In this document: piece after piece, positions 1-64,000 of the stretch
Layout: each line of letters begins with the position of its first letter
Numbering within the stretch: the stretch's first letter is position 1
Assembly: GCA_021496505.1 (NCBI GenBank)
Contig: CP053031.1
Coordinates: 3,216,001-3,280,000 of the forward strand
DNA: 64,000 nucleotides
Reading direction: 5' to 3'
From: Thermoleophilia bacterium SCSIO 60948
GTDB taxonomy: Bacteria; Actinomycetota; Thermoleophilia; Solirubrobacterales; 70-9
Position numbers and translations under genes: made by a program
The notes under the pieces: generated by a model
What the model saw: the letters and a program-made list of their open reading frames with translations, nothing else
What the model was told of the DNA's origin: nothing
The model's database searches: none

Positions 1-7
1 CGCTCGG

Positions 8-33
8 CCACCCTCCGAGCTTACGGAGGGTGG
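8..33. terminator. Perfect 10-bp hairpin after the rhamnose operon
   Basis: Bases 8-17 (CCACCCTCCG) pair perfectly with 24-33 around a 6-base loop. The hairpin lies 62 bases past the rfbC stop codon, where the minus-strand operon should end. There is no clear T-run, so this is an I-shaped terminator of the kind common in high-GC actinobacteria, or a bidirectional one. Confidence 0.6.
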
Positions 34-95
34 CAGGCCGGCTTTCACCGCGGGACGGGGCGGCGGCGCTCGCCTCGACGCCGACGCCCGCCGGT

Positions 96-647
96 TCAGA
101 ACGGGAGTCGGTCCCGGACCTCGGCGAGCTTCGGCGCCGCCGCGTCGCGCGCGGAGACCTGCGGATCTGCGAGCGGCCAGTCGACCCCGACGTCGGGGTC
201 GTCCCAGGCGATGCCGGCCTCGGTCTCGGGGTCGTAGAGGCACGAGAGCTTGTAGGCGACGTCGGCGGGTTCGTCGCCGGTGACGCAGAAGCCGTGGGCG
301 AAGCCCGCCGGGACGAAGAACTGGCGATGGTTGCCATCGCTCAGCGTGTGGCCCTCCCACTCGCCGAACGTCGGCGAGCCCGAGCGCAGGTCGACGGCGA
401 CGTCGAAGATCTCGCCGCGCGCGCAGCGGACGAGCTTCGCCTGACCCGGCTGGAAGTGCAGGCCGCGAAGAATGCCCGGAGCCGAGCGCGAATGGTTGTC
501 CTGGACGAACTCGACGTCGATGCCCGCCTCGCGCCAGTGGTCGGAGCGGTAGCTCTCGACGAGGAAGCCGCGCTCGTCGCCGTGGGCGGTCGGCTCGAGC
601 AGGACGACGCCGTCGAGCTGCGTCTCGAGAAGGCGGGGCGCGGGCAT
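96..647 (-). CDS. rfbC: dTDP-4-dehydrorhamnose 3,5-epimerase
   Basis: Cytosolic cupin-fold epimerase, third step of dTDP-L-rhamnose synthesis: it epimerises C3 and C5 of dTDP-4-keto-6-deoxyglucose. The 183-residue length is normal for RmlC. The family signature LRGLHFQPGQAKLV (about residues 60-73) carries the active-site His, followed by GEIFDVAVDLR and FVPAGFAHGF. The open frame runs on upstream, but the ATG at 647 precedes the conserved N-terminus (LDGVVLLEP) and the upstream extension has no family character. It is the last gene of the rhamnose operon, separated from rfbB by a secreted propeller gene. Confidence 0.95.
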   Translation of the reverse strand: MPAPRLLETQLDGVVLLEPTAHGDERGFLVESYRSDHWREAGIDVEFVQDNHSRSAPGILRGLHFQPGQAKLVRCARGEIFDVAVDLRSGSPTFGEWEGHTLSDGNHRQFFVPAGFAHGFCVTGDEPADVAYKLSCLYDPETEAGIAWDDPDVGVDWPLADPQVSARDAAAPKLAEVRDRLPF

Positions 648-715
648 CGAGCGCAGGCTAGTCGCGGCGGACGCGCCGAGTCCGCGGAGACAGAGCGGGG
701 CGCCTCGGAGAGCGC

Positions 716-2497
716 CTAGCGCGACCGCCCCACGTCCACCCTGACCTTGTTCGACCGCACATCGGCGCATGTGGTGTCGCCATGCACGAGGGCGACGACT
801 CGGCTGTCGCCGTAGACCCTTCCCTTCGCGGATGCCCGGCCCTTCTCGTTGGTCCGGATCGGCCCGAGGCTGCCGTAGCCCCCTCCATCGTGCAGCGCGC
901 GTGCCCAGACCTCTTGGCCGGCGATGCACTCCGGGTCGGAGGAGCGGATCCGAACGCGCCAGCGAATTCGCTGTACGCCCGGTCGAAGCGGGCGGTCGGA
1001 TAGGCGAAGCGTCATTCGCCGCTTCGCGACCGCCGGTCGCCCGACGGGGCCGCGATCGAAGCCGACGACCGCTTCGTCGCCCGCCATGTAGACGCTCTCT
1101 CCGTCGCGGGCCGCCGCGATCGAGTCGATCGAGCCCGAGACGTTCGGGATGTCCTTGCACGGACTTCGGTAGCTGCCGCCGTGACACGGTGGCTTCCTCG
1201 TCACGGGCCCTGTCGGAAGGCCATCCTTGTCGAGAGCGATCGTGGCGACGGTGTCGTCGGCCCAACCGGACACGTAGGCGGACCTGTCATCAGCCGTCAG
1301 CTCCATCGACATCGCACCCTTCATTCCGAGCACGTCGACGCAATTGCCTCCGCCGCCCGTCGAGGCGCAACCGGATCGCCCGGCTCGCTGGCTCAACGAG
1401 CCATCCTCTCCGCGCTCGAGCGCCACGAGTCGCTTCCCGTCAGCGAGGGCGTAGACCGCCCCGTCGCCGACCGCGAAATCCCGGACCCAGCCCAAGCCGC
1501 GTGTGTCCGAGCACGGGACGGCGTCGTCGCCCGCGCCGCTGAGACCGTCGTCGGAGGCACAGAACCCGAGGCCGGGAACCGGCGCGATCGTGTTCGAGTC
1601 GACGTCGACATCGAAGGCGTATGCGACCGCCCCACCGTCCGGGGATCCGAAACCCGACAGCGCGTAGAGGTTCTCCGCGTCGGGCGCGAGATCGGACCGG
1701 CCGCCGCCGTAGCCCTCGACCTCCGTGCAAGGACCGAGGTTGCCGAAGAACGAGGTGCCGCGGACACAGCTATCGGCCGTGCGGAGCAACTCGAAGCCCC
1801 CCGCTTCGGTGCGTCGGAACGCAGCGATGCGGGCAGGGTCGGACCCGTAGCTCATGAAGCCCTCGTCGCCGTCCGGACCGAAGCTCAACTCGCCGACCTG
1901 GGGTGCGTCCTCCATAACGGAGCAGGTGCGCTGCTCGTCAGGCGGATATGGGACCTCGCCCTGGTAGACGACGGCGTCCGGGTCCGGGCCGATGCAGCCG
2001 GCCGGGCCCGGCGCCTGGCTCAGCGAGCCATCGTTCGCTCGGTCGAGGACGGTCAGCGTGCCGTCCGAGCGTGGGACGTAGAGCGTCTCGTCGTCGGGCG
2101 ACAAGGTCATCCCCGTCACGCCGTCGTCCGCGAGACCGTCGAGGTAGGTGCATTCGGTGCCCCGGCTACCCGACACGCACGCGCGGGCGCCCTTGACCTG
2201 CGAGATCGCCCCCGTCCGCGGGCTTCGCCCGAGGATCGTGATTCCGCGCTCGCCGGAGGCATAGATGGACCGGCCGTCGTTCGAGACGACGATCTCCTTG
2301 ATGCCCTCCATCGATACGCCGACCGAGCAACGGTCGCGCAGGTACGACGCGATGCAGTTCGCGTCATCGCGGATGTGCGTCAGGGCGCCGGGCGTCGCCC
2401 GCCCGCCGCCGGAGGCCGTCATCGGCACGACCGCGATCACGATCAGAGCGAGGACCGCCGGCCAGAGCCGCGGTCCGACCGAAGAGAGCCTCCCCAC
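716..2497 (-). CDS. Secreted lactonase-like beta-propeller protein
   Basis: A 593-residue protein with an N-terminal hydrophobic segment (about residues 12-28, PAVLALIVIAVVP) that looks like a signal peptide. It then has propeller-type repeats: VVSNDGRSIYAS, LSPDDETLYV, LDRANDGSLSQ and a later DGSLSQRAGRSGC. These resemble the SPDG/LYV blades and Cys-containing loops of actinobacterial lactonase-family propellers. The last 100 or so residues look like a separate beta-sandwich. The GTG at 2497 was chosen because the longer frame would overlap rfbB by about 95 bases and lacks a signal peptide at its start. It sits between rfbB and rfbC with gaps of 35 and 68 bases, so it is probably cotranscribed. 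Substrate or ligand is unknown; an enzymatic lactonase activity is not established. Confidence 0.75.
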   Translation of the reverse strand: MGRLSSVGPRLWPAVLALIVIAVVPMTASGGGRATPGALTHIRDDANCIASYLRDRCSVGVSMEGIKEIVVSNDGRSIYASGERGITILGRSPRTGAISQVKGARACVSGSRGTECTYLDGLADDGVTGMTLSPDDETLYVPRSDGTLTVLDRANDGSLSQAPGPAGCIGPDPDAVVYQGEVPYPPDEQRTCSVMEDAPQVGELSFGPDGDEGFMSYGSDPARIAAFRRTEAGGFELLRTADSCVRGTSFFGNLGPCTEVEGYGGGRSDLAPDAENLYALSGFGSPDGGAVAYAFDVDVDSNTIAPVPGLGFCASDDGLSGAGDDAVPCSDTRGLGWVRDFAVGDGAVYALADGKRLVALERGEDGSLSQRAGRSGCASTGGGGNCVDVLGMKGAMSMELTADDRSAYVSGWADDTVATIALDKDGLPTGPVTRKPPCHGGSYRSPCKDIPNVSGSIDSIAAARDGESVYMAGDEAVVGFDRGPVGRPAVAKRRMTLRLSDRPLRPGVQRIRWRVRIRSSDPECIAGQEVWARALHDGGGYGSLGPIRTNEKGRASAKGRVYGDSRVVALVHGDTTCADVRSNKVRVDVGRSR

Positions 2498-2532
2498 CGT
2501 TCGGAGAGTACGGAAGCGCCGGGCGAGTCGCG

Positions 2533-3531
2533 CTAGCCCAGCGCTCGCCCGTAGTGGCGCTCGTAGTACTCGCGGTACTCGCCCGAGCGGATCGGCCCCC
2601 ACCAGCTCTCGTTGTCCGAGTACCACTCGAAGGTCCGCCGGATGCCCTCGTCGAAGCCGACCTCGGCGCGCCAGCCGAGCTCTGCGGAGATCCGCTCGGA
2701 GCCGAGCGAATAGCGGCGATCGTGGCCGGGGCGGTCGCGGACGTATTCGATCAGCGACTCGTCAGCGCCGGCAAGCTCGATGACGCGCCTGACGACGTCG
2801 ATGTTCGCCATCTCGTCGGGGCCGCCCGCGTTGTAGACGCGGCCGGCCTCGCCTGACTCGAGCGCCAGCGAGATCGCCTTGGCGAAGTCGCTCACGAAGA
2901 GCCAGTTGCGCACCTGCATCCCGTCGCCGTAGACGGGGAGCGAGTCTCCGGCCATCGCGTTCAAGACCACCAGCGGGATCAGCTTCTCGGGGTGCTGGCG
3001 GGGCCCGTAGTTGTTCGAGGCCCGGCAGATCAGTGAGTCGAGGCCGTAGGTGTGGTGGAAGGCAGAGACGATCAGATCGCCGCCGGCCTTCGAGGCCGAG
3101 TAGGGCGAGGAGGGATCGAGCGGCGAGGACTCGGTGAACGAGCCCGATTCGATCGAGCCGTAGACCTCGTCGGTCGAGATCTGGAGGTGGCGGATGCCGA
3201 GGTCGCGGGCCGCCTCGCAGAGGACGTAGGTGCCGAAGACGTCGGTCTGGATGAACTCGCCCGGCGCCTCGATCGAGCGGTCGACGTGGGACTCGGCGGC
3301 GAAGTTGACGAGCGCGCGGCAGCCGTCGATCGCTCCGCGGACAGCGGCCGGGTCGGCGATGTCGGCCTCGACGAGCGAGACGCGCTCATCGCCCAGCGGG
3401 AGGTTCTCGGGCCGGCCGGCATAGGTCAGCTTGTCGAGGACGCGGATCTGCTCGTCGGGGTGCGAGTCGAGGCGCTCGCGCACGAACGCCGAGCCGATGA
3501 ACCCGGCGCCGCCGGTGACGAGGAGGGTCAT
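2533..3531 (-). CDS. rfbB: dTDP-glucose 4,6-dehydratase
   Basis: Extended short-chain dehydrogenase that converts dTDP-glucose to dTDP-4-keto-6-deoxyglucose, the second step of the rhamnose pathway. The NAD-binding glycine motif TGGAGFIGS is at residues 6-14, and the catalytic YSASK motif and ISTDEVYGS strand are present. Its 332 residues match actinobacterial RmlB enzymes. The ATG at 3531 gives the conserved N-terminus MTLLVTGG and overlaps the rfbD stop by 4 bases (ATGA), implying translational coupling. Confidence 0.96.
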   Translation of the reverse strand: MTLLVTGGAGFIGSAFVRERLDSHPDEQIRVLDKLTYAGRPENLPLGDERVSLVEADIADPAAVRGAIDGCRALVNFAAESHVDRSIEAPGEFIQTDVFGTYVLCEAARDLGIRHLQISTDEVYGSIESGSFTESSPLDPSSPYSASKAGGDLIVSAFHHTYGLDSLICRASNNYGPRQHPEKLIPLVVLNAMAGDSLPVYGDGMQVRNWLFVSDFAKAISLALESGEAGRVYNAGGPDEMANIDVVRRVIELAGADESLIEYVRDRPGHDRRYSLGSERISAELGWRAEVGFDEGIRRTFEWYSDNESWWGPIRSGEYREYYERHYGRALG

Positions 3532-4421
3532 GCCGGCGCCCCGCTTCCGATCGGCGGCCGGACCCGTTCGCGCTCCGCGAGATACGTCGCGAGGCCGTCC
3601 TGCCACGCGGGCAGGCGCGGGGTGTCGTCGCGGGTCGTGCGCAGGACGGAGCGCTTAGGGCGACGTGCCGGTCGCGGGACCATGTCGGTCGTCGCGGCGA
3701 TCACGCGGCAGTCGACGCCCGCCTGATCGAAGATCTCCTCGGCGAACTCGTACCAGGAGGCCTCGCCCGCGCCGGCGATGTGGTGGACCCCGTAGGCCTC
3801 CGTCTCGCAGAGCTCGGCGAGCGCGCCCGCGAGGTCGCGTGTGTAGGTCGGACACCCGTGCTGGTCGGAGACGACGAGGACCTCGCTCCCCTCCGTCCCC
3901 AGCCGCAGCATCGTCTCGACGAAGTTGTGCCCGCGGTTGCCGAACAGCCAGGAGGTGCGGACGACGAAGCTGCGCGGGTTGGCGACCGAGACCGCCGTCT
4001 CGCCGGCCTGCTTCGAGCGGCCGTAGGCGTTGAGGGCGTTGGTCCCGTCGGACTCCACGTAGGCCGAGCGCTTGTGGCCGTCGAAGACGAAGTCTGTGGA
4101 GATGTAGACGAACGCCGCGCCGGAATCCGCAGCGGCCGTCGCGAGCAGGCCGGCGCCGGTGTCGTTGACGCGCATCGCGCCGGCCTCGTCGGTCTCGGCG
4201 CCGTCGACGTCGGTCCAGGCCGCACAGTCGACGACCACGTCGGGCGCCCGCGCCTTGATCGCGCGCTCGCACGAGCGGCCGTCGGTGACGTCGAGCTCGG
4301 ATCGCCCGAGTGCCGAGACGCCGTGGCCGCGCGCGGCGCAGGCATCGGCGAGGTCGCGTCCGAGCATGCCCTCGCCCCCGGCGATCAGGATCTCGGGTGC
4401 ACGCTCGCGGCGGCCGGCCAT
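3528..4421 (-). CDS. rfbD: dTDP-4-dehydrorhamnose reductase
   Basis: NADPH-dependent short-chain reductase that makes dTDP-L-rhamnose from dTDP-4-keto-rhamnose, the last pathway step. The nucleotide-binding motif AGGEGMLGRDL lies near residue 15, STDFVFDG mid-protein, and YGRSKQAGE is the catalytic Tyr/Lys motif. About 297 residues. The start could be the ATG at 4421 (TGATG overlap with rfbA) or the GTG one codon earlier at 4424 (GTGA overlap); both preserve coupling to rfbA. Confidence 0.95.
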   Translation of the reverse strand: MAGRRERAPEILIAGGEGMLGRDLADACAARGHGVSALGRSELDVTDGRSCERAIKARAPDVVVDCAAWTDVDGAETDEAGAMRVNDTGAGLLATAAADSGAAFVYISTDFVFDGHKRSAYVESDGTNALNAYGRSKQAGETAVSVANPRSFVVRTSWLFGNRGHNFVETMLRLGTEGSEVLVVSDQHGCPTYTRDLAGALAELCETEAYGVHHIAGAGEASWYEFAEEIFDQAGVDCRVIAATTDMVPRPARRPKRSVLRTTRDDTPRLPAWQDGLATYLAERERVRPPIGSGAPA

Positions 4422-5503
4422 CACGAGACCTCGACCTCCGAGCGATCGCCGAGGATCGTGCGAATCGTCCGCGGCCGCCGCTCGGACTGAGCCAGGCGAG
4501 CGTCGCGCCCGAGCAGGCTGGCCTCGACGCGTGTCGAGACGTCCTCGATCCGCGAGCCGGCGAGCAGGATCGAATGCTCGACCTCGGCGCGCGAGACGAC
4601 GCAGTCTGTGGCGATCGAGGTGTAGGGGCCGACGTAGGCGTCGATGATCCGAGCGCCCGATCCGATCACCGCCGGCCCGCGGATCAGCGAGCGCTCGACC
4701 CTGGCGCCGGGATCGATTCGGACCGGGCCCTCGAGCTTTGAATCGATGAGCTCCGCCCCTTCGGTCTCGCGCTCGATGTCAGACAGGACGAGCCGGTTTG
4801 CCTCGAGCATGTCGCCGAGCTGGCCGGTGTCCTTCCACCAGCCCGAGACCGTGTGGGACTCGACCCGCCGGCCCGAGTCGATCAGGCGCTGGATCGCGTC
4901 GGTGATCTCGAGCTCGCCGCGGCCCGACGGCTCGATCGCCCTGGCGGCCTCGAAGATCGCCGGGCCGAACAGGTAGACGCCGACGAGCGCCATGTCCGAT
5001 GGCGGCTCGGAGGGCTTTTCGACCAGCCGGACCACTCGCTCGCCCGAGGCGTCGAGCTCGGCGACGCCGTAGTGCTCGGGGTCGGGGACGCGGGTGAGCA
5101 GGATCGAGGCGTCGGGTGAGGAGGCGCGGAAGGAGTCGGCGAGCTCGCGGATCCCGTCGCGGAGCAGGTTGTCGCCGAGGTACATGCAGATCGGATCGGT
5201 GCCGGCGAACTCCTCGGCGCACAGGACGGCGTGGGCGAGACCGCGCGGGGCGTCCTGGACGATCCAGGTGATCCGGGCTCCGAAGGCCGAGCCGTCGCCG
5301 ACGGCCTCGCGGATCTCCTCGCCGGTCTGCGGAGCGATCACGATCGCGATCTCGGTGATCCCGGCGTCGACGAGAGCCTCGATCCCGTAGAAGAGCACGG
5401 GCTTGTTGGCGACAGGGACGAGCTGCTTTGCGGAGGTGTGGGTGATCGGGCGCAGGCGCGTGCCGGCACCGCCGGAGAGGATCAGGCCCTTGAGCTCGGA
5501 CAT
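4421..5503 (-). CDS. rfbA: Glucose-1-phosphate thymidylyltransferase, long form
   Basis: Makes dTDP-glucose from dTTP and glucose-1-phosphate, the committed step of the rhamnose operon. The nucleotidyltransferase signature LSGGAGTRLRPIT lies at residues 8-20, followed by KQLVPVANKP. At 360 residues it is the 'long' type found in actinobacterial deoxysugar clusters. The C-terminal 110 or so residues carry repeated hexapeptide-like units (VRIDPGARVERS, AVIGSGARI), consistent with a left-handed beta-helix. The frame stays open far upstream, but the ATG at 5503 gives the conserved start MSELKGLILSGG. First gene of the operon. Confidence 0.93.
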   Translation of the reverse strand: MSELKGLILSGGAGTRLRPITHTSAKQLVPVANKPVLFYGIEALVDAGITEIAIVIAPQTGEEIREAVGDGSAFGARITWIVQDAPRGLAHAVLCAEEFAGTDPICMYLGDNLLRDGIRELADSFRASSPDASILLTRVPDPEHYGVAELDASGERVVRLVEKPSEPPSDMALVGVYLFGPAIFEAARAIEPSGRGELEITDAIQRLIDSGRRVESHTVSGWWKDTGQLGDMLEANRLVLSDIERETEGAELIDSKLEGPVRIDPGARVERSLIRGPAVIGSGARIIDAYVGPYTSIATDCVVSRAEVEHSILLAGSRIEDVSTRVEASLLGRDARLAQSERRPRTIRTILGDRSEVEVS

Positions 5504-5583
5504 GGCGCCGGAGACTAGTCGCGGTCGACTTCTCCCGGGCGCGTCGGCGAGCCGCGGCGGGCCGTCGCGTGCGGGCCCGAGCG

Positions 5584-6159
5584 CTAGTAGCCGCCGCCGA
5601 GCTTGCGGTGATCCCAGCTCGCGACGCGACGCTCGGCGAAGCGGATCGCGACCCGCTTCTCGGCCTGCGCGGCCAGCGCCCGCTCGGCCTCGGGGCCGAT
5701 CTCGTCGAGCCCCGGCGCGTAGCGCAGCGTCAGCTGCTTTCCGAAGTCGAGCACGGCGGCCGAGTCGCGGATGATCTCCGCCTCGGCCTCGACCTGCAGG
5801 CCGCGCAGCTCCTGGTAGGAGTGGCCGGTCTCGACGAGAAGCGTCGCGCGGGGGTCGCGCTCGAGGTTGCGGACCTTCTGCGACTTCGCGTACGTCCAGA
5901 TCCACAGCTCACGCGCGCCAGCCGCCTCGAACGCGTCGCGCTCGCCGAGGCCGGCGTCCTCGGCCGGCTCGGCCAGCGAGTCGGCGAGCGGCTCGAGCCC
6001 TCCGTTCCTGACCCGGTCGAGGTCGCGGGCGACGAACCACATCGGCATCGCGTGCGGCCATCCGCGCGGCCCGATCGAGGTCACGATCAAGACGCGCTCG
6101 GCATCGAGCAGCTCCGACTGCTCGACGACCGACAGCCGGATCTCCGAGCGCCTGCTCAC
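5584..6159 (-). CDS. Pyridoxamine-5'-phosphate-oxidase-like flavin or F420 protein
   Basis: A 191-residue split-barrel protein of the PPOX class. The segment RVLIVTSIGPRGWPHAMPMWF is the usual first strand pair, and RNLERDPRATLLVETG is the typical second block. Members bind FMN, F420 or haem; the sequence alone does not decide which. The frame begins with GTG at 6159, overlapping the stop of the upstream MBL-fold gene by 4 bases (GTGA), so the two are probably coupled. It precedes rfbA by 80 bases and could share transcription with it. Confidence 0.8.
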   Translation of the reverse strand: MSRRSEIRLSVVEQSELLDAERVLIVTSIGPRGWPHAMPMWFVARDLDRVRNGGLEPLADSLAEPAEDAGLGERDAFEAAGARELWIWTYAKSQKVRNLERDPRATLLVETGHSYQELRGLQVEAEAEIIRDSAAVLDFGKQLTLRYAPGLDEIGPEAERALAAQAEKRVAIRFAERRVASWDHRKLGGGY

Positions 6160-6980
6160 CGGTCGGCGACCCTCGCCGACACCCCGGGCTCCGCGTCGGT
6201 CGCCGCGAAGAGCGGACCTTCGACGCCGAACGGCAGCCGCCCCTCGTCGCTCAGCTTCTCGAGGTGGGCCTGGAGCGCGACGTCAGCCGCCGGGCGCATC
6301 GCTTCCGGGACGTCCGACCAGGCGGCATCGAGCAGCTCGCCGCGCTCGCGCACGCCGTCGCCGAGCGCGGCGAGGAGATCGCGCTCGCGGCCGAGGCGGT
6401 GCGCTCGGTATTCGTCGATGCGCGCGCGAGGGTCGGTGATGGCCGGTCCGTGGCCCGGCAGGAGGAGGTCGAGCTCGAGGGCGTCGAGGACGTCGAGTGA
6501 GCGCATGTAGTCGCCGAGCGACCCACCGGCCGAGCGCGGCGGAACGATGCTCGACCCCTCGCCGAGGACGGCGTCGCCGCCGAAGCCGATTCCGCCGGCG
6601 ACGAAGCAGACGTGGTCGGCCGCGTGTCCGGGTGTCGGGACGACGCGGATCGGCCCGGCGGGGGTCTCGAGCTCGGCCTCGCTGCGCTCCGCGAGGACAC
6701 CGGGCAGGGGCCAGAGGAGCGGCTCGCCGAGCGGTTCGACCGCCTCGGCGTGATCGGAGTGCGAGTGCGTGAGCAGCACGCCCTTGATCCCGCCGCGCCC
6801 GGCGGCGGCGTCGCGGATCGCGTCGAGGTGCGCGCCGATCGCGGGACCGGGATCGATCACGATGCAGCCGCCGGTCTCGCCAGCGATCACGTAGGTGTTC
6901 GTCCCGCGACCGGTCATCGGGCCGGGATTCGGCGCGATCAGCGTCACCGCGGTGCGTTCGGCGTCGAGCTCGTGGACCAC
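6156..6980 (-). CDS. Metallo-beta-lactamase-fold hydrolase, LACTB2-like
   Basis: The zinc-binding motif THSHSDH is at residues 71-77 of a 274-residue protein. Downstream ligands are visible in TPGHAADH, FGGDAV and LLPGHGP. The last 70 residues (after YRAHRLGRERDLL) look like the winged-helix tail found in LACTB2-type hydrolases, some of which cleave RNA or thioesters. I chose the GTG at 6980: the longer frame runs into the next gene and lacks family similarity. The substrate is unknown. Confidence 0.8.
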   Translation of the reverse strand: MVHELDAERTAVTLIAPNPGPMTGRGTNTYVIAGETGGCIVIDPGPAIGAHLDAIRDAAAGRGGIKGVLLTHSHSDHAEAVEPLGEPLLWPLPGVLAERSEAELETPAGPIRVVPTPGHAADHVCFVAGGIGFGGDAVLGEGSSIVPPRSAGGSLGDYMRSLDVLDALELDLLLPGHGPAITDPRARIDEYRAHRLGRERDLLAALGDGVRERGELLDAAWSDVPEAMRPAADVALQAHLEKLSDEGRLPFGVEGPLFAATDAEPGVSARVADR

Positions 6981-7032
6981 GGTGCCCGGGACGTACCCAC
7001 GCCGCCGCGCGGCTACCTGCGACCTTCGCGCC

Positions 7033-9096
7033 CTAGGCGCGGGCGTGGACCGAAGCGGCGTCGGCCACCGCGGCGCGGGCGTCCTCGGGCTCGAGGACGA
7101 CCAGATCCCCGGCACCCTTGAGGATCTCGCGGACGAGCCAGTCGGTCGAGCCGAACGGGAGCTCGACGACGACCGAGCCGTCCTCGTGCTCGGAGACGAC
7201 CTCGCGCTCTTCGATCAGCCAGCGGGCGCGCTCGGGCGAGACCCAGACGCGCGCGACTCCGGCGCTGCCGACCTCACCGTGGACGAGCCATTCCTGCGCG
7301 GCGAGCTGCTCGGCGACCTCGTCGCGACGCTCGAACGAGCGCTCGGTGACCCGTGCCTCGCGGATCCGGTCGAGGCGGAAGTGGCGGGTGGCGGAGCGCC
7401 CGAGGTCGAAGCAGCCGAGGTACCAGCCCTGGCGGCTGCGGACGAGCCCGTAGGGCTCGACCTCGCGAGCGCTGAACTCGTCCTCGTTCTCCTTGTAGTA
7501 GTCGAGCTCGAGGACGAGGCCGTCCTCGATCGCGCGGTTGAGGCGCCCGATGACCTCGGAGTCGTCGCGGCCGGTCGCGATCTCGAGCCCCTCCTCTGAG
7601 GGGTCGTGGCCGAGCGCCTCGACGATGCGCTTGCGCGCCGAGGACAGGCTGCCCTGCGGAAGGTGGTCGCCGAACAGGTCGATCGCCGCGACGAGCGCCT
7701 TCGCCTCGAGCGGGAGCAGCCGCGCCGGGCGGGCGAAGTTGTCGCCGTACGTATCGGGGTCGACCTCGATCTCGTCGCCGACGATCTCCGCGAACAGGAC
7801 GTAGGTGCCGCCGCCGAAGTTGACGACGTTGATCACGTCGATGTCCTCGCGCAGCTCGTCCATCGACAGGTTGAGATCGCGCAGCACCCGATCGACCTCG
7901 AGCCGCTCGTCGGCGCGCGCCGCGCTCATCAGCAGGCCGGCGAGACTGACCAGGCGGGCGAAGCGCTCCGGCCGGATCACCTGATCGCCGCCGCGCGAGG
8001 ACGAGCGGCCACCGCGGCGACTCTGGGTCTCGGGCTCCGGCTCGGCGGCGCGCTCGACGGTCGCGGCCACCTCGAACTCCGACCCATGGCGCTCGAGCAG
8101 CACTTCTCGGCTCGACTCGACCGTCTCGACGAGCTCGGCGGGCTCGAGGACGCGGGCGTTGTCGCGCCAGCCGAGAACCCACGAGGCGAGCTGGCGTCGC
8201 GAGGCGTAGCGCGTCTCGTAGATCGCCTCGCCGCCCTCCTCACCTTCCTCGCTGAGCGTCCCGTAGAGGCCGAAGTCGCGCTCGACCAGCCAAGCGATCC
8301 GCTCGCCGACCCGGATCCTCGCGGTCGCGTCGACCTCGCCCATCTGCCAATCGGCGCGCGAGGCGTAGTCGCGGCGATCGAAGTTCTCCGGCGGCGTGAA
8401 GTCGTGCTCGGCCTTGGTCGCGTAGGAGACCTTGCCGCGGATCCGCGAGAGGCGGAAGACGCGCACGGCGTCGCGCTCGTGGGCGTAGCCGATCAGGTAG
8501 AACTGGCCCTCGCGGAAGACGAGGTGGTACGGGTCGACCTTGCGGTCGGCGACCTCGTCGCGCTGCATCGTGTAGTAGCTGAACTCGATCCGCTTGCGGC
8601 GCGAGATCGCGGTCTCGATCTTCGCCAGCCGCTGCGAGAGCTCGCGCCCGCCGGCCGACGGCTGAAGCTTGACCTCGATCGGGGTCATGTCGGGTTCCTC
8701 GAGCGGACTCGGACGCCCCCATGAGACCTGCTGGAGCGCGAGTCGCAGCGGCTCGGCATAGGCGAACTCGCCGTCGAGCAGCGCCAGAGCGGTACGCAGC
8801 GCGGCGAGCTCGGTGTCCGGGAACTCGATCGCCGGCAGGTAGTAGTTCTCCGGCGGGAGCGCGTAGAGCTCGGCCTCGAAGAAGCCCTCGGCGGGGCGCT
8901 CGACCTGGAGCGATATTCCGAGGCTCTCGAGCTCGGCGCGGTCGGCGTAGAAGCGGCGCGCGAACGCGTCCTCGTTCATCGACGAGTAGCCCTCGACGTC
9001 GCGCTTGATCTCGAGCGCCGACACCGGCCGGCGGTGCGACATCAGGAACGAGATCAGCGAGAGCTGGCGGATCAGCTTCTCGGTGTCCTTGGCCAT
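7033..9096 (-). CDS. pafBC: Fused PafB-PafC WYL-domain transcriptional regulator
   Basis: At 687 residues it holds two complete PafB/PafC-type halves in one chain. Each half has a winged helix (residues about 1-75 and about 375-450), a WYL domain (about 165-240, with KVDPYHLVFREGQFYLIGY; about 520-600, with REVEPYGLVRSRQGWYLG) and a C-terminal extension. PafBC activates the RecA/LexA-independent DNA-damage response in mycobacteria. Natural fusions are known in other actinobacteria. An acidic, arginine-rich linker joins the halves around residues 340-370. Start is the ATG at 9096. No proteasome or Pup genes are in this window. Confidence 0.88.
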   Translation of the reverse strand: MAKDTEKLIRQLSLISFLMSHRRPVSALEIKRDVEGYSSMNEDAFARRFYADRAELESLGISLQVERPAEGFFEAELYALPPENYYLPAIEFPDTELAALRTALALLDGEFAYAEPLRLALQQVSWGRPSPLEEPDMTPIEVKLQPSAGGRELSQRLAKIETAISRRKRIEFSYYTMQRDEVADRKVDPYHLVFREGQFYLIGYAHERDAVRVFRLSRIRGKVSYATKAEHDFTPPENFDRRDYASRADWQMGEVDATARIRVGERIAWLVERDFGLYGTLSEEGEEGGEAIYETRYASRRQLASWVLGWRDNARVLEPAELVETVESSREVLLERHGSEFEVAATVERAAEPEPETQSRRGGRSSSRGGDQVIRPERFARLVSLAGLLMSAARADERLEVDRVLRDLNLSMDELREDIDVINVVNFGGGTYVLFAEIVGDEIEVDPDTYGDNFARPARLLPLEAKALVAAIDLFGDHLPQGSLSSARKRIVEALGHDPSEEGLEIATGRDDSEVIGRLNRAIEDGLVLELDYYKENEDEFSAREVEPYGLVRSRQGWYLGCFDLGRSATRHFRLDRIREARVTERSFERRDEVAEQLAAQEWLVHGEVGSAGVARVWVSPERARWLIEEREVVSEHEDGSVVVELPFGSTDWLVREILKGAGDLVVLEPEDARAAVADAASVHARA

Positions 9097-9325
9097 CTAG
9101 GCGTGCGTCTCCTGCTTGCGTCCCATCGACGACGAGGATATCCCCGGCCGGGCCCCGCGATCGGCACTCAGACCGACCAATTTGCGGTGTCACGACGGGT
9201 TCGGAAACGCCGCGTCACACGTTGCGCCACCCCCGCGGCCCGTCCACGACTCGACGGGCGCGAGCCGACGGCTTGCGTTCGCTGGGGCGTGAACTAGGCT
9301 CGCGACGCCTCGGATCGCCGGGCGA

Positions 9326-9697
9326 ATGGGGAGGGACAACTTGCTGAGCGGACGATCGATCGCGTACCGGGCCATCGCCCTTCTCAGCACCGTCGTGACG
9401 CTCGGCTGCGTCTACCTGTTCATCGTCCGGCCCGTGCTCGACACGACGAACCGGGCGATCGATCAGGCCGGACAGAGCTTCGAGCAGTTCGGGCCCTCGA
9501 TCCAGAAGGCCGCCGAGATCTCGCCCGAAGCCCGGCAGGCGATCCGCAGCGCCCAGCGACTCCAGCGCGAGCAGATTCAGGCCTCGGAGGCCAGCGTGGC
9601 GGAGTCGCGCAGGCTTCTCGACTGCATGCGCCGGGCGAACGGCGACGTCGACGAGTTGTCGCGCTGCTCGGCGAAGTACGACCCCGCGTCGCCGTAG
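9326..9697 (+). CDS. Small single-pass membrane protein of unknown function
   Basis: A 123-residue protein with one hydrophobic segment (about residues 14-35) after a short basic N-terminus, so probably anchored with the remainder outside. The rest (about residues 38-110) is polar and helical with coiled-coil character (many Gln, Glu, Ala). It has two Cys residues near the end that could pair. I do not recognise the family. It stands alone between divergent pafBC and convergent aldo/keto reductase. A TAGGCT element at 9295-9300 could be its -10. Confidence 0.6.
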   Translation: MGRDNLLSGRSIAYRAIALLSTVVTLGCVYLFIVRPVLDTTNRAIDQAGQSFEQFGPSIQKAAEISPEARQAIRSAQRLQREQIQASEASVAESRRLLDCMRRANGDVDELSRCSAKYDPASP

Positions 9698-9718
9698 CGC
9701 CGCGGGGTCGGGGTCGGT

Positions 9719-10561
9719 CTAGCCGAACCGGTCAGGGTCGGGCCCGATCCGCTCGCCGCGGTCGAGGCCGTCGATCGTCGACATCTCCTCGTCGGAGAGC
9801 TCGAAGTCGAAGATCTCGAAGTTCTGCTCGATCCGCTCGGGCGTGACCGACTTCGGGAAGATCACGTTGCCGAGCTGGACGTGCCAGCGCAGGATCACCT
9901 GGGCGGGCTTCTTCCCGCGCGCTTCGGCGATCTCGGCGACGGCCTGGTCCTCGAGCAGGTCGCCGCCCTGGGCGATCGGGCTCCACGCCTCAGTCACGAT
10001 GCCGCGGTCGCCATGCTCGCGGCGCAGACCGTGCTGTGCAAAGAACGGATGCAGCTCGATCTGGTTGACCGCGGGGACGACCGTCGTCTCGGCCGCGAGA
10101 CGGTCGAGGTGCTCCGGGGTGAAGTTCGACACGCCGATCTCCCGAACCTTGCCTTCCTTCTGCAGCTCCTCGAAGGCCTGCCAGGTCTCGACGTACTTGT
10201 CCTCCTGCGGCCGCGGCCAGTGGATCAGGAAGAGGTCGACGTACTCGGTGGCGAGCTTCGAAAGCGACTCCTCGAGCGCGTTCTTCGCCTTCTGGAAGCC
10301 GTGGCTGTCGTTGTTCAGCTTCGTGGTGAGGAAGATCTCGGAGCGATCGAGGCCGGACGCCTTGATCGCCGTCCCGACCTCCACCTCGTTGCCGTACATC
10401 TGGGCGGTGTCGACGTGGCGGTAGCCGACCTCGAACGCCTTCGCGACCGCCTGCTCCGTCTCCTCCGGCTCGATCTGGAACACCCCGAACCCGAGCTGCG
10501 GTATCGAACCGCCGGAGTTCAGAGCGACCGCGGGAACCGAGGAGGTGTCAGAAGAAGTCAT
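9719..10561 (-). CDS. Aldo/keto reductase
   Basis: NADPH-dependent TIM-barrel reductase, 280 residues, closest in character to the 2,5-diketo-D-gluconate reductase group. The catalytic tetrad is visible: Asp and Tyr in VDTAQMYGNE, Lys in LTTKLNND, His in FLIHWPRP. Cofactor-binding motifs VSNFTPEHL, NQIELHPF and IFPKSVTPERI follow. The start is the ATG at 10561. Physiological substrate unknown; detoxification of small carbonyls is the usual guess. Confidence 0.92.
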   Translation of the reverse strand: MTSSDTSSVPAVALNSGGSIPQLGFGVFQIEPEETEQAVAKAFEVGYRHVDTAQMYGNEVEVGTAIKASGLDRSEIFLTTKLNNDSHGFQKAKNALEESLSKLATEYVDLFLIHWPRPQEDKYVETWQAFEELQKEGKVREIGVSNFTPEHLDRLAAETTVVPAVNQIELHPFFAQHGLRREHGDRGIVTEAWSPIAQGGDLLEDQAVAEIAEARGKKPAQVILRWHVQLGNVIFPKSVTPERIEQNFEIFDFELSDEEMSTIDGLDRGERIGPDPDRFG

Positions 10562-10776
10562 GCCCTCCGCCTACCCCGGCACCCGGCCACAAGACACGAA
10601 TTGCGCACAACCCACAACCACCGTCACCCGTCAACCGAACGGGGCCGAAAAGCAAGCCAATCGGGGGAAGCAGGCGAGGACGTGTGCTCCGCACACGACG
10701 AGCCGATGACCCCGAGTGGCGCCGCTTTGCAGGCCCCGCCCCGGACGAGGCGGCTTACTTCAAGCGAATGCGGCCG

Positions 10777-11823
10777 CTAGGCCGCACGAGCGGGGAAGTA
10801 AGCCGACGAGCTGATCCCCCGGTCGAAGCGGGACCAAGCCTCCCCCTCCCGCAGCCCGGCCTCGATGCGGTCGAACGAACCGAGGGTGCCGCCGAGGTTG
10901 TCCATCATGTGGACGAGGGTCGCCTCACGGGTCGCCGGGACGACGGGCGAGCCGTGCTCGAGCGAGCCGTGATGGGAGAGGATGATGTGGAAGATCGCCT
11001 GGCCGAGCGCCGGGTCGAAGCCGTCGATCGACTCGACCGTCGTGCGGACGAAGAAGTACCCGAGCGGGATCTCGCCCTGGAGGCGGCCGGCGTCGGTGAG
11101 GTCGATCGCGAACGGGTCGTCGTTGTAGGCCTGCAGCTTGCCGATGTCGTGGAGCAGCGCCCCGGTGACCGCGACCTCACGGTCGACGCCCGGGAACGCC
11201 GACGCCGCGGCCGACACCGCCTCGGCGACCGAGAGCGTGTGCTCGAGCAGTCCGTGGCGGAAGGCCTGGTGGTAGTGCTTGGCGGCCGGGGCCTCGCGGA
11301 ATCGCGCCCAGATCTCCGAGTCCTCGCCGAAGACGCGGTCGAGCAGCGCGACGAGGTCGGGGTGGTGGATCGTCGCCAGCAGGTCACGCAGGCCGGCCTC
11401 GAGGCGCTCGATCGGGATGTCGCCCGAGGCGATCAGGTCGTCGAGGTCGTACTCGCCGGGCGCCGCGGTGCGGATCCGGTCGACCTTGATCGAGGCGCCG
11501 TACTGCGGATGGACCGAGTACTGACCCTCGACGCGGACGATCGCGCCGGGCTCGGCGCATCCGTGACACGCCTCGACGTCGTCCCAGACCTTCGCCTCGA
11601 CCGTCCCGGTGCGGTCGCGGAGCACGAGCTTGAGGAAGTCCGAGCCGTTGCGGCGCGACAGTCGCTGACGGTCCTTGACCGCCCAGACGCCGGCGCAGCG
11701 GCCCTCGGCCAGCTCGGCGATCGGCGCGAGCGCGACCGCGGTCTCGGCGGCCGCGAGCTGCGGCGGCTCGAGTTCCGGCAGCAGGCTCGGAATCGCATCT
11801 GAGAGGCTGGTCTGGTCGGTCAT
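10777..11823 (-). CDS. YhaM-like OB-fold/HD-domain 3'-5' exonuclease
   Basis: A 348-residue protein with an N-terminal OB-fold (about residues 30-110, FLKLVLRDRTGTVEAKVWDD) and an HD domain. The metal ligands are in GLLEHTLSVAE, TGALLHDIGK and LSHHGSLEHGS. This order is that of YhaM, a 3'-5' exoribonuclease. A Cys-containing loop (CHGCAEPG) in the OB-fold is unusual for YhaM and may bind metal. Start is the ATG at 11823. Confidence 0.85.
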   Translation of the reverse strand: MTDQTSLSDAIPSLLPELEPPQLAAAETAVALAPIAELAEGRCAGVWAVKDRQRLSRRNGSDFLKLVLRDRTGTVEAKVWDDVEACHGCAEPGAIVRVEGQYSVHPQYGASIKVDRIRTAAPGEYDLDDLIASGDIPIERLEAGLRDLLATIHHPDLVALLDRVFGEDSEIWARFREAPAAKHYHQAFRHGLLEHTLSVAEAVSAAASAFPGVDREVAVTGALLHDIGKLQAYNDDPFAIDLTDAGRLQGEIPLGYFFVRTTVESIDGFDPALGQAIFHIILSHHGSLEHGSPVVPATREATLVHMMDNLGGTLGSFDRIEAGLREGEAWSRFDRGISSSAYFPARAA

Positions 11824-11988
11824 CGCTGAAAATCACGCTACGCGGGTGGTCGGACGGCTCCGCGTCGTCCCTTCAACCGCTCAGTCGCTGCTTTGCAGGG
11901 ATTTCTGACAGCAATTCGTGACGCCGCGCGCGTCCTCTACGCAGCGTTCGTCGCAAAGGTGGCGGGCCGGCGGGTCGCTCCGACCGCG

Positions 11989-12978
11989 TCAGTCGCGTTG
12001 CGGGTCGGCGTGCGTCCTCTCCGAGGCCGGAGCGGTTTGAGAATCGTCGCGGTCGCCACTCACATCCGCGAGGACCTGCGCCTCGGGCAACTCGGTCCGC
12101 CCCCGCGCCACCGCCTCGCTCGGGGAGATCCCGCGGCGCTCGAGCTGCGCGTTCAGCACCAGGCCGAGCAGGATCACCAGGTTGGTGATCCAGATCCAGA
12201 CGAGGAAGATGACCACGCCCGCGAGCGTGCCGTAGGTCGCGTCGTAGGAGGAGAAGTTCGCGACGTAGAGGGCGAAGAGCGCCGAGGCCGCGATCCACAG
12301 GACGACCGCGAGCACGGCACCCGGGACGAGCCAGGAGAAGCCGCGGTGCCGGACGTCCGGGGCGGCGTAGTAGAGCAGGCTGAAGATCACCGAGATGCCC
12401 ACGAGCACGAACGGCCACTTGACGATCGACCAGACCGCCACCGCGGTGTCGCCGACCCCGACGACCGAGCCGATCGACTCCGCGACGGGGCCGCTGACGA
12501 CGAGCGCGAGCAGGATCGCGACGAGGATCAGGAGGGTGACCAGCGTGATCGCGAACTGGAGCGGGCGCTGCTTGAAGAACGAGCGCTCCTCGGAGGCGTC
12601 GTAGACGACGTTGGCGGCGCGCATGAAGGCGCCGACGTAGCCGGACGCGCTGAAGATGGCACCGGCGATACCGAGGATGAAAGCCACGCCGGCGGCGCCC
12701 GTGTTCTGCTGGATGCTCTCGAGCGGCCCGCCGAGGGTGTCGACGGCCGACTGCGGCCCCAGGTCGCCGACCACCTCGAGCGCCGAGTCGACGGTGCCGG
12801 GGGATCCGAGCAGACCGAAGAGGCCGACGAGCGCGGCGAGGCCCGGGAAGATCGCGAGGACCGTGTAGTAGGTGAGCGCCGCGGCCCGGTCGCCCAGCTG
12901 CTTCTCGTTGAACTCGCCGACGGAGCTCTTGACCGCCGCCCACCACTCCCGTCGCGGCAGTCGCGCCATCGATCCCAT
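11989..12978 (-). CDS. YihY/BrkB family inner membrane protein
   Basis: A 329-residue polytopic protein with about six membrane segments. The family N-terminus GDRAAALTYYTVLAIFPGLAALVG is recognisable, and the last hydrophobic segment is VWIWITNLVILLGLVLNAQLE. The acidic C-terminal tail is cytoplasmic. The family was once misnamed ribonuclease BN; its role is still uncertain. The start is the ATG at 12978, or the one at 12969. It is divergent from the alcohol dehydrogenase gene. Confidence 0.87.
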   Translation of the reverse strand: MGSMARLPRREWWAAVKSSVGEFNEKQLGDRAAALTYYTVLAIFPGLAALVGLFGLLGSPGTVDSALEVVGDLGPQSAVDTLGGPLESIQQNTGAAGVAFILGIAGAIFSASGYVGAFMRAANVVYDASEERSFFKQRPLQFAITLVTLLILVAILLALVVSGPVAESIGSVVGVGDTAVAVWSIVKWPFVLVGISVIFSLLYYAAPDVRHRGFSWLVPGAVLAVVLWIAASALFALYVANFSSYDATYGTLAGVVIFLVWIWITNLVILLGLVLNAQLERRGISPSEAVARGRTELPEAQVLADVSGDRDDSQTAPASERTHADPQRD

Positions 12979-13118
12979 GGCCGAGTCCCTACCCCGTCAG
13001 CCGCCCGATAGCGCCGCGATGCGTCGGACGGGCTCCGAACGGGCAGGAACGCCCCCGGCGAGGCGCATGGACGACGCACCGCCGAGGACGCAACCCCTAC
13101 GAGAACGAGGACGCAGCG

Positions 13119-14132
13119 ATGGCGAACTACACGGCGGTCCAGGTGGCCGAGAAGGGCGGCGAGCTCGAGGTCGTCGAGCGCGAGCTCCGCGAGCCGGGCC
13201 GAGGCGAGGTGCGGATCGCGGTCGAGGCGTGCGGCGTCTGCCACTCCGACTCGATGACGAAGGAGGGGCTCTTCCCGGGGATCGAGTACCCGCGGGTGCC
13301 CGGCCACGAGGTCGCCGGGCGGGTCGACGCGGTCGGCGACGGGGTCGAGGGGTTCGCCGAGGGCGACCGCGTCGGCGTCGGCTGGTTCGGCGGCTCGTGC
13401 ATGCGCTGCGATCCGTGCCGCAGCGGCGACCGGATCGACTGCGAGAACCTCCAGGTCTCGGGCATCTCCTACGACGGTGGCTACGCGGAGTCGATGATCG
13501 CGCCGGCCGACGCGCTGGCTCGGATCCCCGACGACCTCGGCGCTGCCGACGCGGCGCCGCTGCTGTGCGCCGGCGTCACGACCTACAACGCGCTGCGCTC
13601 GAGTGGCGCACGCGGAGGCGACCTCGTCGCGATCCTCGGCGTCGGAGGCCTCGGGCACCTCGGCGTGCAGTTCGCGAGCAAGCTCGGATTCGAGACGGTC
13701 GCGATCGCGCGCGGGCAGGACAAGCGCGACATGGCGCTCGAGCTCGGCGCCGATCACTACATCGACTCGACCTCCGAGGACGTCGGCGAGCGATTGACGG
13801 CGCTCGGTGGCGCGAAGGTGATCCTGGCGACGGTCACGTCGAGCGAGGCGATGGCGGCGGCGATCCCGGGGCTCGGGACGCGCGGCAGGCTCGTGATCGT
13901 CGGCGCCTCCGCGGAGCCGATCGAGGTCTCCCCGATCAGCCTGATCATGGGCTCGAAGACGATCCTCGGGCACGCGTCAGGCGACTCGAAGGACTCCGAG
14001 GACACGCTCGACTTCGCGGCGCTCGAGAAGGTCGCGCCGACGATCGAGACCGTACCGCTCGCCGATGCCGCCGACGCCTATAAGCGGATGATCGAGGGCG
14101 ATGCGCGGTTCAGGATGGTCCTGACGATGTAA
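13119..14132 (+). CDS. Zinc-dependent alcohol dehydrogenase (MDR family)
   Basis: Medium-chain dehydrogenase, 337 residues. Catalytic zinc ligands are Cys in CGVCHSDS and His-Glu in PGHEVAGRV; the structural-zinc loop carries the Cys set in CMRCDPCRSGDRIDC. The NAD(P)-binding motif is GVGGLGHLGVQFA. It resembles AdhA-type enzymes that oxidise primary alcohols or reduce aldehydes. Start is an ATG with a purine-rich GAGGA about 10 bases upstream. Confidence 0.92.
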   Translation: MANYTAVQVAEKGGELEVVERELREPGRGEVRIAVEACGVCHSDSMTKEGLFPGIEYPRVPGHEVAGRVDAVGDGVEGFAEGDRVGVGWFGGSCMRCDPCRSGDRIDCENLQVSGISYDGGYAESMIAPADALARIPDDLGAADAAPLLCAGVTTYNALRSSGARGGDLVAILGVGGLGHLGVQFASKLGFETVAIARGQDKRDMALELGADHYIDSTSEDVGERLTALGGAKVILATVTSSEAMAAAIPGLGTRGRLVIVGASAEPIEVSPISLIMGSKTILGHASGDSKDSEDTLDFAALEKVAPTIETVPLADAADAYKRMIEGDARFRMVLTM

Positions 14133-14146
14133 AACGTCCGGCGGTG

Positions 14147-14956
14147 ATGGCCGAAGCGATCGACCGCCGCGTCGGGGGACGACGGGCGACGGACCCCGGC
14201 GCGCGCCCGAGCGGCGAGCGGCGCGAGGACTACGAGCGGATGCGCTCGAGCCTGTTGGCGCTGTGGGCGGACCTCGCCGAGTTCTCCGAGGGAGCCTCCG
14301 CCGGCCCGCTGGACGGTGCCTGCGCGGCGCGGTTTCCCGACCCCCGCGGCGCGGTGTTCAACAACGCGCTCCTCGACCGCGGGTGCAGCGACCCGGCGGC
14401 GACCGTCGACTGCCTGCGCGGGCACTACTCCGACGGCGGTGTCAGCGACTACGCGATCTGGGCCCACGAGTCCGAGGCGCCGAGCCTCGAGGCGATCGAG
14501 GCGGCGGGACTCGAGCGCTCGGAGGCGACGCGCGCGATGCTCGTCCACCTCGACCGGCTGCCGCCGAAGCGCCGCGGTTCACGCGGCAAGCTCTCGATCG
14601 GGACGACGCTCGCGCCCGGCGAGGCGCTCGAGCTGAACGCGCTGTCGCTCGACACTCTCGATGCCTGGCCCGACGACGCGACCTGGTATCTCGCGCTCGA
14701 GGACGAGGAGCTCGTCTCCTGCGCCCTCGCCCACGACCTCGACGGCGACCGCTCGATCTCGTTCGTCGCGACGGCGGAGGGCCACCGGCGAAAGGGCGCG
14801 GCGAGCCGCGTACTCGGGAGGATGCTCGCCGACGCGCTGGCATCGGGCTGCCGCTCCGCGAGCCTTCATGCGACGCCGGCGGCCGAGGGCATCTACCGGC
14901 GCGCCGGCTTCACCGACCTCGGCCTGCTGATCGAGTACCGCCCGGCCCGCGGTTAG
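14147..14956 (+). CDS. GNAT acetyltransferase with extra N-terminal domain
   Basis: A 269-residue protein. The C-terminal half (about residues 170-265) is a GNAT fold: the acetyl-CoA loop is in ATAEGHRRKGAASRVLGRM and the last strand is AAEGIYRRAGFTDLG. The N-terminal 160 residues are not recognised but have the look of a degenerate second GNAT domain. The ATG at 14147 follows a GTG at 14144; either could be used. Substrate unknown. Confidence 0.75.
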   Translation: MAEAIDRRVGGRRATDPGARPSGERREDYERMRSSLLALWADLAEFSEGASAGPLDGACAARFPDPRGAVFNNALLDRGCSDPAATVDCLRGHYSDGGVSDYAIWAHESEAPSLEAIEAAGLERSEATRAMLVHLDRLPPKRRGSRGKLSIGTTLAPGEALELNALSLDTLDAWPDDATWYLALEDEELVSCALAHDLDGDRSISFVATAEGHRRKGAASRVLGRMLADALASGCRSASLHATPAAEGIYRRAGFTDLGLLIEYRPARG

Positions 14957-14968
14957 ACCGCGACGCGC

Positions 14969-16585
14969 TCAGCCGAAGTGCAGCGCGGGCGTCTTCGCCG
15001 GCGCGTCCCAGAGCCGCGCGAGCTCTGCGTCGAGGACGACGACCGACAGCACCGCTCCCGCCTGCTCGAGCGAAGTGATCAGGTCGCCGACGAGCGAACG
15101 CGCGACCCCGAGCCCGCGCGCCTCGAGCTCGCGCCGCAGATGCTCGAACAGGACGTAGAGCTGAAGCGGCGGAGTCCCGCCGAGCCCGCTCAGCAGGACG
15201 AGCAGCGAATCGTCGGGGTCGGGATCGAGCTCGTCGAGGATCGGGTCGAGGAGCCTCGCGGAGATCCGGTCGACCGGTTCGATCCCGACGCGGTCGACCC
15301 CCGGCTCGCCGTGGATGCCGACGCCGATCTCCATCTCCGAGCCGTGGATCGCGACGCCGTAGCTGCGCCCGTTCTCGACGACCTTGCGAGCCAGCGCCGC
15401 GACCTCGTGCAGTCCCTGGCCCTCCGCGGCGGCCGCTCCGGCGATCTTCTCGGCGACGATCGTCACACCGGTGCCGCGGCGCCCGACGTCCGAGTCGGCG
15501 GCGATCGCGACGTCGTCGTCGACGATCACGGTCGCGACCTCGATCCCCGAGGCGGCGGCGATCTCCCCGGCGAGCCGGAAGTTGAGCACGTCGCCCGTGT
15601 ACTGCTTGACGATGTGAAGGACGCCGGCGCCCGCGTCGACCGCCTCGGTCGCCGCGCGGATCCCGTCCGGCGACGGTGAGGTGAAGACCGCGCCGGGACA
15701 GGCGGCGTCGAGCATCCCCTCGCCGACGAAGCCGGCGTGCATCGGCTCGTGACCGGCTCCGCCACCGGACAGCACAGCGACCCGGCGCGGCGGCTCTCCG
15801 TCGTGGCGGCGCACGATCACCTGGTGGCCCTCGAGGCGGGTCACGAGATCCGGATGCGCGGCGGCGAAGCCGTCGAGCGACTCCGAGACGAAGTGCTCGG
15901 CCGACCCGACGAAGCCCTCGATGGCCGCTGCCTCCTCGTCGGACTCGACGCGGGCGCCGGCGCGGCGTTCGCGAAGCTCCTCCCAGGACGCGATCTCACC
16001 AAGCTCGCCGCGCAGCTTCTCGGTCACCTGCGCGACGCAGACGGCCCCCGGGTCCATCGCGCCCTTCGAGCGCTCGCCCGCGTAGGCGGCACGACCGTGC
16101 TTGGCGACGGCCTCCGCCGTCGAGTCGGCGCCCTCGCGCGCCGCCGCCGCCGGATCGTCGCCGCCCTCGAGCGCCTCCGCGAGCGGATACAGCGCGTCGA
16201 GCGCGGTCTTGCCGCCGCGCTCGGACTCGCCGTACTCCCCGATGCCGGCGATCGCGGCGCGGAGCATCCCCGCGTCGTCCGCGCCCTCGTCGAGCGCGTC
16301 CGCAGCGCGCAGCAGGCCGACGCCGATCAGCGGCCCCGAGCTGCCGCCCATCGCCGCGGTCGCGGTCTCGGCGGCGTCGCGCAGGACGGAGGCCGGATCG
16401 CCGTCGCGCTCGCTGTCGATCAGCGCGACCGCGCCTCGCGCGAGCGTCGTCCCCATGTCGCCGTCGCCGGCGACGTCGTCGAGGCGGTCGAGCTCGGATC
16501 GGCGCTCGAGCGCCACGTCGCAGAGTGCTCGCAGGAACCGATCGATCCGATCGCCCGCGTCTCCCGACCGCCCGCTATCCGACAT
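14969..16585 (-). CDS. Dihydroxyacetone kinase, DhaL-DhaK fusion in reversed order
   Basis: A 538-residue single-chain kinase with the ATP-binding DhaL domain first (about residues 1-205) and the DhaK domain second (about 215-538). DhaL shows the Mg-ADP motif DVAGDGDMGTTLARG and the loop MGGSSGPLIGVGL. DhaK shows GGGAGHEPMHAGFVG, HIVKQYTGDVLNF and GIHGEPG, the His that binds dihydroxyacetone covalently. Known single-chain ATP-dependent kinases run K then L, so the order is swapped here. The start is the ATG at 16585, which has GGAGGA about 8 bases upstream; the much longer open frame has no similarity. It phosphorylates dihydroxyacetone or a related ketose. Confidence 0.88.
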   Translation of the reverse strand: MSDSGRSGDAGDRIDRFLRALCDVALERRSELDRLDDVAGDGDMGTTLARGAVALIDSERDGDPASVLRDAAETATAAMGGSSGPLIGVGLLRAADALDEGADDAGMLRAAIAGIGEYGESERGGKTALDALYPLAEALEGGDDPAAAAREGADSTAEAVAKHGRAAYAGERSKGAMDPGAVCVAQVTEKLRGELGEIASWEELRERRAGARVESDEEAAAIEGFVGSAEHFVSESLDGFAAAHPDLVTRLEGHQVIVRRHDGEPPRRVAVLSGGGAGHEPMHAGFVGEGMLDAACPGAVFTSPSPDGIRAATEAVDAGAGVLHIVKQYTGDVLNFRLAGEIAAASGIEVATVIVDDDVAIAADSDVGRRGTGVTIVAEKIAGAAAAEGQGLHEVAALARKVVENGRSYGVAIHGSEMEIGVGIHGEPGVDRVGIEPVDRISARLLDPILDELDPDPDDSLLVLLSGLGGTPPLQLYVLFEHLRRELEARGLGVARSLVGDLITSLEQAGAVLSVVVLDAELARLWDAPAKTPALHFG

Positions 16586-16678
16586 AGCCCGCTCCTCCCG
16601 CTGGCCCGTCCCCCAGCGCGACCGGTCGGCCGCCCGTTCACCGTAGCGCCGCACCGTCGCCCGCCGGTTCCCGCGCGC

Positions 16679-16684
16679 TAGCTT
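16679..16684 (+). promoter_or_regulatory. Candidate -10 of a leaderless promoter (TAGCTT)
   Basis: TAGCTT ends 7 bases before the GTG at 16692 of the acyl-CoA dehydrogenase gene, so transcription would begin at or next to the start codon. The same hexamer stands 6 bases before the TfoX-like gene at 26344. No Shine-Dalgarno is present. Confidence 0.4.
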
Positions 16685-16691
16685 GGCCGGC

Positions 16692-17870
16692 GTGGCGGTG
16701 AGCGAGAACCCGGAGCGAGGCACACGGGAGGGCTCGAGCGACCTCGCCGCGGCGACCGAGCGCTTCGTCGCCGACGAGGTGCTGCCGGACGTGGCCGCGT
16801 GGGATGAGGCCGACGAGCTGCCCGACTCCGCCGTCGCGCGGATGGTCGAGCTCGGGCTTCCGGGCGCGCTCGTCCCGCCCGGGTACGGAGGCGCCGGCTT
16901 GTCGGTGAGCGAGATGGTGCCCGTCTGGCGGGCGCTCTCGCGCGGCTGGATCTCGCTGACCGGATCGATCAATCCGACAGCACTCGGCACGGTGCTGCTC
17001 GTCCGCCACGGCACCGACCGGCAACGCGACCGCTGGTTGCCCGCGATCGCGCAGGGCGACGCGCTCGCCTCGTTCTCGATCACCGAGCCGCAGGCGGGCT
17101 CGGACCTGAGGCGGATCGAGACGAGCGCGCGTCGCCATCCCGACGGCGGCCTGGTCCTCGACGGCGACAAGCGCTGGGTCGCCGGAGGCGCGAGCTCGGC
17201 GGTCATATTCATGCTCGCCGTCACCGGCGCGGACGAGCGGCCCTCGTGCCTGGTCCTGCCCGCGGAGGGACGTGGCGAGGAGGGCTGGATCGTCGGCGAG
17301 CTCGACAAGATCGGCTACCGAGGGGTGTCCTCCTCCGCCTACCGCTTCGACGGCTTCCACGCCGCGGGCGCCGAGATCCTCGGTGGCGAGGAGGGCGAGG
17401 GACATGGCGTCTCGCAGATGCTCGGAGCGCTCGAGGTCGGGCGGATCAACGTCGCCTGCAGGGGCCTCGGGATCATCGACCGCGCGCTGGCGCGAGCCGT
17501 CGAGGAGTGCGGCGAGCGCGAGATCGGATCGGGGCTGCTCGGCGACCACACCCACGCCCAGCTCAGGCTCGGCGAGATGGTCGCGCGCCGCCTCGCCGCC
17601 GAGTCCCTGACCGAGCGCGCGGCGCTCGCGGTCGACGCCGGCGCCGACGACGCCGCCGGCCTCGCGACGTCGGCCAAGCTCATCACCTCCGAGACCGCGG
17701 TCTGGGCGGTCGACAGGGCGGCGCGGCTGGCGGCGAGCAGGTCCTACACCGCGGGCGAGGAGCTGGCGCGGCTGCGCCGGGACGCGCCGCAGACGCAGAT
17801 CGGCGAGGGTGCGAACGACGCGCTCTGCATGGCGCTCGCGAGGCCGTTGCTGGAGGATGGGACGCGATGA
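16692..17870 (+). CDS. Acyl-CoA dehydrogenase
   Basis: FAD-dependent dehydrogenase, about 392 residues, that introduces the alpha-beta double bond into an acyl-CoA. The family motif FSITEPQAGSDL lies about one third in, and the C-terminal helical domain holds RSYTAGEELARLRRDAPQTQIGEGANDALC with the usual end of the family. A TTG at 16683 would add three residues; I prefer the GTG at 16692 because TAGCTT just upstream would give a leaderless message. Its stop overlaps the glutaminase start by 4 bases (ATGA). Specific chain length cannot be told. Confidence 0.88.
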   Translation: MAVSENPERGTREGSSDLAAATERFVADEVLPDVAAWDEADELPDSAVARMVELGLPGALVPPGYGGAGLSVSEMVPVWRALSRGWISLTGSINPTALGTVLLVRHGTDRQRDRWLPAIAQGDALASFSITEPQAGSDLRRIETSARRHPDGGLVLDGDKRWVAGGASSAVIFMLAVTGADERPSCLVLPAEGRGEEGWIVGELDKIGYRGVSSSAYRFDGFHAAGAEILGGEEGEGHGVSQMLGALEVGRINVACRGLGIIDRALARAVEECGEREIGSGLLGDHTHAQLRLGEMVARRLAAESLTERAALAVDAGADDAAGLATSAKLITSETAVWAVDRAARLAASRSYTAGEELARLRRDAPQTQIGEGANDALCMALARPLLEDGTR

Positions 17871-18868
17871 GCCCGGCCAACGACCAGGTCGACGAGCGCC
17901 TCGGCGAGCTCCACGCCCGCCACCTCGGGCTCGGCGCGGGCGACGTCGCGAGCTACTACAGCTCGGCGCGAGGTTCCTACCCGCCGCAGGAGGCGGGCTC
18001 CGAGCGCGACCGCTTCGCGATCTCCTTCGCGCACGTCGACGGCGACGTCCACCCCGTCGGCGACTTCGAGCGGCTGTTCCTGCTGCAGTCGATCTCGAAG
18101 GTCTTCGCCTACGCGCTCGCGCTCGCCGACCTCGGTCGCGACGAGGTGCTCTCGCGCGTCGGGGTCGAGCCGAGCGGCGAGGCGTTCAACGCGATCGCGT
18201 TCGACGAGCACACGCACACGCCGTTCAACCCGATGGTCAACTCGGGGGCGATCGTCACGTCGACGCTGGTCCGCGGCGCCGACGCGGACGAGAAGCTCGA
18301 GCGGATCCTGAACGTCGTCCGCAGCCTTGCCGCGAACCCCACGATCGACGTCGACGAGGAGGCCGCGCGCGACGAGCTCGCGATCTCCGATCACAACCGC
18401 GCGGTCGCCTACCTGATGCGAAGCGAGGGAATGCTCGAGGGCGACGTCGAGGAGAACCTGCGGCTCTACCTGCGCCAGTGCTCGATTCGCCTCGACGTGC
18501 GCGACCTCTCGATGCTCGCCGCGACGCTCGCGAACGGCTGCGTCTGCCCGCTGAGCGGCGAGCGCGTGCTGCCCGTCTCGGTCGTCCGCGACGTCCTCAG
18601 CGTGATGCACACCTGCGGGATGTACGACGCCGCCGGCCAGTGGGCGTTCGACGTCGGGCTGCCGGCCAAGAGCGGGGTCAGTGGCGGGGTCATGGCGGTC
18701 GTGCCGGGCAAAGGCGGGATCGGCGTCTGGTCCCCCGGCCTCGACTCCCACGGCAACAGCGTTCGCGGCGTCAACGTCTGTCGCGAGATCTCCGAGCGAC
18801 TCGGGCTCCACCTGCTGGCCGCGGAGACAGAGGACGCGTTCGTCGGCGCCGCCGCGCCGCGCGAGTAG
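17867..18868 (+). CDS. glsA: Glutaminase
   Basis: Serine-dependent beta-lactamase-fold amidohydrolase that releases ammonia from glutamine. It has 333 residues. The catalytic S-x-x-K is in LQSISKVF, followed by NPMVNSGAI, SDHNRAVAYLM, the Tyr in CGMYDAAGQWA and KSGVSGGVMAVVPGKGGIGVWSP. It is coupled by ATGA to an acyl-CoA dehydrogenase, an odd pairing without an obvious shared pathway. A much longer open frame upstream lies inside the acyl-CoA dehydrogenase gene and was discarded. Confidence 0.93.
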   Translation: MSPANDQVDERLGELHARHLGLGAGDVASYYSSARGSYPPQEAGSERDRFAISFAHVDGDVHPVGDFERLFLLQSISKVFAYALALADLGRDEVLSRVGVEPSGEAFNAIAFDEHTHTPFNPMVNSGAIVTSTLVRGADADEKLERILNVVRSLAANPTIDVDEEAARDELAISDHNRAVAYLMRSEGMLEGDVEENLRLYLRQCSIRLDVRDLSMLAATLANGCVCPLSGERVLPVSVVRDVLSVMHTCGMYDAAGQWAFDVGLPAKSGVSGGVMAVVPGKGGIGVWSPGLDSHGNSVRGVNVCREISERLGLHLLAAETEDAFVGAAAPRE

Positions 18869-18874
18869 ACGGGC

Positions 18875-19387
18875 TCAGGTCACCAGGTCGGCCGAGGGCG
18901 CCTCGCAGGCGCCGTGGTCGGAAGAGAACCCGATCGGTCGCTGAACCTCGGGGGCGCGAGAGAAGCCGCCGCCGTCGCGATGCTCGGTGACGGAGAGGTA
19001 CGGACCGCAGGTCTGGATACGACGTCCCAGGCGGATCGCGCGCTTGGCCACACGCAGGACGTTGACCGACGGATCGAATCGCAGCACCGTCGTCCGTGAA
19101 CTCGGGCCGTTGAAGACCACACCGTCGATCGGCACCGGCGCGCCGGTCTCGCTCCAGCGTCGCCGAAGCGCGGTGGGATCCAGGGTCCGCGTCGGAACGG
19201 CCGGAAGCTGGGCGTCGACGAGTCTGCGCATCGCGGCCGTGCGGGGCTCGGCTTCGCCGACGGCGTCGGCGTCGGTGCGGGCCGGCTCGGTCGCGGACGG
19301 CTCGCCCTCGTTGCAGCCGGCGAGCGCGAGGACGGCGACCAGCGTCGCCGCACCGAACCTCCTCCGCGCGCCGCGCCCTGGAGCCAT
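18875..19387 (-). CDS. Lipoprotein of unknown function
   Basis: A 170-residue protein with a lipoprotein signal: basic N-terminus, hydrophobic stretch and lipobox LAGC with the lipidated Cys near residue 25. The mature part has an acidic, Ala-rich linker and then a domain with two Cys residues. I do not recognise the family. The ATG at 19387 was preferred over an earlier start at 19408 because it places the signal peptide at the N-terminus. It converges on the glutaminase gene with 6 bases between stops. Confidence 0.7.
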   Translation of the reverse strand: MAPGRGARRRFGAATLVAVLALAGCNEGEPSATEPARTDADAVGEAEPRTAAMRRLVDAQLPAVPTRTLDPTALRRRWSETGAPVPIDGVVFNGPSSRTTVLRFDPSVNVLRVAKRAIRLGRRIQTCGPYLSVTEHRDGGGFSRAPEVQRPIGFSSDHGACEAPSADLVT

Positions 19388-19466
19388 CGAGGGTTCATAC
19401 GCGACCACGGGCGCGGCGTCACGAATCTCAACCGAACGACAACCGCGACGCGGCGTCCGGACCGGG

Positions 19467-19472
19467 TAGGCG
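19467..19472 (+). promoter_or_regulatory. Candidate -10 of a leaderless promoter (TAGGCG)
   Basis: TAGGCG ends 7 bases before the ATG at 19480. There is no Shine-Dalgarno. It follows the pattern of the TAGCTT elements seen at 16679 and 26332. Confidence 0.3.
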
Positions 19473-19479
19473 CGGTGCG

Positions 19480-19902
19480 ATGCCAGCGACCGAACCCGAG
19501 ATCACAGAGATCGACCACCTCGCGCTCGTCGTCACCGACATCGAGCGCACCGTCGAGTTCTACGAGCGGGTTCTCGGCATGCGCCGGATCGATTTCGAGT
19601 TCCGCGGCCGCTCGCGAACCGCGCTCGCGTTCGGCGCGCGCAAGCTGAACCTGCACGAGACGGGGAGCGAGGAGCTCCCGCAGCCATCGGGAGCAGGTCC
19701 GGGCGCCACCGACCTCTGCCTGCTCACCGAGACGCCGATCGACCGTGTGCTCTCGCACCTCGAGGCCGAGGGCGTGGCTGTCGAGCACGGGCCCGACGAC
19801 GCCGACGGGGCGCGTGGGGACCTGTGGTCGGTCTGGTTTCGCGATCCCGATGGCAACCTGATCGAGGTCGCCAACGAGGTCGGCGAACCGGAACGCTCTT
19901 AG
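19480..19902 (+). CDS. VOC-family (glyoxalase/dioxygenase fold) protein
   Basis: A 140-residue single-unit VOC protein. The first metal His is in [23 protein letters not shown], a second likely ligand is in LNLHETG, and the conserved end [14 protein letters not shown] holds the Glu. It resembles VOC proteins related to glyoxalase, fosfomycin-resistance and ring-cleavage enzymes; the substrate is not predictable. Its end overlaps the convergent YnfA-like gene by 4 bases. Confidence 0.85.
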
Positions 19903-20231
19903 CCGCGCGGCGCGTACATGATCACGACGACGCCGACCAGACACAGCGCCGCGCCGATCAGATCGAAGCGGTCGGGCCTGAAGCCATCGAAGACGACGCC
20001 CCACGCCAGGGATCCGACCACGAAGACCCCGCCGTAGGCCGCGAGTATCCGGCCGAAGTTCGGGTCCGGTTGCAGCGTCGCGAAGAATCCGTAGGCGAAG
20101 AGCGCTGCGCCGCCGGCGAGCGCGAGCGGCCAGCCGCGACCGTCACGAACCGCGAGCCAGACGAGATAGGCGCCCCCGATCTCCGCGATCGCGGCGACGC
20201 CGAAGAGGGCGATGGAACGAAGCGTGTCCAC
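19899..20231 (-). CDS. YnfA-family small membrane protein
   Basis: A 110-residue, four-helix membrane protein of the YnfA (UPF0060) family, related to the small multidrug resistance fold. Recognisable segments are [37 protein letters not shown] with the family's conserved middle, and [15 protein letters not shown]. Some YnfA proteins confer resistance to cationic drugs in enterobacteria; the role here is unknown. Confidence 0.92.
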
Positions 20232-20270
20232 CCCCCGAACCTAGACGGACGAAGTGACGCGGCGAACCGC

Positions 20271-20768
20271 TCAGGCGGACGCGGTCAGCTCGAGCACCGC
20301 CGACGCCTCGACCTGGCGCTCGGGGAGCGTCCAGTAGCGCTCGAACAGCTCGCGGGCGCGGCTCGGGTCGCAGCGCTCGAAGCCGTTTCGCTCGTAGAAG
20401 CGGATCGCCCACTCGGCCGCCGTCCAGGTGCCGACCAGCAGTGGCGCCCTCGCCTCCCCCACCAGGCGACCGAGCAACCGGCGCCCGACGCCCGCGCCCT
20501 GCGCGTCCGGGCGCACGTAGGCGTGGCGGATCAGCGTGACGTCGCCGACGTCCTGGATGCCCATCACGCCGTCGAGTCGCGCGTCGGCGCCGTCGATCCC
20601 CCAGAACCTCACACCCGCCTCGATCTCCGCGTCGAGCTCGGAGCCGGGCATGTAGGGCTCGTGCCAGCAGTCGGCCGGGATGACCCCGCGGTAGGCCTCG
20701 GCCGCCGCGTTGACGATCGCGAGGATCGCATCACGCTCGTCGGGCGAACACGGCCGAGGCTCGGCCAT
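20271..20768 (-). CDS. GNAT acetyltransferase
   Basis: A 165-residue GNAT-fold enzyme. The acetyl-CoA pyrophosphate loop is in VRPDAQGAGVGRRLLGRL and the last conserved block is WAIRFYERNGFERCD. The ATG at 20768 overlaps the stop of the upstream GNAT gene by one base (TGATG), so the two are coupled. The longer frame lies in the neighbour. Substrate unknown. Confidence 0.85.
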   Translation of the reverse strand: MAEPRPCSPDERDAILAIVNAAAEAYRGVIPADCWHEPYMPGSELDAEIEAGVRFWGIDGADARLDGVMGIQDVGDVTLIRHAYVRPDAQGAGVGRRLLGRLVGEARAPLLVGTWTAAEWAIRFYERNGFERCDPSRARELFERYWTLPERQVEASAVLELTASA

Positions 20769-21304
20769 CAGCTCGGTGGCGGGCTCGATAGGTCGAGCTC
20801 GTAGCGCTGGTAGGTGAGCGTGCGGCCCCAGCGGTGGCCGGTCTCCTCGCGCGTCACCCGGAAGCCGAGCGAGCGGTAGATCGCCGCGGCCGCCGTCAGA
20901 TCGCTGAACGTTCCGAGCTCGAGTCGCTCGTAGCCGTGCGAGCGCGCGCTCGCGACGGCCTCTCCGATCAGCCGCCGACCGAGCCCGTGACCGCGCAACC
21001 GGGGATCGAGACACACCCAGCGGACCGTGCCGACCGCGCCGCCGGCCTCGTCGAGCAGGGCGGCCGCGCCGAGCAGATGCGCGCCGGCGCCATCCGCGGG
21101 TTCGACGAGCCACGCGCCCTCACGCTCGGTCGGCCAGCCGCGCTCGAAGGCCCGCCGTGCGGCGATCTCGACATCGTCCACGAAGCTCTCGCCGAGCCCG
21201 TACTCCTCGAGGTAGAGGCGGCGGTGGAGGTCGCCGATCCGCTCGACGTCGCCGTCGATCGACTCGCGACGGATCGCGGGCGCCGCTACGGCTTCAGCGC
21301 GCAA
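20768..21304 (-). CDS. GNAT acetyltransferase
   Basis: A 178-residue GNAT enzyme with the acetyl-CoA loop LDPRLRGHGLGRRLIGEA and the C-terminal block AAAIYRSLGFRVTREETGHRWG, which resembles MarR-linked GNATs. The start appears to be a TTG at 21304 that overlaps the end of the upstream small gene by 11 bases; no ATG or GTG exists nearby. Second gene from the end of a four-gene GNAT cluster on the minus strand. Confidence 0.75.
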   Translation of the reverse strand: MRAEAVAAPAIRRESIDGDVERIGDLHRRLYLEEYGLGESFVDDVEIAARRAFERGWPTEREGAWLVEPADGAGAHLLGAAALLDEAGGAVGTVRWVCLDPRLRGHGLGRRLIGEAVASARSHGYERLELGTFSDLTAAAAIYRSLGFRVTREETGHRWGRTLTYQRYELDLSSPPPS

Positions 21305-21578
21305 GGCCCGGGCGGATCGGGGCGGTCCGCGACGGCCGCGCCCGACGGCCGGGCGAGGGGTTCGCCGCGGCCTCGAGCGTCGCGACGAGAGCAGCCGTCG
21401 GAGCGAAGGGATCGGCGATGACCTCGCCGCTCGCCGAACGGGCGGCGAGGACCTCGCCGGACTCGATCGCGAGCAGCAACTCGCCCGTGGGAATCGGAGC
21501 GGTGTCGCGCTCGGCCAGCCGGCGCAGGGCGGGGAGGTCGGAGTCGACGGCGTTCCTGATCTCGATCGCGATGCTCAT
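21294..21578 (-). CDS. Small GNAT-associated conserved protein
   Basis: A 94-residue protein with the pattern DSDLPALRRLAERD ... GELLLAIESGEVLAARS ... ADPFAPTAALVATLE. Many actinobacteria have short proteins with this look, which resemble the first half of a GNAT domain without the acetyl-CoA site; function is unknown. The ATG overlaps the stop of the upstream GNAT gene by 4 bases (ATGA), which supports it as a real gene. The last 20 or so residues are Arg/Pro-rich. Confidence 0.7.
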   Translation of the reverse strand: MSIAIEIRNAVDSDLPALRRLAERDTAPIPTGELLLAIESGEVLAARSASGEVIADPFAPTAALVATLEAAANPSPGRRARPSRTAPIRPGLAR

Positions 21579-22051
21579 CGCAGCTCCTTCTCGTACCAGT
21601 GACGAGCCACCTCGTTGCCGTTGTAGTCGTCGATCTCGCGGTAGCCGGCGCCTGTGTAGAGGCGCTCCGCCGCGGGCTGTCGATCGCCGGTGTCGAGCCG
21701 CGCGAGGACGAACCCGGCACGCTTGGCTTCGGCCTCGATCGCGGCGAGCAGATCGGCGGCGAGCCCGGTTCCCCGAGACTCCGGTCGCAGATACATGCGC
21801 TTGATCTCGCAGACGCCGTCGCCGATCCGCTTGAAGCCTCCGCAGCCGACCGGGCGGCCTGAGTCGCGCACGACGATGAAGCCGCCATCGGGCGGGCTCA
21901 TCTCGCCGGCCGTCGCGGTGATCCCGTGGATCGAGCCGTCGCGGTCGCCGTAGAGCCCGTCGATCTCCGCCTCCATCGCGCCGACGAGCGTCCACGCGTC
22001 CTCGTCGCGGGGGTCGGCGCTGGCGATCGTGATCGTCCCGGCTGCGGCCAT
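21575..22051 (-). CDS. GNAT acetyltransferase
   Basis: A 158-residue GNAT protein. The acetyl-CoA loop is YLRPESRGTGLAADLLAAIE and the tail block is AERLYTGAGYREIDDYN. It heads the four-gene cluster and is divergent from the LysR gene, so it may be a target of that regulator. The ATG at 22051 is preferred over a GTG at 22069. Substrate unknown; small amine or amino acid targets are common. Confidence 0.83.
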   Translation of the reverse strand: MAAAGTITIASADPRDEDAWTLVGAMEAEIDGLYGDRDGSIHGITATAGEMSPPDGGFIVVRDSGRPVGCGGFKRIGDGVCEIKRMYLRPESRGTGLAADLLAAIEAEAKRAGFVLARLDTGDRQPAAERLYTGAGYREIDDYNGNEVARHWYEKELR

Positions 22052-22103
22052 GACTGCAGCCTGCAGCACGCACCGTCATATGTCCAAGACAGGTTCGCAC
22101 TCA

Positions 22104-22128
22104 GATTGATAAGTGCGTGCTATCAATC
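22104..22128. promoter_or_regulatory. Perfect palindrome, probable LysR operator
   Basis: GATTGATA (22104-22111) and TATCAATC (22121-22128) are exact reverse complements separated by 9 bases. It contains the T-N11-A core of LysR-type binding sites and lies between the LysR gene and the divergent GNAT operon. The right half includes TATCAA, which could be the LysR -10, so binding would autorepress. Confidence 0.65.
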
Positions 22129-22134
22129 CTCACG

Positions 22135-23040
22135 GTGGAACTACGTCAGCTCGAGTACTTCGCCGCCGTCGCGGCGCACGGGCACTTCACCCGCGCGAGT
22201 CGCGATCTGAACGTCGCGCAGCCCGCCGTCTCGCAGCAGATCAAGCGCCTGGAGGCTGAGCTGGGCGTCGAGCTGCTGCGGCGCAGCACGCGTTCGGTGA
22301 CCCTGACCGAGGCCGGATCGCTGCTGCTCGCGCGCGCCCATCGCGTCCTCGCCGAGGTCGAGGGAGCCCGGCAGGAGATGAGCGAGCTCGCGGGTCTCCT
22401 GCGAGGCGTCGTCGAGGTCGGGGCGCTGCCCTTCGCGTCGCTGGACACACCCGGGATGCTCCAGGCGTTCGTCGAGCTCCACCCCGGGGTCTCGGTGCAT
22501 CTGCACGAGCTGATCCTCGCCGAGACCCTGCCGATGCTCCGCCGCGACCAGATGGACATGAGCTTCGCTCTCGCCGCGCCGGCCGAGCTCGGCGACGGGA
22601 TCGACGGCGCGACCTTCTACGAGGAGGAGATCGTCGCGATCGTCGCGCCCGACCATCCGCTCGCCGGCGCGTCGGCCGTGACCCTCGGGCGGCTCGCCGC
22701 AGAGCCGCTGATCCGGTTCCGCGCGGGATCGGCGCTCGGGCGGCTCATCGACGAGCGCTTCGCAGCCGCGGGCGCGTCCCCGCACTACTCGTTCGAGAGC
22801 TACGAGCTGATGATGATCCGTTCGCTGGCGGCACGAGGGCTCGGCGCCGCGTTGCTGCCGCGCGGCTACATCAGCCTCGACGGCCCACCGGTCAAGGTCC
22901 TGCGACTGCGCCCGGCGATCCACCTGCCGGTGTCGCTGATCTGGCGTGCCGGCCGACGTCTGCCCCCTGCCGCGCAGGAGTTCCGTCGCTTCGCCCTGGA
23001 GAGGCTCACCACTCGACCACCGACCGCCCTGATGCTGTGA
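22135..23040 (+). CDS. LysR-family transcriptional regulator
   Basis: A 301-residue regulator. The N-terminal winged HTH is typical: ELRQLEYFAAVAAHGHFTRA and QPAVSQQIKRLEAELGVELL. The effector domain (about residues 90-295) follows. The GTG at 22135 gives the usual LysR start (V/M-ELRQLEYF) and is preferred over the GTG at 22117, which lies inside the operator. Likely targets are itself, the divergent GNAT cluster and perhaps the downstream amine oxidase, with which it is linked by short overlaps. Confidence 0.92.
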   Translation: MELRQLEYFAAVAAHGHFTRASRDLNVAQPAVSQQIKRLEAELGVELLRRSTRSVTLTEAGSLLLARAHRVLAEVEGARQEMSELAGLLRGVVEVGALPFASLDTPGMLQAFVELHPGVSVHLHELILAETLPMLRRDQMDMSFALAAPAELGDGIDGATFYEEEIVAIVAPDHPLAGASAVTLGRLAAEPLIRFRAGSALGRLIDERFAAAGASPHYSFESYELMMIRSLAARGLGAALLPRGYISLDGPPVKVLRLRPAIHLPVSLIWRAGRRLPPAAQEFRRFALERLTTRPPTALML

Positions 23041-23111
23041 ACTACGCGACCATCGTCGACGCCGCCGACATCGTCGAGGACCTGATCCGCCGGATCGGAG
23101 CCGAGGGGTGA
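23037..23111 (+). CDS. Possible 24-codon bridging ORF between LysR and amine oxidase
   Basis: A GTG at 23037 overlaps the LysR stop (GTGA). The frame runs 24 codons (starting MNYATIVDAADIV) and its TGA overlaps the amine oxidase GTG at 23108 (again GTGA). It therefore fills the gap exactly with a 4-base overlap at both ends. It may be a real micropeptide or only a device that carries ribosomes across; chance is also possible. Confidence 0.3.
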   Translation: MNYATIVDAADIVEDLIRRIGAEG

Positions 23112-24466
23112 GCTTCGACGCGGACGTGATCGTCGTCGGAGGCGGCGTCTCGGGCCTCGCGGCGGCGGACAGGCTGAGCTCGTCCGGGCGCTCGGTGCTC
23201 GTCGCCGAAGCTCGCGACCGGGTAGGTGGCCGGACGCTGACGGTCCCGCTCGGCCGCGGCAGCGAGAGCGTCGACGTCGGTGGCCAGTGGGTCGGTCCGA
23301 GCCAGGACCGTGCGCTGGCGCTGATCGGGCGCCTCGGCCTCGAGACGTTCCCGACCTACGCGACCGGCGAGAACCTCCTCGAGCGCCGCGGCGGCGAGCT
23401 GCTGCGCTACCGGGGAAACATCCCGCGGATCAACCCGATCGCGCTCGCCAACGTCGGCCAGGCGCAGCTGCGGCTGGATCGGATGGCCCGACGCGTGCCG
23501 CTCGACGCGCCATGGACGGCGCCGAAGGCCGCGGAGTGGGACCGCCAGACGTTCGCCACCTGGCTCGGCCGCAACGTCGCGGCGCGCGAGGCGCGCGAGC
23601 TGCTCGCGCTCGCGGTGGCGGCCGTCTGGGCATGCGAGCCCGAGGACGTCTCGCTGCTCCACGTCCTCTTCTACATCCATTCGGGGGAACGCTTCGACGA
23701 TCTGATCGGGACCGACGGCGGCGCTCAGCAGGACCGCGTTGAGGGCGGGATGCAGCAGCTCTCGCTCGGCCTCGCCTCCGAGCTCGGCGACCGCGTCCTG
23801 CTCGAGCGGCCCGTCGAGCGCGTCGCCCAGGACCGGGACCGCGTCCTCGTCAGGGCAGGCGGCGAGGAGCTGACGGCGAAGCGGGCGGTCGTCGCGATGG
23901 CGCCGGCGCTCGCCGCGCGGATCGACTTCGAGCCCGCCCTGCCGGCGGCTCGCGACGCGTTGACGCAGCGTGTCCCGATGGGCTCCGTGATCAAGTGCAT
24001 GGCGATCTACGACGAGCCGTTCTGGCGGGCCGAAGGGCTCAGCGGACAGGCCGCGAGCGTCCGCGGACCCGCCCGTGTGGTCTTCGACAACACGCCTCGC
24101 AGCGGGTCGCCGGGGGTCCTCCTCGGCTTCCTCGAGGGTCGCCAGGCGCGTGAGCTCGGCGCCGTCTCGGCCGAGCAGCGGCGCGGCGCGGTCGTCGCGA
24201 CGTTCGCCAGGTTGTTCGGCGAGCGCGCCGGGCGACCGGAGGCCTACCTCGAGCGCGACTGGACCGCCGAGCGCTACTCGCGCGGCTGTTACACAGGACT
24301 GTTCGTGCCCGGTGCCTGGACCGGCTTCGGACACGCCCTACGCGAACCCGTCGGGCGGCTGCACTGGGCCGGCACCGAGGCGGCGACGCTGTGGAGCGGC
24401 TACATCGACGGGGCGATCCGAGCCGGCGAGGCGGCCGCCGACGAGATCCTCGCCGCGCGGGACTAG
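23108..24466 (+). CDS. Flavin-containing amine oxidase
   Basis: FAD-dependent monoamine-oxidase-like enzyme, 452 residues. The dinucleotide fold VIVVGGGVSGLAAADRL is at residues 7-23, then EARDRVGGRT and GGQWVGPSQ. The C-terminal FAD motif LHWAGTEAATLWSGYIDGAI is present. It should oxidise a primary or polyamine to an aldehyde with release of ammonia and peroxide. It starts with GTG. The upstream LysR and GNAT genes hint at an amine-handling locus (acetylation or oxidation), an inference. Confidence 0.9.
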   Translation: MSFDADVIVVGGGVSGLAAADRLSSSGRSVLVAEARDRVGGRTLTVPLGRGSESVDVGGQWVGPSQDRALALIGRLGLETFPTYATGENLLERRGGELLRYRGNIPRINPIALANVGQAQLRLDRMARRVPLDAPWTAPKAAEWDRQTFATWLGRNVAAREARELLALAVAAVWACEPEDVSLLHVLFYIHSGERFDDLIGTDGGAQQDRVEGGMQQLSLGLASELGDRVLLERPVERVAQDRDRVLVRAGGEELTAKRAVVAMAPALAARIDFEPALPAARDALTQRVPMGSVIKCMAIYDEPFWRAEGLSGQAASVRGPARVVFDNTPRSGSPGVLLGFLEGRQARELGAVSAEQRRGAVVATFARLFGERAGRPEAYLERDWTAERYSRGCYTGLFVPGAWTGFGHALREPVGRLHWAGTEAATLWSGYIDGAIRAGEAAADEILAARD

Positions 24467-24494
24467 ATCCCGCGCGGCCGGGAAACGACCGCAC

Positions 24495-25310
24495 ATGCCA
24501 GAGCCGCGTACCTACCCCGCCGGCGTCCCGTGCTGGGTCGACCTCGAGACCGACGACATCGAAGCATCGTGCGATTTCTACGCGCGCCTGTTCGGCTGGG
24601 AGCTGGCCGACGTAACGCCTCCCGACGCGCCCGGCTCGTACTTCGTCGCCACCCTCGGCGGCGCCGACGTCGCGGCGATCGGGCCGGGCGACTCCGGCGC
24701 CTGGAACACCTACATCGCCGTCGACGACGCCGAGGCCGCGGCGGCGGCCGTGACCGGCGCCGGCGGCAGGGTGACGCTCGGGCCGGAGGCCGAGGGACCG
24801 GCGGGCGTTCGGGTCGATGCCGCCGACCCGCAGGGAGCTTGCTTCCGGCTCTGGCAGGCCGGCCGGAGGCACGGCGCGCAGCGCGTCAACGACGCCGGAG
24901 CATGGAACTTCTCGCACCTCGCGACGGCCGACGCCGACGCTGCGATTCCGTTCTACGCCGATGTCTTCGGCTGGGAGGTCGCGATCTACGGGGACGCGGG
25001 AATGGCGCGCGTCCCGGGCTACGGGGCCCACCTCGCCGCGACCTCGGATCCCGGCATATACGAGCGCCAGGCGAATGCGCCCGACGGGTTCGAGGACGCG
25101 GCCGCGGGTGTCATCCGCGCCGAGCAGGGGCCCGCCGAGTGGCAGGTCATGTTCACCGTGGACGACCGCGACGACGCCGCCGCCGAGGCCGAGCGCCTGG
25201 GCGGCGAGATCACTGCTACCAACGAGACGGACTGGACCCGGATCGCCAGGATCCGCGACCCGCAGGGCGCCGCGCTGACCCTCAGTCAGTTCACCCCGCC
25301 CGACGCATGA
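24495..25310 (+). CDS. Tandem VOC-domain protein, CFP30B-like
   Basis: A 271-residue protein with two VOC units: residues about 10-130 (PCWVDLETDDIEASCDFYARLFGWE) and about 140-268 (FSHLATADADAAIPFYADVFGWEV). Both have the W-E/D pattern after FYARLFG that marks the mycobacterial 27-kDa antigen CFP30B type. Metal ligands are not complete, so it may bind rather than transform its ligand. The start is the ATG at 24495, 28 bases after the amine oxidase stop; the longer frame is inside that gene. Confidence 0.82.
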   Translation: MPEPRTYPAGVPCWVDLETDDIEASCDFYARLFGWELADVTPPDAPGSYFVATLGGADVAAIGPGDSGAWNTYIAVDDAEAAAAAVTGAGGRVTLGPEAEGPAGVRVDAADPQGACFRLWQAGRRHGAQRVNDAGAWNFSHLATADADAAIPFYADVFGWEVAIYGDAGMARVPGYGAHLAATSDPGIYERQANAPDGFEDAAAGVIRAEQGPAEWQVMFTVDDRDDAAAEAERLGGEITATNETDWTRIARIRDPQGAALTLSQFTPPDA

Positions 25311-25330
25311 GCCCCCGAATTCACCCGGAC

Positions 25331-25359
25331 CTGCGCGGCGCGCGCTGGATCCCGCGCAG
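25331..25359. terminator. 8-bp hairpin between convergent genes
   Basis: CTGCGCGG (25331-25338) pairs perfectly with CCGCGCAG (25352-25359) around a 13-base loop, 20 bases after the VOC gene and 139 bases beyond the convergent nfo stop. No T-run, so a weak terminator call. The remainder of this 187-base gap shows nothing else. Confidence 0.35.
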
Positions 25360-25497
25360 CGCTCCCAGCCGGCGGCGGCTCGGACTCGTCAGGGCGCTCT
25401 TCGCACTCCGGCCGCCGGACGGCCCAAGCCCACCGAGTCCTCGCTGCGGGCGCTCCGGCGAGCGTTGGCCTAGCGGCGCCCACGGCCCCCGCTCGGG

Positions 25498-26277
25498 TCA
25501 GCCGGCGAGCGCCTCGCGGACGAAGTCGACGTCGGCCTTGAGGTCAGCGGCCTCGCGCGGCGTCTCGACGACCGAGGGAGCGGCGGCGGCCCGGATCATG
25601 TGACGGAGGTCGTCGAGGTCGATGTGGCCCTGGCCGATGTTGGCGTGGCGGTCGGCTCCCGTCCCCGCCTCGTCGCGCGAGTCGTTGACGTGCATCAGGT
25701 CGATGCCGCCGGTGATCGCGATCGCGCGCTCGACGGCGTCCGCCAGATCCTCGCCCGCCGCATGGGCGTGGCAGGTGTCGAAGCAGAACCCGATCTCGAC
25801 GTCCGTCTTGGCGAGCCCGACCGCTTCCCAGAGCTTCGCGAGCGCGTCGAAGCGGCGCGCGACGGCGTTGTCGCCGCCGGCGGTGTTCTCCAGATACACA
25901 GGCACGTCGGACTCGAGCTGCTCGAGCGTGCGCGTCCAGCGCGTGACCCCCTCGTCGATCCCGTCCTCGGCGTGGCCCGGGTGCACGATCACCGCGAGTG
26001 CGCCGACCTTCGCCGCCGCATCGCACGTCTCGCGCAGGATCTTCCGGGCTCCGTAGCGGACGTTCGGCTTCGGCGAGCAGACGTTGATCAGGTAAGGCGC
26101 GTGGACGTAGACGCCGATGTCGGAGGCCTTGAGCTCGTCGGCGTCGGCGCGGTCCGGCGGCTTCTTCCAGCTCTGCGGCTCGGACAGGAAGAGCTGGATG
26201 CACTCGGCGCCGACCTGGTCGGCCTCGGCGAGCGGCTCGATTCCCCAGACGTGGGCTCCGACGGGCGGGGAGGACAT
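25498..26277 (-). CDS. nfo: Deoxyribonuclease IV (endonuclease IV family)
   Basis: AP endonuclease of the TIM-barrel, three-metal Nfo family, 259 residues. It would cut abasic sites in base-excision repair. Metal-binding blocks are visible: GVYVHAPYLINVCSP, VIVHPGHAED, VYLENTAGGDN, GFCFDTCHAHAAG, MHVNDSRDEAGTGADRHANIGQG. The ATG at 26277 is preceded by TAAGCT on its own strand 8 bases away, so the mRNA is probably leaderless. Longer frames upstream are inside the TfoX-like gene. Confidence 0.93.
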   Translation of the reverse strand: MSSPPVGAHVWGIEPLAEADQVGAECIQLFLSEPQSWKKPPDRADADELKASDIGVYVHAPYLINVCSPKPNVRYGARKILRETCDAAAKVGALAVIVHPGHAEDGIDEGVTRWTRTLEQLESDVPVYLENTAGGDNAVARRFDALAKLWEAVGLAKTDVEIGFCFDTCHAHAAGEDLADAVERAIAITGGIDLMHVNDSRDEAGTGADRHANIGQGHIDLDDLRHMIRAAAAPSVVETPREAADLKADVDFVREALAG

Positions 26278-26285
26278 CGTGGCCG

Positions 26286-26291
26286 AGCTTA
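26286..26291 (-). promoter_or_regulatory. Candidate leaderless -10 for nfo (TAAGCT)
   Basis: On the minus strand TAAGCT ends 8 bases before the nfo ATG, leaving no room for a leader. Confidence 0.35.
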
Positions 26292-26331
26292 GGCGCGCCC
26301 TCTCGACACGCCCGTCTCCGTCGCTGCGGTG

Positions 26332-26337
26332 TAGCTT
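26332..26337 (+). promoter_or_regulatory. Candidate leaderless -10 (TAGCTT)
   Basis: TAGCTT ends 6 bases before the GTG at 26344; identical to the hexamer before the acyl-CoA dehydrogenase. It lies back to back with the nfo -10. Confidence 0.4.
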
Positions 26338-26343
26338 CGCGGC

Positions 26344-26883
26344 GTGGCCTACGACGAGGAGCTGGCGGAGCGGATCCGCGACGAGATCGGCCCCCGCGGG
26401 GACGTCCTCGAGCGCAGGATGTTCGGCGGCCTGGCGTTCATGGTCGGCGGGCATCTCGCGGTCGCGGCGAGCGGTCAGGGCGGGATGCTCGTGCGGGCCG
26501 CCCCTGCGGACTGGGAGCGGCTGATCGAAGCGGGCGAGGCCGAGCCGATGGAGATGCGCGGCAGTCCGATGACGGGCTGGCTGCGTGTCGACTCCGCCGC
26601 GGTCGCGAGCGAGGACGGACTGCGGCGCTGGGTCGAGACGGGCGTCGGCTACGCCGACTCGCTGCCGCCGAAGCGCCGAACTGAGCGGCCGCGACTCAGC
26701 CGAGGCGCTCGGCTGAGCGCCAGCCGGTGCGAGCGTGCGAGCCGTCGCAGAACGGCTTGTTCTGCGATCGGCCGCATCTGCACAGGGCTACGGTCGTCCC
26801 CTCGGGAACGGGGACACGCTCTCCGCGCTCGCCGAGCAGCTCGACTCGCCCCTCGGCGAGGACGAGCGGGCCGTTCTCGGTGA
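26344..26883 (+). CDS. TfoX N-terminal-domain protein with long antisense tail
   Basis: Residues 1-110 match the TfoX N-terminal domain: RIRDEIGPRGDVLERRMFGGLAFMVGG and a typical end near ADSLPPKRR. The family normally stops about there (around 110-120 residues). Here the frame stays open for 60 more residues, very rich in Arg and Ser, all opposite the CDGSH gene on the other strand. A one-base shift would give a stop (TGA) just after the domain. Either the tail is real but non-conserved, or a frameshift has removed the natural stop. Function of TfoX_N-only proteins is unclear. Confidence 0.7.
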   Translation: MAYDEELAERIRDEIGPRGDVLERRMFGGLAFMVGGHLAVAASGQGGMLVRAAPADWERLIEAGEAEPMEMRGSPMTGWLRVDSAAVASEDGLRRWVETGVGYADSLPPKRRTERPRLSRGARLSASRCERASRRRTACSAIGRICTGLRSSPRERGHALRARRAARLAPRRGRAGRSR

Positions 26884-26905
26884 TGCTGATCTTGGTCGTC
26901 GTCAT
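26696..26905 (-). CDS. CDGSH iron-sulfur domain protein
   Basis: A 69-residue protein with the [2Fe-2S] motif CRCGRSQNKPFCDGSH (residues 42-57): three Cys and one His ligands as in mitoNEET-type proteins. The start is the ATG at 26905. It overlaps the tail of the TfoX-like frame on the opposite strand and lies 38 bases downstream of the RibD-like gene, probably in one transcript with it. Electron transfer or cluster delivery is the family role. Confidence 0.9.
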   Translation of the reverse strand: MTTTKISITENGPLVLAEGRVELLGERGERVPVPEGTTVALCRCGRSQNKPFCDGSHARTGWRSAERLG

Positions 26906-26943
26906 CGCGTCTTCACCCTCACGCCGGCCCCCTACGGCATCGT

Positions 26944-27480
26944 TCACCGAACGACCCGTAGGTGCAGATGCGTGACGCCGGCGCCGCGGGCCACGCCGAG
27001 CTCCTCGAGGCGGACGGGGGCGTCGCCGAGGTCGGGGAAGAACCGGATCCCGGAGCCCAGGAGCACCGGCACGAGGGCGATCCGGATCTCGTCGAGGAGC
27101 CCGAGCCCCAAGAGTTGTCGAACGGTGTCCCCGCCCGCCACCCCGACCGGCTTTCCGCCGGCCGCCGCCTTCGCATCGAGGACCGCCTGCTCGAGGTCGC
27201 CGACGAAGTGGACCGTCGCCTCGGCGTCGAGGTCCTCGGGCGGCGGCCGGTGCGAGACGACGAAGGTCGGGACGCCGGCGGGGTGCTGGCCGCCCCATGC
27301 TCCGGCGAGGTCGCTGGTGCGACGGCCGGTCAGCACGGCCCCGACCCGCTCGAGGGCGGCAGCGAGCTCGGCGCTGTTCTCTTCATCGCCCATCCACGCG
27401 AAGACCTCGGCGACGCCGTCATCGCCGTCGGCGACGAAGCCGTCGAGTGACATCGACATCTCGGCGACGAGTGCGCTCAT
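26944..27480 (-). CDS. Dihydrofolate reductase-like (RibD C-terminal) protein
   Basis: A 178-residue protein of the RibD C-terminal/DHFR-like family. Conserved blocks: MSMSLDGFVA, LTGRRTSDLAGAWGG, VGVAGGDTVRQLLGLGLLDEI and LVPVLLGSGIRFFP. Members are NADPH-dependent reductases of unknown substrate. The ATG at 27480 follows GGAGGA 8 bases upstream. It is divergent from an AraC-family gene that may control it. Confidence 0.9.
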   Translation of the reverse strand: MSALVAEMSMSLDGFVADGDDGVAEVFAWMGDEENSAELAAALERVGAVLTGRRTSDLAGAWGGQHPAGVPTFVVSHRPPPEDLDAEATVHFVGDLEQAVLDAKAAAGGKPVGVAGGDTVRQLLGLGLLDEIRIALVPVLLGSGIRFFPDLGDAPVRLEELGVARGAGVTHLHLRVVR

Positions 27481-27647
27481 CGTTTCTCCTCCATTCGGGT
27501 GAAAGCTCGCCGGGACGCGCGGATCCCGAGCGCCGGAATCGACAGCGACTCGGGGACATCGGCGCGAAATCTAGAGCCGCCGCGGCGGCGTGGATTGAAC
27601 GAAACGGCCGACATGTTCGCGTGGCCGATCGAGCACAATGCGATCGG

Positions 27648-28469
27648 ATGAGTGAGACCGACGTCTATGTCGAGCGACCCCCGCTGTCGCGCTTGGCGCC
27701 CTACGTCGTCTCCGTGTGGCGGCAGAGCACGTCGGCTCCCTACCTGCAACGGCACCTCCCGCACGGCGGTGCGGAGCTGCGCTGCAAGCTCGGCGAGGAG
27801 CCCGAGATCGTCGGCCCGAGCGCGTCTCCACGGGTCGAGGAGCTGCCCGGCGGCACGTCGCTCGTCGGAGCGCGCTTCCACCCCGGCGGTCTCGCCGCGC
27901 TGCTCGGGCGACCATCCGATGAGCTCACCGACCTGCGCGTGGATGCGGCGGCGGTGCTCGGGCCGAGCGCAGACGGCGCCGGCGAGACGATCGCCGGGTC
28001 GAGCGCGCCGCTGATCGAGCTCCAGGAGATCCTGCTCGCCGCGCGGGACAGGGCGATGCCGGTCGTCGATCCGCTCGTGAGCGAGACGGTCGAGCGGCTG
28101 AGGCCGCGACACGGAGAGCGCGTGGCGGACGTATCGCGGGCCCTGTTCATCTCCGAGCGTCAGCTCCGCCGCCGTTGCGAGGTCGCGGTCGGGCTCTCGC
28201 CCAAGGCGCTGCAGCGGATCCTGCGCTTCCAGACCTTCCGCGCGATGGCGCAGTTGGCGATCGCCCAGGGCCGTGGCCCCACCGACGACGGCCTCGCGGC
28301 GATGGCGGCGAGCGCCGGCTACGCCGACCAGTCCCACCTGACCCGTGAGTGCACGCGTCTCACGGGCACGACGCCCGCCTCGCTGCTCGGCGTCGCCACG
28401 GAGCGCTGCTCCTGCGGGCACGACCACGCCGCATCGTTCGCCTCATGGCTGCGCGCGCATCCCGCCTGA
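27648..28469 (+). CDS. AraC-family transcriptional regulator
   Basis: A 273-residue regulator. The N-terminal ligand domain (about residues 1-150) shows the DUF6597-like pattern GGAELRCKLGEEP ... GARFHPGGLAALLG. The C-terminal double HTH carries ISERQLRRRCEVAVGLSPKALQRILRFQ and AGYADQSHLTRECTRLTGTTPASLL. It ends in a short Cys/His-containing tail (CSCGHDHA) that is unusual and could bind metal. Start is the ATG at 27648. The 167-base gap to the divergent reductase gene likely holds both promoters. Confidence 0.9.
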   Translation: MSETDVYVERPPLSRLAPYVVSVWRQSTSAPYLQRHLPHGGAELRCKLGEEPEIVGPSASPRVEELPGGTSLVGARFHPGGLAALLGRPSDELTDLRVDAAAVLGPSADGAGETIAGSSAPLIELQEILLAARDRAMPVVDPLVSETVERLRPRHGERVADVSRALFISERQLRRRCEVAVGLSPKALQRILRFQTFRAMAQLAIAQGRGPTDDGLAAMAASAGYADQSHLTRECTRLTGTTPASLLGVATERCSCGHDHAASFASWLRAHPA

Positions 28470-28525
28470 CCGGCCGGCGACGTCGTCGCGTCGGATCGCG
28501 CGGAAACGGCTCGAGCGAGGGCGCT

Positions 28526-30022
28526 TTAGCGGACCGACGGGTCCAGCCACCTTCTCGACGGGCTCGCAGCCCGGGACGGCCGCGACCCGAGCCTGCCCGA
28601 GCCGAAGTCCTCGACGAGCGTCTCGACGGTCTCGCGGGCGCAGGCCTTGTTGGATCCGATGAAGCCCGAGGGACCACGCTTCATCCAGCCGGTGACGTAG
28701 ACGCCTTCGCGCTCGCCTCCGAGCTCGACCCGGCCGCGTTGGTTGGGAACCGCGCCTGAGCTCTGATCGAAGGGCAGGCCCGCGACCTCGCGGCCGCGAA
28801 GACCGATCGCCGACAGCACGAGACCGGCCTCGATCGTCTCGCGGGCGCCGGTCGCGCGAACCGCGCCCGGCCGTCCGGGCGCCGGCTCGTTCACCGCGAG
28901 CTCGACGCGCTCGGCCCTGCCGCGACCCTCGATGCGCACGGGGGAGCGGAGGTAGCGGAGCGTGATCGCCCGGCCCTCACCCGTCCGGGCGGTCAGGCCG
29001 CGCAGCAGGTCGAGCTTCGGACCGCCCGCGGCGGGCGCGTCGAGATCGTGCTGCTCGGTGCGCACGACGATCCCCGGCGTCGCTGCCAGTCCGACGAGCT
29101 CGGGCAGCGTGAACGCCGACTCGGAGGGACCCCGCCGGCCGACGACGACGACCTCCTCGATCGCACTCGCGCGCAGGGCGTCCAGCGCGGGACGCGCGAT
29201 GTCCGTTTCGCTCAGTGACTCCGGATCGACGCTGAGGATGCGGGCGACGTCGAGCGCGACGTTGCCGTTCCCGATGACGACCGCGCGCCGGTGCGAGAGG
29301 TCGAACGTGCGCCCGTGGTGGTCGGGATCGCCGTTGTACCAGCCGACGAACGACGTCGCACCGGCGACGCCGGGGAGGTCGGCGCCGGGGAGATCGAGCG
29401 GGCGGTCGCTCGCCGCGCCGACCGCGTAGATCACGGCATGGTTCTCGCGCAGCAGATCGGCCTCGTCGACGTCGCGGCCGATCTCGACGCCGAGATGCAT
29501 CGAGAGCCGCGGGTGGGCTGCGATCCGGTCGAGCTGCCGAGTCAGCCGCCGAGTTCGGCGGTGATCCGGGGCGATGCCGGTGCGCACGAGGCCGTAGGGC
29601 GTCTGACGGCGCTCGTAGACGCGGACGCGCGCCCCCGGAATCGTGAGGATCTCGTCGGCCGCGTACATCGCCGCCGGTCCCGAACCGACGATCGCGACGC
29701 TGAGCCGCTCGCCGCGGTCGCGGACCACGAGCGGTGCCGGCACGGGCGCGAGCGCCGGGCGCGGGTCGCGCGAGCGGTGGTAGTCGGCGTTGATCGCCTC
29801 GAAGGCGAGCTCGCGCTCATCGAGCCGAGAGTGCGGCTTGATCGCCTCGACCGGGCAGGCGCTCACGCACGCGCCGCAGTCGACGCAGGCCTCCGGGTCG
29901 ATGTGCAGCATCTCCGCGAGCTCGAAGCGCGGATCGTCGGGCGTCGGCTGGATGCAGTTGACCGGGCACGCATAGACGCACGAACCGTCGCCGACGCACG
30001 ACTGGGTTACGACGTGGGTCAC
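28526..30022 (-). CDS. Ferredoxin-NADP reductase with N-terminal ferredoxin (FprB type)
   Basis: A 498-residue fusion. Residues 1-65 form a seven-iron type ferredoxin (SCVGDGSCVYACPVNC and CVDCGACVSACPVEAI), and residues about 108-498 form an adrenodoxin-reductase-like flavoprotein (VAIVGSGPAAMYAADEIL, VIGNGNVALDVARIL, VVVGRRGP, YVTGWMKRGPSGFIGSNK). It passes electrons from NADPH through FAD to the iron-sulfur clusters, as in mycobacterial FprB. It starts 6 bases after the diiron oxygenase gene and probably supplies its electrons. The last 25 residues are Arg/Ser-rich and variable. Confidence 0.9.
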   Translation of the reverse strand: MTHVVTQSCVGDGSCVYACPVNCIQPTPDDPRFELAEMLHIDPEACVDCGACVSACPVEAIKPHSRLDERELAFEAINADYHRSRDPRPALAPVPAPLVVRDRGERLSVAIVGSGPAAMYAADEILTIPGARVRVYERRQTPYGLVRTGIAPDHRRTRRLTRQLDRIAAHPRLSMHLGVEIGRDVDEADLLRENHAVIYAVGAASDRPLDLPGADLPGVAGATSFVGWYNGDPDHHGRTFDLSHRRAVVIGNGNVALDVARILSVDPESLSETDIARPALDALRASAIEEVVVVGRRGPSESAFTLPELVGLAATPGIVVRTEQHDLDAPAAGGPKLDLLRGLTARTGEGRAITLRYLRSPVRIEGRGRAERVELAVNEPAPGRPGAVRATGARETIEAGLVLSAIGLRGREVAGLPFDQSSGAVPNQRGRVELGGEREGVYVTGWMKRGPSGFIGSNKACARETVETLVEDFGSGRLGSRPSRAASPSRRWLDPSVR

Positions 30023-30028
30023 GCCTGC

Positions 30029-31012
30029 CTAGGCGACGATTCGAGCGCGCCGTTCGGGCTCGCCGCGGTAGCGCGACGGCTCGCCACCGATCCCCAGGCG
30101 CTTCCACAGCCGGCGACTGACCGGGTTCATCAGACCCGTGTCCGTCGCGAGCGCGCGCATGTCGGCGAGGTAGGAGGCCATCACCGCGCGCGAGTGCGGG
30201 CTGCGCCAGAACGCTTCGCGGTAGACCTCCTCGGGGATGGCGAGACGGCGCTGAAGCGAGCGCGGCAGGGTCATGATCTCGGCCGCGAGCCACCGCATCA
30301 GCACGGGAAACACGACCGACATCCCGGCGCGCTGGAGCCGGCCGAGGCGCGGGATGCGAAGCCGCAGGAACTCGGTCGCGAACGAGACGTGGCGCGCCTC
30401 TTCGGCGATGTGGATCTGCATGACCCGCGACAGCGCGGGCGGCAGCGCGACGCCGCTGCGCAGCAGCGCCTTCTGGTGATGGTCGATCGGCTCCTCGCCG
30501 GCGAGGATCCCGACCATGAGGATGAGCGGCTGGTAGCCGCCGAGGAAGCCGAGCAGCGGTGCGGTCGCCCGGAAGGTCGGTCGCATGCCCGGAACGTCGG
30601 TTCGGCTGCGGTTGACGAGCTCCTGGAACATCTGGATGTGGTTGCACTCCTCCGTCATCTCGTGGAGGCAGTAGCGGAACTCGGGCGAGCCGTTGCGGAG
30701 TCCCATCGCGTAATGCATCAGTCCGCGGATCAGGATGCTCTCGAATGCCCCGCCGACCTTGATCGCGTTCAGCACGCGCCAGCGACCGATCTCGACCTGG
30801 CGATCGTGCGGGAGCGCCTGATACCACGCGGTCGCCCCGAGCGGGTCGTGCTCGGCGGGCAGGATCCAGCCCGGATCGTCGGGGTCGAGCTCGAGCTCGG
30901 GCGAATCCCAGGCGATGTCCTCGTAGGGATCGAAGTGGACATGGACCGAGCCCTCCGAGAGCGTCTCGAGGAACTCCCGGTAGTTCTCAGTTTCGCTCTT
31001 CGTGGCGGTCAT
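30029..31012 (-). CDS. AurF-family diiron oxygenase
   Basis: A 327-residue ferritin-like diiron protein related to AurF, the p-aminobenzoate N-oxygenase. Ligand motifs are EMTEECNHIQMFQEL and EEARHVSFATEFL, with a further carboxylate earlier in VGGAFESILIRG. A long helical C-terminus follows. The ATG at 31012 has AGGAGG-like GCGAGGAGGC upstream; an earlier start at 31087 adds an unlikely 25 residues. It is the first gene of a two-gene unit with the FprB-like reductase. The substrate (an arylamine or fatty-acid like compound) is unknown. Confidence 0.83.
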   Translation of the reverse strand: MTATKSETENYREFLETLSEGSVHVHFDPYEDIAWDSPELELDPDDPGWILPAEHDPLGATAWYQALPHDRQVEIGRWRVLNAIKVGGAFESILIRGLMHYAMGLRNGSPEFRYCLHEMTEECNHIQMFQELVNRSRTDVPGMRPTFRATAPLLGFLGGYQPLILMVGILAGEEPIDHHQKALLRSGVALPPALSRVMQIHIAEEARHVSFATEFLRLRIPRLGRLQRAGMSVVFPVLMRWLAAEIMTLPRSLQRRLAIPEEVYREAFWRSPHSRAVMASYLADMRALATDTGLMNPVSRRLWKRLGIGGEPSRYRGEPERRARIVA

Positions 31013-31096
31013 GGGTTGCCTCCTCGCGGGAAGGTCGAAGTGGATCGAGCGGGCGCCGAAGCGACGGTCACGGTCGCTCGCGTCCACTACCCCGAC

Positions 31097-31116
31097 ACTA
31101 TCTCATGTCACATAGT
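31097..31116. promoter_or_regulatory. Candidate operator upstream of the diiron oxygenase
   Basis: ACTAT (31097-31101) and ATAGT (31112-31116) form an inverted repeat with a 10-base spacer in a markedly AT-rich patch, 85 bases upstream of the oxygenase start. The size suits a TetR-type repressor, but no such gene is adjacent. Confidence 0.25.
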
Positions 31117-31188
31117 TTGATGTACGCGCAGCGTCACACAGTCCCGCCGGCAGGGCTCCGTCGGGCGACGGAGGCCGAGACGGTCGGG

Positions 31189-31590
31189 TCAACGACCCCG
31201 GCCGGGCGCGCCGGGCCCGACGAGGATCCGAGCGAGGACGAACAGCAACCCCGCCAGTAGAGCGGGCGCCAGCGTGAGGCTCGGGATCACGTCGCCCGCG
31301 GCGATCCCGGACACCGCGATGGCGACGACCATCGTCGCCGCCAGGACGACCGCCGCCGGAACCACCCACCGGCCACGCACCAGAGCCGCGGCCCCGGCGA
31401 GCTCGATCAGCCCCGCGGCGACGACCCAGGCCGCGGCGACCGGGAGCCCGAAGCGCTCGAAGTTCCCGAGCTCCCAGTCGAAGAACACGAACTTGACGAG
31501 GCCCGCCGGGATGAAGATCAGACCGACGATCCGAGCCGTCCGGAGGGCGGGTGCGTCGCCGCGCAGCGCCTCGTCGGTCCGCTCGAACAC
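31189..31590 (-). CDS. DoxX-like four-helix membrane protein
   Basis: A 133-residue protein with four hydrophobic helices. The segment GLIFIPAGLVKFVFFDWELGNFERFGLP is typical of DoxX/DoxD relatives, with FERFGLP in the usual loop. The GTG at 31590 is the likely start. It is isolated, ending 80 bases beyond the divergent oxygenase promoter region. Its role is unknown; DoxX relatives have been linked to redox stress and quinone handling. Confidence 0.8.
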   Translation of the reverse strand: MFERTDEALRGDAPALRTARIVGLIFIPAGLVKFVFFDWELGNFERFGLPVAAAWVVAAGLIELAGAAALVRGRWVVPAAVVLAATMVVAIAVSGIAAGDVIPSLTLAPALLAGLLFVLARILVGPGAPGRGR

Positions 31591-31719
31591 TCCGACTCGG
31601 TACCCGCCGCCGACGTGATGATCGCGCCGGGCACGTCCGGAAGGTGAGGCTTCGACGTGCGCGCGCGGCGGCGACCGGCGCGACGGCCTTCGGGTCGGGA
31701 GACGGTCTCGCCGGGTGTG

Positions 31720-33231
31720 TCAGCGTGCGGCGAGCAACTGCGCGCAGCGCTCGCCGATCATCATCGTCGTCAGGCAGGGGTTGACGGCGGGCAGGAACGG
31801 CATCACCGAACCGTCGGCGATCCGCAACCCGTCGACGCCGCGCACGCGGAGCTCGGGGTCGACCACGGCCAGCGGATCTCCGTCGGGACCCATCCGCGCC
31901 GAGCATGCCGGGTGATAGACGGTGTTGTGAGTCGCCCGGGCGTAATCGAGCAGCTCGTCGTCGGTCTGCGCATCGGGTCCCGGGGCGAGCTCGCGGCCCC
32001 GCCACGCATTCATCGGGTCGGCCTCGACGATCCTCCGAGCCAGCCGGATCCCGGCGAGCATCACGCGCTCGTCGTGGCCCTCCGGATCGGTGAAGTAGCG
32101 CGGGTCGACCCTGGCGCGGTCGCGGAAGTCGCGGCTCGCCAGCCGCACCGTGCCGCGCGATCGACCGCGGCAGACGTTCGGGGTCAGGCAGAAGCCGTTG
32201 TCGGTCGTCGGATAGCCGCGCCGGACCGTGTTCATGTCGAACGGGACCGACCCGTAGTGCATCATCAGATCCGGCCGGTCGAGCCCGTCCTCGGTCGTCG
32301 CGAACAGGCCGATCTCCCACCACTGCGTCGAGCTCCGGGTCATCGGCCGCGCCGCCTCCCAGAACACGAGCCCCTCGACGTGGTCGTCGAGGTTCTCGCC
32401 GACGCCGGGCAGGTCGACTCGGACGTCGACGCCGACGTCGCGCAGGTGCTCCGCCGGGCCGATCCCCGACAGCATCAGCAGCGCCGGGGTGTTGATCGCG
32501 CCCGCGCTCAGGATCACCTCGCGGCGAGCGTGGACGGGTGTGTAGGTCATGACCTCCGAGTCGAAGGTCTCGACGCCGACCGCGCGGCGGCCCTCGTCGA
32601 ACAGGACGCGCGAGCACCAGCGGCCCGTCCGCACCTCGAGGTTCGGTCGCGAGCCGAGGATCGGGTGCAGGTACGCGCGCGAGGCCGACGAGCGCGTGTT
32701 GTCGGCCTCGGCGTTGATCTGGAACCAGCCGGCGCCGTTTCGAATCGTCTCGCCACGATTGAACGCGACCGTCGGCAGCCCGACCGCGGCGGCGGCCTCG
32801 AGCAGCGCGACCCCGCTCGGATCGTTTGGCGGAACGTCGCGGCGATCGCATTCGAGTCCTTCGAGCAGCGGCCTGCACGTGGCGTCATCCCAACCGGTGT
32901 TGCCGAGCGACGCCCACTCGTCCAGGTCCTCCGCGGGGGTCAGGAAGGCGATGCACGAGTTGTGCGACGAGCAGCCGCCGAGCACCCTCGCGCGGGCATG
33001 GCGCATGAACGAGTTGCCGCGCTCCTGAGGCTCGATCGGGAAGTCCCAGTCATAGCCCGAGTCGAGCAGCGCCATCCAGTCCTCGAGCCGCAGGATCGCG
33101 GGGTCGTCGACATCGCTCGGGCCGGCCTCGAGTAGACAGACCGTCGTGTCCGGATCCTCCGAGAGCCGCGCCGCGAGGACGCAGCCGGCGGTGCCGCCAC
33201 CGGCGATGACGTAGTCGAACGTGTCGCTCAC
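31720..33231 (-). CDS. GMC-family FAD oxidoreductase (choline dehydrogenase-like)
   Basis: A 503-residue GMC flavoprotein that oxidises an alcohol to an aldehyde. The FAD motif YVIAGGGTAGCVLAARLSE is at residues 7-25, GMC signature 1 is RARVLGGCSSHNSCIA, signature 2 is SAGAINTPALLMLSGIGP, and the active-site His/Asn end is THNTVYHPACSARMG ... MPFLPAVNPCLTTMMIGER. Its GTG at 33231 overlaps the permease stop by 4 bases (GTGA), so substrate uptake and oxidation are coupled. Choline is possible, but there is no betaine-specific neighbour. Confidence 0.9.
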   Translation of the reverse strand: MSDTFDYVIAGGGTAGCVLAARLSEDPDTTVCLLEAGPSDVDDPAILRLEDWMALLDSGYDWDFPIEPQERGNSFMRHARARVLGGCSSHNSCIAFLTPAEDLDEWASLGNTGWDDATCRPLLEGLECDRRDVPPNDPSGVALLEAAAAVGLPTVAFNRGETIRNGAGWFQINAEADNTRSSASRAYLHPILGSRPNLEVRTGRWCSRVLFDEGRRAVGVETFDSEVMTYTPVHARREVILSAGAINTPALLMLSGIGPAEHLRDVGVDVRVDLPGVGENLDDHVEGLVFWEAARPMTRSSTQWWEIGLFATTEDGLDRPDLMMHYGSVPFDMNTVRRGYPTTDNGFCLTPNVCRGRSRGTVRLASRDFRDRARVDPRYFTDPEGHDERVMLAGIRLARRIVEADPMNAWRGRELAPGPDAQTDDELLDYARATHNTVYHPACSARMGPDGDPLAVVDPELRVRGVDGLRIADGSVMPFLPAVNPCLTTMMIGERCAQLLAAR

Positions 33232-34799
33232 GCGGTCGGCTCGGCCGTCGAGGCGCCCGGCTCGACGGGCACCGTGGCGCGGTGCTCGGCGAGCACCTCG
33301 AGCGGCTTGCGGCGGTGGACCAGGAAGTAGTAGGCGGAGCCGATCGTGATCGTCGCGCCGATGAACAGCACCGCGCCGTACTGGAGATACCAGTGCTGGC
33401 CGGCGCCGACGTCGGGGTTGTAGACCGCGGCCCGCGGCCAGGCGATGTTGATCGCCACGAGCGTGCCGTAGACGACTGCGAGCAGATTCACCGGCAGACC
33501 GAAGCGACCGAGCGAGAAGTACTGGCCGTGCTCTGGGCGCGGCCACTGACCGCGCAACCGCTTGACCAACAGCGGCACGGTCACGCCGAGATAGGCGAGG
33601 TAGAACATGATGATGGCGACCGAGGTCAGCGTCAGGAAGACGCCCTGGTTGCCGATGTTCACGCCGAGCAGGGCGAGCGCGAGGAGCCCCGTCAGCACCG
33701 CCGGGACCACCGGGACACGGGCCTTCCCGGAGACCCGCGCCACGCTGGCGCCGAACGGCAGCCGCCCGTCGCGCGCCATCGCGAACAGCATCCGGATGCA
33801 CGAGGTCTGAACCGCGAGAGCGCAGACCAGGATCGCGATCGCCGAGCAGGCGAGGAAGACGTCGCCGGTCAACTCGCCGAGTGCCTGCTTGATGATGTAG
33901 GGCAGCCCGAGCAGGCCGATGTTCTCGTCGTTGATGTTGTCGACGGCCATCATCGCGAACAGGATCATCAGCGCGCCGATCAGCGCCGAGGCCGCGAGCG
34001 CTCGCAGGATCGCGACGGGAGCGTGCTTGCGCGGGTTCTCCGTCTCCTCGGCGAGCGTCCCGGCGGTGTCGAAGCCGTACATGACGTACGCGCTCATGAT
34101 CCCGCCGACCAGCAGCGCTCCGAAGTAGCCCCACTGATAGTCGGCACCGAGGCCGAGCGTCTCGGTGACGACACCGGGCCCGCGCTTGGCCGCCAGGAGC
34201 AGCAGCACGATCAGGACGACGGCGCCGATCAGCTCGATCGCGACACCGACGTTGTTGATCCGCGCCATCGCGCGGACCCCGACCATGTTCACGATCGTCG
34301 TGAAGACGATCAGGATCGCGCCGAGGATGATCGCGTTGCGAGCGCCGTCGGGCGTCAGGTAGGTGCCGGCGTCAGCGGCACCGCCGACGAGCTGGAAGGA
34401 CGTCGAGATCTGCGGCAGGATCACCTGCCAGGCGACGGCGACCGCGGCCATCGTGACGATCGCGCCGACGACCATGATCCAGCCGGTCATCCACGACAGG
34501 AACGCCCCCGAGACCCGCTTCGACCAGTTGTAGACCGAGCCGGCGAGCGGGTACTGGCCCGCGAGCTCGGCGAAGCACAGGGCGACGGCGAACTGGCCGA
34601 TGAACACGACGGGCCAGCTCCACCAGACCGCGGGCCCGGCGAACGCGAAGCCGAACGCGAACAGCTGGAAGACGCCCGTCAGGATCGAGATGTAGCTGAA
34701 CCCGGCGGCGAAGGAGGAGAACTTTCCGAGCGATCGCTCGAGCTCCTGCTTGTAGCCGAACCCCGCGAGATTGTCGGAGTCCTCTCCCCCAGAAGCCAC
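33228..34799 (-). CDS. APC-superfamily amino acid/amine permease
   Basis: A 523-residue transporter with about 12 membrane helices. GYKQELERSLGKFSSFAAGFSYISI at the start is typical of the amino acid-choline transporter family, and SAYVMYGFDTAGTLAEETENPRKHAP is the conserved central motif. The GTG at 34799 has GGGAG about 8 bases upstream; a TTG at 34814 is an alternative. It is coupled to the GMC oxidoreductase and divergent from an aldehyde dehydrogenase; the three could import an amino alcohol or amine and oxidise it to an acid. Confidence 0.88.
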   Translation of the reverse strand: MASGGEDSDNLAGFGYKQELERSLGKFSSFAAGFSYISILTGVFQLFAFGFAFAGPAVWWSWPVVFIGQFAVALCFAELAGQYPLAGSVYNWSKRVSGAFLSWMTGWIMVVGAIVTMAAVAVAWQVILPQISTSFQLVGGAADAGTYLTPDGARNAIILGAILIVFTTIVNMVGVRAMARINNVGVAIELIGAVVLIVLLLLAAKRGPGVVTETLGLGADYQWGYFGALLVGGIMSAYVMYGFDTAGTLAEETENPRKHAPVAILRALAASALIGALMILFAMMAVDNINDENIGLLGLPYIIKQALGELTGDVFLACSAIAILVCALAVQTSCIRMLFAMARDGRLPFGASVARVSGKARVPVVPAVLTGLLALALLGVNIGNQGVFLTLTSVAIIMFYLAYLGVTVPLLVKRLRGQWPRPEHGQYFSLGRFGLPVNLLAVVYGTLVAINIAWPRAAVYNPDVGAGQHWYLQYGAVLFIGATITIGSAYYFLVHRRKPLEVLAEHRATVPVEPGASTAEPTA

Positions 34800-34855
34800 T
34801 GCGCTCTCCCTCAAGACCGTTTAAAGAACGTGCAGGGGTATACCTGACCGCGACC
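34800..34855. promoter_or_regulatory. Divergent promoter region, permease / aldehyde dehydrogenase
   Basis: Only 56 bases separate the two start codons. It holds an AT-rich TTTAAA (34820-34825) and TATACC (34839-34844, plus-strand -10 candidate) centred on the palindrome GTATAC. A single bound regulator would affect both directions. Confidence 0.4.
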
Positions 34856-36304
34856 ATGGGTGTCGCGGCAACGGTTCTCCTACACGTCGACGGCCGGTGG
34901 CGCGAGGCTGCTTCGGGCGACAGTCAGGCCGACCTCTCGCCCGTCGACGGCGAGGTCATCGCCGAGGTCGCGCAGGCCGGGACCGAGGACGTCGACGCGG
35001 CCGTCGCGGCAGCCGGCCGGGCGGGCGAGTCGTGGCGGCGGCTGACCGCCTTCGAGCGCGCCGAGCACATGCACGCGGTGGCCGATCTGATCGAGGGACG
35101 CCGCGACGAGCTGGCGCGGATCTGCACCACCGACCAGGGCAAGCCGCTCGCCGAATCGAACGACGAGGTCACCGAGCTGGTCGAGTACTGGCGCCTTGCG
35201 GCCGAGGACGCCAAGCGGCTCGGCGGCGAGCTCGCCAACTCGACGACGGCCGGAGCGCGGGCTCTGCTCGTCCGCCGCGCCCGCGGCGTCGTCGGCGTGA
35301 TCTCGCCCTGGAACTGGCCCTACACGATGCCGGCCGAGCTGATCGCCCCGGCGCTCGCCTGCGGGAACACGGTCGTCTGGGCTCCCGCCCCGAGCACCTC
35401 GCTGAGCGCCCAGGCCCTGACTTCCTGCGTCGCCGATGCCGGCCTGCCGGGCGGCGTCCTGAACCTGCTGCCGGGCCCCGGCCCAGTCGTCGGGGATGCG
35501 ATCGCTCGCCATCCCGACGTCCAGGGGGTCGGGTTCATCGGCTCGACCGCCACCGGGATGAAGGTCGCGACCGCGGCGGCGGGCAAGGCGCAGATCATCG
35601 AGATGGGTGGCAACGGGCCGCTCGTCGTGATGGACGACGCCGACCTCGAGGCCGCCGTGACGGCGTCGCTCGAAGCATGCTTCCTGTGCGCCGGCCAGAG
35701 CTGCACCGCGGGCGAGCGCGTCCTCGTCCACCGCGCGGTCCACGATCGGTTCGTCGACCGCCTCGTCGCCCGCGCCGAGCAGGAGATCCGCCTCGGCGAC
35801 CCGTTCGCCGAGGACACGACGCTCGGCCCGATGAACAACGAGGCCACCGCCGCGAAGATGGACGCGCACGTCGCCGACGCGATCGAGCGTGGCGCGACCG
35901 TCAGGCTCGGCGGCGAGCGTGCTGCCGATCGCGCCACCGCTCTCTACTGGCCGGCGACGATCCTCACGGACGTCGACCCGGAGGCCCTCGTGGTCCGCGA
36001 GGAGACGTTCGGACCGGTCGCTCCGATCGTCGCGATCGACTCGCTCGACGAGGCGATCGAGCTGACCAACGCCTCGCCCTACGGCCTGCTCTCGGCCGTC
36101 TTCACCGCCGACCTCGCCGCCGGGCTCAGGTTCGCCGACGCGGTCAAGTCGGGCTGGGTCAACATCAACCAGGGCACGAACTACTGGGAGTCGCAGCTTC
36201 CGTTCGGTGGCGGTGCACGAAGCGACTCGGGCCTCGGCCGGGTCGGCGGGGCGCAGGTCATGCATGCGTTCACCGAGTTGCAGACGGTGATCGTTCACCC
36301 ATAG
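34856..36304 (+). CDS. Aldehyde dehydrogenase
   Basis: NAD(P)-dependent aldehyde dehydrogenase, 482 residues. The catalytic Glu is in IIEMGGNGPLVVMDD and the catalytic Cys is in CFLCAGQSCTAGERVLVH. VISPWNWPYTMPAELIAPALACGNTVV is the cofactor-binding block; EETFGPVAPI and the end motif follow. It is divergent from the permease-GMC pair and probably oxidises the aldehyde they produce. It is the last chromosomal gene before the integrated element, ending 65 bases from the att site. Confidence 0.93.
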   Translation: MGVAATVLLHVDGRWREAASGDSQADLSPVDGEVIAEVAQAGTEDVDAAVAAAGRAGESWRRLTAFERAEHMHAVADLIEGRRDELARICTTDQGKPLAESNDEVTELVEYWRLAAEDAKRLGGELANSTTAGARALLVRRARGVVGVISPWNWPYTMPAELIAPALACGNTVVWAPAPSTSLSAQALTSCVADAGLPGGVLNLLPGPGPVVGDAIARHPDVQGVGFIGSTATGMKVATAAAGKAQIIEMGGNGPLVVMDDADLEAAVTASLEACFLCAGQSCTAGERVLVHRAVHDRFVDRLVARAEQEIRLGDPFAEDTTLGPMNNEATAAKMDAHVADAIERGATVRLGGERAADRATALYWPATILTDVDPEALVVREETFGPVAPIVAIDSLDEAIELTNASPYGLLSAVFTADLAAGLRFADAVKSGWVNINQGTNYWESQLPFGGGARSDSGLGRVGGAQVMHAFTELQTVIVHP

Positions 36305-36368
36305 CGCGAAGGACTGGCCGAGCTCGAGCCGTTGTGCCGGTCGGCGCTCCCGACCGCGATGCCCGGAA

Positions 36369-36410
36369 TGGCGAGGGCCGGGATCGAACCGGCGACACCA
36401 CGATTTTCAG
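36369..36410 (-). repeat. 3' half of tRNA-Phe: attachment site of the ICE
   Basis: Read on the minus strand these 42 bases start at the anticodon loop CTGAAAA (anticodon GAA, Phe). They continue through the 3' strand of the anticodon stem, a 5-base variable loop, a perfect T-arm (GCCGG-TTCGATC-CCGGC) and the acceptor strand CCTCGCC with discriminator A. The 5' half (D-arm, 5' acceptor strand, anticodon 5' stem) is absent: pairing fails right after the loop. This is the duplicated core left when a tyrosine integrase inserts into a tRNA 3' end. It marks the left end of the element. Confidence 0.85.
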
Positions 36411-36432
36411 GCTGACCTCGAATATGCTCGCT

Positions 36433-36532
36433 TGCGGGTAGAACACCCGCATATGGGCGGTTCTTAGTTGGCTGGCGACGGCCAAAACTACCTGGCGACT
36501 TGGCCGGATTCGAGCGTGTTTTGGACTCCTCG
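36433..36532. repeat. Small repeats next to the att core
   Basis: A hairpin GCGGGT-AGAAC-ACCCGC lies at 36434-36450. The 8-base direct repeat CTGGCGAC occurs at 36472-36479 and 36492-36499, 20 bases apart. Direct repeats close to an att core are typical arm-type integrase or excisionase sites; here that is inference. The stretch from 36,411 to 36,662 has no gene. Confidence 0.35.
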
Positions 36533-36662
36533 GTCTCGTCGAGTCCTTTACGTCGCATGGCACTCGTGATGTCCCGGGTTCGAGTGCAGCCCGACGTCGT
36601 AATCGGGGCAGGCGGCTCGTCCAGATCCGGGACCATCGGCCGATGTAGATACTGGCGCCACT

Positions 36663-37580
36663 GTGCGGGGCTACATCGCTCATACCGACCACGGCTGGTG
36701 GCGCTTCCTGAAGGAGCGCCCAGCGCTGCGCGAGGTCAACTTCTGGCGCCCTGGTGGACGACGCCTTGCCGCGCTCGCTCCAGGAGAGCCGCTCTTCTTT
36801 CGCCTGAAGTCGCCGATCAACCGAATCGGCGGATTTGGGCTCTTCGCTCGCTTCGCGTCGCTACCGGTCTGGCGAGCCTGGGAGGTTTTCGGCGAGGCCA
36901 ACGGCGTCATCGACGAAGCGGCTCTCCTCGAGCGACTTGGTCGGCTTGCACGCCGGCCAGTCAGCATCGCCGACTCGATCGGCTGCATTGCCGTCAGCGA
37001 GTGCGTGTTTCTTGATCCCGACGACTGGATCGAACTACCAGCGAGCTTTCGCCCTCAGAACCTGTCCGGCTCGGCTCTCGATCTCGACCAGGGCGAGGGG
37101 CAGGCACTTTGGACGCAGTGTCTTGAGCGAGCGGCAACGAGCGCCGTCGAGTGGACCATCGAAGCTCTCGATCGCGAGCGTGCGGGCGAACCCCAGATCG
37201 TCATCCCGAGACTAGGGCAGGGTTCGTTCCGCCTCGCCGTCATGGACGCCTACGGTGGCGGCTGCGCGATCACCTCCGAGCACTCGATGCCGGCGCTCGA
37301 GGCGGCCCACATTCGGCCGTGGTCGCTAGGGGGGCAGCACGAGGTCTCCAACGGCCTGCCGCTACGACGCGACATTCACCGACTGTTCGATCTCGGCTAC
37401 ATGTCGGCACGAACCGATGGACGCGTTCTCGTCAGCCCGCGCCTGAAGTCAGAGTTCGCGAACGGCCACACCTACTACGCGCTTGAGAACCAGCAGCTCG
37501 TCCGCCCGGCGGATCCCACGGCCGCCCCTTCGCCGGAGCTCCTCGAGTGGCACTCGCAAACCGTGTTTCGCGCGTCGTAG
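36663..37580 (+). CDS. HNH endonuclease with N-terminal PUA-like reader domain
   Basis: A 305-residue protein. The C-terminal HNH nuclease (about residues 195-255) shows GGGCAITSEHSMPALEAAHI, RPWSLGGQHEVSNGLPLRRD and IHRLFDLGY: the His-Asn-His set of the family. The N-terminal 115 residues (WWRFLKERPALREVNFWRP, GEPLFFRLKSPINRIGGFG) resemble EVE/ASCH-type PUA domains, which read modified bases. This architecture suggests a modification-dependent restriction enzyme; that is an inference. The start is GTG at 36663; no strong Shine-Dalgarno. First cargo gene. Confidence 0.75.
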   Translation: MRGYIAHTDHGWWRFLKERPALREVNFWRPGGRRLAALAPGEPLFFRLKSPINRIGGFGLFARFASLPVWRAWEVFGEANGVIDEAALLERLGRLARRPVSIADSIGCIAVSECVFLDPDDWIELPASFRPQNLSGSALDLDQGEGQALWTQCLERAATSAVEWTIEALDRERAGEPQIVIPRLGQGSFRLAVMDAYGGGCAITSEHSMPALEAAHIRPWSLGGQHEVSNGLPLRRDIHRLFDLGYMSARTDGRVLVSPRLKSEFANGHTYYALENQQLVRPADPTAAPSPELLEWHSQTVFRAS

Positions 37581-37638
37581 CCCGTCACAGCTGCCGGTCA
37601 CCGCGGGCTCGGGTCCGGCTGCTGGTCTAGCTTCGAGA

Positions 37639-37676
37639 GCGACAACCTGTCGGGCGATCGCAGCCCGACTTGTCGC
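37639..37676 (+). promoter_or_regulatory. Two-step hairpin in the sigma-factor leader
   Basis: Outer arms GCGACA (37639-37644) and TGTCGC (37671-37676) enclose inner arms GTCGGGC (37649-37655) and GCCCGAC (37663-37669), both perfect. A TAGCTT that could be a -10 lies at 37628-37633. The structure would be at the 5' end of the sigma mRNA or an operator for it. Confidence 0.4.
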
Positions 37677-37706
37677 ACTTCTGGAGGCAGTCGGAATGGA
37701 GTACCC

Positions 37707-38300
37707 GTGAAAGTCGAGCGCGAAGTGCAGGACCGCCTGCACGCCGACGTCTGCGCCGGCGACCCGACCGCCTCGTCGCGGGTGTTCACGGTGCTGCTCG
37801 AGCCTCTGATCGACTGGCTCAGCTTCCGCTGGCGCAACGAGCGCGATGCCGAGCGGGTTCGCGACTTCGCGATCGACTCGATCATCGGCTACCTGGAGAG
37901 CCCCGAGCGCTACGACCCGGCCCGCGCTTCGCTTCTGACCTACCTACGCCTCGACGCGCACGGAGATCTTCTCAACGATCACGATCGCCGACAGCGCCAG
38001 CGCGAGCGACTTCAGGAGGCGGATGTCGAACTCGAGGACGAGATTCGGAACAGCTCCACAGATGAGTATCCATCCGACCGAGAGGAGCCCGAGTTGAGGC
38101 TGGTCGACGTTCGCGAAGCGCTGCCCGATGAGCGTGATCGCCGCGCCGTCTTCCTGATGATGGAGGGGGAGCGCTCCACCGAGGCGTTCGCTGAGGTCTG
38201 GGAGCTGACCGACCTGCCTGGGCAGGAACAGGCTGTCGACGTCAAGCGAAATAAGGACCGAGTCAAGGCGCGCCTGCGCCGCTTGAGGAGCGCGAAGTGA
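37707..38300 (+). CDS. Sigma-70-family (ECF-like) RNA polymerase sigma factor
   Basis: A 197-residue protein. Residues about 25-100 look like sigma region 2: helix FAIDSIIGYLESPERYDPAR, then SLLTYLRLDAHGDLLNDHDRRQRQR. The C-terminal part (about 140-197) is a region-4-like HTH. An acidic linker joins them. The start is GTG at 37707; a five-codon ATG frame (MEYP-stop) ends over it as GTGA, which may couple initiation. Its stop overlaps the ImmA/IrrE gene by 4 bases (GTGA), so the peptidase is its likely partner rather than a classic anti-sigma. Confidence 0.7.
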   Translation: MKVEREVQDRLHADVCAGDPTASSRVFTVLLEPLIDWLSFRWRNERDAERVRDFAIDSIIGYLESPERYDPARASLLTYLRLDAHGDLLNDHDRRQRQRERLQEADVELEDEIRNSSTDEYPSDREEPELRLVDVREALPDERDRRAVFLMMEGERSTEAFAEVWELTDLPGQEQAVDVKRNKDRVKARLRRLRSAK

Positions 38301-39388
38301 CTACCGCGCTGCGACATGCTGCCGATCGCGTCGCGTACGAGCCTGCGTTCCTCGCCAACGACCTACGGATCTTCGCCGAGCTCAATGACACCACCCGCGA
38401 TGCTCTCGAGGCTCGGCTCGCCCTCACAGACACGAAGTTCGATGAGCTGGCGCTCTGTCGCACGCCGCACCGAGACGGGCGCTTTCGCGACGACCTGCTC
38501 GCGATCGCGTCGCTGGTCGATGCCGACCCGATCGCGCTGGCAAACATGGTCAGGCTCGTAGACGCGTCGACTGCGCTGGCGAGCGCGCCGGCGACCAAGG
38601 TTGCGCCGATGCTCGCGGCGGCGAGGGAAATCGCACAGCAGCCCGTGCGTACCGAGCCGCCGAACGAAGGCCTGCAGGCCACCTGGCTGACGGAGGCGGT
38701 GGAGCTTCTGTGGGGGGATGCGGCCGCCGAGGACTTCCCGCGTGACGTTGAGCTCGCGCTTCTATGGCGGATGCCGCTCGCGATCATCGAACTGGAGCAG
38801 CTAAGCGGCGTCAACGTCGGCGCGTGGCTGTCGGCGCGCGGGGTCCACCTTCCGGTCCACGTGCCACCGGGGTCCCTGCACGGCGCATTGGTCGCGTTTG
38901 CCGGCAGCGGCGTGCTCTTCTTGGACGCGGCCGATGACCCAGCGCAGCGCCGGCTCACCGCTGCTCACGAAGGTGCCCACTTTGTCGTCGACTACTGGTT
39001 GCCGCGCCTGAAGCTCGCGCAACGCGCGCCGCAGCTGCTCGAGGTTGTCGACGGGTTGCGCGAACCGGATCCAGAAGACCACGTCGATGCACTCTTGGCG
39101 CGGATCCCCTTTGGGGTGCACACCCACCTCTTCGAGCGCGACGAGGCCGGCGGTACCCGCAACATCGCCGTCGATCACGCCGAGGATCGCGCCACCCAGG
39201 TGGCGTGGGAGCTGCTCGCTCCACGCGAGGTGGTCGCCGCGCGCACGGCGCGCGCCGATGAGTTCACCGTCGTGCGCACGCTCGAAGCCGAGTTCGGGCT
39301 TCCGCGCACGGCAGCCCGCGAGTACGCCGGGTACCTACGCGCGAGCGGAGATCAGCGGCGGGGAAGGCGGCGATTCGATTGGAGCTGA
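38297..39388 (+). CDS. ImmA/IrrE-family metallopeptidase
   Basis: A 363-residue protein with the zinc-peptidase motif HEGAH at residues 224-228 (context RRLTAAHEGAHFVVDYW). The ImmA/IrrE pattern precedes it: GVNVGAWLSARGVHLPVHVPP and SGVLFLDAADDP. The N-terminal 150 residues are helical and unrecognised. ImmA and IrrE cleave repressors (ImmR, DdrO) to start stress or excision responses. Here it is translationally coupled to a sigma factor, so its target may control this element's cargo. The GTG at 38297 overlaps the sigma stop. Confidence 0.8.
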   Translation: MTTALRHAADRVAYEPAFLANDLRIFAELNDTTRDALEARLALTDTKFDELALCRTPHRDGRFRDDLLAIASLVDADPIALANMVRLVDASTALASAPATKVAPMLAAAREIAQQPVRTEPPNEGLQATWLTEAVELLWGDAAAEDFPRDVELALLWRMPLAIIELEQLSGVNVGAWLSARGVHLPVHVPPGSLHGALVAFAGSGVLFLDAADDPAQRRLTAAHEGAHFVVDYWLPRLKLAQRAPQLLEVVDGLREPDPEDHVDALLARIPFGVHTHLFERDEAGGTRNIAVDHAEDRATQVAWELLAPREVVAARTARADEFTVVRTLEAEFGLPRTAAREYAGYLRASGDQRRGRRRFDWS

Positions 39389-39425
39389 TGTCGAACTTCT
39401 TCGTCCGCTCGGAAGAGAGGGGTGA

Positions 39426-40655
39426 ATGCTGAAGATGAGCGACGCTCCACAGCCCACCCCCGCGCCCGAGCCGGATCGCGACGCCGTTGACCTGGACGAG
39501 TTCTCCTCCGCCTTCGGTGCCGATTTGCTCGAAACGCTCGACGTGGGCACCTGGAAGCAGGGCCCCGACCTCGAGGCACTCAATCGTCGGCTGGCGAACG
39601 AGGTCGCAGAAGCCGTCGCCCAGGAGCGCGACGCCGTCGCCTTCATTCGCCGGGAGGTGTTCCCGCGGCTGCAGAACCAGGTCGATGCACCGGCCGAGGC
39701 CGGGGTCTACCAGGCACGTCCAGAGGACATCGACCGCGCCCTGCGAAACGCCCTCTTCAACGGCTGCGTCGAGGCCTGTGACGGCACGGTCGCCGAGCAC
39801 GACACGCTGGTGCTCACAGTGACGCAACTCGGCGTCTGTCTCGTCTCCTACCAGGGTGAGCAGCTCACGCTCAGCCAGCGCCTGTTTCGCCGCGATCTGC
39901 GCATCGACCAGCGCCGCGACCCACAGGCGCGGGTGCGCGAGTTGTTGGAGCGGCGAATGGGACGCTCGGCCATCGGCGTCCAGGACCCCCACGACACCCT
40001 CTCCGAGCTCGCCCGCCGCGGGATCATGGGGTACGCCGAGCGCGCGGTCCTGCTCGAGCAGTCGACCGCGCCGTGGCGCTTCGGTCACGGCTCGGTCGCC
40101 CCGTACGAGCTGCTCACCGGCGGCGGTCTCGTGAGCGAGGGCAAGATGCCGCTGCTCGATGCGAGCGGGGAGATGCTCCGCGGGCTAGTGCTCGACCACG
40201 AGCAGTTCATCTTCGTGCCCTCGACGATCTCAGATCGCTGGCTGATCACCGTGGGCGACGCGCTGCGCCCGCTTGAGTACGCAGTTGTCGAGTCGGCGGA
40301 ACGGCGGATGTCGGCCGTGGTCGAGGGCGGCCACTACGCCGGCGAGTACACCGAGCGTGCCCGAAAGCTCGTCGCCGATGTCGGACCGAAGATCGTCGTC
40401 GGCGTCTTTCGCGCAGCGCAGGGCGCGCCCGCACAGGTGTTCTACGCCCACCCCGATCACGTCCACGAGGCCGCGGTCATCGCGATGGCCGACTCCGTGC
40501 TGCAAGAGCACCGCGGCTTTCCGATGCTGATTGACATCGCCCATCACGTGGTCAACGCCACGATGGGCCACGACGGCTTTAAGGAGACGGTGCGCTCGGC
40601 CTACGTCGACGCCGGCGCCCCCTTCCGCTTCGCCCCGGAACGCGACACCCGATAG
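39426..40655 (+). CDS. NurA-like nuclease, HerA partner
   Basis: A 409-residue protein directly before a HerA ATPase (7-base gap). The end resembles NurA 5'-3' nucleases: YAHPDHVHEAAVIAMADSVL, GFPMLIDIAHHVVNATMG and a final Arg-rich segment. The first 150 residues are mostly acidic and helical. The full set of NurA catalytic acids is not clear, so the identification rests on the C-terminal pattern and the HerA neighbour. A second ATG lies at 39435. A GAGAGGGG Shine-Dalgarno precedes 39426. It would resect DNA with HerA. Confidence 0.6.
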   Translation: MLKMSDAPQPTPAPEPDRDAVDLDEFSSAFGADLLETLDVGTWKQGPDLEALNRRLANEVAEAVAQERDAVAFIRREVFPRLQNQVDAPAEAGVYQARPEDIDRALRNALFNGCVEACDGTVAEHDTLVLTVTQLGVCLVSYQGEQLTLSQRLFRRDLRIDQRRDPQARVRELLERRMGRSAIGVQDPHDTLSELARRGIMGYAERAVLLEQSTAPWRFGHGSVAPYELLTGGGLVSEGKMPLLDASGEMLRGLVLDHEQFIFVPSTISDRWLITVGDALRPLEYAVVESAERRMSAVVEGGHYAGEYTERARKLVADVGPKIVVGVFRAAQGAPAQVFYAHPDHVHEAAVIAMADSVLQEHRGFPMLIDIAHHVVNATMGHDGFKETVRSAYVDAGAPFRFAPERDTR

Positions 40656-40662
40656 GAGAATC

Positions 40663-42534
40663 ATGAGCGAGAACGACAACGATGCACAGCCGGACCAGCG
40701 CCCCGACCTCGGCCCCGTCGGGCCCGGACCAGCAGTCGCCCCAATCCCGGCCGCCGCGCTCGACGGGATTGACGCCGGGGAGGAATGGCAGCCCGACCCG
40801 CGCGACGCCGACGCGATCGGGCGGACGATGTTCGACACGCCGGGCAGCCAGGACAACACGCTCACGGTGCTGCTGCCGAAGGACTCGCTCACCCTGGTGC
40901 CGGCGCAGTCGCTGCTGCGGATCGAGAGCCGCTCAGACGAGCGGACCTACCTCGCGATTGTCACCGCCGGCCCTTTCGCCGAGCCCGACGGCCTGCGAGC
41001 GGACGCACCGACGATCGTCACAACAGCCGTCCGGGGCGCCACCGCGTTCGTGCCGCGGTACCACGGCCGCGTCCAGATCGAGATCCTCGGTGAGCGCCGC
41101 GGCAAGGCGCTGTCACCTCCGCGCTTCCGCCCGCTTCCCAACAGCCCGGTCTTCCTGCTCGACAGCGACGAGTCCCGCGAGGTACTCGAGCTTGGCGGCA
41201 GCATCCGCCTGGGAGTCGTCGCGGGCGACGACGAGCTGGTCGTCAACGTGCCCGCCGACAAGAAGGCGGTCCTGCCACGGCACACCGGCATCCTGGGCAC
41301 CACCGGCGGCGGAAAGTCGACCACGGTCTCGCGTCTGATCGACCAGGCCCAGCGCCAGGGATTCGCCGTGATTCTGCTCGACACCGAGGGGGAGTACACG
41401 CTGATGAACGAGCCGACCGAGGACCAGACGATGCTCGAGCTGCTCGAAGAGCGCGAGGAACAGCCCCACGGCATCGACGGCACGGAGCTCTACGTGCTCG
41501 CCGACAAGCGGACATCGAACCCGGGCCACCCGAACAAGAAGGAGTTCGACCTCTCCTTCGAGCGCTTCTCTCCCTTCATCGTCGAAGAGCTGCTCGATCT
41601 CACCAGCGCCCAGGCCGAACGCTTTACCGAGGCCTACGAAACCGCCAAGGCGCTGCTGCGCGAGCTGAACATCTTCCCGCGCCGCGACAGCGACGAGGAG
41701 AAGCGGATGGCGATCGAGCTCAACGAGATGGAGACGGGCTATCCGCGCATGCGCCTCGACCATGTGATCGACGTTGCGCGGATGATCCACGACTCCCTCT
41801 ACGGAAGCGACCTCGACGAGAGCGTGATGATGACGAGCGACTTTCGCTCGGGCGAGGGCCGCAGCAGGCTCAAGCAGAAGGCCGAGCTGGCCGCCGGCAA
41901 GCTCGGCAACAAGATCTCCTGGCGCGCCCTGCTGGGCCACCTTCACCGGCTCCGCCGCCTGCGGGTGTTCGACAGCACGGGCGGCCTGGATTACGACGCC
42001 CTGCTGCGGCCCGGTGGAGTCAGCATCTTTGACCTCTCTGACTCGGACTCCCCGCAGGTCAACAACCTCGTGATCGCCGACGTCCTGCGTGGGGTACAAG
42101 ACCGCCAGGACGCCGCGTATCGGAGCTTCGAGGACGGCGGCGATCAGCCGACGCGAGTGCTGATCGTGATCGAGGAGGCCCATGAGTTCCTCTCCGACGA
42201 GCGCGTCACGAAGATGCCGTTCCTGTTCCAGCAGGTCGCCCGGATCGCCAAGCGTGGTCGCAAGCGCTGGCTCGGGCTCGTCTTCGTCACCCAGCTGCCC
42301 CGCCACCTGCCACCGCAGGTGCTCGGGCTGGTCAACAACTGGGTGCTGCACCGGATCTCGGACGCCGACACGATCTCGCGGCTGCGGCGATCGGTGGCGG
42401 GCGTCGATGATGCCCTTTGGCAGCGGCTCCCGGGCCTTGCGCCCGGCCAGGCGATCGTCTCCTTCACATCGATGACGCGTCCGCTGCTCGCGGCCGTCGA
42501 CCCGACGCCGGCCAAGCTGCGAATGCTCGACTGA
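40663..42534 (+). CDS. HerA-like DNA-translocating ATPase
   Basis: A 623-residue HerA/FtsK-superfamily ATPase. The N-terminal beta-barrel (about residues 65-200, HAS-barrel-like) precedes Walker A GTTGGGKST (212-220). Walker B is RVLIVIEEAHEFL, followed by VARIAKRGRKRWLGLVFVTQLPRHL and the arginine-containing end block. Bacterial HerA forms hexameric pumps and pairs with nucleases in antiphage systems (HerA-SIR2, HerA-DUF4297) as well as with NurA. The ATG at 40663 has AGGAGA upstream. The longer frame lies within the nuclease gene. Confidence 0.9.
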   Translation: MSENDNDAQPDQRPDLGPVGPGPAVAPIPAAALDGIDAGEEWQPDPRDADAIGRTMFDTPGSQDNTLTVLLPKDSLTLVPAQSLLRIESRSDERTYLAIVTAGPFAEPDGLRADAPTIVTTAVRGATAFVPRYHGRVQIEILGERRGKALSPPRFRPLPNSPVFLLDSDESREVLELGGSIRLGVVAGDDELVVNVPADKKAVLPRHTGILGTTGGGKSTTVSRLIDQAQRQGFAVILLDTEGEYTLMNEPTEDQTMLELLEEREEQPHGIDGTELYVLADKRTSNPGHPNKKEFDLSFERFSPFIVEELLDLTSAQAERFTEAYETAKALLRELNIFPRRDSDEEKRMAIELNEMETGYPRMRLDHVIDVARMIHDSLYGSDLDESVMMTSDFRSGEGRSRLKQKAELAAGKLGNKISWRALLGHLHRLRRLRVFDSTGGLDYDALLRPGGVSIFDLSDSDSPQVNNLVIADVLRGVQDRQDAAYRSFEDGGDQPTRVLIVIEEAHEFLSDERVTKMPFLFQQVARIAKRGRKRWLGLVFVTQLPRHLPPQVLGLVNNWVLHRISDADTISRLRRSVAGVDDALWQRLPGLAPGQAIVSFTSMTRPLLAAVDPTPAKLRMLD

Positions 42535-42656
42535 CCTGACTCGCCCAGCCGGCCGGCCCGGCGAAGAGCTGATGAGCTGATCGGCGCCGCGCCCGATCCG
42601 TAGGCTGGTCGGCGGCACGGCTCGGAGCGGGCGCATTGAGCCATACTCGCTCGTCG

Positions 42657-43859
42657 ATGGCCGGCGCCCGAACCAGCTCAGACTCTCCGAAGCCTCCCCA
42701 GACACCGCTTCCGGTGCATCCGTTTCCGGCGCGGATGGCGCCCGAGCTCGCGCTCGAGCGACTACCGAAGGAGCCGGCCCGCGTGCTCGACCAGATGATG
42801 GGCTCGGGGACGATCCCCGTGCTCGCCGGAGCCGCCGGCCACTCGGCGACCGGCTATGACCTCGACCCGCTCGCGCTCCTGATCGCCGAGGTCTGGGGTC
42901 GACCGCTCGAGGAGGAGGCGTACCTGCTCGCCGCCGGGGACGTCGCTCAGGAAGCGCGCGAAGCCGAGCCCGCGGAGGTGGCGGTCGAGGACGCCGAGAC
43001 ACTCGAGTTCATCGAGCGCTGGTTCGACGAGGTCGCGCGCGGGCGGCTCGCTGCGCTCACCGAGGCGATAGCGGGGCAGCAAGATGTTCTTCAGCCGGCG
43101 CTGTGGTGCGCGTTCTCAAGGCTCATCATCACCAAGGACCGCGGCGCCTCCCTCGCACGAGATGTCTCTCACAGCCGCCCCCACAAGGTCCGGGAGCGCA
43201 CCGACTTCGACCCGATCGCCAACTACCTGCGATCCGCGCGCGAGGTCGCGAGGCGACACGCGACCCTGAGCGAGACGCGACCGGATCCCGAGGACTTGGC
43301 CTTCGGGCGCGTCGACGCCCGCGAGCTTCCCCTCGAGGACGACTCGATCGACATGGCGATGACCTCGCCGCCCTACCTATCGGCGATCGATTACCTGCGC
43401 GGGCACCGAATGAGTCTCGTCTGGATGGGCTACACGCTGAGCGAGCTGCGCGATCTGCGCGGCAGCGTCGTCGGCGCGGAGCGTGCCCGCCACGACGGCG
43501 ACGACCACGAGGAGCTGATCGCCGAGACGCTCGGCAAGGACGCCCCAGCGCGCACCCGCGGCGTACTGCGCCGCTACCTCTATGACCTCCACGCGATCAT
43601 GAAGGAGACCACCCGCGTCCTTCGGGCGGGCGGATCGGCCACGTTCGTGATCGCCGACGCGACCCTGTTCGGGATCCCCGTCGCCCTCGGCGACGTCGTC
43701 GACAAGCTCGCGCGCAAGGTCGGGCTCGAGCGCACCGAGCGGATCGAGCGCGAGCTGCCCGCCGACCGGCGCTACCTACCGCCGCCCGGGCGCGGTCGGA
43801 CCAGTGACCTCACGCGCCGAATGCGCCACGAGGTCTGCCTCGGCTACCTCGCCCCGTAG
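42657..43859 (+). CDS. DNA methyltransferase, TSPPY type
   Basis: A 400-residue methyltransferase. The SAM site comes first (LDQMMGSGTIPVLAG), after HPFPARMAPELA; the catalytic TSPPY follows at about residue 235 (MAMTSPPYLSAIDYLRGHRM). TSPPY and this order suggest N4-cytosine methylation, but N6-adenine is possible. The ending RTSDLTRRMRHEVCLGY is typical of the family. The ATG at 42657 is chosen; a TTG at 42636 is possible. Placed after HerA, it could protect host DNA from the NurA-HerA module or the HNH enzyme. Confidence 0.85.
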   Translation: MAGARTSSDSPKPPQTPLPVHPFPARMAPELALERLPKEPARVLDQMMGSGTIPVLAGAAGHSATGYDLDPLALLIAEVWGRPLEEEAYLLAAGDVAQEAREAEPAEVAVEDAETLEFIERWFDEVARGRLAALTEAIAGQQDVLQPALWCAFSRLIITKDRGASLARDVSHSRPHKVRERTDFDPIANYLRSAREVARRHATLSETRPDPEDLAFGRVDARELPLEDDSIDMAMTSPPYLSAIDYLRGHRMSLVWMGYTLSELRDLRGSVVGAERARHDGDDHEELIAETLGKDAPARTRGVLRRYLYDLHAIMKETTRVLRAGGSATFVIADATLFGIPVALGDVVDKLARKVGLERTERIERELPADRRYLPPPGRGRTSDLTRRMRHEVCLGYLAP

Positions 43860-43916
43860 CTCGGCGTCGCACTTCGCTTGCCCGCTCGGAAGGGAGTTGA
43901 CGAAGGCGATCATGCG

Positions 43917-43927
43917 AAGGAGGTGAT
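43917..43927 (+). promoter_or_regulatory. Perfect Shine-Dalgarno AAGGAGGTGAT
   Basis: These 11 bases are the full complement of the 16S rRNA 3' end, the strongest ribosome site in the window. They lie 5 bases before the ATG at 43933, which decides the frame of the small basic protein. Confidence 0.7.
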
Positions 43928-43932
43928 GGCAG

Positions 43933-44070
43933 ATGGCGAGGAACCGCAAGACCTCGGCGAGGGCGGCGAAGGCGGCGTCGAAGGTGCTGCGCGACAAGCG
44001 AACGAGCAGGGCGTCGAAGAAGGCCGCAGGCAGCGCGCTCTCGCAGCGAGCGCCGAAGCGCGGCAGTTAG
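43933..44070 (+). CDS. Small, very basic 45-residue protein
   Basis: It begins MARNRKTSARAAKAASKVLR and ends in GSALSQRAPKRGS. It is rich in Lys, Arg, Ala and Ser, with no acidic run, like a histone-H1-type tail. A family of short proteins with the pattern 'KTS..AA.KASKVLRD..T...SK.AAGSALSQ' occurs in many bacteria, often near mobile elements; function unknown. A DNA- or RNA-binding role is likely from composition. The perfect Shine-Dalgarno predicts strong expression. A longer overlapping ORF in another frame (43,878-44,087) has no such support. Confidence 0.7.
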   Translation: MARNRKTSARAAKAASKVLRDKRTSRASKKAAGSALSQRAPKRGS

Positions 44071-44077
44071 CGGGACC

Positions 44078-44175
44078 GCGAGTCTGAGGTCTTCTAACGT
44101 AAGCGTTAGAAACCCTTAGACTCGCTTTCCCCTGCCTCCACGGCGTGCAGCGACGCCAAGTCTGAGACTTTCTAA
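44078..44175. repeat. Three copies of a 17-base motif upstream of the ATPase operon
   Basis: Copy A AGTCTGAGGTCTTCTAA is at 44081-44097, copy C AGTCTGAGACTTTCTAA at 44159-44175 (same strand, 15 of 17 identical), and copy B is inverted at 44106-44122. A and B form a long imperfect inverted repeat (44078-44125, arms GCGAGTCT/AGACTCGC and TTCTAACG/CGTTAGAA). The region is AT-rich relative to its surroundings. This fits a regulator or replication-initiator binding site controlling the operon at 44214, or a terminator for the basic-protein gene combined with it. Confidence 0.6.
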
Positions 44176-44213
44176 GACACCAACACCCCTCCACAGAAAC
44201 AGCTAGAAGCCGA

Positions 44214-45398
44214 GTGAACAAGCGCGAGAACCCCTACACCCCCGGTGCCGGCAGAAAGCCGCCGACGCTCGCCGGCCGCGACGGCGACCTCGAGAACTTC
44301 CAGGCGCTGATCGAGCGGCTCGGCACCGGCGGCTACGAGCGCAGCCTCGTCTACTCAGGGCTGCGCGGGGTCGGCAAGACGGTGCTGTTGATGGAATTCG
44401 ACGTGCTCGCGAGTGAGGCGGGCTGGGCGACCACCGACGTCCAGGAGGTCGGCTCGCAGCCCGACTTCCGCGTCACCTTCGCTCGCATGGCAGCCCGGCT
44501 GCTGCGCGAGATGAGCCGCAAGCACCGGATCAAGGATCGCGTCGACCGCGCCCTCGGGGTGGTCAAGGCGTTCAGCCTCGCGGTGCCGGGCGGCGTGCAG
44601 ATCAAGCTCGACGTCGAGGCCGCCTCCGGGGTCGCCGACTCCGGCGACCCCGAGCAGGACCTCGCCGACCTGCTGACCGAGATCGGCGAGGTCGCCCAGA
44701 GCACCAACACCGGCGCGCTCTTCCTGGTCGACGAGATGCACAACCTCGACACGCCCTCGCTGGCGGCAATCTGCATCGCGCTGCAGGCGATCAGCCGCCG
44801 CACCCTACCGGTGGCGCTCGTCGGCGCCGGGCTCCCCGACCTCCAGGTCCGTCTGATCTCCGCCAAGCCTTACGCCGACCGGCTCTTTCAGTACCACGAG
44901 CTGGGCGGCCTCCCGGACCCGGCGGCGCGCTCGGCGTTGATCGGACCGGCGACGACCCTGGGCGTGACCTATGACGAGGCCACCGCCCGCAAGGTCGTCG
45001 CCGAGGCCGCCGGCTACCCCTACTTCATCCAGGAGTACGGCCTCGAGCTCTGGAACCACGCCGACGACTCTCCGATCGACGACGACGACCTCGAGACCGT
45101 GCGCGAGCTGGTGCGTGACACGCTCGCCCGCAGCTTCTTCGGCACCCGCTTTCAGATGGCCACCGACGCCGAGCAGCGCTACCTCGCCGCGATGGCCGCG
45201 GCCGGCGAGCCGCCCTACCGCGTCGGCGACGTCGCGTCGGCCTACGGCGCCCGCGACCAACGCGGCGTCTCAGTGCATCGCGACGGTCTGATCCAGAAGG
45301 GGCTGGTGTGGAGCCCGCGCCGCGGCCAGGTCGATTTCACGGTGCCGCTCTTCGCCGAATACCTGCGCGACAACCACCCGCTCGAGAGCTTTGAGTAG
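44214..45398 (+). CDS. AAA ATPase with winged-helix tail (Orc1/Cdc6-like)
   Basis: A 394-residue STAND/AAA-type ATPase. Walker A is GLRGVGKTVLL (about residues 49-59) and Walker B is GALFLVDEMHNL (about 165-176). The C-terminal 110 residues look like a winged helix (AAGEPPYRVGDVASAYG, VSVHRDGLIQKGLVW). It starts NPYTPGAGRKPPTLAGRDGDLENF, a common opening in actinobacterial ATPases. The GTG at 44214 is the start. It heads the second cargo operon, downstream of the three-copy motif. Confidence 0.8.
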   Translation: MNKRENPYTPGAGRKPPTLAGRDGDLENFQALIERLGTGGYERSLVYSGLRGVGKTVLLMEFDVLASEAGWATTDVQEVGSQPDFRVTFARMAARLLREMSRKHRIKDRVDRALGVVKAFSLAVPGGVQIKLDVEAASGVADSGDPEQDLADLLTEIGEVAQSTNTGALFLVDEMHNLDTPSLAAICIALQAISRRTLPVALVGAGLPDLQVRLISAKPYADRLFQYHELGGLPDPAARSALIGPATTLGVTYDEATARKVVAEAAGYPYFIQEYGLELWNHADDSPIDDDDLETVRELVRDTLARSFFGTRFQMATDAEQRYLAAMAAAGEPPYRVGDVASAYGARDQRGVSVHRDGLIQKGLVWSPRRGQVDFTVPLFAEYLRDNHPLESFE

Positions 45399-45407
45399 GT
45401 CGCGGCG

Positions 45408-46823
45408 ATGAGCACGTCTCGCTACGACGCGATCCGCGACCGGCTCCCGACCCCCATCGGCAAGCAAGCCGACGTCGTTGCGCTCGCTCCCAGCGGACAC
45501 CACGTCGTCCTCGGAACCGCCGGCTCCGGGAAGACGACGATGGCGATGCTGCGGGCGATGTTCCTCGCCGACCCGCGCGCCGAGCACCACGGCCGCACGC
45601 TACTCGTCACCTACAACCGAGCGCTCCTGGCCTTCTTGCGCCAGGTCATTACCGGCGACGACGACCTGCTCGAGGTCCGCAACTACCACCACTTCGCCCT
45701 CGGGTATCTAAAGTCGCGCGGCCTGCCGACCGACCGCGCCGTCGCCCAGGGTGGCGAGCGGCGAAACCTGATCGCCACCGCGTTGGGTGCCACGCGCGAG
45801 GGGCGCTCGGACGCGGTGCTCGATCGCGGCACGAGCTTCTTCTCGAGCGAGTTCGCCTGGATGGGGCGCAACGGGATCGTGAGCGAGGACGACTACCTCG
45901 CCGCCGATCGCGTGGGCCGCATCCACCCGCTGACGCGTGACCAGCGCGCGGCCGTCTACGCGGCGCGGCTGGGCTACGAGCGGGCACGCGAGGAGGCCGG
46001 TCTGAGCTACGACTGGGATGACCTGGCGACGGCGGTCGTCGACCAGTTCGAGGCCGACGACGAGCCCCGTCGCTACCGCCACATCGTGATCGACGAGGGC
46101 CAAGACTTCTCGGTGCAGATGCTGCGCAGCCTGGTCAGCGCGATGGATCCCGAGGGCTCCTTCACCCTGTTCGGCGACGCGGCGCAGCAGATCTACGGTC
46201 GCGGGGTCTCGTGGCGAAGCGCGGGGATCGGGGTCAGCAAGGTCTGGGAGTTCGCCCACAACTACCGCAACTCGGCGCCGATCGTGCGGCTCGCGCAGGC
46301 GATCGCGGCGATGCCCTACTACCGCGACGTCGAGGACCTGGTCGAGCCCGACGAGGACGTCGACGAGGGGCCACCGCCGACGATGCGAGTGTTCGAGAAC
46401 CCGAGCGACGAACGCGACTGGGTGATCGAGCAGGCACAGGCTCTCGGACGCACGGGTACGGTCGGCGTGCTCTTTCGCCGCGGCGTCGATGCCGGGCGCT
46501 TCGTTCGAGCCTGCCGAGGCGCCGAGCAGCTCAATCGCGACACCCCACTGTGGAACGCTCAGCCGGGGATCTGGAGCGCGACCGTGAACGCCGCCAAGGG
46601 CTTCGAGTTCCAGAGCGTGATCCTCCCCGAGCTCAGCACCGACTGGTGGCCCGAGCCCCAGGCTGTCAGCGCCGACGGCGAGGAGGAGGCGACGGTCGCG
46701 GATGGCCGGCTGCTGTACGTGGCCGTGACGCGCGCGCGTCAGAACCTGCTGATGACGGCGACTGGAACGATCACCGAGCTACTTCCAAATGAGGAGGGGC
46801 TATGGGTGCAGAGCAAGGGATAA
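45408..46823 (+). CDS. UvrD-like superfamily 1 helicase
   Basis: A 471-residue SF1 helicase. Walker A is LGTAGSGKTTMAM (about residues 35-47), Walker B IVIDEGQDFSVQML, motif IV-like NYRNSAPIVRLAQ, motif V SATVNAAKGFEFQSVILPEL and motif VI LLYVAVTRARQNLLM. It lacks the long insert domains of full UvrD/Rep, like the compact helicases of defence loci. It ends overlapping the DarT-like gene by 22 bases. Confidence 0.88.
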   Translation: MSTSRYDAIRDRLPTPIGKQADVVALAPSGHHVVLGTAGSGKTTMAMLRAMFLADPRAEHHGRTLLVTYNRALLAFLRQVITGDDDLLEVRNYHHFALGYLKSRGLPTDRAVAQGGERRNLIATALGATREGRSDAVLDRGTSFFSSEFAWMGRNGIVSEDDYLAADRVGRIHPLTRDQRAAVYAARLGYERAREEAGLSYDWDDLATAVVDQFEADDEPRRYRHIVIDEGQDFSVQMLRSLVSAMDPEGSFTLFGDAAQQIYGRGVSWRSAGIGVSKVWEFAHNYRNSAPIVRLAQAIAAMPYYRDVEDLVEPDEDVDEGPPPTMRVFENPSDERDWVIEQAQALGRTGTVGVLFRRGVDAGRFVRACRGAEQLNRDTPLWNAQPGIWSATVNAAKGFEFQSVILPELSTDWWPEPQAVSADGEEEATVADGRLLYVAVTRARQNLLMTATGTITELLPNEEGLWVQSKG

Positions 46824-47533
46824 CCGAGATCGAACACCTCGCCCGCGAGCGCGAGATCACGCGGCTCTGTCATCTGACGCCGTTTCAGAACCTGATCCAC
46901 ATCGCCCGCGGCGATGGGCTTCGCTCGACGTTCGAGCTTTCCGGCGACGCGCGCGCCGCGTTCACCCAGCAGGACCTCGAGCGCCTCGACGGTCATCCCG
47001 ACCACATCAGCTGCTCGATCGAGTACCCCAACGTCTGGTATCTGCGCCAGCGCCGCAGGCGCGCGACCCCGCTGCAGAAGCTGTTCCCCGATTGGGTCTG
47101 CGTCTTGATCGAGCCGCACCATCTCTGGCGAGAGGACACGCTGGTCTGCTTTCGCAACGCCGCCGCCGCCGGCGGTGCCTACATCGACCGCGGACCGACG
47201 GCGTTCGAGGCGATGTTCGCCGACTCCGTCGTTGGCAGCGGCGGGCGCACCTACACGCGCGGGTCGAAGCCGCTCAGCTGTCCGACCGACGACCAGGCCG
47301 AGGTCCTGATCGCCAAGCAGATCCCGCTTGCCGACGCCGGTCGCGTCGTCGTCGCCGACACCGCACAAGCCTCGCGAGTCCTAGTAGGACTCGACATCTT
47401 GCAAGTCCCGCCCGACACCTTCGAGCTCATCGTCGCCCCCAAGCTCTTTCAGATCAGCCTGAGCGGCGCCCTCAACGCCGGTCGGCGGCCGACCGAGACC
47501 CCCTGGACCCACGGAGAAGACGATGCCGCCTGA
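46802..47533 (+). CDS. DarT-like (DUF4433) ADP-ribosyltransferase
   Basis: A 243-residue protein with the DarT pattern: LCHLTPFQNLIHIARGDGL near residue 22 (NAD-contacting His/Leu/Thr block) and CPTDDQAEVLIAKQIPL at 160-176 with the probable catalytic Glu167. DarT transfers ADP-ribose from NAD onto thymidine (DarT2-type) or guanosine in single-stranded DNA and is toxic unless reversed. A GAGGAGGGG Shine-Dalgarno lies inside the helicase gene. It overlaps the glycohydrolase gene by 11 bases. Target base and toxicity are inferred from the family. Confidence 0.72.
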   Translation: MGAEQGITEIEHLAREREITRLCHLTPFQNLIHIARGDGLRSTFELSGDARAAFTQQDLERLDGHPDHISCSIEYPNVWYLRQRRRRATPLQKLFPDWVCVLIEPHHLWREDTLVCFRNAAAAGGAYIDRGPTAFEAMFADSVVGSGGRTYTRGSKPLSCPTDDQAEVLIAKQIPLADAGRVVVADTAQASRVLVGLDILQVPPDTFELIVAPKLFQISLSGALNAGRRPTETPWTHGEDDAA

Positions 47534-49286
47534 GCGCGACCGGATCACCGGCGGCCTTCTGGGCGTCGCGGTCGGCGACGCGCTCGGCTGGCCGATGGAG
47601 GACCGAGGCAACCGCGTTGGCGGTACCGCGAACGTAAAGCCCGACTGGGCCCTGGTCCCTTGGAGGCGCCGGGAGGGCGGCGGCTACGGGCCTCACGAGC
47701 AGCCCGTCGACGCCGGCTCGGTGTCCGACGACACGCAGCTCACTCTCGCCGTCGCCCGCAGCGTCCTTCATCGTGACGACTGGCTGGCCTACTGGACCCG
47801 GGTGGAGCTTCCCCTCTGGACGGTCTACGAGCGTGGCGGAGGCGGGGCGACCAAGCGTGCGGCGCAGACCTGGCTTCGTGGCCACCCACCCTGGCACGAC
47901 GCCGAGAAGCCGAAGGCGGTCAGCAGCTACTTCGAAGCGGGGGGAAATGGCACGGCGATGCGCTGCCTCGGCCACTGCGCCGTCGCCGCAGATTGGGACG
48001 AGCTAGCCCTCCGGCTCGACGAGGATGGAGCGACCACACACGGCCACCCCCGAGCGCTACTCGGCGCTCGCGTCTATGGATGGGCCGCATTGCACGGCCT
48101 TCACCGTGGCTCGAAGCTGCGCTACGGCGAGCTGATCGAGCGTGTGCTCGACGCGGAGCCAGAATGGAGCAGGCCGCCACGACTCTCTGACGATTGGCAT
48201 CTTGCCGCCGAGCGCGCCGCTCGGGACTACGAGGGGGAGTGGCGGAGAACCGTTGACGAGCTGCGCCGCGCTCTTGAAATCTCGCGGGCCGGGATCGGCG
48301 AAGGGGCGGTGGCCGTCGATCATCCGGTGCTCGAGGACCTGGGCGCCTTTGGCCAAGCCTCGGGGGCCGGCACCGTCACCGCGGTGGCCTCGATCTTCCT
48401 TGCCGCGCGCTACCTGAGTCAGCCCCAGCAGGGGTTGCTGGCCGCGGCCTTCGCGCGCGGTGCCGACACTGACACGTTGGCGGCGATGACCGGGGGGCTG
48501 CTTGGACTCCTCCTGGGAGGCGACTGGCTGCGACCGCTCGCCGGCCAGGTCCAGGACTCCCAATACATCCAGGAGCTCGCTCGTCAACTGGAACTCCGTC
48601 GAGCTGGGGATCGAATCGATTGGGCCTTCACGACCCAGGAGCGCACGCGCCTTTACCGCTGGCTCGACGAGGCCCGACCGGGCGCCGAGGGCGACCTGCC
48701 GCCGTTCGGGCGCATCCTTCTGGCTGACGTCGTCGACTTGCCGGCCCGGACGCAGTTCGTTCGGAGCTGGGCGCTGCAAACCGATCTCGGTCAATCACTC
48801 CTGATCAAGCGCTACGACAAGGGTCGAGACGGCCAGCCGCGCTGGATATCGATCTCGCGGCCTGCCGCAAGCAACGGAGTTGAGGAAGCGACCGGGGCGG
48901 TGCAGGAGCCGAGTCCGCGGGTCGAGCCGCGAGTTGGCCTGGTGTTGCGCGTCAGCGACATCGACCGGGCGAAGGCCTTTTACACCGAGGTAGTTGGTCT
49001 GTCGGTGCGCCGCGCTACCGACCGATTCATCAGCTTCGGATGGCTTGCGCTCGAGCCCGACGAGCGCGCCGGGCAGCTCTCATTGAAATCAGGCGATGAG
49101 GCGCTGATGCCGGCAATCCGGCTCTACGTCGCCGCGGACGAAGTCATTCAGATTCGCGGACACTTCGACGAGTTCGGGCTTCAGACGACCGAACTACAGA
49201 GATCGACTCATCGCGGCTTTCGCTCACATGATCCAGACGGCCACCCGATCGAGGTCGTCGCGCGCAACGGCGCTCCGACGCCGTAG
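47523..49286 (+). CDS. ADP-ribosylglycohydrolase (DraG/ARH) with C-terminal VOC domain
   Basis: A 587-residue fusion. Residues 1-350 are an ADP-ribosylglycohydrolase: GGLLGVAVGDALG at 10-22, metal-binding SDDTQLT at 68-74, GGNGTAMRC, THGHP and ARGADTDTLAAMTGG at about 300. About 350-465 is unassigned. Residues about 465-580 are a VOC unit (VGLVLRVSDIDRAKAFYTEVVGL ... SHDPDGHPIEVVARN). DraG-type enzymes remove ADP-ribose, so it is the probable antitoxin of the overlapping DarT-like gene. The role of the VOC domain is unknown. Confidence 0.8.
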   Translation: MPPERDRITGGLLGVAVGDALGWPMEDRGNRVGGTANVKPDWALVPWRRREGGGYGPHEQPVDAGSVSDDTQLTLAVARSVLHRDDWLAYWTRVELPLWTVYERGGGGATKRAAQTWLRGHPPWHDAEKPKAVSSYFEAGGNGTAMRCLGHCAVAADWDELALRLDEDGATTHGHPRALLGARVYGWAALHGLHRGSKLRYGELIERVLDAEPEWSRPPRLSDDWHLAAERAARDYEGEWRRTVDELRRALEISRAGIGEGAVAVDHPVLEDLGAFGQASGAGTVTAVASIFLAARYLSQPQQGLLAAAFARGADTDTLAAMTGGLLGLLLGGDWLRPLAGQVQDSQYIQELARQLELRRAGDRIDWAFTTQERTRLYRWLDEARPGAEGDLPPFGRILLADVVDLPARTQFVRSWALQTDLGQSLLIKRYDKGRDGQPRWISISRPAASNGVEEATGAVQEPSPRVEPRVGLVLRVSDIDRAKAFYTEVVGLSVRRATDRFISFGWLALEPDERAGQLSLKSGDEALMPAIRLYVAADEVIQIRGHFDEFGLQTTELQRSTHRGFRSHDPDGHPIEVVARNGAPTP

Positions 49287-49315
49287 TCGAAGCGAGCCGG
49301 CCTAGCCCGTTCGAG

Positions 49316-50260
49316 ATGAGCGCCGATTTCGCACCCGATCCGCTTCCCAAGGCCACGCGCGAGGACGGCCTCGGCGATCAGGGGATGAGGATGGTCGATC
49401 GGGTCGTTTCCGAGGACCTCGGCTGGATCTTTCGCGATCAGACTCGAAAGGACTTCGGGATCGATGCGCTGATCGAGTTGGCGCACCGCGACCGCCGCGT
49501 TACGGGCCGCTTGATCGCCGCGCAGATCAAGTGCGGGAAGTCGTGGTTTTCCGAGCCGATGGCGGACGGCACCGGCTGGGTCTACCGAGGCGAGGTGAAA
49601 CACCTGAACTACTGGCTGGGGCACTCGCTGCCGGTGATTCTCATCCTCTGCGATCAGGACGACGACCGCTGCTACTACGCCCACGTCGCTGCGGCACGGG
49701 TTCGCCAGACCTCGAGCGGATGGTCGATTGTGGTCCCTCGAGCACAGATCCTCGACGCGAGTGCTCAGGAGCACCTCAAGCGATTGACGAGAGCGCCGCA
49801 GCGAAAGGACGTGATCGAGTTCGCGCTGCTTCAGCATCTGGTCGACCGCTGGGGCGATCGGCTGCGGATCTGCCCGATCCTCGAAGCGCCACGCGACTTC
49901 CAACGCTTTGCCCATCTCATCGAGATCAGAGGGGAAACCGGCGGGACCTTCGGGGTGCATTTCATCGACGCGTCGGTACGACTGCCGACCGCTGAGGCGA
50001 TCGAGGAGGAGCTTGAGTGGCGGGACTACAACGAGCGCGCGACCGGCGGCGGGGTCAAAGACCTGATGCTCTTCGTCGTGGGCGACGATCCAGAGAGCAT
50101 TCGGTTGTCAGCCGATGCCGAGGAGCTGGTTGACCGATCCCCAAATCTTCGTCTCCATCGACTGCTTTACGACGACGAGCGGATTGTCAGCCTCACGGAG
50201 ATCGACTCCGGCGATCGACCACTCGAGTTCTGGCCGGGAGCCGACGAGCCGGGCCTCTAG
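49316..50260 (+). CDS. DUF4365-like PD-(D/E)XK protein
   Basis: A 314-residue protein. The first 190 residues resemble DUF4365: DLGWIFRDQTRKDFGIDALIEL then GRLIAAQIKCGKSWF, giving a D50...QxK72 set like a PD-(D/E)XK nuclease, with VILILCDQDDDRCYYAHV next. The last 120 residues are unrecognised. Such domains occur in restriction and defence genes. The stop overlaps the convergent integrase gene by 4 bases; it ends the cargo. Confidence 0.72.
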   Translation: MSADFAPDPLPKATREDGLGDQGMRMVDRVVSEDLGWIFRDQTRKDFGIDALIELAHRDRRVTGRLIAAQIKCGKSWFSEPMADGTGWVYRGEVKHLNYWLGHSLPVILILCDQDDDRCYYAHVAAARVRQTSSGWSIVVPRAQILDASAQEHLKRLTRAPQRKDVIEFALLQHLVDRWGDRLRICPILEAPRDFQRFAHLIEIRGETGGTFGVHFIDASVRLPTAEAIEEELEWRDYNERATGGGVKDLMLFVVGDDPESIRLSADAEELVDRSPNLRLHRLLYDDERIVSLTEIDSGDRPLEFWPGADEPGL

Positions 50261-51768
50261 CGGTGAATCGTCTGCATCTGCTCAGCCGGCATGTGAGGAC
50301 CCGAGTCGTCGCCGGGCGCTTCTCCGCGAAGTAGACGGTCGAGGTTCTCACCGTGGTGGCGAGGGATCCGCTGCTCGAGCTGGGCGTAGACGTCGAGGGT
50401 CATCTTCGAGTCGGCGTGGCCAACCTGGCTCATGACCCACTTGACGTCGAAGTCGTTGGCGACCAGTGCGAGCGAGATGTAGGTACGTCGCAGGCTGTGC
50501 GGGGTGATGTGCGGCAAGGCCGGTAGGTCGCGCTCGGCGCGGCGGGTGCTGGCGAGCTTGGCTGCCTCGCCGACGATCTCGCCGACGCGCTGGCGGTCCA
50601 TCCGCCCACCGCGTCGGTTGGGGACGAGATACGCATTCGGGTCGGTTGGCTTGCCTGCGCGGCGGAGGCGGTCGAGGTGCTCGACGGCGGCCTCGACGAG
50701 GTCGGGCGTCATCTGGACCTCGCGTACGCCGGCGTCGGTCTTGGCGTCACGGATGTGGAACCGCGCGCCGGCGGGATCGTGCAAGCGAACGTCGCGGATC
50801 CGCAGGTCGCAGAGCTCGCTCGCGCGGACGCCGCTTCTGGCGAGGATCTCAACGACGGCGCGGCGGCCGATGTAGCCGATCGGCGCCGCGGCGCCGAGAC
50901 GGTTGAGGTGAAAGCTCACCGTCTGCTTGGTGATGCCGAGCTCACGGGCGATGTCCTGTGGGCGCCGGCCCGCGGCCGCGCGGCGGGCGACTCGCGCCTG
51001 AGTGCCGTCGCCAGCGAGCGCTTCAGCGGCGAACCGGGGCAGGGTCTCCTGGGCTGCGGCCGCGTCGAGCAGTTCGGCTAGTTCGTCGAGTTCGAGGAAG
51101 CTGCGCTTGGGCTTAGGGACGCGGACGCGCATCCGTTTGCCGCGGGCGGGATTCCGGTCGATCAGCTCATCCTCCACTGCCTCGTCGAGGACCATCGCGA
51201 GCACCCCGATCAGCTTCTTCAGATAGCTAGCGCCGATCGGGACGCAGCGGCGACCGCGCCGGTCGCGGATCTCGGCTCCGGCGGCGATCGCCTCGCGCAG
51301 CTCCGTCGCCTCGCGGATTACGTGTGCCTTGAACGCGAGGCAGAGGTGGCGGTCGATCTCATCGAGGCGGTGGCGGGCGAAGTAGGGGAGCACATGGTTA
51401 GTTAGCGCGCCGCGATAGTGCTGGTAGGTGCTGGGGGTGATCGTGCGGTCGCCGATCGTGCCGTTGCGCTTCCGCTCGAGCCAGCTCGAGGCGTACTCGT
51501 GGAAGCTCGGCATTCCGTTCGGTGGCGCTGGAGCGCTCCGCGGCAGCGGCGTTCGCCAGACGCCGGCCCGCACCTTGGCGATGATCGTGTCGAGCTCGGC
51601 GCGGGCGGTGCGCTTGCTCCAGCCCCCACCGCAGCCGCAGGAGCAGTCACGGCGCTCATGCAGGATCACGTCGCGGCGCTCGCCGTTGGCCTGGAAGCGC
51701 AGCCGGTACTTCTCGGTACCGTCGGCGAGCGTGGTGGTCTGGATGTTGCCGCGGGCGGGGCGGGCCAT
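50257..51768 (-). CDS. Tyrosine recombinase (integrase) with inserted HTH
   Basis: A 503-residue site-specific recombinase. Catalytic residues are R315 (SGVRASELCDLR), K343, H424 and R427 (HSLRRTY), H451 and the nucleophile Y461 (DVYAQLEQ). A Cys cluster (CSCGCG, about residues 42-47) in the N-terminus could bind zinc. Between the core-binding domain and the catalytic Arg is an extra 70-residue block with a clear helix-turn-helix (RPQDIARELGITKQTVSFHLNRLG, 269-292). It should integrate the element into the tRNA-Phe 3' end. The start is the ATG at 51768. Confidence 0.93.
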   Translation of the reverse strand: MARPARGNIQTTTLADGTEKYRLRFQANGERRDVILHERRDCSCGCGGGWSKRTARAELDTIIAKVRAGVWRTPLPRSAPAPPNGMPSFHEYASSWLERKRNGTIGDRTITPSTYQHYRGALTNHVLPYFARHRLDEIDRHLCLAFKAHVIREATELREAIAAGAEIRDRRGRRCVPIGASYLKKLIGVLAMVLDEAVEDELIDRNPARGKRMRVRVPKPKRSFLELDELAELLDAAAAQETLPRFAAEALAGDGTQARVARRAAAGRRPQDIARELGITKQTVSFHLNRLGAAAPIGYIGRRAVVEILARSGVRASELCDLRIRDVRLHDPAGARFHIRDAKTDAGVREVQMTPDLVEAAVEHLDRLRRAGKPTDPNAYLVPNRRGGRMDRQRVGEIVGEAAKLASTRRAERDLPALPHITPHSLRRTYISLALVANDFDVKWVMSQVGHADSKMTLDVYAQLEQRIPRHHGENLDRLLRGEAPGDDSGPHMPAEQMQTIHR

Positions 51769-51833
51769 CAGCCCACCGGCCCTTGGGCGCGAATACGCTT
51801 CTCATACATCGGGACTTAGCCTCCCGGTGTCAC

Positions 51834-51862
51834 GGCCGGGGGCGCTACCACGCCGCCCGGCC
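51834..51862. terminator. GC-rich hairpin between excisionase-like gene and integrase
   Basis: GGCCGGG (51834-51840) pairs with CCCGGCC (51856-51862), with more pairing inside. It lies in the 114-base gap between the two minus-strand genes and could limit read-through from the transfer operon into int. Confidence 0.35.
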
Positions 51863-51882
51863 ACTTATCGGTCGCGACGACC

Positions 51883-52218
51883 TTAGCTCTGCTCATAGGG
51901 CAGCAGCTCCACCGCGTCAGCGGTCACCGAGCGGGTCCCGCCGCGCGCGGCTCGACGGTCGGGCTCGTGTGACTCGGGGGCGTTGACGGTCAGACGGCGA
52001 CGGACCTCGACCAGATCGAAGCGAAGCCGGCCCTGCCGGCCGCCGAGGCGAATCGCGCCCAGTTCGCGAGCGTGTGCGTAGACCCAGTCGCGCTCGACGG
52101 AGAGTCTGCGCGCGAGCTCTGCCGCATCGACGAGGCGAATGCCGTGGGATTCCGTGTCGGCGAGGAGTTCGACGACGCGCCGAGCGATCGGCTCGATGTC
52201 CTCCGCATCAAGCGTCAT
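51883..52218 (-). CDS. Excisionase-like helix-turn-helix protein
   Basis: A 111-residue protein with an HTH_17/MerR-like fold: RLVDAAELARRLSVERDWVYAHARELG (about 28-54) and GRLRFDLVEVRRRL. Such proteins next to an integrase usually act as excisionases or regulate int. The first 25 residues are acidic; the last 30 are Arg-rich. The ATG at 52218 lies within the end of the methyltransferase gene (11-base overlap). Confidence 0.75.
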   Translation of the reverse strand: MTLDAEDIEPIARRVVELLADTESHGIRLVDAAELARRLSVERDWVYAHARELGAIRLGGRQGRLRFDLVEVRRRLTVNAPESHEPDRRAARGGTRSVTADAVELLPYEQS

Positions 52219-53194
52219 CGGACTGCGACGAGTGCTCGAGGCGGGCGCGCGCGATGTCAGCGTAGGCCGGCTCGCGCTCGATGCCGAGAAAGCACCGGCC
52301 CTCGAGCACGGCGGCGCAGCCGGTCGACCCCGAGCCGCTGAACGGATCGAGCACGGTGCCGCCATCAGGGACGGCGAGCCGGACCAGCCAGCGCATCAGC
52401 GCGAGCGGCTTGACCGTCGGGTGCGGGTTTGTCGCGGGCGGCGGCTTCCGGGCGTGCTTTGCGTTCGGGAACAGGTCGAGGGCTCGCGGCGGGAGCGCCT
52501 CGCAGCCGGCGTCGCGCTCGCGGCGTGACGCCTTCGGACAGTAGAAGAGGCGGCTCGCTTGACGGGCGGCTCGCGAGGAGGCGCGCGAGGACCCGGCGGC
52601 GGCGTCGATGATCCCGACCGGGCAGCCCACCGCGCAGCGACCTGAGCGGCAACCGGGTGCGTGCGTGAGCGTGACGTTGGCTGGGAAGCGGCCCTCGACC
52701 CGGCAGGCATCCGTGTTGAGAGCGCCGGTCCCGTTGGCGGCGAGGTTGCGCTCGAGCGTGCCGGCGAGCGGCTTGCGGGCGAGCAGGATCGGCTCCCAGC
52801 CCGGCTTCAGCGATGCGGCCCTGCCGCCGGGCAGTTTGCGGGACTTCGGCATCCCGGTCCCGTAGAGCCAGATCAGGCAGTCGCGCAGCTCGAAGCCAGC
52901 CTCCTCGATCCCGCAGGCGAGGCGGTGGGCGGTGCGCGGCGCGCTGAAGGCGAGCAGGTGTGCGCCGGGCTTGAGCGCGCCGATCGTGGCGCTGGCCCAG
53001 GCCCTGGTCCAGGCTTGGTAGGACTCAGCGGCGGCGAGGCGCTTGCCGTTGAGGCGGGCGGCGGCTTCGCGGATCGCGCGCCCGTCCCAGCGCTCGCCCT
53101 GGAAGTCGATCCCGTAGGGCGGGTCGGTGACGATCGCGTCGGCCGACCCGGGCTCGAGCGAGCCCAGGACCTCGAGGCAGTCGCCCTCGATCAG
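52208..53194 (-). CDS. DNA methyltransferase (DPPY type) without a standard start codon
   Basis: The N-terminus reads LIEGDCLEVLGSLEPGSADA, then IVTDPPYGIDFQGERWDG with catalytic DPPY; the SAM site VLDPFSGSGSTGCAAVLEG is near the end (beta-class order, adenine-N6 or cytosine-N4). The frame is open from 53,272 to 52,208, but the only ATG (52,852) is far inside, after DPPY. No ATG, GTG or TTG lies between the upstream TAG (53,273) and DPPY; I use the CTG at 53,194 as the most likely start. The same TAG ends the Replic_Relax gene, in the same frame. Stop-codon mutation, read-through or a CTG start are all possible. Confidence 0.65.
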   Translation of the reverse strand: MIEGDCLEVLGSLEPGSADAIVTDPPYGIDFQGERWDGRAIREAAARLNGKRLAAAESYQAWTRAWASATIGALKPGAHLLAFSAPRTAHRLACGIEEAGFELRDCLIWLYGTGMPKSRKLPGGRAASLKPGWEPILLARKPLAGTLERNLAANGTGALNTDACRVEGRFPANVTLTHAPGCRSGRCAVGCPVGIIDAAAGSSRASSRAARQASRLFYCPKASRRERDAGCEALPPRALDLFPNAKHARKPPPATNPHPTVKPLALMRWLVRLAVPDGGTVLDPFSGSGSTGCAAVLEGRCFLGIEREPAYADIARARLEHSSQSDDA

Positions 53195-53272
53195 CGACCA
53201 CTCTGAGGAACTGGGCGCTGTCGCGGCTCCTGTCGCCCTCGGGGCCCTCTCTTTGGCCGAGTACCCCAGCGC

Positions 53273-54181
53273 CTACCCCCTGGCCCTGTCGCCGCCGGAC
53301 GTCGCCGCTGTCGCCCCGAGCCAGTCCAAGGGGCGATCCGGGGCCTGGAAGTCGGTGAAGATCGGCGCGAAGGGACCGTGTCGCTGGAGGTCCTCGAGCA
53401 GGCACAGGGAGATCGCGACCTCGGGCGTGCGGGCGAGCTCGGGGTCGGTCGCACACAGGGCGATGGCGGTGTCGCGGCGGCGCTCGAGCACGGCCCGCGA
53501 GGCGCCGGCGAGCACGCAGAGAACCGGCGGCAAGGCCGGGTACCAGGTGCGCCAGAGCGGCTCGCCGTGCTCGTCACGGGCGCGGTGAAGCTGGGCGTAG
53601 CGGGCGAGACCGCGGGCGAGCCGGTCGACGGGAAGGGTCGCGCGGTCGAGCTCGAGCAAGCGCTGCTCGAGCACGACCTCCTCCTCGGCGACGAGCAGGT
53701 AGCTGAGCAGCGCGTCGGCGACGAACTGGCGGCGGCGCTTGCCGCGGCCGCGGGTGAGCGGGTGGGCGACCTCGTGGCGCCAGGAGAGGGGGCCGAACTC
53801 GTCGCCGCGCTCGCGGGCTTGTTCGAGGAAGCAGATCGCTGTGTCGTTGACCGCGAGGGTGTGGGCGTGGAGCTGACCGGCGGCGTCGGCGGCGCTCAGC
53901 AGCTTCGGTGGCCGGTCGAGCACACCGGCGCTGGAGGCACGCTCGGCGCCGTGGCCGGTGATGAACCAGAGGCGTCGCCGCCCGCCCGGGGCGTGGACGT
54001 GATCGAGCAGCCCGGCGCCGGCGAGGCGGCCGAGCACCCGCTGGGCCCAGCGCTCGCCGCGGCCGGGAAGGTGGATCGCTTGGACCTGCGCGGTGGTCAG
54101 GAGGCGGTGCTGGGCGACGCTCGCCAGCACCTCGAGGGCGTTCTCCGGCAGGCCGCCGGCGGCGCGGTGGCGCTCGCTCAC
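53273..54181 (-). CDS. Replication-relaxation family protein
   Basis: A 302-residue protein of the Replic_Relax type, common in actinobacterial plasmids and ICEs. The N-terminal winged helix reads ALEVLASVAQHRLLTTAQVQAIHL; then RVLGRLAGAGLLDHVH, LWFITGHGAE and AHTLAVNDTAICFLEQA. Its biochemical role is unproven; it may replace or assist a relaxase. The GTG at 54181 overlaps the coupling-ATPase stop by 4 bases (GTGA). Its TAG stop is in frame with the methyltransferase behind it. Confidence 0.8.
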   Translation of the reverse strand: MSERHRAAGGLPENALEVLASVAQHRLLTTAQVQAIHLPGRGERWAQRVLGRLAGAGLLDHVHAPGGRRRLWFITGHGAERASSAGVLDRPPKLLSAADAAGQLHAHTLAVNDTAICFLEQARERGDEFGPLSWRHEVAHPLTRGRGKRRRQFVADALLSYLLVAEEEVVLEQRLLELDRATLPVDRLARGLARYAQLHRARDEHGEPLWRTWYPALPPVLCVLAGASRAVLERRRDTAIALCATDPELARTPEVAISLCLLEDLQRHGPFAPIFTDFQAPDRPLDWLGATAATSGGDRARG

Positions 54182-56784
54182 CGGTCGCCGCCCTTCGTCC
54201 GCACCCGCAAGCCGCCGCGGCGGCTCGGCGCCGGCGCCTCCCTGTCTGGCGCCGGGCTGCCGGATGACCTGCGGTGCTCGCCGAGCGCCTGCTTGATCCG
54301 CTCGTCGAGCGTCTCGAGGTGGGCGAGCGCGTCGGCGGCTGGCCGCCTTGAAGAGGTGCGGTCGACAGCCCGCTCGAGCTCGGCGAGGTCGCCGGGGTCG
54401 GGGTCTCCGATCAGATCCTCGACCCGCATCCCTCTCAGGGCGAAGGGCTTTGAGAGCGCGCCGCGGTGGGTGACCTGGCAGAGGAACCGGTAGCGCGGAA
54501 GCCGGGCGACAGCCGCCGGCTCGAGATCGCCGGCCCACTCCTTGGCGATCAGCCCGGCGGCCTTGGCGTTGAGGGCGGTGGTCAGCAGGTGGGAGCGGTT
54601 GGTGGTGACCGCGTTCAGCGTCTGGGCGGTGAGCCGCTCGGGGTTCTGGTTGAGCAGGAACGCCCGCACCCCGTACTTCGCGGTCTGCTCGAGCAGCGCG
54701 GCGAGGTTCCCCGAGGAGGCGCCGTCGTAGGTCTGGACCTCGTCGAGGAAAACCCAGAACGGAGTCCGCTCCGCGGGCGGCAGCTCCGCCCGTCCCTTGG
54801 CGGCGTGCAGGAGGTCGAAGACGAGCAGGTTGGCGACCAGGCGGTCGCGGGTGCCGCCGGAGCCGGGACAGGCGAGCACGATCTGGCGGCGGTCCATGGC
54901 CTCGCGGATCCGGTAGCTCGATTCGCTCTGGCCGAGCAGGGCGGTGATCGCGGTCGAGGCGCGCAGTCGGTCGATCAGGTTGGTGACCGGGGTGATCGCC
55001 TCCTCGGCGAGGCGGGGGAAACGATCGAGCCAGAACGCTTGGGAGGCGGCGGGCAGGACCGGCAGGCAGGCGCGGCGCCAGTCCTCGTCGGAGAGCAGGG
55101 TCGGCAGCTGGAAGACCGTCGGGCAGAGCTCGGGCGGGACCGACCGGGCGACGTGGGCGAGCGCCTGGGCGGCCTGGGTGGTGATGTTGATCGCGCGGGT
55201 GTTTCGCTCATCCCAGCGAAGCGCCGATGCGAAGGCGTCGACGACCGCCTCGACCCGTCCCTCGGCGTCGCCGCGGAGCTCGAAGAGGTTCCAGGCCGGC
55301 TGGCGCTCGCGCGCGCCAGGACCAGCGAGGTCGATCTCGATCACCCGCTCGCGCAGCCCCGGCTCGTTGAGGTGGCGCTTGATCCTCGCGACGGCGTCCT
55401 CGTGGGGGTCGAGGAAGAGGCCGCCGTGACCGGAGCGGGCGAGGTGGAGGAACTGGGCGACGGCGAGCTCGGTCTTGCCGTAGCGCGAGCGCCCGGCGCA
55501 GTAGGAGAAGAACGTGTCGGCGACCCGGACGCCGACGACCCGCTCTCCCTGCTCGCCCGCGATCCGCCCGAGCGGAATCTGGTCGGGCTCGCCGGTGAAA
55601 GCCGGCAGGTCCGGTGGCGCCGCGACCAGCGCCCCGGACCGCAGCACGTTCTCGGCCAGGCAGTGGACGGTGGGCGGCTTGAGGAACCCAGCGACCTCGC
55701 GGGCGCTGACGACGCTGCGCCGGGCGGGCCGGAAGTGACCGGTGCGGAGGCGCCGGTCGAAGCGGCGGCGACGAAGCGGCAGGTCGGAGCCAGCGAAGCC
55801 GAGGCCCGGGAGCGGGACGCCGCTGACACGCAGCCAGTTGCGATCCGTGAGCTGCTCGAAGGCGGCGAGCAGGCGCGGCAAGCTCGCCTTCGCAGCGGCG
55901 CGGGTGCGTGCCTCGCAGCGCACGAGCACCTGGAGTGCGAACAGAGGGCCGGAGTCCTTGAGCTTGGCGTCGAGGGCGCGGGTGGCCGCGCGGCGCTCGG
56001 CGAGCTCGTCGGGCTCAGCCTTGCGCGAGCGCTGATCGGGCAGCTGCAGTAGCGGCAGCGGCTGCTCGCCGTACTCGCGGCGGGCCTCGCGAAGGAGCCG
56101 GCGGCGAAGCCGCCGGCTCTCGCCACCACCGGCAGGCAGCAGATCGACGCAGACGGTCGCGCGCTCGCAGGCGGGGTCGAGGTCCCCGACCGCCGCGGCA
56201 TAGGACTGCAGCGGGTCGGGCTCGAGCGCGATGCGGGCGAGCGGCTCGACGCTCGCGCGCGCGAGGACAAGCTCGGCCCGGGCGGCCGCCGGGCGTGCGC
56301 ACTGGCCAGGCGAGTCGGGCTGGCGCAGCTCGATGCCCTCGAAGGAGCGAAGCGCGGAGCGCAGGATTCCCTCGGCCCGGGCCGGCACCTCGAGCAGGTA
56401 GAGGAGCTGGCCCTCTGGGTTTGTTTCGAGCTGTATCCGGACGGCACTCGCGCGCCGGTCGAGCCAGCCGCGGACGCTGCGACGCACCCGGCTCAGCTGG
56501 GCGGCGAAGCGCAGGATGCTCTCGGGCGAGGGATCGAACTCATCCGCCGGGACGACGAGCAGCGTCACCCGAGTGCGGAGCGCCAGCCGCGTGGCGACCG
56601 TCCGGATTAGGACCAGAGCGCCGGCTAGCAGAGCGACGACACCTGCCGCCGGGATAAGCGATGCGAGATCTCGAGCGAGGGCTTCGGCTCTGAGCTGTGA
56701 GATGAGCTGCCAGCCGAGCAGTCCGATCAGCGCTGCGATCACCGCCAGCGCCAGCGCGGGGTCGTCGCGCCGCGAGCGCTTCAC
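54178..56784 (-). CDS. Coupling-protein-like ATPase (VirD4/TraG/HerA type)
   Basis: An 868-residue ATPase with two N-terminal membrane helices (about residues 11-27 and 44-63). The motor domain has Walker A CAGRSRYGKTELAVAQF and Walker B TPFWVFLDEVQTYDG, then the conserved FLLNQNPERLTAQTLNAV. It should couple the transferred DNA to the secretion channel. The GTG at 56784 overlaps the stop of the 55-residue ORF (GTGA). Confidence 0.88.
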   Translation of the reverse strand: MKRSRRDDPALALAVIAALIGLLGWQLISQLRAEALARDLASLIPAAGVVALLAGALVLIRTVATRLALRTRVTLLVVPADEFDPSPESILRFAAQLSRVRRSVRGWLDRRASAVRIQLETNPEGQLLYLLEVPARAEGILRSALRSFEGIELRQPDSPGQCARPAAARAELVLARASVEPLARIALEPDPLQSYAAAVGDLDPACERATVCVDLLPAGGGESRRLRRRLLREARREYGEQPLPLLQLPDQRSRKAEPDELAERRAATRALDAKLKDSGPLFALQVLVRCEARTRAAAKASLPRLLAAFEQLTDRNWLRVSGVPLPGLGFAGSDLPLRRRRFDRRLRTGHFRPARRSVVSAREVAGFLKPPTVHCLAENVLRSGALVAAPPDLPAFTGEPDQIPLGRIAGEQGERVVGVRVADTFFSYCAGRSRYGKTELAVAQFLHLARSGHGGLFLDPHEDAVARIKRHLNEPGLRERVIEIDLAGPGARERQPAWNLFELRGDAEGRVEAVVDAFASALRWDERNTRAINITTQAAQALAHVARSVPPELCPTVFQLPTLLSDEDWRRACLPVLPAASQAFWLDRFPRLAEEAITPVTNLIDRLRASTAITALLGQSESSYRIREAMDRRQIVLACPGSGGTRDRLVANLLVFDLLHAAKGRAELPPAERTPFWVFLDEVQTYDGASSGNLAALLEQTAKYGVRAFLLNQNPERLTAQTLNAVTTNRSHLLTTALNAKAAGLIAKEWAGDLEPAAVARLPRYRFLCQVTHRGALSKPFALRGMRVEDLIGDPDPGDLAELERAVDRTSSRRPAADALAHLETLDERIKQALGEHRRSSGSPAPDREAPAPSRRGGLRVRTKGGDR

Positions 56785-56948
56785 GTTCCAAACTCCTGGT
56801 CACCTAGAGACGTCGGCAGCGCCGAAGGGGCGGAACCGCCGGTGGAGAGCGCGAAAGCCGGCCGCCGGCGAGAGATCGGGGCGACCTGCGATCCGACCGC
56901 CGACCCGACCCGCAGTCCGACCGCCAGGGCCGCCGCCATCTCGCTCAT
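56781..56948 (-). CDS. Small 55-residue protein in the transfer operon
   Basis: Starts MSEMAAALAVGLRVGSAVGS. The ATG overlaps the ParA-like stop (ATGA) and its stop overlaps the coupling-ATPase start (GTGA), filling an otherwise empty 160-base gap. The first 20 residues are mildly hydrophobic, possibly membrane-associated; the rest is Ser/Pro-rich. No family recognised. The double overlap is the main evidence that it is translated. Confidence 0.55.
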   Translation of the reverse strand: MSEMAAALAVGLRVGSAVGSQVAPISRRRPAFALSTGGSAPSALPTSLGDQEFGT

Positions 56949-57886
56949 CGCAGGCCCTCGGCCACGGCCAGCCCCAGCCGGCTGATCGCCATCCGGGACT
57001 CGCGGCGCAGCCCGGCGGGCGCGAGGGCACCGGCGTCGAGCATCGCCCGCAGCTCCGGGTCGTAGGGGATCGCGACCCGCGCCGCGACCTCGTGGCGGCG
57101 GAAGGCCGCCTCGATGACCTGGCGGTCGACGGCGCCGCTCGCGGGCGCCTGATTGAGCACGACGGTGGCCCGCTCCCCGGCGCGCGTGGCGCGCAGGTCG
57201 TCGAGCGCCGCGAGGACTCGCTCGGCGGTGACCCACTCGAGCGTCGAGACCAGCACCATCTGGTCGGAGCGCTCGAGCGCGAGGCGCGCGAGCGGGTCGG
57301 TCAGCCCTGTGCCGAGGTCGAGCAGAACGACCTCGTAGAAGCGGTCGAGCAGCGAGAGCAGGCGGCCGTAGTGCTCCGTGGTGAGGTCGGACATCGCGCG
57401 CGGGTCGCCGGGCGCGGCCAGCACGTGAAGGCCCGAGGGAAGCGGCGAGATGAACGGCCGCAGCGCGCCCGCGTGCTCGACCTCGCTGGCTTGCTCGAGC
57501 AGGTCGGCGAGCGAGCGCTCGGAGCGGACGCGGTCGGGGGCGAGCAGCCCAAGGGTCCCGTAGTCGGGGTTCGCGTCGAGGGCGACGCAGCGCAGCCGGA
57601 CGCTGCGTGCGAGCACCTCGCCGGCGAGCAGGGTGCAGGTCGTCTTGCCGACGCCGCCCTTCGGCGAGACGACCGCGACGTGGTTCGGCCGGCTCAGCCG
57701 GGTGGCGGTAGCGGCGAGGCGGCGCTCTAGCAGCTGCTCCTCGCGCTCGCCGCGGCTCTGAAGCAGGGCCCGGAGGCGCCTCCACCAGCGGACCTGGACG
57801 CGGCTCGGCTCGAGCCGGTCGCCCGCGAGGCGCGGACCGTAGAGATCGCCGCGCTCGAGCCCCGCGGGGCGGTGCTGCTTAGGCAC
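56945..57886 (-). CDS. ParA/MinD-like ATPase
   Basis: A 313-residue ATPase with deviant Walker A VSPKGGVGKTTCTLL after a 75-residue basic N-terminus, then VALDANPDYGTLG and VVLLDLGTGL. In conjugative elements such proteins partition the excised circle or place the secretion machine. The GTG at 57886 overlaps the hydrolase stop by 8 bases; a longer frame upstream is not conserved. Confidence 0.88.
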   Translation of the reverse strand: MPKQHRPAGLERGDLYGPRLAGDRLEPSRVQVRWWRRLRALLQSRGEREEQLLERRLAATATRLSRPNHVAVVSPKGGVGKTTCTLLAGEVLARSVRLRCVALDANPDYGTLGLLAPDRVRSERSLADLLEQASEVEHAGALRPFISPLPSGLHVLAAPGDPRAMSDLTTEHYGRLLSLLDRFYEVVLLDLGTGLTDPLARLALERSDQMVLVSTLEWVTAERVLAALDDLRATRAGERATVVLNQAPASGAVDRQVIEAAFRRHEVAARVAIPYDPELRAMLDAGALAPAGLRRESRMAISRLGLAVAEGLR

Positions 57887-59132
57887 GGGTCCGGCCCTCC
57901 TGGGCGTTGTCGCCCGACCCGCCCGCCGGGGAGGCGAGCACGTCGATCCACTCCGGCGCGGTGTAGCCGTAGCGGGCAGCGTTGTCAGGCTGGCCCGGCG
58001 AGGCCGAGGTCTGCCAGGAGATGTGGATGTGCGGCCCGCCCGTGCACGGCACGCAGCTGCTCGGGTCGCCGTGGCTGGGGAAATTGTTGTAGCCGATGAA
58101 CCGAAACGGCGGGTCGGCGCACGACGGGGCGACACCGCTCGCCGCGCACGACTCCGACCAGCCCAGCGCCCGTGCCAATCGGAGGGTCCGCGACCAGTTG
58201 CCGTCCTTGGGGACGGCGTCGATCGCGGCGCCGAGTGGGTGCTCGCCGTCGGGGGCGTGGCCGAGGCCGTAGCAGTCGGTGACGAGGATCCCGTAGCGGC
58301 GGGCGAGGTAGACGACGTCGGGCACGACCCGCGCGTCGCAGCTCTCCGCGGTGCCGGGGGTGATGTCGGCGGGCAGTGGCCGCAGCCCCTGGGGCGACGT
58401 CGCGCGGCGGGCCTCGCCGAGCTGACCGGCGGGCGTGCCGGCGCTGCCGCACCCGCCGCTGGAGGCGAGCTGCGGCTGGGCCTGCTCGGGGTCGGTCGGC
58501 GCCGGGGCGCCTGAGCCCTGGAAGCCGTACTGGACGGCGCGGGCCATCACCTCGTCGGCGTAGGCGGCGACCGCGTCGCCGCAGGCGCCGTAGTAGCCGC
58601 AGGCCGCCTCGCGGTAGGCGGCGTAGGAGCCGCCGGTGGGTGGGGCGCCCTTGGCCTGGCGCAGGATCCGCGCCGCGGTGAAGATCGCGTCGGCGGGGTT
58701 GTTTACGTCGGTGTCCCCGTCGCGGTCGCCGTCGACCTTGTAGGTGACCCATATGTTGCCGCAGGCGCCGCCGACGCCGATCTGCATCGGCCCCGCGCAG
58801 CCTGAGGAGTTGACCCCGCCGCACGCGCCGTGGTTGCACTCCTGGGCGCCGATCGAGGCGAGGAAGGCCCAGTCGATGTCGAACCGCCGCCCGGCCGCCT
58901 GGTAGATCCGAAGCCGCGCCGGCGGGATCTCCGCCTCGGCCGACCGCGACGCCGCGGGCTGGTCCGCGCCGCTCGACCCGCCGCCGAGGCAGCCGAGGTC
59001 GCCCCCGACGATCGCCGCCACCGTCCCCAGCAGCACGACCAGCAGCGATACCCCGGCTCCCACTCCGACGCCGAGCAGCGCCGCGAGCTTGCGCCCGCGG
59101 CGCGGCCGGGACTCAGCCGCCGCCGCGCTCAA
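57879..59132 (-). CDS. Peptidoglycan hydrolase: lytic transglycosylase-like plus C-terminal peptidase-like domain
   Basis: A 417-residue protein. One membrane helix (about 18-42) is followed by a transglycosylase-like domain (DWAFLASIGAQECNHG with the catalytic Glu; SSGCAGPMQIGVGG) that holds a calcium-loop-like DGDRDGDTDVNNPADAI, and a C-terminal domain (about 245-370) with EHPLGAAIDAVPKDGNWSR and GPHIHISWQ, as in M15-type or LAS peptidases. It should cut the wall for the secretion channel. TTG start, coupled as TTGA to the upstream gene. Confidence 0.83.
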   Translation of the reverse strand: MSAAAAESRPRRGRKLAALLGVGVGAGVSLLVVLLGTVAAIVGGDLGCLGGGSSGADQPAASRSAEAEIPPARLRIYQAAGRRFDIDWAFLASIGAQECNHGACGGVNSSGCAGPMQIGVGGACGNIWVTYKVDGDRDGDTDVNNPADAIFTAARILRQAKGAPPTGGSYAAYREAACGYYGACGDAVAAYADEVMARAVQYGFQGSGAPAPTDPEQAQPQLASSGGCGSAGTPAGQLGEARRATSPQGLRPLPADITPGTAESCDARVVPDVVYLARRYGILVTDCYGLGHAPDGEHPLGAAIDAVPKDGNWSRTLRLARALGWSESCAASGVAPSCADPPFRFIGYNNFPSHGDPSSCVPCTGGPHIHISWQTSASPGQPDNAARYGYTAPEWIDVLASPAGGSGDNAQEGRTRA

Positions 59133-59656
59133 TCGCTCCCCACCTCGACGACGATCCAGCGCCCGTCAATCGGGCGGACTTTCAGCGTGATCGTGTAGTG
59201 CGACACGCCGCCGTCGGCGACCTCGGCGGCGACCGAGATGGCTTGGCTACCGAGCCGCACGGACCGAACCTCGACCACCCGCGGGCGGCGGCGGCGCGCC
59301 GCCGGCGGCACCCTGGGGCGCGAGCGGACGATCTCCCGCCGCAACGCGGGAGCGGCCGCCTCGATCGCGCTTGGTCCGCGGCGGCCGTAGAGGAAGCTCA
59401 GGTAGCCAGGCAGGAAGCGGCGCGCCGCCTGCTCGGCCTCGGGCGGCACGGCCGGGGCCTCAGGTTCGGGCTCGGGCGGCCGTGTGGCCGGTGAGCTTGG
59501 CGGCGCAAGCGGCGGAGCGGGCGTCTCGTCACCGCGGCCAGCGGCGAGCAGGACCGCCGCGGTGATGACCAGCACGATCGTGGCCGCGACGAACAGCCGC
59601 GGGCGCTCCCGGTCGCCGATCGGCCGCTCGGCAAGCTCGCGCGCGCGTGAGATCAA
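59129..59656 (-). CDS. VirB8/TcpC-like transfer protein
   Basis: A 175-residue protein: short cytoplasmic start, one membrane helix (about 23-40), a Pro-rich spacer (about 45-75) and a C-terminal domain ending HYTITLKVRPIDGRWIVVEV, which resembles the NTF2-like fold of VirB8/TcpC. It would be a structural part of the transfer channel. The start is TTG at 59656, overlapping the upstream stop as TTGA. Confidence 0.6.
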   Translation of the reverse strand: MISRARELAERPIGDRERPRLFVAATIVLVITAAVLLAAGRGDETPAPPLAPPSSPATRPPEPEPEAPAVPPEAEQAARRFLPGYLSFLYGRRGPSAIEAAAPALRREIVRSRPRVPPAARRRRPRVVEVRSVRLGSQAISVAAEVADGGVSHYTITLKVRPIDGRWIVVEVGSD

Positions 59657-61731
59657 CGATCCTCCCGCGTCGGCTTGCCACGGTCGTCGGCGCCCGGTTC
59701 CGTGGGGGCGGGCGCGGTCCGCTCGCGCTCCTGGCGCAGGTCGGCGCTGAGCGCGCTCTCGCTCCCGCGCTGGCCGGGCGAGCGCTCGACCGACTGTCCG
59801 CCCCGGTCTGCGCGCTCGGGGCTGGGCGGCCTGTCCGGACGCTCCGGAGGGGGAGACGCCTGCTTGCCGGCGCCCGCCTCGCCAGAGCCTCGCTTGCTCG
59901 ATCGAGGCGCCCGCCCGGGGGCCTCCGGTGCCGAGCGACGCTCGCCTTCCTGGGCCGGCGGGCTCTCGCCGCGCCCCGGAGGAGGGGCGGGCGCCTGACC
60001 GGACTCGGACCGCTCCGAGGCGGCCCGTGTGTCCTGCCGGGCGGGCGCTGCCGAGCGTTCGTTGGTGGCGTCGGCCTCACTGGCCTGCGGCGCGACCGCG
60101 GCTGGCGGCATGACACCGCTGCTGGTGGCCGCCGTCGCTGGTCCCCGCCCGCTACCGCCGGGGCTGGTCCGTCGGCGCAGGGAGCGCAGCGGGCGGGTGG
60201 CGAGCTGGGAGCCGTAGTAGACCGAGGCGAGGCGACCGGTGCCTTCCTGGCGGGAGGAGCCGGGCCCGGCGGTGGCGGCCAGCAGGCGGTCGGCGAGCTG
60301 GTGGCGGTAGAGGAAGACCGACCAGAAGAAGAGGCCCTGGAGGCCGAAGGAGAGCAGCCAGCCGAGGTTGGCGCTGGCGCTTGCGAGCGCCCCGTTGACT
60401 GCGAGGACGACGGCGAGGATCAGCGAGTAGGCGGCCTTCCTGAGCAGGAAGCCGGCGATGCGCAAGAGCCAGGCGCGGAAGAAGTCGTGGCCGCGGCCGG
60501 GGATCACGCCGAGGATCAGCGCGACGGGCGCGAAGGCGAGCAGCAGGAGGAGCAGGACCTGGGCGAGGATCACCCCGATCGCTAGCGCGCCGAGCAGCAG
60601 GAAGGCGCCGAGCTCGCCGGCGAAGACGACAATCGCGATCAGCAGCCGCTGGTACTGGCCGCCCTCTTCCATCGCGTCGGCGGCGGGTTTGTCGGCGCCG
60701 TCGAGCGAGTAGCCCTCGTCCTGCTGCTCGTCGGGCAGCTCGCCGGTGTCGCCGTCGTTGATCGCCTCGTACTCGGCCTTGCGCTCCTCCGAGCCGGGCG
60801 CGTGCTCGAGGAAGCGGGCGGCGTACTTGTTGCGGTTCGAGATGCAGGTCTTGCCGTCGGCGGCGACCTGGTCCTCGCGCTCGAGCTGGGCGGCGAGCGC
60901 GGCGTCGCGGTCGGGGTCGCGCGAGAGCGGCCGGACGGCGACCGAGGTCGGCTCGTCGTCGGTGCCGTCGCCCTCGACGCAGTGCTCGCGCCCGCCGAAC
61001 TGGAGCACCGTCCATGGCTCGTAGACCAAGAGCTCGAAGAGCTGGTCGGAGGCGGCGCGCTTGGCGTCGTCCTCGCTCGAGAGCGTGCCCTCCTGGGAGA
61101 GGGTGAGGAAGGCGACCGACATGTCGTTGGTCCAGCGGGTCGCCTCGCCGATCGTGCGCTCGGGCTGGGTGACGAAGGCGAGCGCGAGGACGAGGTAGAG
61201 GAGCGAGAGCCCAAGCCGCCCGACGGTCTCGGTGTAGCGGCGCTGGACGAGCGCCCGCCACATCGCCCACATCCCCAAGATCACGATCGCGACGACGAGC
61301 CAGGGCTCGCCGAGCACGTCGGTGTAGAGCGCCCGGATCGCCTGCCCGACCGGCTCGAGCGCGCCAGCGCCGCCGGTGGCCTCCGAGCCGGTGACCAGGT
61401 CGAGCGAGAAGGCGAAGGTGAACAGGGTGATCAGCGCGTCGGCAAGGAACGCGGTCAGCTGCCAGAGCGAGTTGGCGAGGAAGTGGGCGATCATCGGAGG
61501 CACGCCCGAGACGTCGACGCCGCCGGTGAGCGATGCCTCGACGGCGTCGAAGTGCTCGTCGAGGGCGTAGTTGCCGAGCGGGTAGCGCTCGGCCAGCCCG
61601 TCGGGGACCTGCGAGGCGGGAGCGACGTTGCCGAACACGTCGCTACCCGCGCGCGCGACGGGTCCGAAGAGGAGGAGCAGCCCCAGCGCCCAGCCGCTCG
61701 CGCCCAGCAGGCGCCGCCAGCGGCCCCTCAA
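59653..61731 (-). CDS. VirB6/TrbL-like polytopic transfer protein
   Basis: A 692-residue protein. A signal-like helix (about 9-25) is followed by several membrane segments (LYTDVLGEPWLVVAIVILGMW, LLYLVLALAFV, GVILAQVLLLLLLAFAPVALI, GFLLRKAAYSLILAVVLAV). A large soluble loop (about 200-340) has two Cys. The last 190 residues are a disordered Pro/Ser/Arg/Glu-rich tail. It should form the channel in the membrane. The TTG at 61731 overlaps the VirB4 stop as TTGA; the longer frame lies in VirB4. Confidence 0.8.
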   Translation of the reverse strand: MRGRWRRLLGASGWALGLLLLFGPVARAGSDVFGNVAPASQVPDGLAERYPLGNYALDEHFDAVEASLTGGVDVSGVPPMIAHFLANSLWQLTAFLADALITLFTFAFSLDLVTGSEATGGAGALEPVGQAIRALYTDVLGEPWLVVAIVILGMWAMWRALVQRRYTETVGRLGLSLLYLVLALAFVTQPERTIGEATRWTNDMSVAFLTLSQEGTLSSEDDAKRAASDQLFELLVYEPWTVLQFGGREHCVEGDGTDDEPTSVAVRPLSRDPDRDAALAAQLEREDQVAADGKTCISNRNKYAARFLEHAPGSEERKAEYEAINDGDTGELPDEQQDEGYSLDGADKPAADAMEEGGQYQRLLIAIVVFAGELGAFLLLGALAIGVILAQVLLLLLLAFAPVALILGVIPGRGHDFFRAWLLRIAGFLLRKAAYSLILAVVLAVNGALASASANLGWLLSFGLQGLFFWSVFLYRHQLADRLLAATAGPGSSRQEGTGRLASVYYGSQLATRPLRSLRRRTSPGGSGRGPATAATSSGVMPPAAVAPQASEADATNERSAAPARQDTRAASERSESGQAPAPPPGRGESPPAQEGERRSAPEAPGRAPRSSKRGSGEAGAGKQASPPPERPDRPPSPERADRGGQSVERSPGQRGSESALSADLRQERERTAPAPTEPGADDRGKPTREDR

Positions 61732-64000
61732 GCGGGCTGCTCCTGGCGCGGGTTGGTGTCGAGCGCCTCGAGCAGGTCCGGCACGGCCGGGTCGATCTGC
61801 AGCTCGCCGACGCGGCCCTCGAGGTCGCGCATCAGGCAGCGGCCGCGGCGGAACTCCTTCAGCCGCGCCGCCATGGCCGTGTCGGCGGGGTCGAGGCCGA
61901 GCAGCTCGAGCGCCCGGCGCGCCTCGCGGTCGGACTCCTGCCCGAAGATGAAGTACGTGCCGACGAGGTCTGAGAGGTCGCCGAGGTCCTCGAGGCGCTG
62001 CGTGGCGAGCAGGACCGTCGCGTTGTAGGCGCGGCCGAGGCGCACCAGCCGGTTCAGCAGCGCCCGCCCCTGGGTCGAGGCGAGCAGGAACCACGCCTCG
62101 TCGAGCAGCACCACCTTGTGGCGGGAGCGGTCGCCCGCGACCAGCCGCAGCGCCAGCGCCGCCACCAGCGAGAGAGTCGCCACCGAGACACGCTCGGAGC
62201 GGGTGTAGGTCTCGCGCGAGGCGCCGGGGTCGGGCAGCGTCAGCCCAGGGGTGCGGATCGTCGTCACCGGCCGGCCCGCCTCCAGGCCCTCCCCGTCGCC
62301 GGCGCCGAACCCGAGCCGCGCGAGGCCGAAGTCCGAAAGCACCTCGAGCGCGTCGCCGGCCTCACGCGCCGCCTCGACATCGGAGCGCCGCAGGCGCTCG
62401 ACGACCTCCAGCAGGCTTCTCGCTCCGGCCCGGTCGGCATCGCGCACGGCCCGCTGGACCTGGTTCTCCCACGCCGGCGGCGGCTCGCGCAGCAGCTCGA
62501 GCAAGTACGACGAGGCGAGCTCCTCGCGCAGCTCGGCGAGCCCGATCCGCAGCGGGTCGAGCTTGCCGCGGTGCTCGGGGTCGCCCGAGAGCTCGAGCAC
62601 CTCGACGCGGTCCCCGAGCCCGTCGACGCGGTGCAGGCCGTGGTCGGGCTTGGGGTCGAAGTCGACCACCAGCGAGCCGCGCCGCTCGGCGGCGAGCGCG
62701 ACCAGCTGGGCCGCGACCGTCTTGCCCGAGCCCAGCGTGCCCGCGAACAGCACCGCGGAGGTGCGCGCCTCGCGAGACGGCGCGGTCGGGTCGTAGCGGA
62801 CCGGGCGCCCGTCGGCGACCGGCGAGTAGCCGAGATAGATGCCGCGCTCGGAGCCGACCTGCTGGGTCGCCAGGCAGACCATCGCGCCGAACTGCTCGAC
62901 CGTGAGCTGGCTCTCGTAGTCGGGCACCGAGCTGCCGTCCGCCCGTGGCAGGTGGTCGGCGAAGAGCTGGTGCTGCAGGCCGCGCGGGCGGTGCAGGCGC
63001 ACCGCCCCGTACTGCTCGCGCAGCGCCTCGACCCGCCGCTCGAGCTCGCCGCGGTCGGGAGCGCCGACCGCGAGGCCGACCGTGGCGTAGAGCATCGGCG
63101 GGTGCGCGGTCGACTGCAGGATCGCCTCGTAGTCGCGCGCGAGCACCCGGTCCTCCTCGGCCAGCCACCCCGCCCCGGCCTGGGCGCCCTCGGCTTGCTC
63201 GCGGTAGGAGTGCTCGACGTCGAGGATCCGCTTGCGCACCTGCGAGAGCGCCTGGCGGTTGCCGATCCAGCGCGCGTGCAGCACCGCGTCGACCGGGAAT
63301 TCGACCCCCTCGAGCGGGGCGAACAGCAGCTCAGCCTGCGCACCGGGGAACTCGGCCTCTTCCGGCAGCGCCCCCAGACACAGGACGGCCTGAAACGAGC
63401 GCGCATCCTCCGCCTCGACCTCGAGCGAAGCCGGCTCGCCCGGGTCCTCGCTCAGCGGCGCGTTGGCGCAGCGCCACAGGTCGTGCTCCAGCGGCTCGTA
63501 GGCCACCGAGCCGTCCGCCGTCTCGATAACCAGCGCGTCGGGCTCCCAGTAGGCGTCGAGGGTCGGCTCGCCGACCCCGCGCAGCTCGCCGCGGCGCAGC
63601 AGCCACTCAAGCTCGCGGGTAGCGGCCCGCTCGACCGCGAGCACGCCGCCGAGCCGCTCGAACGTCCGCTGCTCGGCGGCCGCGAGGGCTTCGAGCTCGC
63701 GCCCGGAGAGCGGCCTCGAGCTGCCGACGCCGGCCAGCTCCTCAAGCCGGCGCCGGGCGCGGTCGACCGATCGGAGGAATGACGCGCTCGCGCCGGCGCC
63801 CTCGCCGAGCGACACCCCCAGGTAGATCTCGGGCACGTGCGATGCGAGCGCCTCGAGCCGCCGCTCGTGCGCCTCGAGGAAGCGCCGCCAGCCAGCGGCG
63901 TCGGCGTGGCGGATGTCGGCAAGGCCTGCGAGCTCGGCCGGGTAGCGGTCGGCCGGGAAGGCTCGGTTGACGCGCCAGATCGAGAAGTCCGCTCCGATCA
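61728..64000 (-). CDS. VirB4-like conjugation ATPase, 5' end cut by the window edge
   Basis: At least 756 residues are present. Walker A FAGTLGSGKTVAAQL, Walker B HKVVLLDEAWFLLAS, then VLLATQRLEDL and FIFGQESDREARRALELLGL are VirB4/TraC motifs. It energises assembly of the channel. A GTG at 63836 could be taken as the start, but the frame continues to the edge with family-like sequence (FSIWRVNRAFPADRYPAELA), so the real start is outside the window. First known gene of the minus-strand transfer operon. Confidence 0.9.
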   Translation of the reverse strand, partial: IGADFSIWRVNRAFPADRYPAELAGLADIRHADAAGWRRFLEAHERRLEALASHVPEIYLGVSLGEGAGASASFLRSVDRARRRLEELAGVGSSRPLSGRELEALAAAEQRTFERLGGVLAVERAATRELEWLLRRGELRGVGEPTLDAYWEPDALVIETADGSVAYEPLEHDLWRCANAPLSEDPGEPASLEVEAEDARSFQAVLCLGALPEEAEFPGAQAELLFAPLEGVEFPVDAVLHARWIGNRQALSQVRKRILDVEHSYREQAEGAQAGAGWLAEEDRVLARDYEAILQSTAHPPMLYATVGLAVGAPDRGELERRVEALREQYGAVRLHRPRGLQHQLFADHLPRADGSSVPDYESQLTVEQFGAMVCLATQQVGSERGIYLGYSPVADGRPVRYDPTAPSREARTSAVLFAGTLGSGKTVAAQLVALAAERRGSLVVDFDPKPDHGLHRVDGLGDRVEVLELSGDPEHRGKLDPLRIGLAELREELASSYLLELLREPPPAWENQVQRAVRDADRAGARSLLEVVERLRRSDVEAAREAGDALEVLSDFGLARLGFGAGDGEGLEAGRPVTTIRTPGLTLPDPGASRETYTRSERVSVATLSLVAALALRLVAGDRSRHKVVLLDEAWFLLASTQGRALLNRLVRLGRAYNATVLLATQRLEDLGDLSDLVGTYFIFGQESDREARRALELLGLDPADTAMAARLKEFRRGRCLMRDLEGRVGELQIDPAVPDLLEALDTNPRQEQPA

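Follow-up and report, generated by a model that had tools for sequence, protein, structure and literature searches.

HerA-NurA serves as a DNA end-resection machine in archaea and Deinococcus, and Tdp is a phosphorothioation (PT)-dependent defence system. TdpAB likewise combines a HerA-type ATPase with a nuclease of the NurA fold, and is the closest working analogue of the cassette described here, whose NurA and HerA proteins match chain G of 8wfd and 8wet, respectively; the cassette differs in adding genes for a sigma-like protein and an HTH-M78 protein, and in having an optional DNA methyltransferase (MTase). HerA is also joined to a nuclease or effector in HerA-DUF4297 and HerA-SIR2. In ICETh1, an integrative element of Thermus, the TdtA operon is arranged NurA-HerA-methylase (PMC5365140), and both nurA and tdtA are needed for transjugation, the export of DNA to neighbours (PMC5365140, PMC7767461). 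HerA translocases are likewise recruited to counter-invader nucleases in the HerA/FtsK capture systems, for which REases, Orc/Cdc6 and wHTH are reported, with NurA unmentioned in the text (Rakesh et al. 2024, PMC10853773). On the regulatory side, CapH-CapP and DdrO-IrrE (PprI) each pair an HTH-like protein with an M78 peptidase, and single-stranded DNA (ssDNA) activates PprI and CapP to cleave their repressors (PMC10904395).

The window, i.e. the whole stretch of 64,000 nucleotides analysed from Thermoleophilia bacterium SCSIO 60948, carries a cassette of which the first-pass annotation had recognised three genes, for a NurA-like nuclease, a HerA ATPase and a TSPPY methyltransferase, as a module on one strand. 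These open reading frames do follow one another on the + strand, and the unit was found to extend upstream, beyond those three genes, to a sigma-like and an HTH-M78 gene. The features are as follows.

37707-38300, + strand: sigma-70 (ECF)-like protein, 197 aa, a constant cassette member
38297-39388, + strand: HTH-like domain (about 38297-38650) fused to an M78 (IrrE/CapP-type) metallopeptidase
39426-40655, + strand: predicted NurA-fold nuclease, 409 aa, of a divergent family (AlphaFold model, Foldseek, VIA)
40663-42534, + strand: HerA/FtsK-type ATPase, 623 aa (DUF87, PDB HerA match, Walker motifs)
42636-43859, + strand: MTase, 407 aa, with motif I before TSPPY, an optional cassette member
44214-45398, + strand: AAA_16 (ORC/Cdc6-like) ATPase, a possible accessory (AAA_16, E 5.4e-13)

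The sigma-like and HTH-M78 genes overlap by 4 bases, the latter ends 37 bases upstream of NurA, and 7 bases separate the NurA stop from the HerA start, an ATG within a longer TTG ORF. Region 37707-42534 of the window thus represents the conserved block sigma-HTH-M78-NurA-HerA, with the HTH and peptidase parts fused. Pfam, NCBIfam and PADLOC identified the HerA, MTase and M78 proteins and, weakly, the sigma-like protein; a profile scan revealed no kinase among the cassette genes. A search for palindromic operators upstream of the sigma-like gene gave short imperfect repeats only, and a literature search found no paper describing this gene set.

Sequence comparison of the NurA-like protein with Pfam (including NurA, PF09376), PADLOC, NCBIfam and the PDB sequences gave zero matches, and it was therefore by fold that the protein was recognised as NurA. 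Its AlphaFold model had a mean pLDDT of 87.3, and the best ten PDB matches to the model in Foldseek were all NurA, with 2ygk at the top (E 8.6e-8). In VIA-align, the model superposed on Thermococcus NurA 9x1m with a Z of 17.4 (rmsd 5.1, 285 residues aligned), followed by 2ygk (Z 17.3), chain G of 8wfd, a structure of TdpAB (Z 14.5) and Deinococcus NurA (Z 12.0); Endonuclease V and Argonaute ranked next (Z 9-10), as expected of RNase H folds. The predicted fold is thus that of NurA, as the first-pass annotation had supposed, and not a non-nuclease fold. Compared at the profile level with ten canonical NurA proteins of bacteria, the family aligned over the C-terminal GFP/GYP motif only (probability 6%), and we consider the product of 39426-40655, on the basis of its modelled structure, to be a NurA of a new sequence family. 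Pfam NurA was found neither in the genome of this organism nor in its class.

The catalytic acids of NurA, for which a search had been suggested, were recovered in part. In an alignment of 37 homologues, Asp119 (35/37), Glu205 (37/37) and Asp356 (37/37) are conserved, but the second DG motif of canonical NurA seems to read WRMGHG here, and the usual second metal-site Asp appears to be His (H or Q across the family) according to our own mapping, made by secondary structure and not by superposed coordinates. Since the second metal-site Asp appears to be replaced, the protein is probably, but not certainly, catalytically active. The two Corallococcus copies (L038 and L039) have Asn at the Asp119 position, suggesting that their NurA may be inactive or altered.

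The product of 40663-42534 is, by its sequence, certainly a HerA, as the first-pass annotation had named it: it matches DUF87 of Pfam (E 1.4e-18) and, among the PDB sequences, HerA 9x1l (2.5e-20) and TdpA 8wet (1.2e-8), and has Walker A (GTTGGGKST) and Walker B (VIEEAHEF) motifs. It scored below the cut-offs of the NCBIfam equivalog for the housekeeping repair pair (79 bits, cut-off 800) and of the models for the antiphage HerA proteins of HerA-SIR2 and HerA-DUF4297 (69 and 52 bits, cut-offs 800 and 850). These scores, together with the RNase H fold of the NurA nuclease, bear out the earlier proposal that the system is distinct from HerA-SIR2 and HerA-DUF4297.

The sigma-like protein of the window matched the NCBIfam sigma70-ECF model with an E of 3.5e-7 (30 bits, cut-off 42.9), and its relatives matched Sigma70_r2 (best 2.4e-6), that of L011 above the Pfam cut-off; it is possibly not a genuine sigma factor. 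The product of 38297-39388 matched Peptidase_M78 (E 8.7e-6), and its HExxH motif and Glu296 are invariant across 22 relatives, pointing to an intact HExxH...E site of the CapP/IrrE type; the structures nearest to the M78 profile were CapP and IrrE (about 1e-3). The HTH-like domain is helical and gave weak XRE/CapH matches, of which the top one was the CapH N-terminal domain (Z 3.7, Foldseek E > 1). HTH and M78 are a single protein in the window and some other loci, and separate genes in most relatives. The M78 family was present in 4/396 genomes of the phylum, each of which also has the module NurA (n=5 genomes with NurA), and it is therefore dedicated to the cassette; such co-occurrence would have a chance probability of 5e-9 if the draw of genomes was the same.

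The NurA-like protein is rare, being found in 5/396 genomes drawn from the phylum with the window counted (~1%). A scan of the collection yielded 36 loci, most of them from MAGs, in about ten phyla: Chloroflexota, Thermomicrobiota, Planctomycetota, Acidobacteriota, Myxococcota, Nitrospirota, Thermodesulfobacteriota, Pseudomonadota, Actinomycetota and Ca. Lindowbacteria. One copy (L022) belongs to a cultured strain, Thermogemmatispora tikiterensis. Clustering of the neighbouring genes showed the same order throughout, from the sigma-like gene through the small HTH-like gene, M78 and NurA to HerA. NurA and HerA are adjacent in every relative whose contig runs on, a linkage far beyond chance, and profiles detected M78 in 37/38 loci and the sigma-like gene in 35/38, the exceptions being L030, on a contig that is cut, L045, which is divergent and has a contig beginning at NurA, and L042, in which HerA is also in broken pieces. 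Relatives of the NurA-like protein were not found in viral contigs and plasmids, nor were HerA relatives found in the plasmid set. A separate Pfam NurA was already present in 11 of the 18 cassette-host genomes tested.

The MTase of the window has motif I (DQMMGSGT, with Gln for the usual Pro) followed by an intact TSPPY, and matched MTase_II of PADLOC (E 1.2e-21), so that its naming as a TSPPY methyltransferase holds. Its family adjoins the cassette in 21/38 loci, 15 times upstream on the same strand, three times divergently upstream and three times downstream (L012, L045 and the window). It is missing from at least ten loci that have long flanks on either side, a motif scan for other MTases in the MTase-less loci gave chance-like matches only, and presence and absence are scattered over the NurA tree; the MTase is therefore an exchangeable, optional accessory of the cassette. 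Divergent MTase subgroups occupy the same slot beside the cassette, as if the specificity had been swapped. As read by eye, relatives of the window MTase also adjoin unrelated systems. For example, an MTase with 42% identity lies beside a HATPase-like gene, without NurA-HerA, in L077 (G105), and at 2457000-2473000 of the organism's own genome (L078) two MTase genes lie by an AAA ATPase and a HATPase-like protein of 1500 aa, likely another defence locus. The AAA_16 homologue adjoins the MTase in one relative only, L012 (E 2e-94).

The cassette lies within an element integrated at tRNA-Phe. Its ends are a 3' part of this tRNA gene at 36370-36409 of the window and the repeat of that part in an intact tRNA-Phe some 96 kb off, at genome position 3348323; it also has integrase and VirB4-like genes, and is ICE-like and probably conjugative. 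Several other genes were noted on it. On the conjugation side, 52208-52852 encodes a second DNA methylase (N6_N4_Mtase, 9.3e-20). Between the AAA_16 and DarT genes is a short UvrD-like helicase of 471 aa (45408-46823), and the DarT-like DNA ADP-ribosyltransferase gene (46802-47533) overlaps one whose product joins an ADP-ribosylglycohydrolase to a glyoxalase-like domain (47523-49286); the usual partner of DarT is a macrodomain protein. Upstream of the cassette lies an HNH nuclease gene (36663-37580), the C-terminal part of whose product resembles a model of restriction enzymes for phosphorothioated DNA (70 bits, cut-off 180).

Beyond this genome, CRISPR-Cas genes adjoin the cassette in 11/36 loci, including Cas4-Cas1 fusions, Cas2, Cas3, Cas6 and Cas7, and Cas10 with RAMP in L044. 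Of the 22 loci in which 7.5 kb or more of sequence follows HerA, nine have CRISPR-Cas, for which the chance probability is about 2e-10 at a base rate of 2% per locus, our own generous estimate; the adjacency is thus far above chance. It is based on cas genes and not on arrays, of which only one was found within the loci (L023). In two loci the neighbours are end-processing genes instead: L029 (13139-21140) lies beside genes for a helicase, an Mre11-like protein and an SMC-type ATPase, and L040 (12206-18669) beside AddAB-like genes.

In its NurA and HerA proteins, the cassette is nearest to HerA-NurA complexes, TdpAB included. It differs from HerA-DUF4297 and HerA-SIR2 in that its nuclease is an RNase H-fold NurA, and from CapH-CapP and DdrO-IrrE in that it adds a sigma-like gene and that its effector is HerA-NurA and not CBASS or a repair regulon. 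Its likeness to the TdtA operon, compared by description and not by sequence, lies in the gene order on an integrative element; that operon functions in DNA donation and has a type IIG restriction enzyme upstream, and no sigma or peptidase gene has been described in it. MADS, whose several genes include one for an MTase (mad2) and one for a HerA-like ATPase (mad8), was also considered and rejected: the window MTase and HerA match these two models weakly, the sigma-like, M78 and NurA proteins matched no mad model up to an E of 10, and a mad8 search of 296 genomes of the phylum gave generic FtsK/HerA-type matches only. We place the cassette among the HerA-nuclease systems, not in a separate category, and call it an undescribed form because no paper on it was found and no searched profile covers its NurA.

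The constant order in about ten phyla, the M78 linkage, the closeness of NurA and HerA to HerA-NurA complexes, the CRISPR-Cas neighbours and the location on an element at tRNA-Phe support the reading that the cassette is an inducible DNA-degrading defence carried by a mobile element, with a protease switch and methylation as optional protection, to which we give an even chance of being correct. The end-processing neighbours in L029 and L040 fit repair equally and therefore count against it, as do the weak HTH assignment, the doubt over the sigma-like protein and the apparent His at the second metal-site position of NurA. A more specific version, in which the cassette is a distinct immune system whose DNA-sensing M78 protease frees a dedicated sigma factor to arm a HerA-NurA shredder, is put forward tentatively and may well be wrong. 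From the observed parts and their linkage, we infer the following steps from sensing to induction. The HTH protein and M78 peptidase would form a switch of the DdrO-IrrE or CapH-CapP kind, a proposal supported by the M78 profile being nearest to CapP/IrrE, the HTH domain being weakly nearest to CapH, and the activation of PprI and CapP by ssDNA. ssDNA arising from DNA damage, phage replication or HerA-NurA resection would activate the peptidase, which would cleave either its HTH partner or an inhibitor of sigma; the sigma-like factor thus freed would raise cassette expression, and the HerA ring would pump duplex DNA into the NurA dimer, where NurA would cut it. Resection would produce further ssDNA to feed the sensor, so that the system may be self-inducing. 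The MTase, where present, would probably shield self DNA or set the target, as an optional safety layer; in loci without it, the switch, a co-resident CRISPR or another host MTase would have to limit self-damage.

The strongest rivals to the defence reading are a plain restriction model and repair. The first-pass annotation had proposed a restriction design in which the MTase marks self DNA and HerA-NurA destroys what is unmarked, comparable to TdpAB with methyl in place of phosphorothioate. The operon-like NurA-HerA-MTase run and its defence-type surroundings agree with that proposal, as do the MTase beside the cassette in 21 loci with its motifs conserved, the apparent swapping of subgroups in one slot and the match of the NurA model to the TdpAB nuclease chain. 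However, the constant MTase-nuclease linkage of classical restriction-modification is absent, and the MTase family also occurs beside unrelated systems. Because the MTase is exchangeable, the model of an obligate self-mark is weakened: methylation cannot be a universal self-mark, although it may still be one in the MTase-bearing members, and restriction-modification proper is an improbable account of the cassette. No conserved restriction enzyme of the MTase's own accompanies it, since the HNH nuclease is carried by no cassette relative, and no phosphorothioation gene was found among the ten proteins scanned at 36663-49286.

A DNA-damage-induced repair operon, in which the IrrE-like peptidase and sigma factor turn on HerA-NurA end resection after breaks, would accord with the role of HerA-NurA in archaea and Deinococcus, with damage sensing by IrrE/PprI through ssDNA (PMC10904395) and with the Mre11/SMC and AddAB-like neighbours; the patchy presence, mobile location, CRISPR neighbours and facultative MTase, and the separate NurA that most of the tested hosts already have, make it improbable. 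Still less can be said for a DNA-donation module like that of ICETh1, which we consider very unlikely: the gene order, the requirement for nurA and tdtA in transjugation (PMC5365140, PMC7767461) and the ICE-like element would suit it, but the TdtA operon has no described sigma or peptidase genes, the element has a VirB4-like conjugation ATPase of its own, many relatives lie by CRISPR-Cas, and NurA and HerA were unmatched in the plasmid set.

The NurA family described here is undetected by the profile libraries searched and would be missed by annotation relying on them. Machines that pair HerA with a nuclease turn up repeatedly, in DNA export and repair as well as in defence. The cassette ties HerA-NurA to a sigma-like factor and a protease of the damage-sensing type in about ten phyla, and may thereby make such a switch testable in one small operon.

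Follow-up and report, generated by a model that had tools for sequence, protein, structure and literature searches.

Which protein reads the repeated motif in front of the ATPase gene at 44,214, and what does its binding achieve? The window, i.e. the whole 64,000-nucleotide stretch of Thermoleophilia bacterium SCSIO 60948 DNA analysed here, carries three copies of AGTCTRAGNNNTTCTAA between this gene and a gene for a small basic protein, every one of them fitting AGTCTNAGNNNTTCTAA. The answer developed below, which we hold to be quite probable, is that the site serves as an autoregulatory operator to which the ATPase itself binds; it would lie over the ATPase gene's own promoter, and its occupation would probably repress the gene. 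The argument refers to the following features, given in window coordinates:

43878-44087 (plus strand) and 43910-44221 (minus strand): mechanical open reading frames across the site
43933-44070, plus strand: gene for a small basic protein of 45 aa, which stops 1 nt upstream of palindrome 1
44072-44131: palindrome 1 (distal), an extended inverted repeat with 28-nt arms and a 4-nt loop, holding half-sites 1 and 2
44081-44097 (plus), 44106-44122 (minus) and 44159-44175 (plus): the 17-bp motif copies
44083-44097, plus strand: half-site 1, TCTGAGGTCTTCTAA, with the word TCT.A twice, 10 bp apart
44106-44120, minus strand: half-site 2, TCTAAGGGTTTCTAA on that strand
44161-44175, plus strand: half-site 3, TCTGAGACTTTCTAA
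44193-44207, minus strand: half-site 4, a degenerate copy with mismatches at 4 of 12 specified positions, assigned mainly by position
44161-44207: palindrome 2 (proximal), half-sites 3 and 4 with a 17-bp gap, adjoining the start codon
44204-44209, plus strand: TAGAAG, putative -10-equivalent position by alignment with homologues; weak, 4 nt before the GTG
44214-45398, plus strand: AAA+ ATPase of 394 aa, beginning with GTG and ending in a winged helix; the putative binder
45408-50260, plus strand: tightly packed genes for UvrD-like, DarT-like, ADP-ribosylglycohydrolase plus glyoxalase, and DUF4365 proteins

Architecture of the site

The initial annotation had described a 17-base motif in three copies, the third inverted, and the three matches listed above bear this out; the two direct copies, said there to differ at 2 of 17 bases, in fact differ at 3 of 17, and the count of three copies stands but overlooked the inverted, degenerate fourth at 44193-44207. 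The extended hairpin with perfect 8-base outer and inner arms is likewise present: between the arms 44072-44099 and 44104-44131, 23 of 28 positions pair, including uninterrupted 8-bp blocks of TTCTAACG (inner) and GCGAGTCT (outer), an 8-bp gap separating TCTAA from TTAGA, and half-sites 1 and 2 spanning 44083-44120. In 152-bp controls this pairing was matched by none of 200 shuffles keeping single-base composition (maximum 19) and by none of 200 random window segments (maximum 21). No plausible gene covers the site, in agreement with the initial annotation; the basic-protein gene ends at 44070 and the ATPase gene starts at 44214.

Both half-site pairs fall within the final 131 bp upstream of the ATPase start codon, half-site 3 at -53 and half-site 4 at -21. 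The 32 bp between these two recur as the arm distance in 11 close homologues (L004, L005, L009, L010, L011, L013, L014, L015, L019, L024 and L025), the distance in L016 being 31 bp, and in 12 close homologues the arms lie at -58 to -51 and -26 to -19. Given that half-site 4 stands at this homologue-like spacing, we take the unit to consist of two palindromes (44083-44120 and 44161-44207). In the 3.42-Mb genome the motif occurs at up to one mismatch as these three copies only, and the reversed control pattern does not occur; the 15-bp core at up to two mismatches gave 18 further matches in the same genome versus 27 for its reversed control.

Conservation of the repeats with the ATPase gene

A scan with the ATPase retrieved 47 homologue loci, of which 41 with a settable start entered the motif count, those with truncated or partial genes (L020, L023, L026, L046, L049 and L050) being left out. 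The core motif used, TCTRAGNNNTTCTAA, corresponds to the window copies minus their two outer bases and was trimmed after the upstream DNA of the homologues had been inspected. Across the 41 loci it was matched exactly 6 times within 150 bp upstream of the gene and never in 533 kb elsewhere, 17 times versus once at up to one mismatch, and 36 times versus 7 at up to two. The 22 testable close homologues (58-81% identity) carry it exactly in 6 cases, in 14 at up to one mismatch, in 20 at up to two and in all 22 at up to three, this last figure being weak by itself given the 184 matches elsewhere at three mismatches. The initial annotation had named absence of the motif upstream of homologues as the observation that would speak against its reading, and on inspection the motif is present there.

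In the 16 genomes with close homologues the core is matched exactly 6 times, each time in an ATPase operator. With one mismatch allowed, the same search gave 51 matches versus 31 for the reversed control, the genomes of L005 and L018 (2 of the 16) having none at this level. In one of these genomes, G356, five matches at up to one mismatch lie outside the operator and the reversed control has none, so that further targets are possible. TTTATC-N7-GATAAA, the palindrome found in more distant homologues, was searched in 6 genomes and matched exactly twice, both times at ATPase operators; one of the two lies on the complete Svornostia abyssi chromosome (5.06 Mb). Taken together, 8 of 8 exact matches in 22 further genomes lie at the ATPase gene.

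In distant homologues the words differ (TTTATC/GATAAA, CTTATA/TATAAG, CGATAG and GAGACAAGG) and the layout, consisting of inverted arms each with its word repeated 10 bp apart, is often kept. The most regular array seen lies upstream of the ATPase gene of L111, where two arms flank a centre and each repeats CTTATA at a 10-bp spacing. The lag and dyad tests covered 83 of 87 loci (79 plus 8 Proteobacterial) after removal of near-identical or short ones. When the 75 bp upstream of these 83 loci are averaged, self-identity is in excess at lag 10 (z 7.7) and more weakly at lag 20 (z 2.4), none of the remaining lags exceeding z 1. The six leading lags of three control segments are without exception multiples of three, the pattern of coding DNA, and do not include lag 10. 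Locus by locus, lag 10 reaches p<=0.05 in 34 of 83 loci versus 0 of 81 in the control segment from -260 to -176, and the dyad does so in 32 of 83 versus 3 of 81, control lags of 7, 9, 11 and 13 being significant in 6, 8, 3 and 3 of the 83 loci. Neither test is passed at p<=0.05 by 37 of the 83 loci and, therefore, the layout is not established for every family member.

A combined score was computed for 79 of 90 loci, the remainder (L014, L022, L043, L045, L047, L048, L053, L055, L061, L094 and L105) being left out for want of a start codon by the rule used. It lay above all 40 shuffles in 33 of the 79 loci and above all but at most two in 46; the proximal palindrome of the window is weak by this score, which 3 of 40 shuffles reach. 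In a Proteobacterial set collected afterwards, at most 2 of 100 shuffles reached the score in 5 of 9 loci, and the remaining four behaved like shuffles (21, 63, 27 and 21 of 100 reaching it), one of these weak loci, L107, being a repeat of L032. Dinucleotides were kept in the shuffles of both these analyses, and single bases in those of the automatic dyad search and the per-locus tests. The automatic dyad search alone chose unrelated GC-rich repeats in several loci, and some assigned starts are a few codons off (e.g. L085, L087 and L088). Overall, a dyad or repeat upstream of the ATPase gene is kept with the gene in close homologues and, family-wide, in about half of the loci. As a separate observation, operator gaps across loci tend towards 5-8, 14-17 and 24-27 bp, sizes separated by about one turn, with small counts and other values also occurring; the steps in gap size look as if inner repeats had been lost.

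Neighbourhood and spread of the ATPase gene

The site had initially been read as the operator of an operon starting at 44,214, a proposal upheld by the motif upstream of the close homologues but not as regards the operon, the conserved element being a single gene whose neighbours are not kept. Of nine window neighbours tested, not one was found again in the 47 loci, whose flanks extend up to 8 kb and are in many cases cut by contig ends, so that a conserved operon was rejected. All-against-all clustering of the neighbours in the same loci did not reveal, open reading frames overlapping the ATPase apart, any family common to more than 5 loci: the clusters comprise the ATPase (38 loci), a 6-member set overlapping it on the other strand, two 5-locus sets scattered in position and orientation, and eight pairs. 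Nine short DNA segments, each longer than 120 bp and located away from the gene, are common to pairs of loci, at differing distances. The downstream UvrD gene was found at E<=1e-50 in 1 of 296 Actinobacterial genomes, its own, and a homologue of the basic-protein gene in none of the examined loci outside its own genome, the Pfam scan of the 45-aa product being also without a match. With no neighbour genes kept, the ATPase gene is the only one to which the site belongs. In this particular locus the UvrD-like gene begins 9 bp after the ATPase gene, and the genes from UvrD-like to DUF4365 could share the ATPase promoter; given that they follow at this distance, the self-operator may have been recruited to control them.

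The borders of similarity between loci tell where the unit ends. In closer pairs the DNA alignment begins within or just beyond the operator, mostly at -46 to -82 (at -99 for L007/L021, both of which have two palindromes), and ends near the stop codon, in some cases up to about 190 bp past it; in more diverged pairs it begins at the right arm or the start codon. The flanks of L011, L013 and L014 differ, yet these loci are 91-94% identical. From these borders and differing flanks, the travelling unit looks like operator plus gene. Homology on the 3' side past the stop codon is seen for L009/L019 and L011/L013, up to about 190 bp in some pairs. Insertion linked to tRNA genes was considered and rejected as a general rule, a tRNA lying just upstream in 2 of 40 loci only (L005 and L033). 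The near-neighbour open reading frames scanned (76 of 148) belong to diverse families, many of them housekeeping and a few with defence matches, as judged from the best 25 of 91 Pfam and the best 25 of 29 PADLOC families; neither enrichment nor depletion of defence genes is claimed from this.

Homologues of the ATPase are found at E<=1e-40 in 37 of 296 sampled Actinobacterial genomes, its own included, at E<=1e-60 in 9 of 299 Proteobacterial genomes, including the Stenotrophomonas genome used as centre, on 116 of 72,556 plasmid records and on 1 of 50,697 phage records. In seven annotated plasmid records the homologue is labelled AAA family ATPase or ATP-binding protein. Two paralogues share a contig in L016 (767-3424, head-to-head) and in L038 (3232-9209, same strand), and on a Cellulosimicrobium plasmid (L075, 5221-6855) the ATPase homologue is immediately followed by a gene annotated as a TnpB-family RNA-guided endonuclease.

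Within the window, the gene for a DarT-like thymidine ADP-ribosyltransferase (PF14487) overlaps that for a PF03747 ADP-ribosylglycohydrolase/glyoxalase-like fusion (46802-49286). The usual partner of DarT is the macrodomain protein DarG, which is absent from this pairing and has the ADP-ribosylglycohydrolase in its place. Upstream, 37707-43859 encodes a sigma-like protein, an M78 peptidase, an unmatched 409-aa protein, a HerA-like ATPase and a DNA methyltransferase; it resembles a defence cluster, with matches to the PADLOC HerA, mad8 and mad2 models of which none is decisive. A tyrosine integrase gene on the minus strand (50260-51768) has an HTH-like segment (residues ~257-292) just before the catalytic domain.

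Binder of the site, mechanism and known systems

The initial annotation called the first product Orc1/Cdc6-like, and the predicted structure agrees in being of ORC/STAND-type AAA+ with a winged helix. The ATPase matches Pfam PF13191 (AAA_16, E 5.4e-13), and the Walker A and B residues of its AAA+ core (G52, G54, K55, D173 and E174) are invariant in 35 sequences. Its model (mean pLDDT 92.0) combines the AAA+ core with a C-terminal winged helix predicted to comprise helices 318-329, 337-344 and 349-361 and a strand at 372-375, block means of pLDDT being at least 90 over residues 311-394. The nearest solved folds over nearly the full length are the archaeal ATPases 2qen (Z 23.0) and 2fna (Z 21.6), together with ORC2 (1w5t, Z 20.8), and the top Foldseek match is Cdc6/Orc1 on origin DNA (E 5.3e-10); phmmer against PDB sequences gave no match at E<=0.1. 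By its predicted fold and the Pfam AAA_16 match, the protein is placed in the ORC/Cdc6-STAND clade of AAA+ ATPases. No specific function for the family emerges from Pfam, NCBIfam, PHROGs or PADLOC, and no BREX model of PADLOC matches the ATPase at E<=0.001.

The likely binder of the site is this ATPase and not the HTH protein encoded at 51,883. Paralogues with differing words coexist in one genome in the cases of L038 (a and b), of L052 and L060, and of L056 compared with L061 and L064, the latter two having similar TATAAA-type words in their common genome; the second L016 paralogue has no significant dyad. A partial Mantel test on 50 loci (score >=18) related operator similarity to the ATPase domain (r 0.23, p 0.001) and to the recognition-helix region (r 0.12, p 0.025), with arms that were chosen automatically and are in some loci (L007, L008 and L031) not those an eye would choose; thus, co-descent of site and protein is supported and the recognition helix is not singled out.

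As for the promoter, 14 long-gap operators, that of the window among them, were aligned, and in every one the outermost word has TA at one common position. TANNNT occurs in 11 of the 14, ending 6-9 nt upstream of the start codon, in an alignment that was set with a pattern containing these letters and so favours them; the window is among the other three. Promoter prediction found no promoter-like site in the window. The alignment suggests that TANNNT could be a -10 element, that the start could be leaderless and that the operator could extend across the promoter.

The half-sites form two inverted pairs, and each of them holds a short word twice, 10 bp apart. It can be proposed that ATPase protomers bind these words through their C-terminal winged helices, one protomer to each successive turn and all on one face of the DNA, so as to form two mirror-image stacks on the two arms. 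Since the proximal palindrome overlaps the presumed promoter, occupancy should block RNA polymerase and thereby repress the ATPase gene, probably under the control of the ATP/ADP state. We infer repression in preference to activation. That the ATPase binds the site as an activator, or as a dual regulator switched by ATP, and not as a simple repressor, is the alternative that fares best and nonetheless an unlikely one: the distal palindrome (44083-44120) stays clear of the start region, but in the homologues the proposed -10 position falls inside the proximal palindrome. An operator over the -10 position is the geometry usual for repression.

Palindrome 1 could also, or instead, be a transcription terminator of the basic-protein gene, which we regard as rather improbable. 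It starts right after the stop codon of this gene, its RNA folds strongly (-40.6 kcal/mol, z -7.3) and the outer 11 bp of each arm reach past the operator consensus. However, the GC-rich stem is not followed by a T-run and a scan of the plus strand finds no terminator; moreover, the close homologues have the motif, the basic-protein gene occurs in no examined locus outside its own genome, and no folding is seen for the segment that holds copies 3 and 4 (z +0.5).

Recognition of the site by a host transcription or sigma factor has in its favour that the outermost word resembles a -10 element and that the paralogues L061 and L064 of one genome have similar words. Against this, the words vary between lineages and between the other same-genome paralogues, which makes a common host factor unlikely, and exact matches occur nowhere else in the searched genomes; we thus give this alternative very little credit. 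The least credible reading, a replication site as the initial annotation had allowed, i.e. an iteron- or ORB-like origin with the ATPase as initiator, could appeal to the ORC/Cdc6-like predicted fold, to short phased repeats adjoining an initiator-like gene, to the 116 plasmid records with homologues and to the GC content of the final 60 bp before the gene (mean 0.46 versus 0.63 at -130 to -71, 79 loci), but it is opposed by homologues that are solo genes among diverse, in many cases housekeeping, genes with no kept linked gene (the search for linked replication genes found no neighbour family common to more than 5 of 47 loci, ATPase-overlapping open reading frames apart), by a window segment only mildly AT-rich (GC 0.52-0.66 over 44050-44199) and by palindromes at the start codon, where a promoter would explain the AT-richness too. 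Infection sensing, the other role that the initial annotation had allowed, likewise gained no support.

The motif observation is more general than the reading of a single sequence could show, and an isolated motif becomes a rule that can be tested across a family. It is tempting to speculate, and we do so tentatively, that the ATPase represents a family of solo bacterial ORC/Cdc6-like proteins, widespread and apparently undescribed, whose main or only DNA target is their own promoter, read through words one helical turn apart, and that promoter and gene form a unit of about 1.25 kb found in unrelated places without fixed partners: a self-contained module that might act as a selfish switch or as a sensor made of one gene. 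Protein and site would change in step, so that cross-talk between paralogues of the same cell would not be inevitable. The open-licence PMC literature yielded no earlier description of the ATPase family or its operator. Bacterial relatives of ORC ATPases would then seem to be dedicated self-regulators with a DNA code of one word per turn, and their varied operator words a natural data set on how an ORC-type winged helix reads DNA. This provides a handle on an ATPase family without specific assignment, in Actinobacteria and on plasmids; in the present element the putative switch precedes genes that include a DarT-like toxin.

Autoregulated wHTH proteins commonly have a dyad operator, a palindrome over their own promoter, and the present site differs from these in that each arm holds words spaced by one turn (10 bp) and that lineages vary in the words they use. 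By fold, the best matches over most of the length are archaeal AAA+ ATPases of the SSO1545/PAB2304 type (2fna and 2qen, Z 21.6 and 23.0), with only 12-13% sequence identity to the window ATPase. BrxC and BrxD of BREX, which a published account (PMC12839542) places in the same broad ORC/Cdc6-type AAA+ clade and in defence loci, differ in being encoded inside multi-gene systems. Mycobacterial IniR is likewise a signal-transduction ATPase with an SSO1545-like domain that binds a promoter; as described (PMC5760070), it has 818 aa, carries MalT-like and LuxR-like DNA-binding domains and regulates another operon, whereas the window ATPase has 394 aa and no extra domain. A further parallel is Saccharolobus Orc1-2, presented (PMC9738581) as a non-initiator Orc1 and DNA-damage regulator, also an activator, combining an ORC-type AAA+ module with a winged helix and acting as a transcription factor on a short motif of its own promoter. 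Orc1-2 is archaeal and has an initiator-specific motif, and its ANTTTC motif is also present on other promoters (PMC9738581); the site of the window ATPase, in contrast, is a phased palindrome whose exact matches in the searched genomes, weaker sites being possible, lie only at its own gene.
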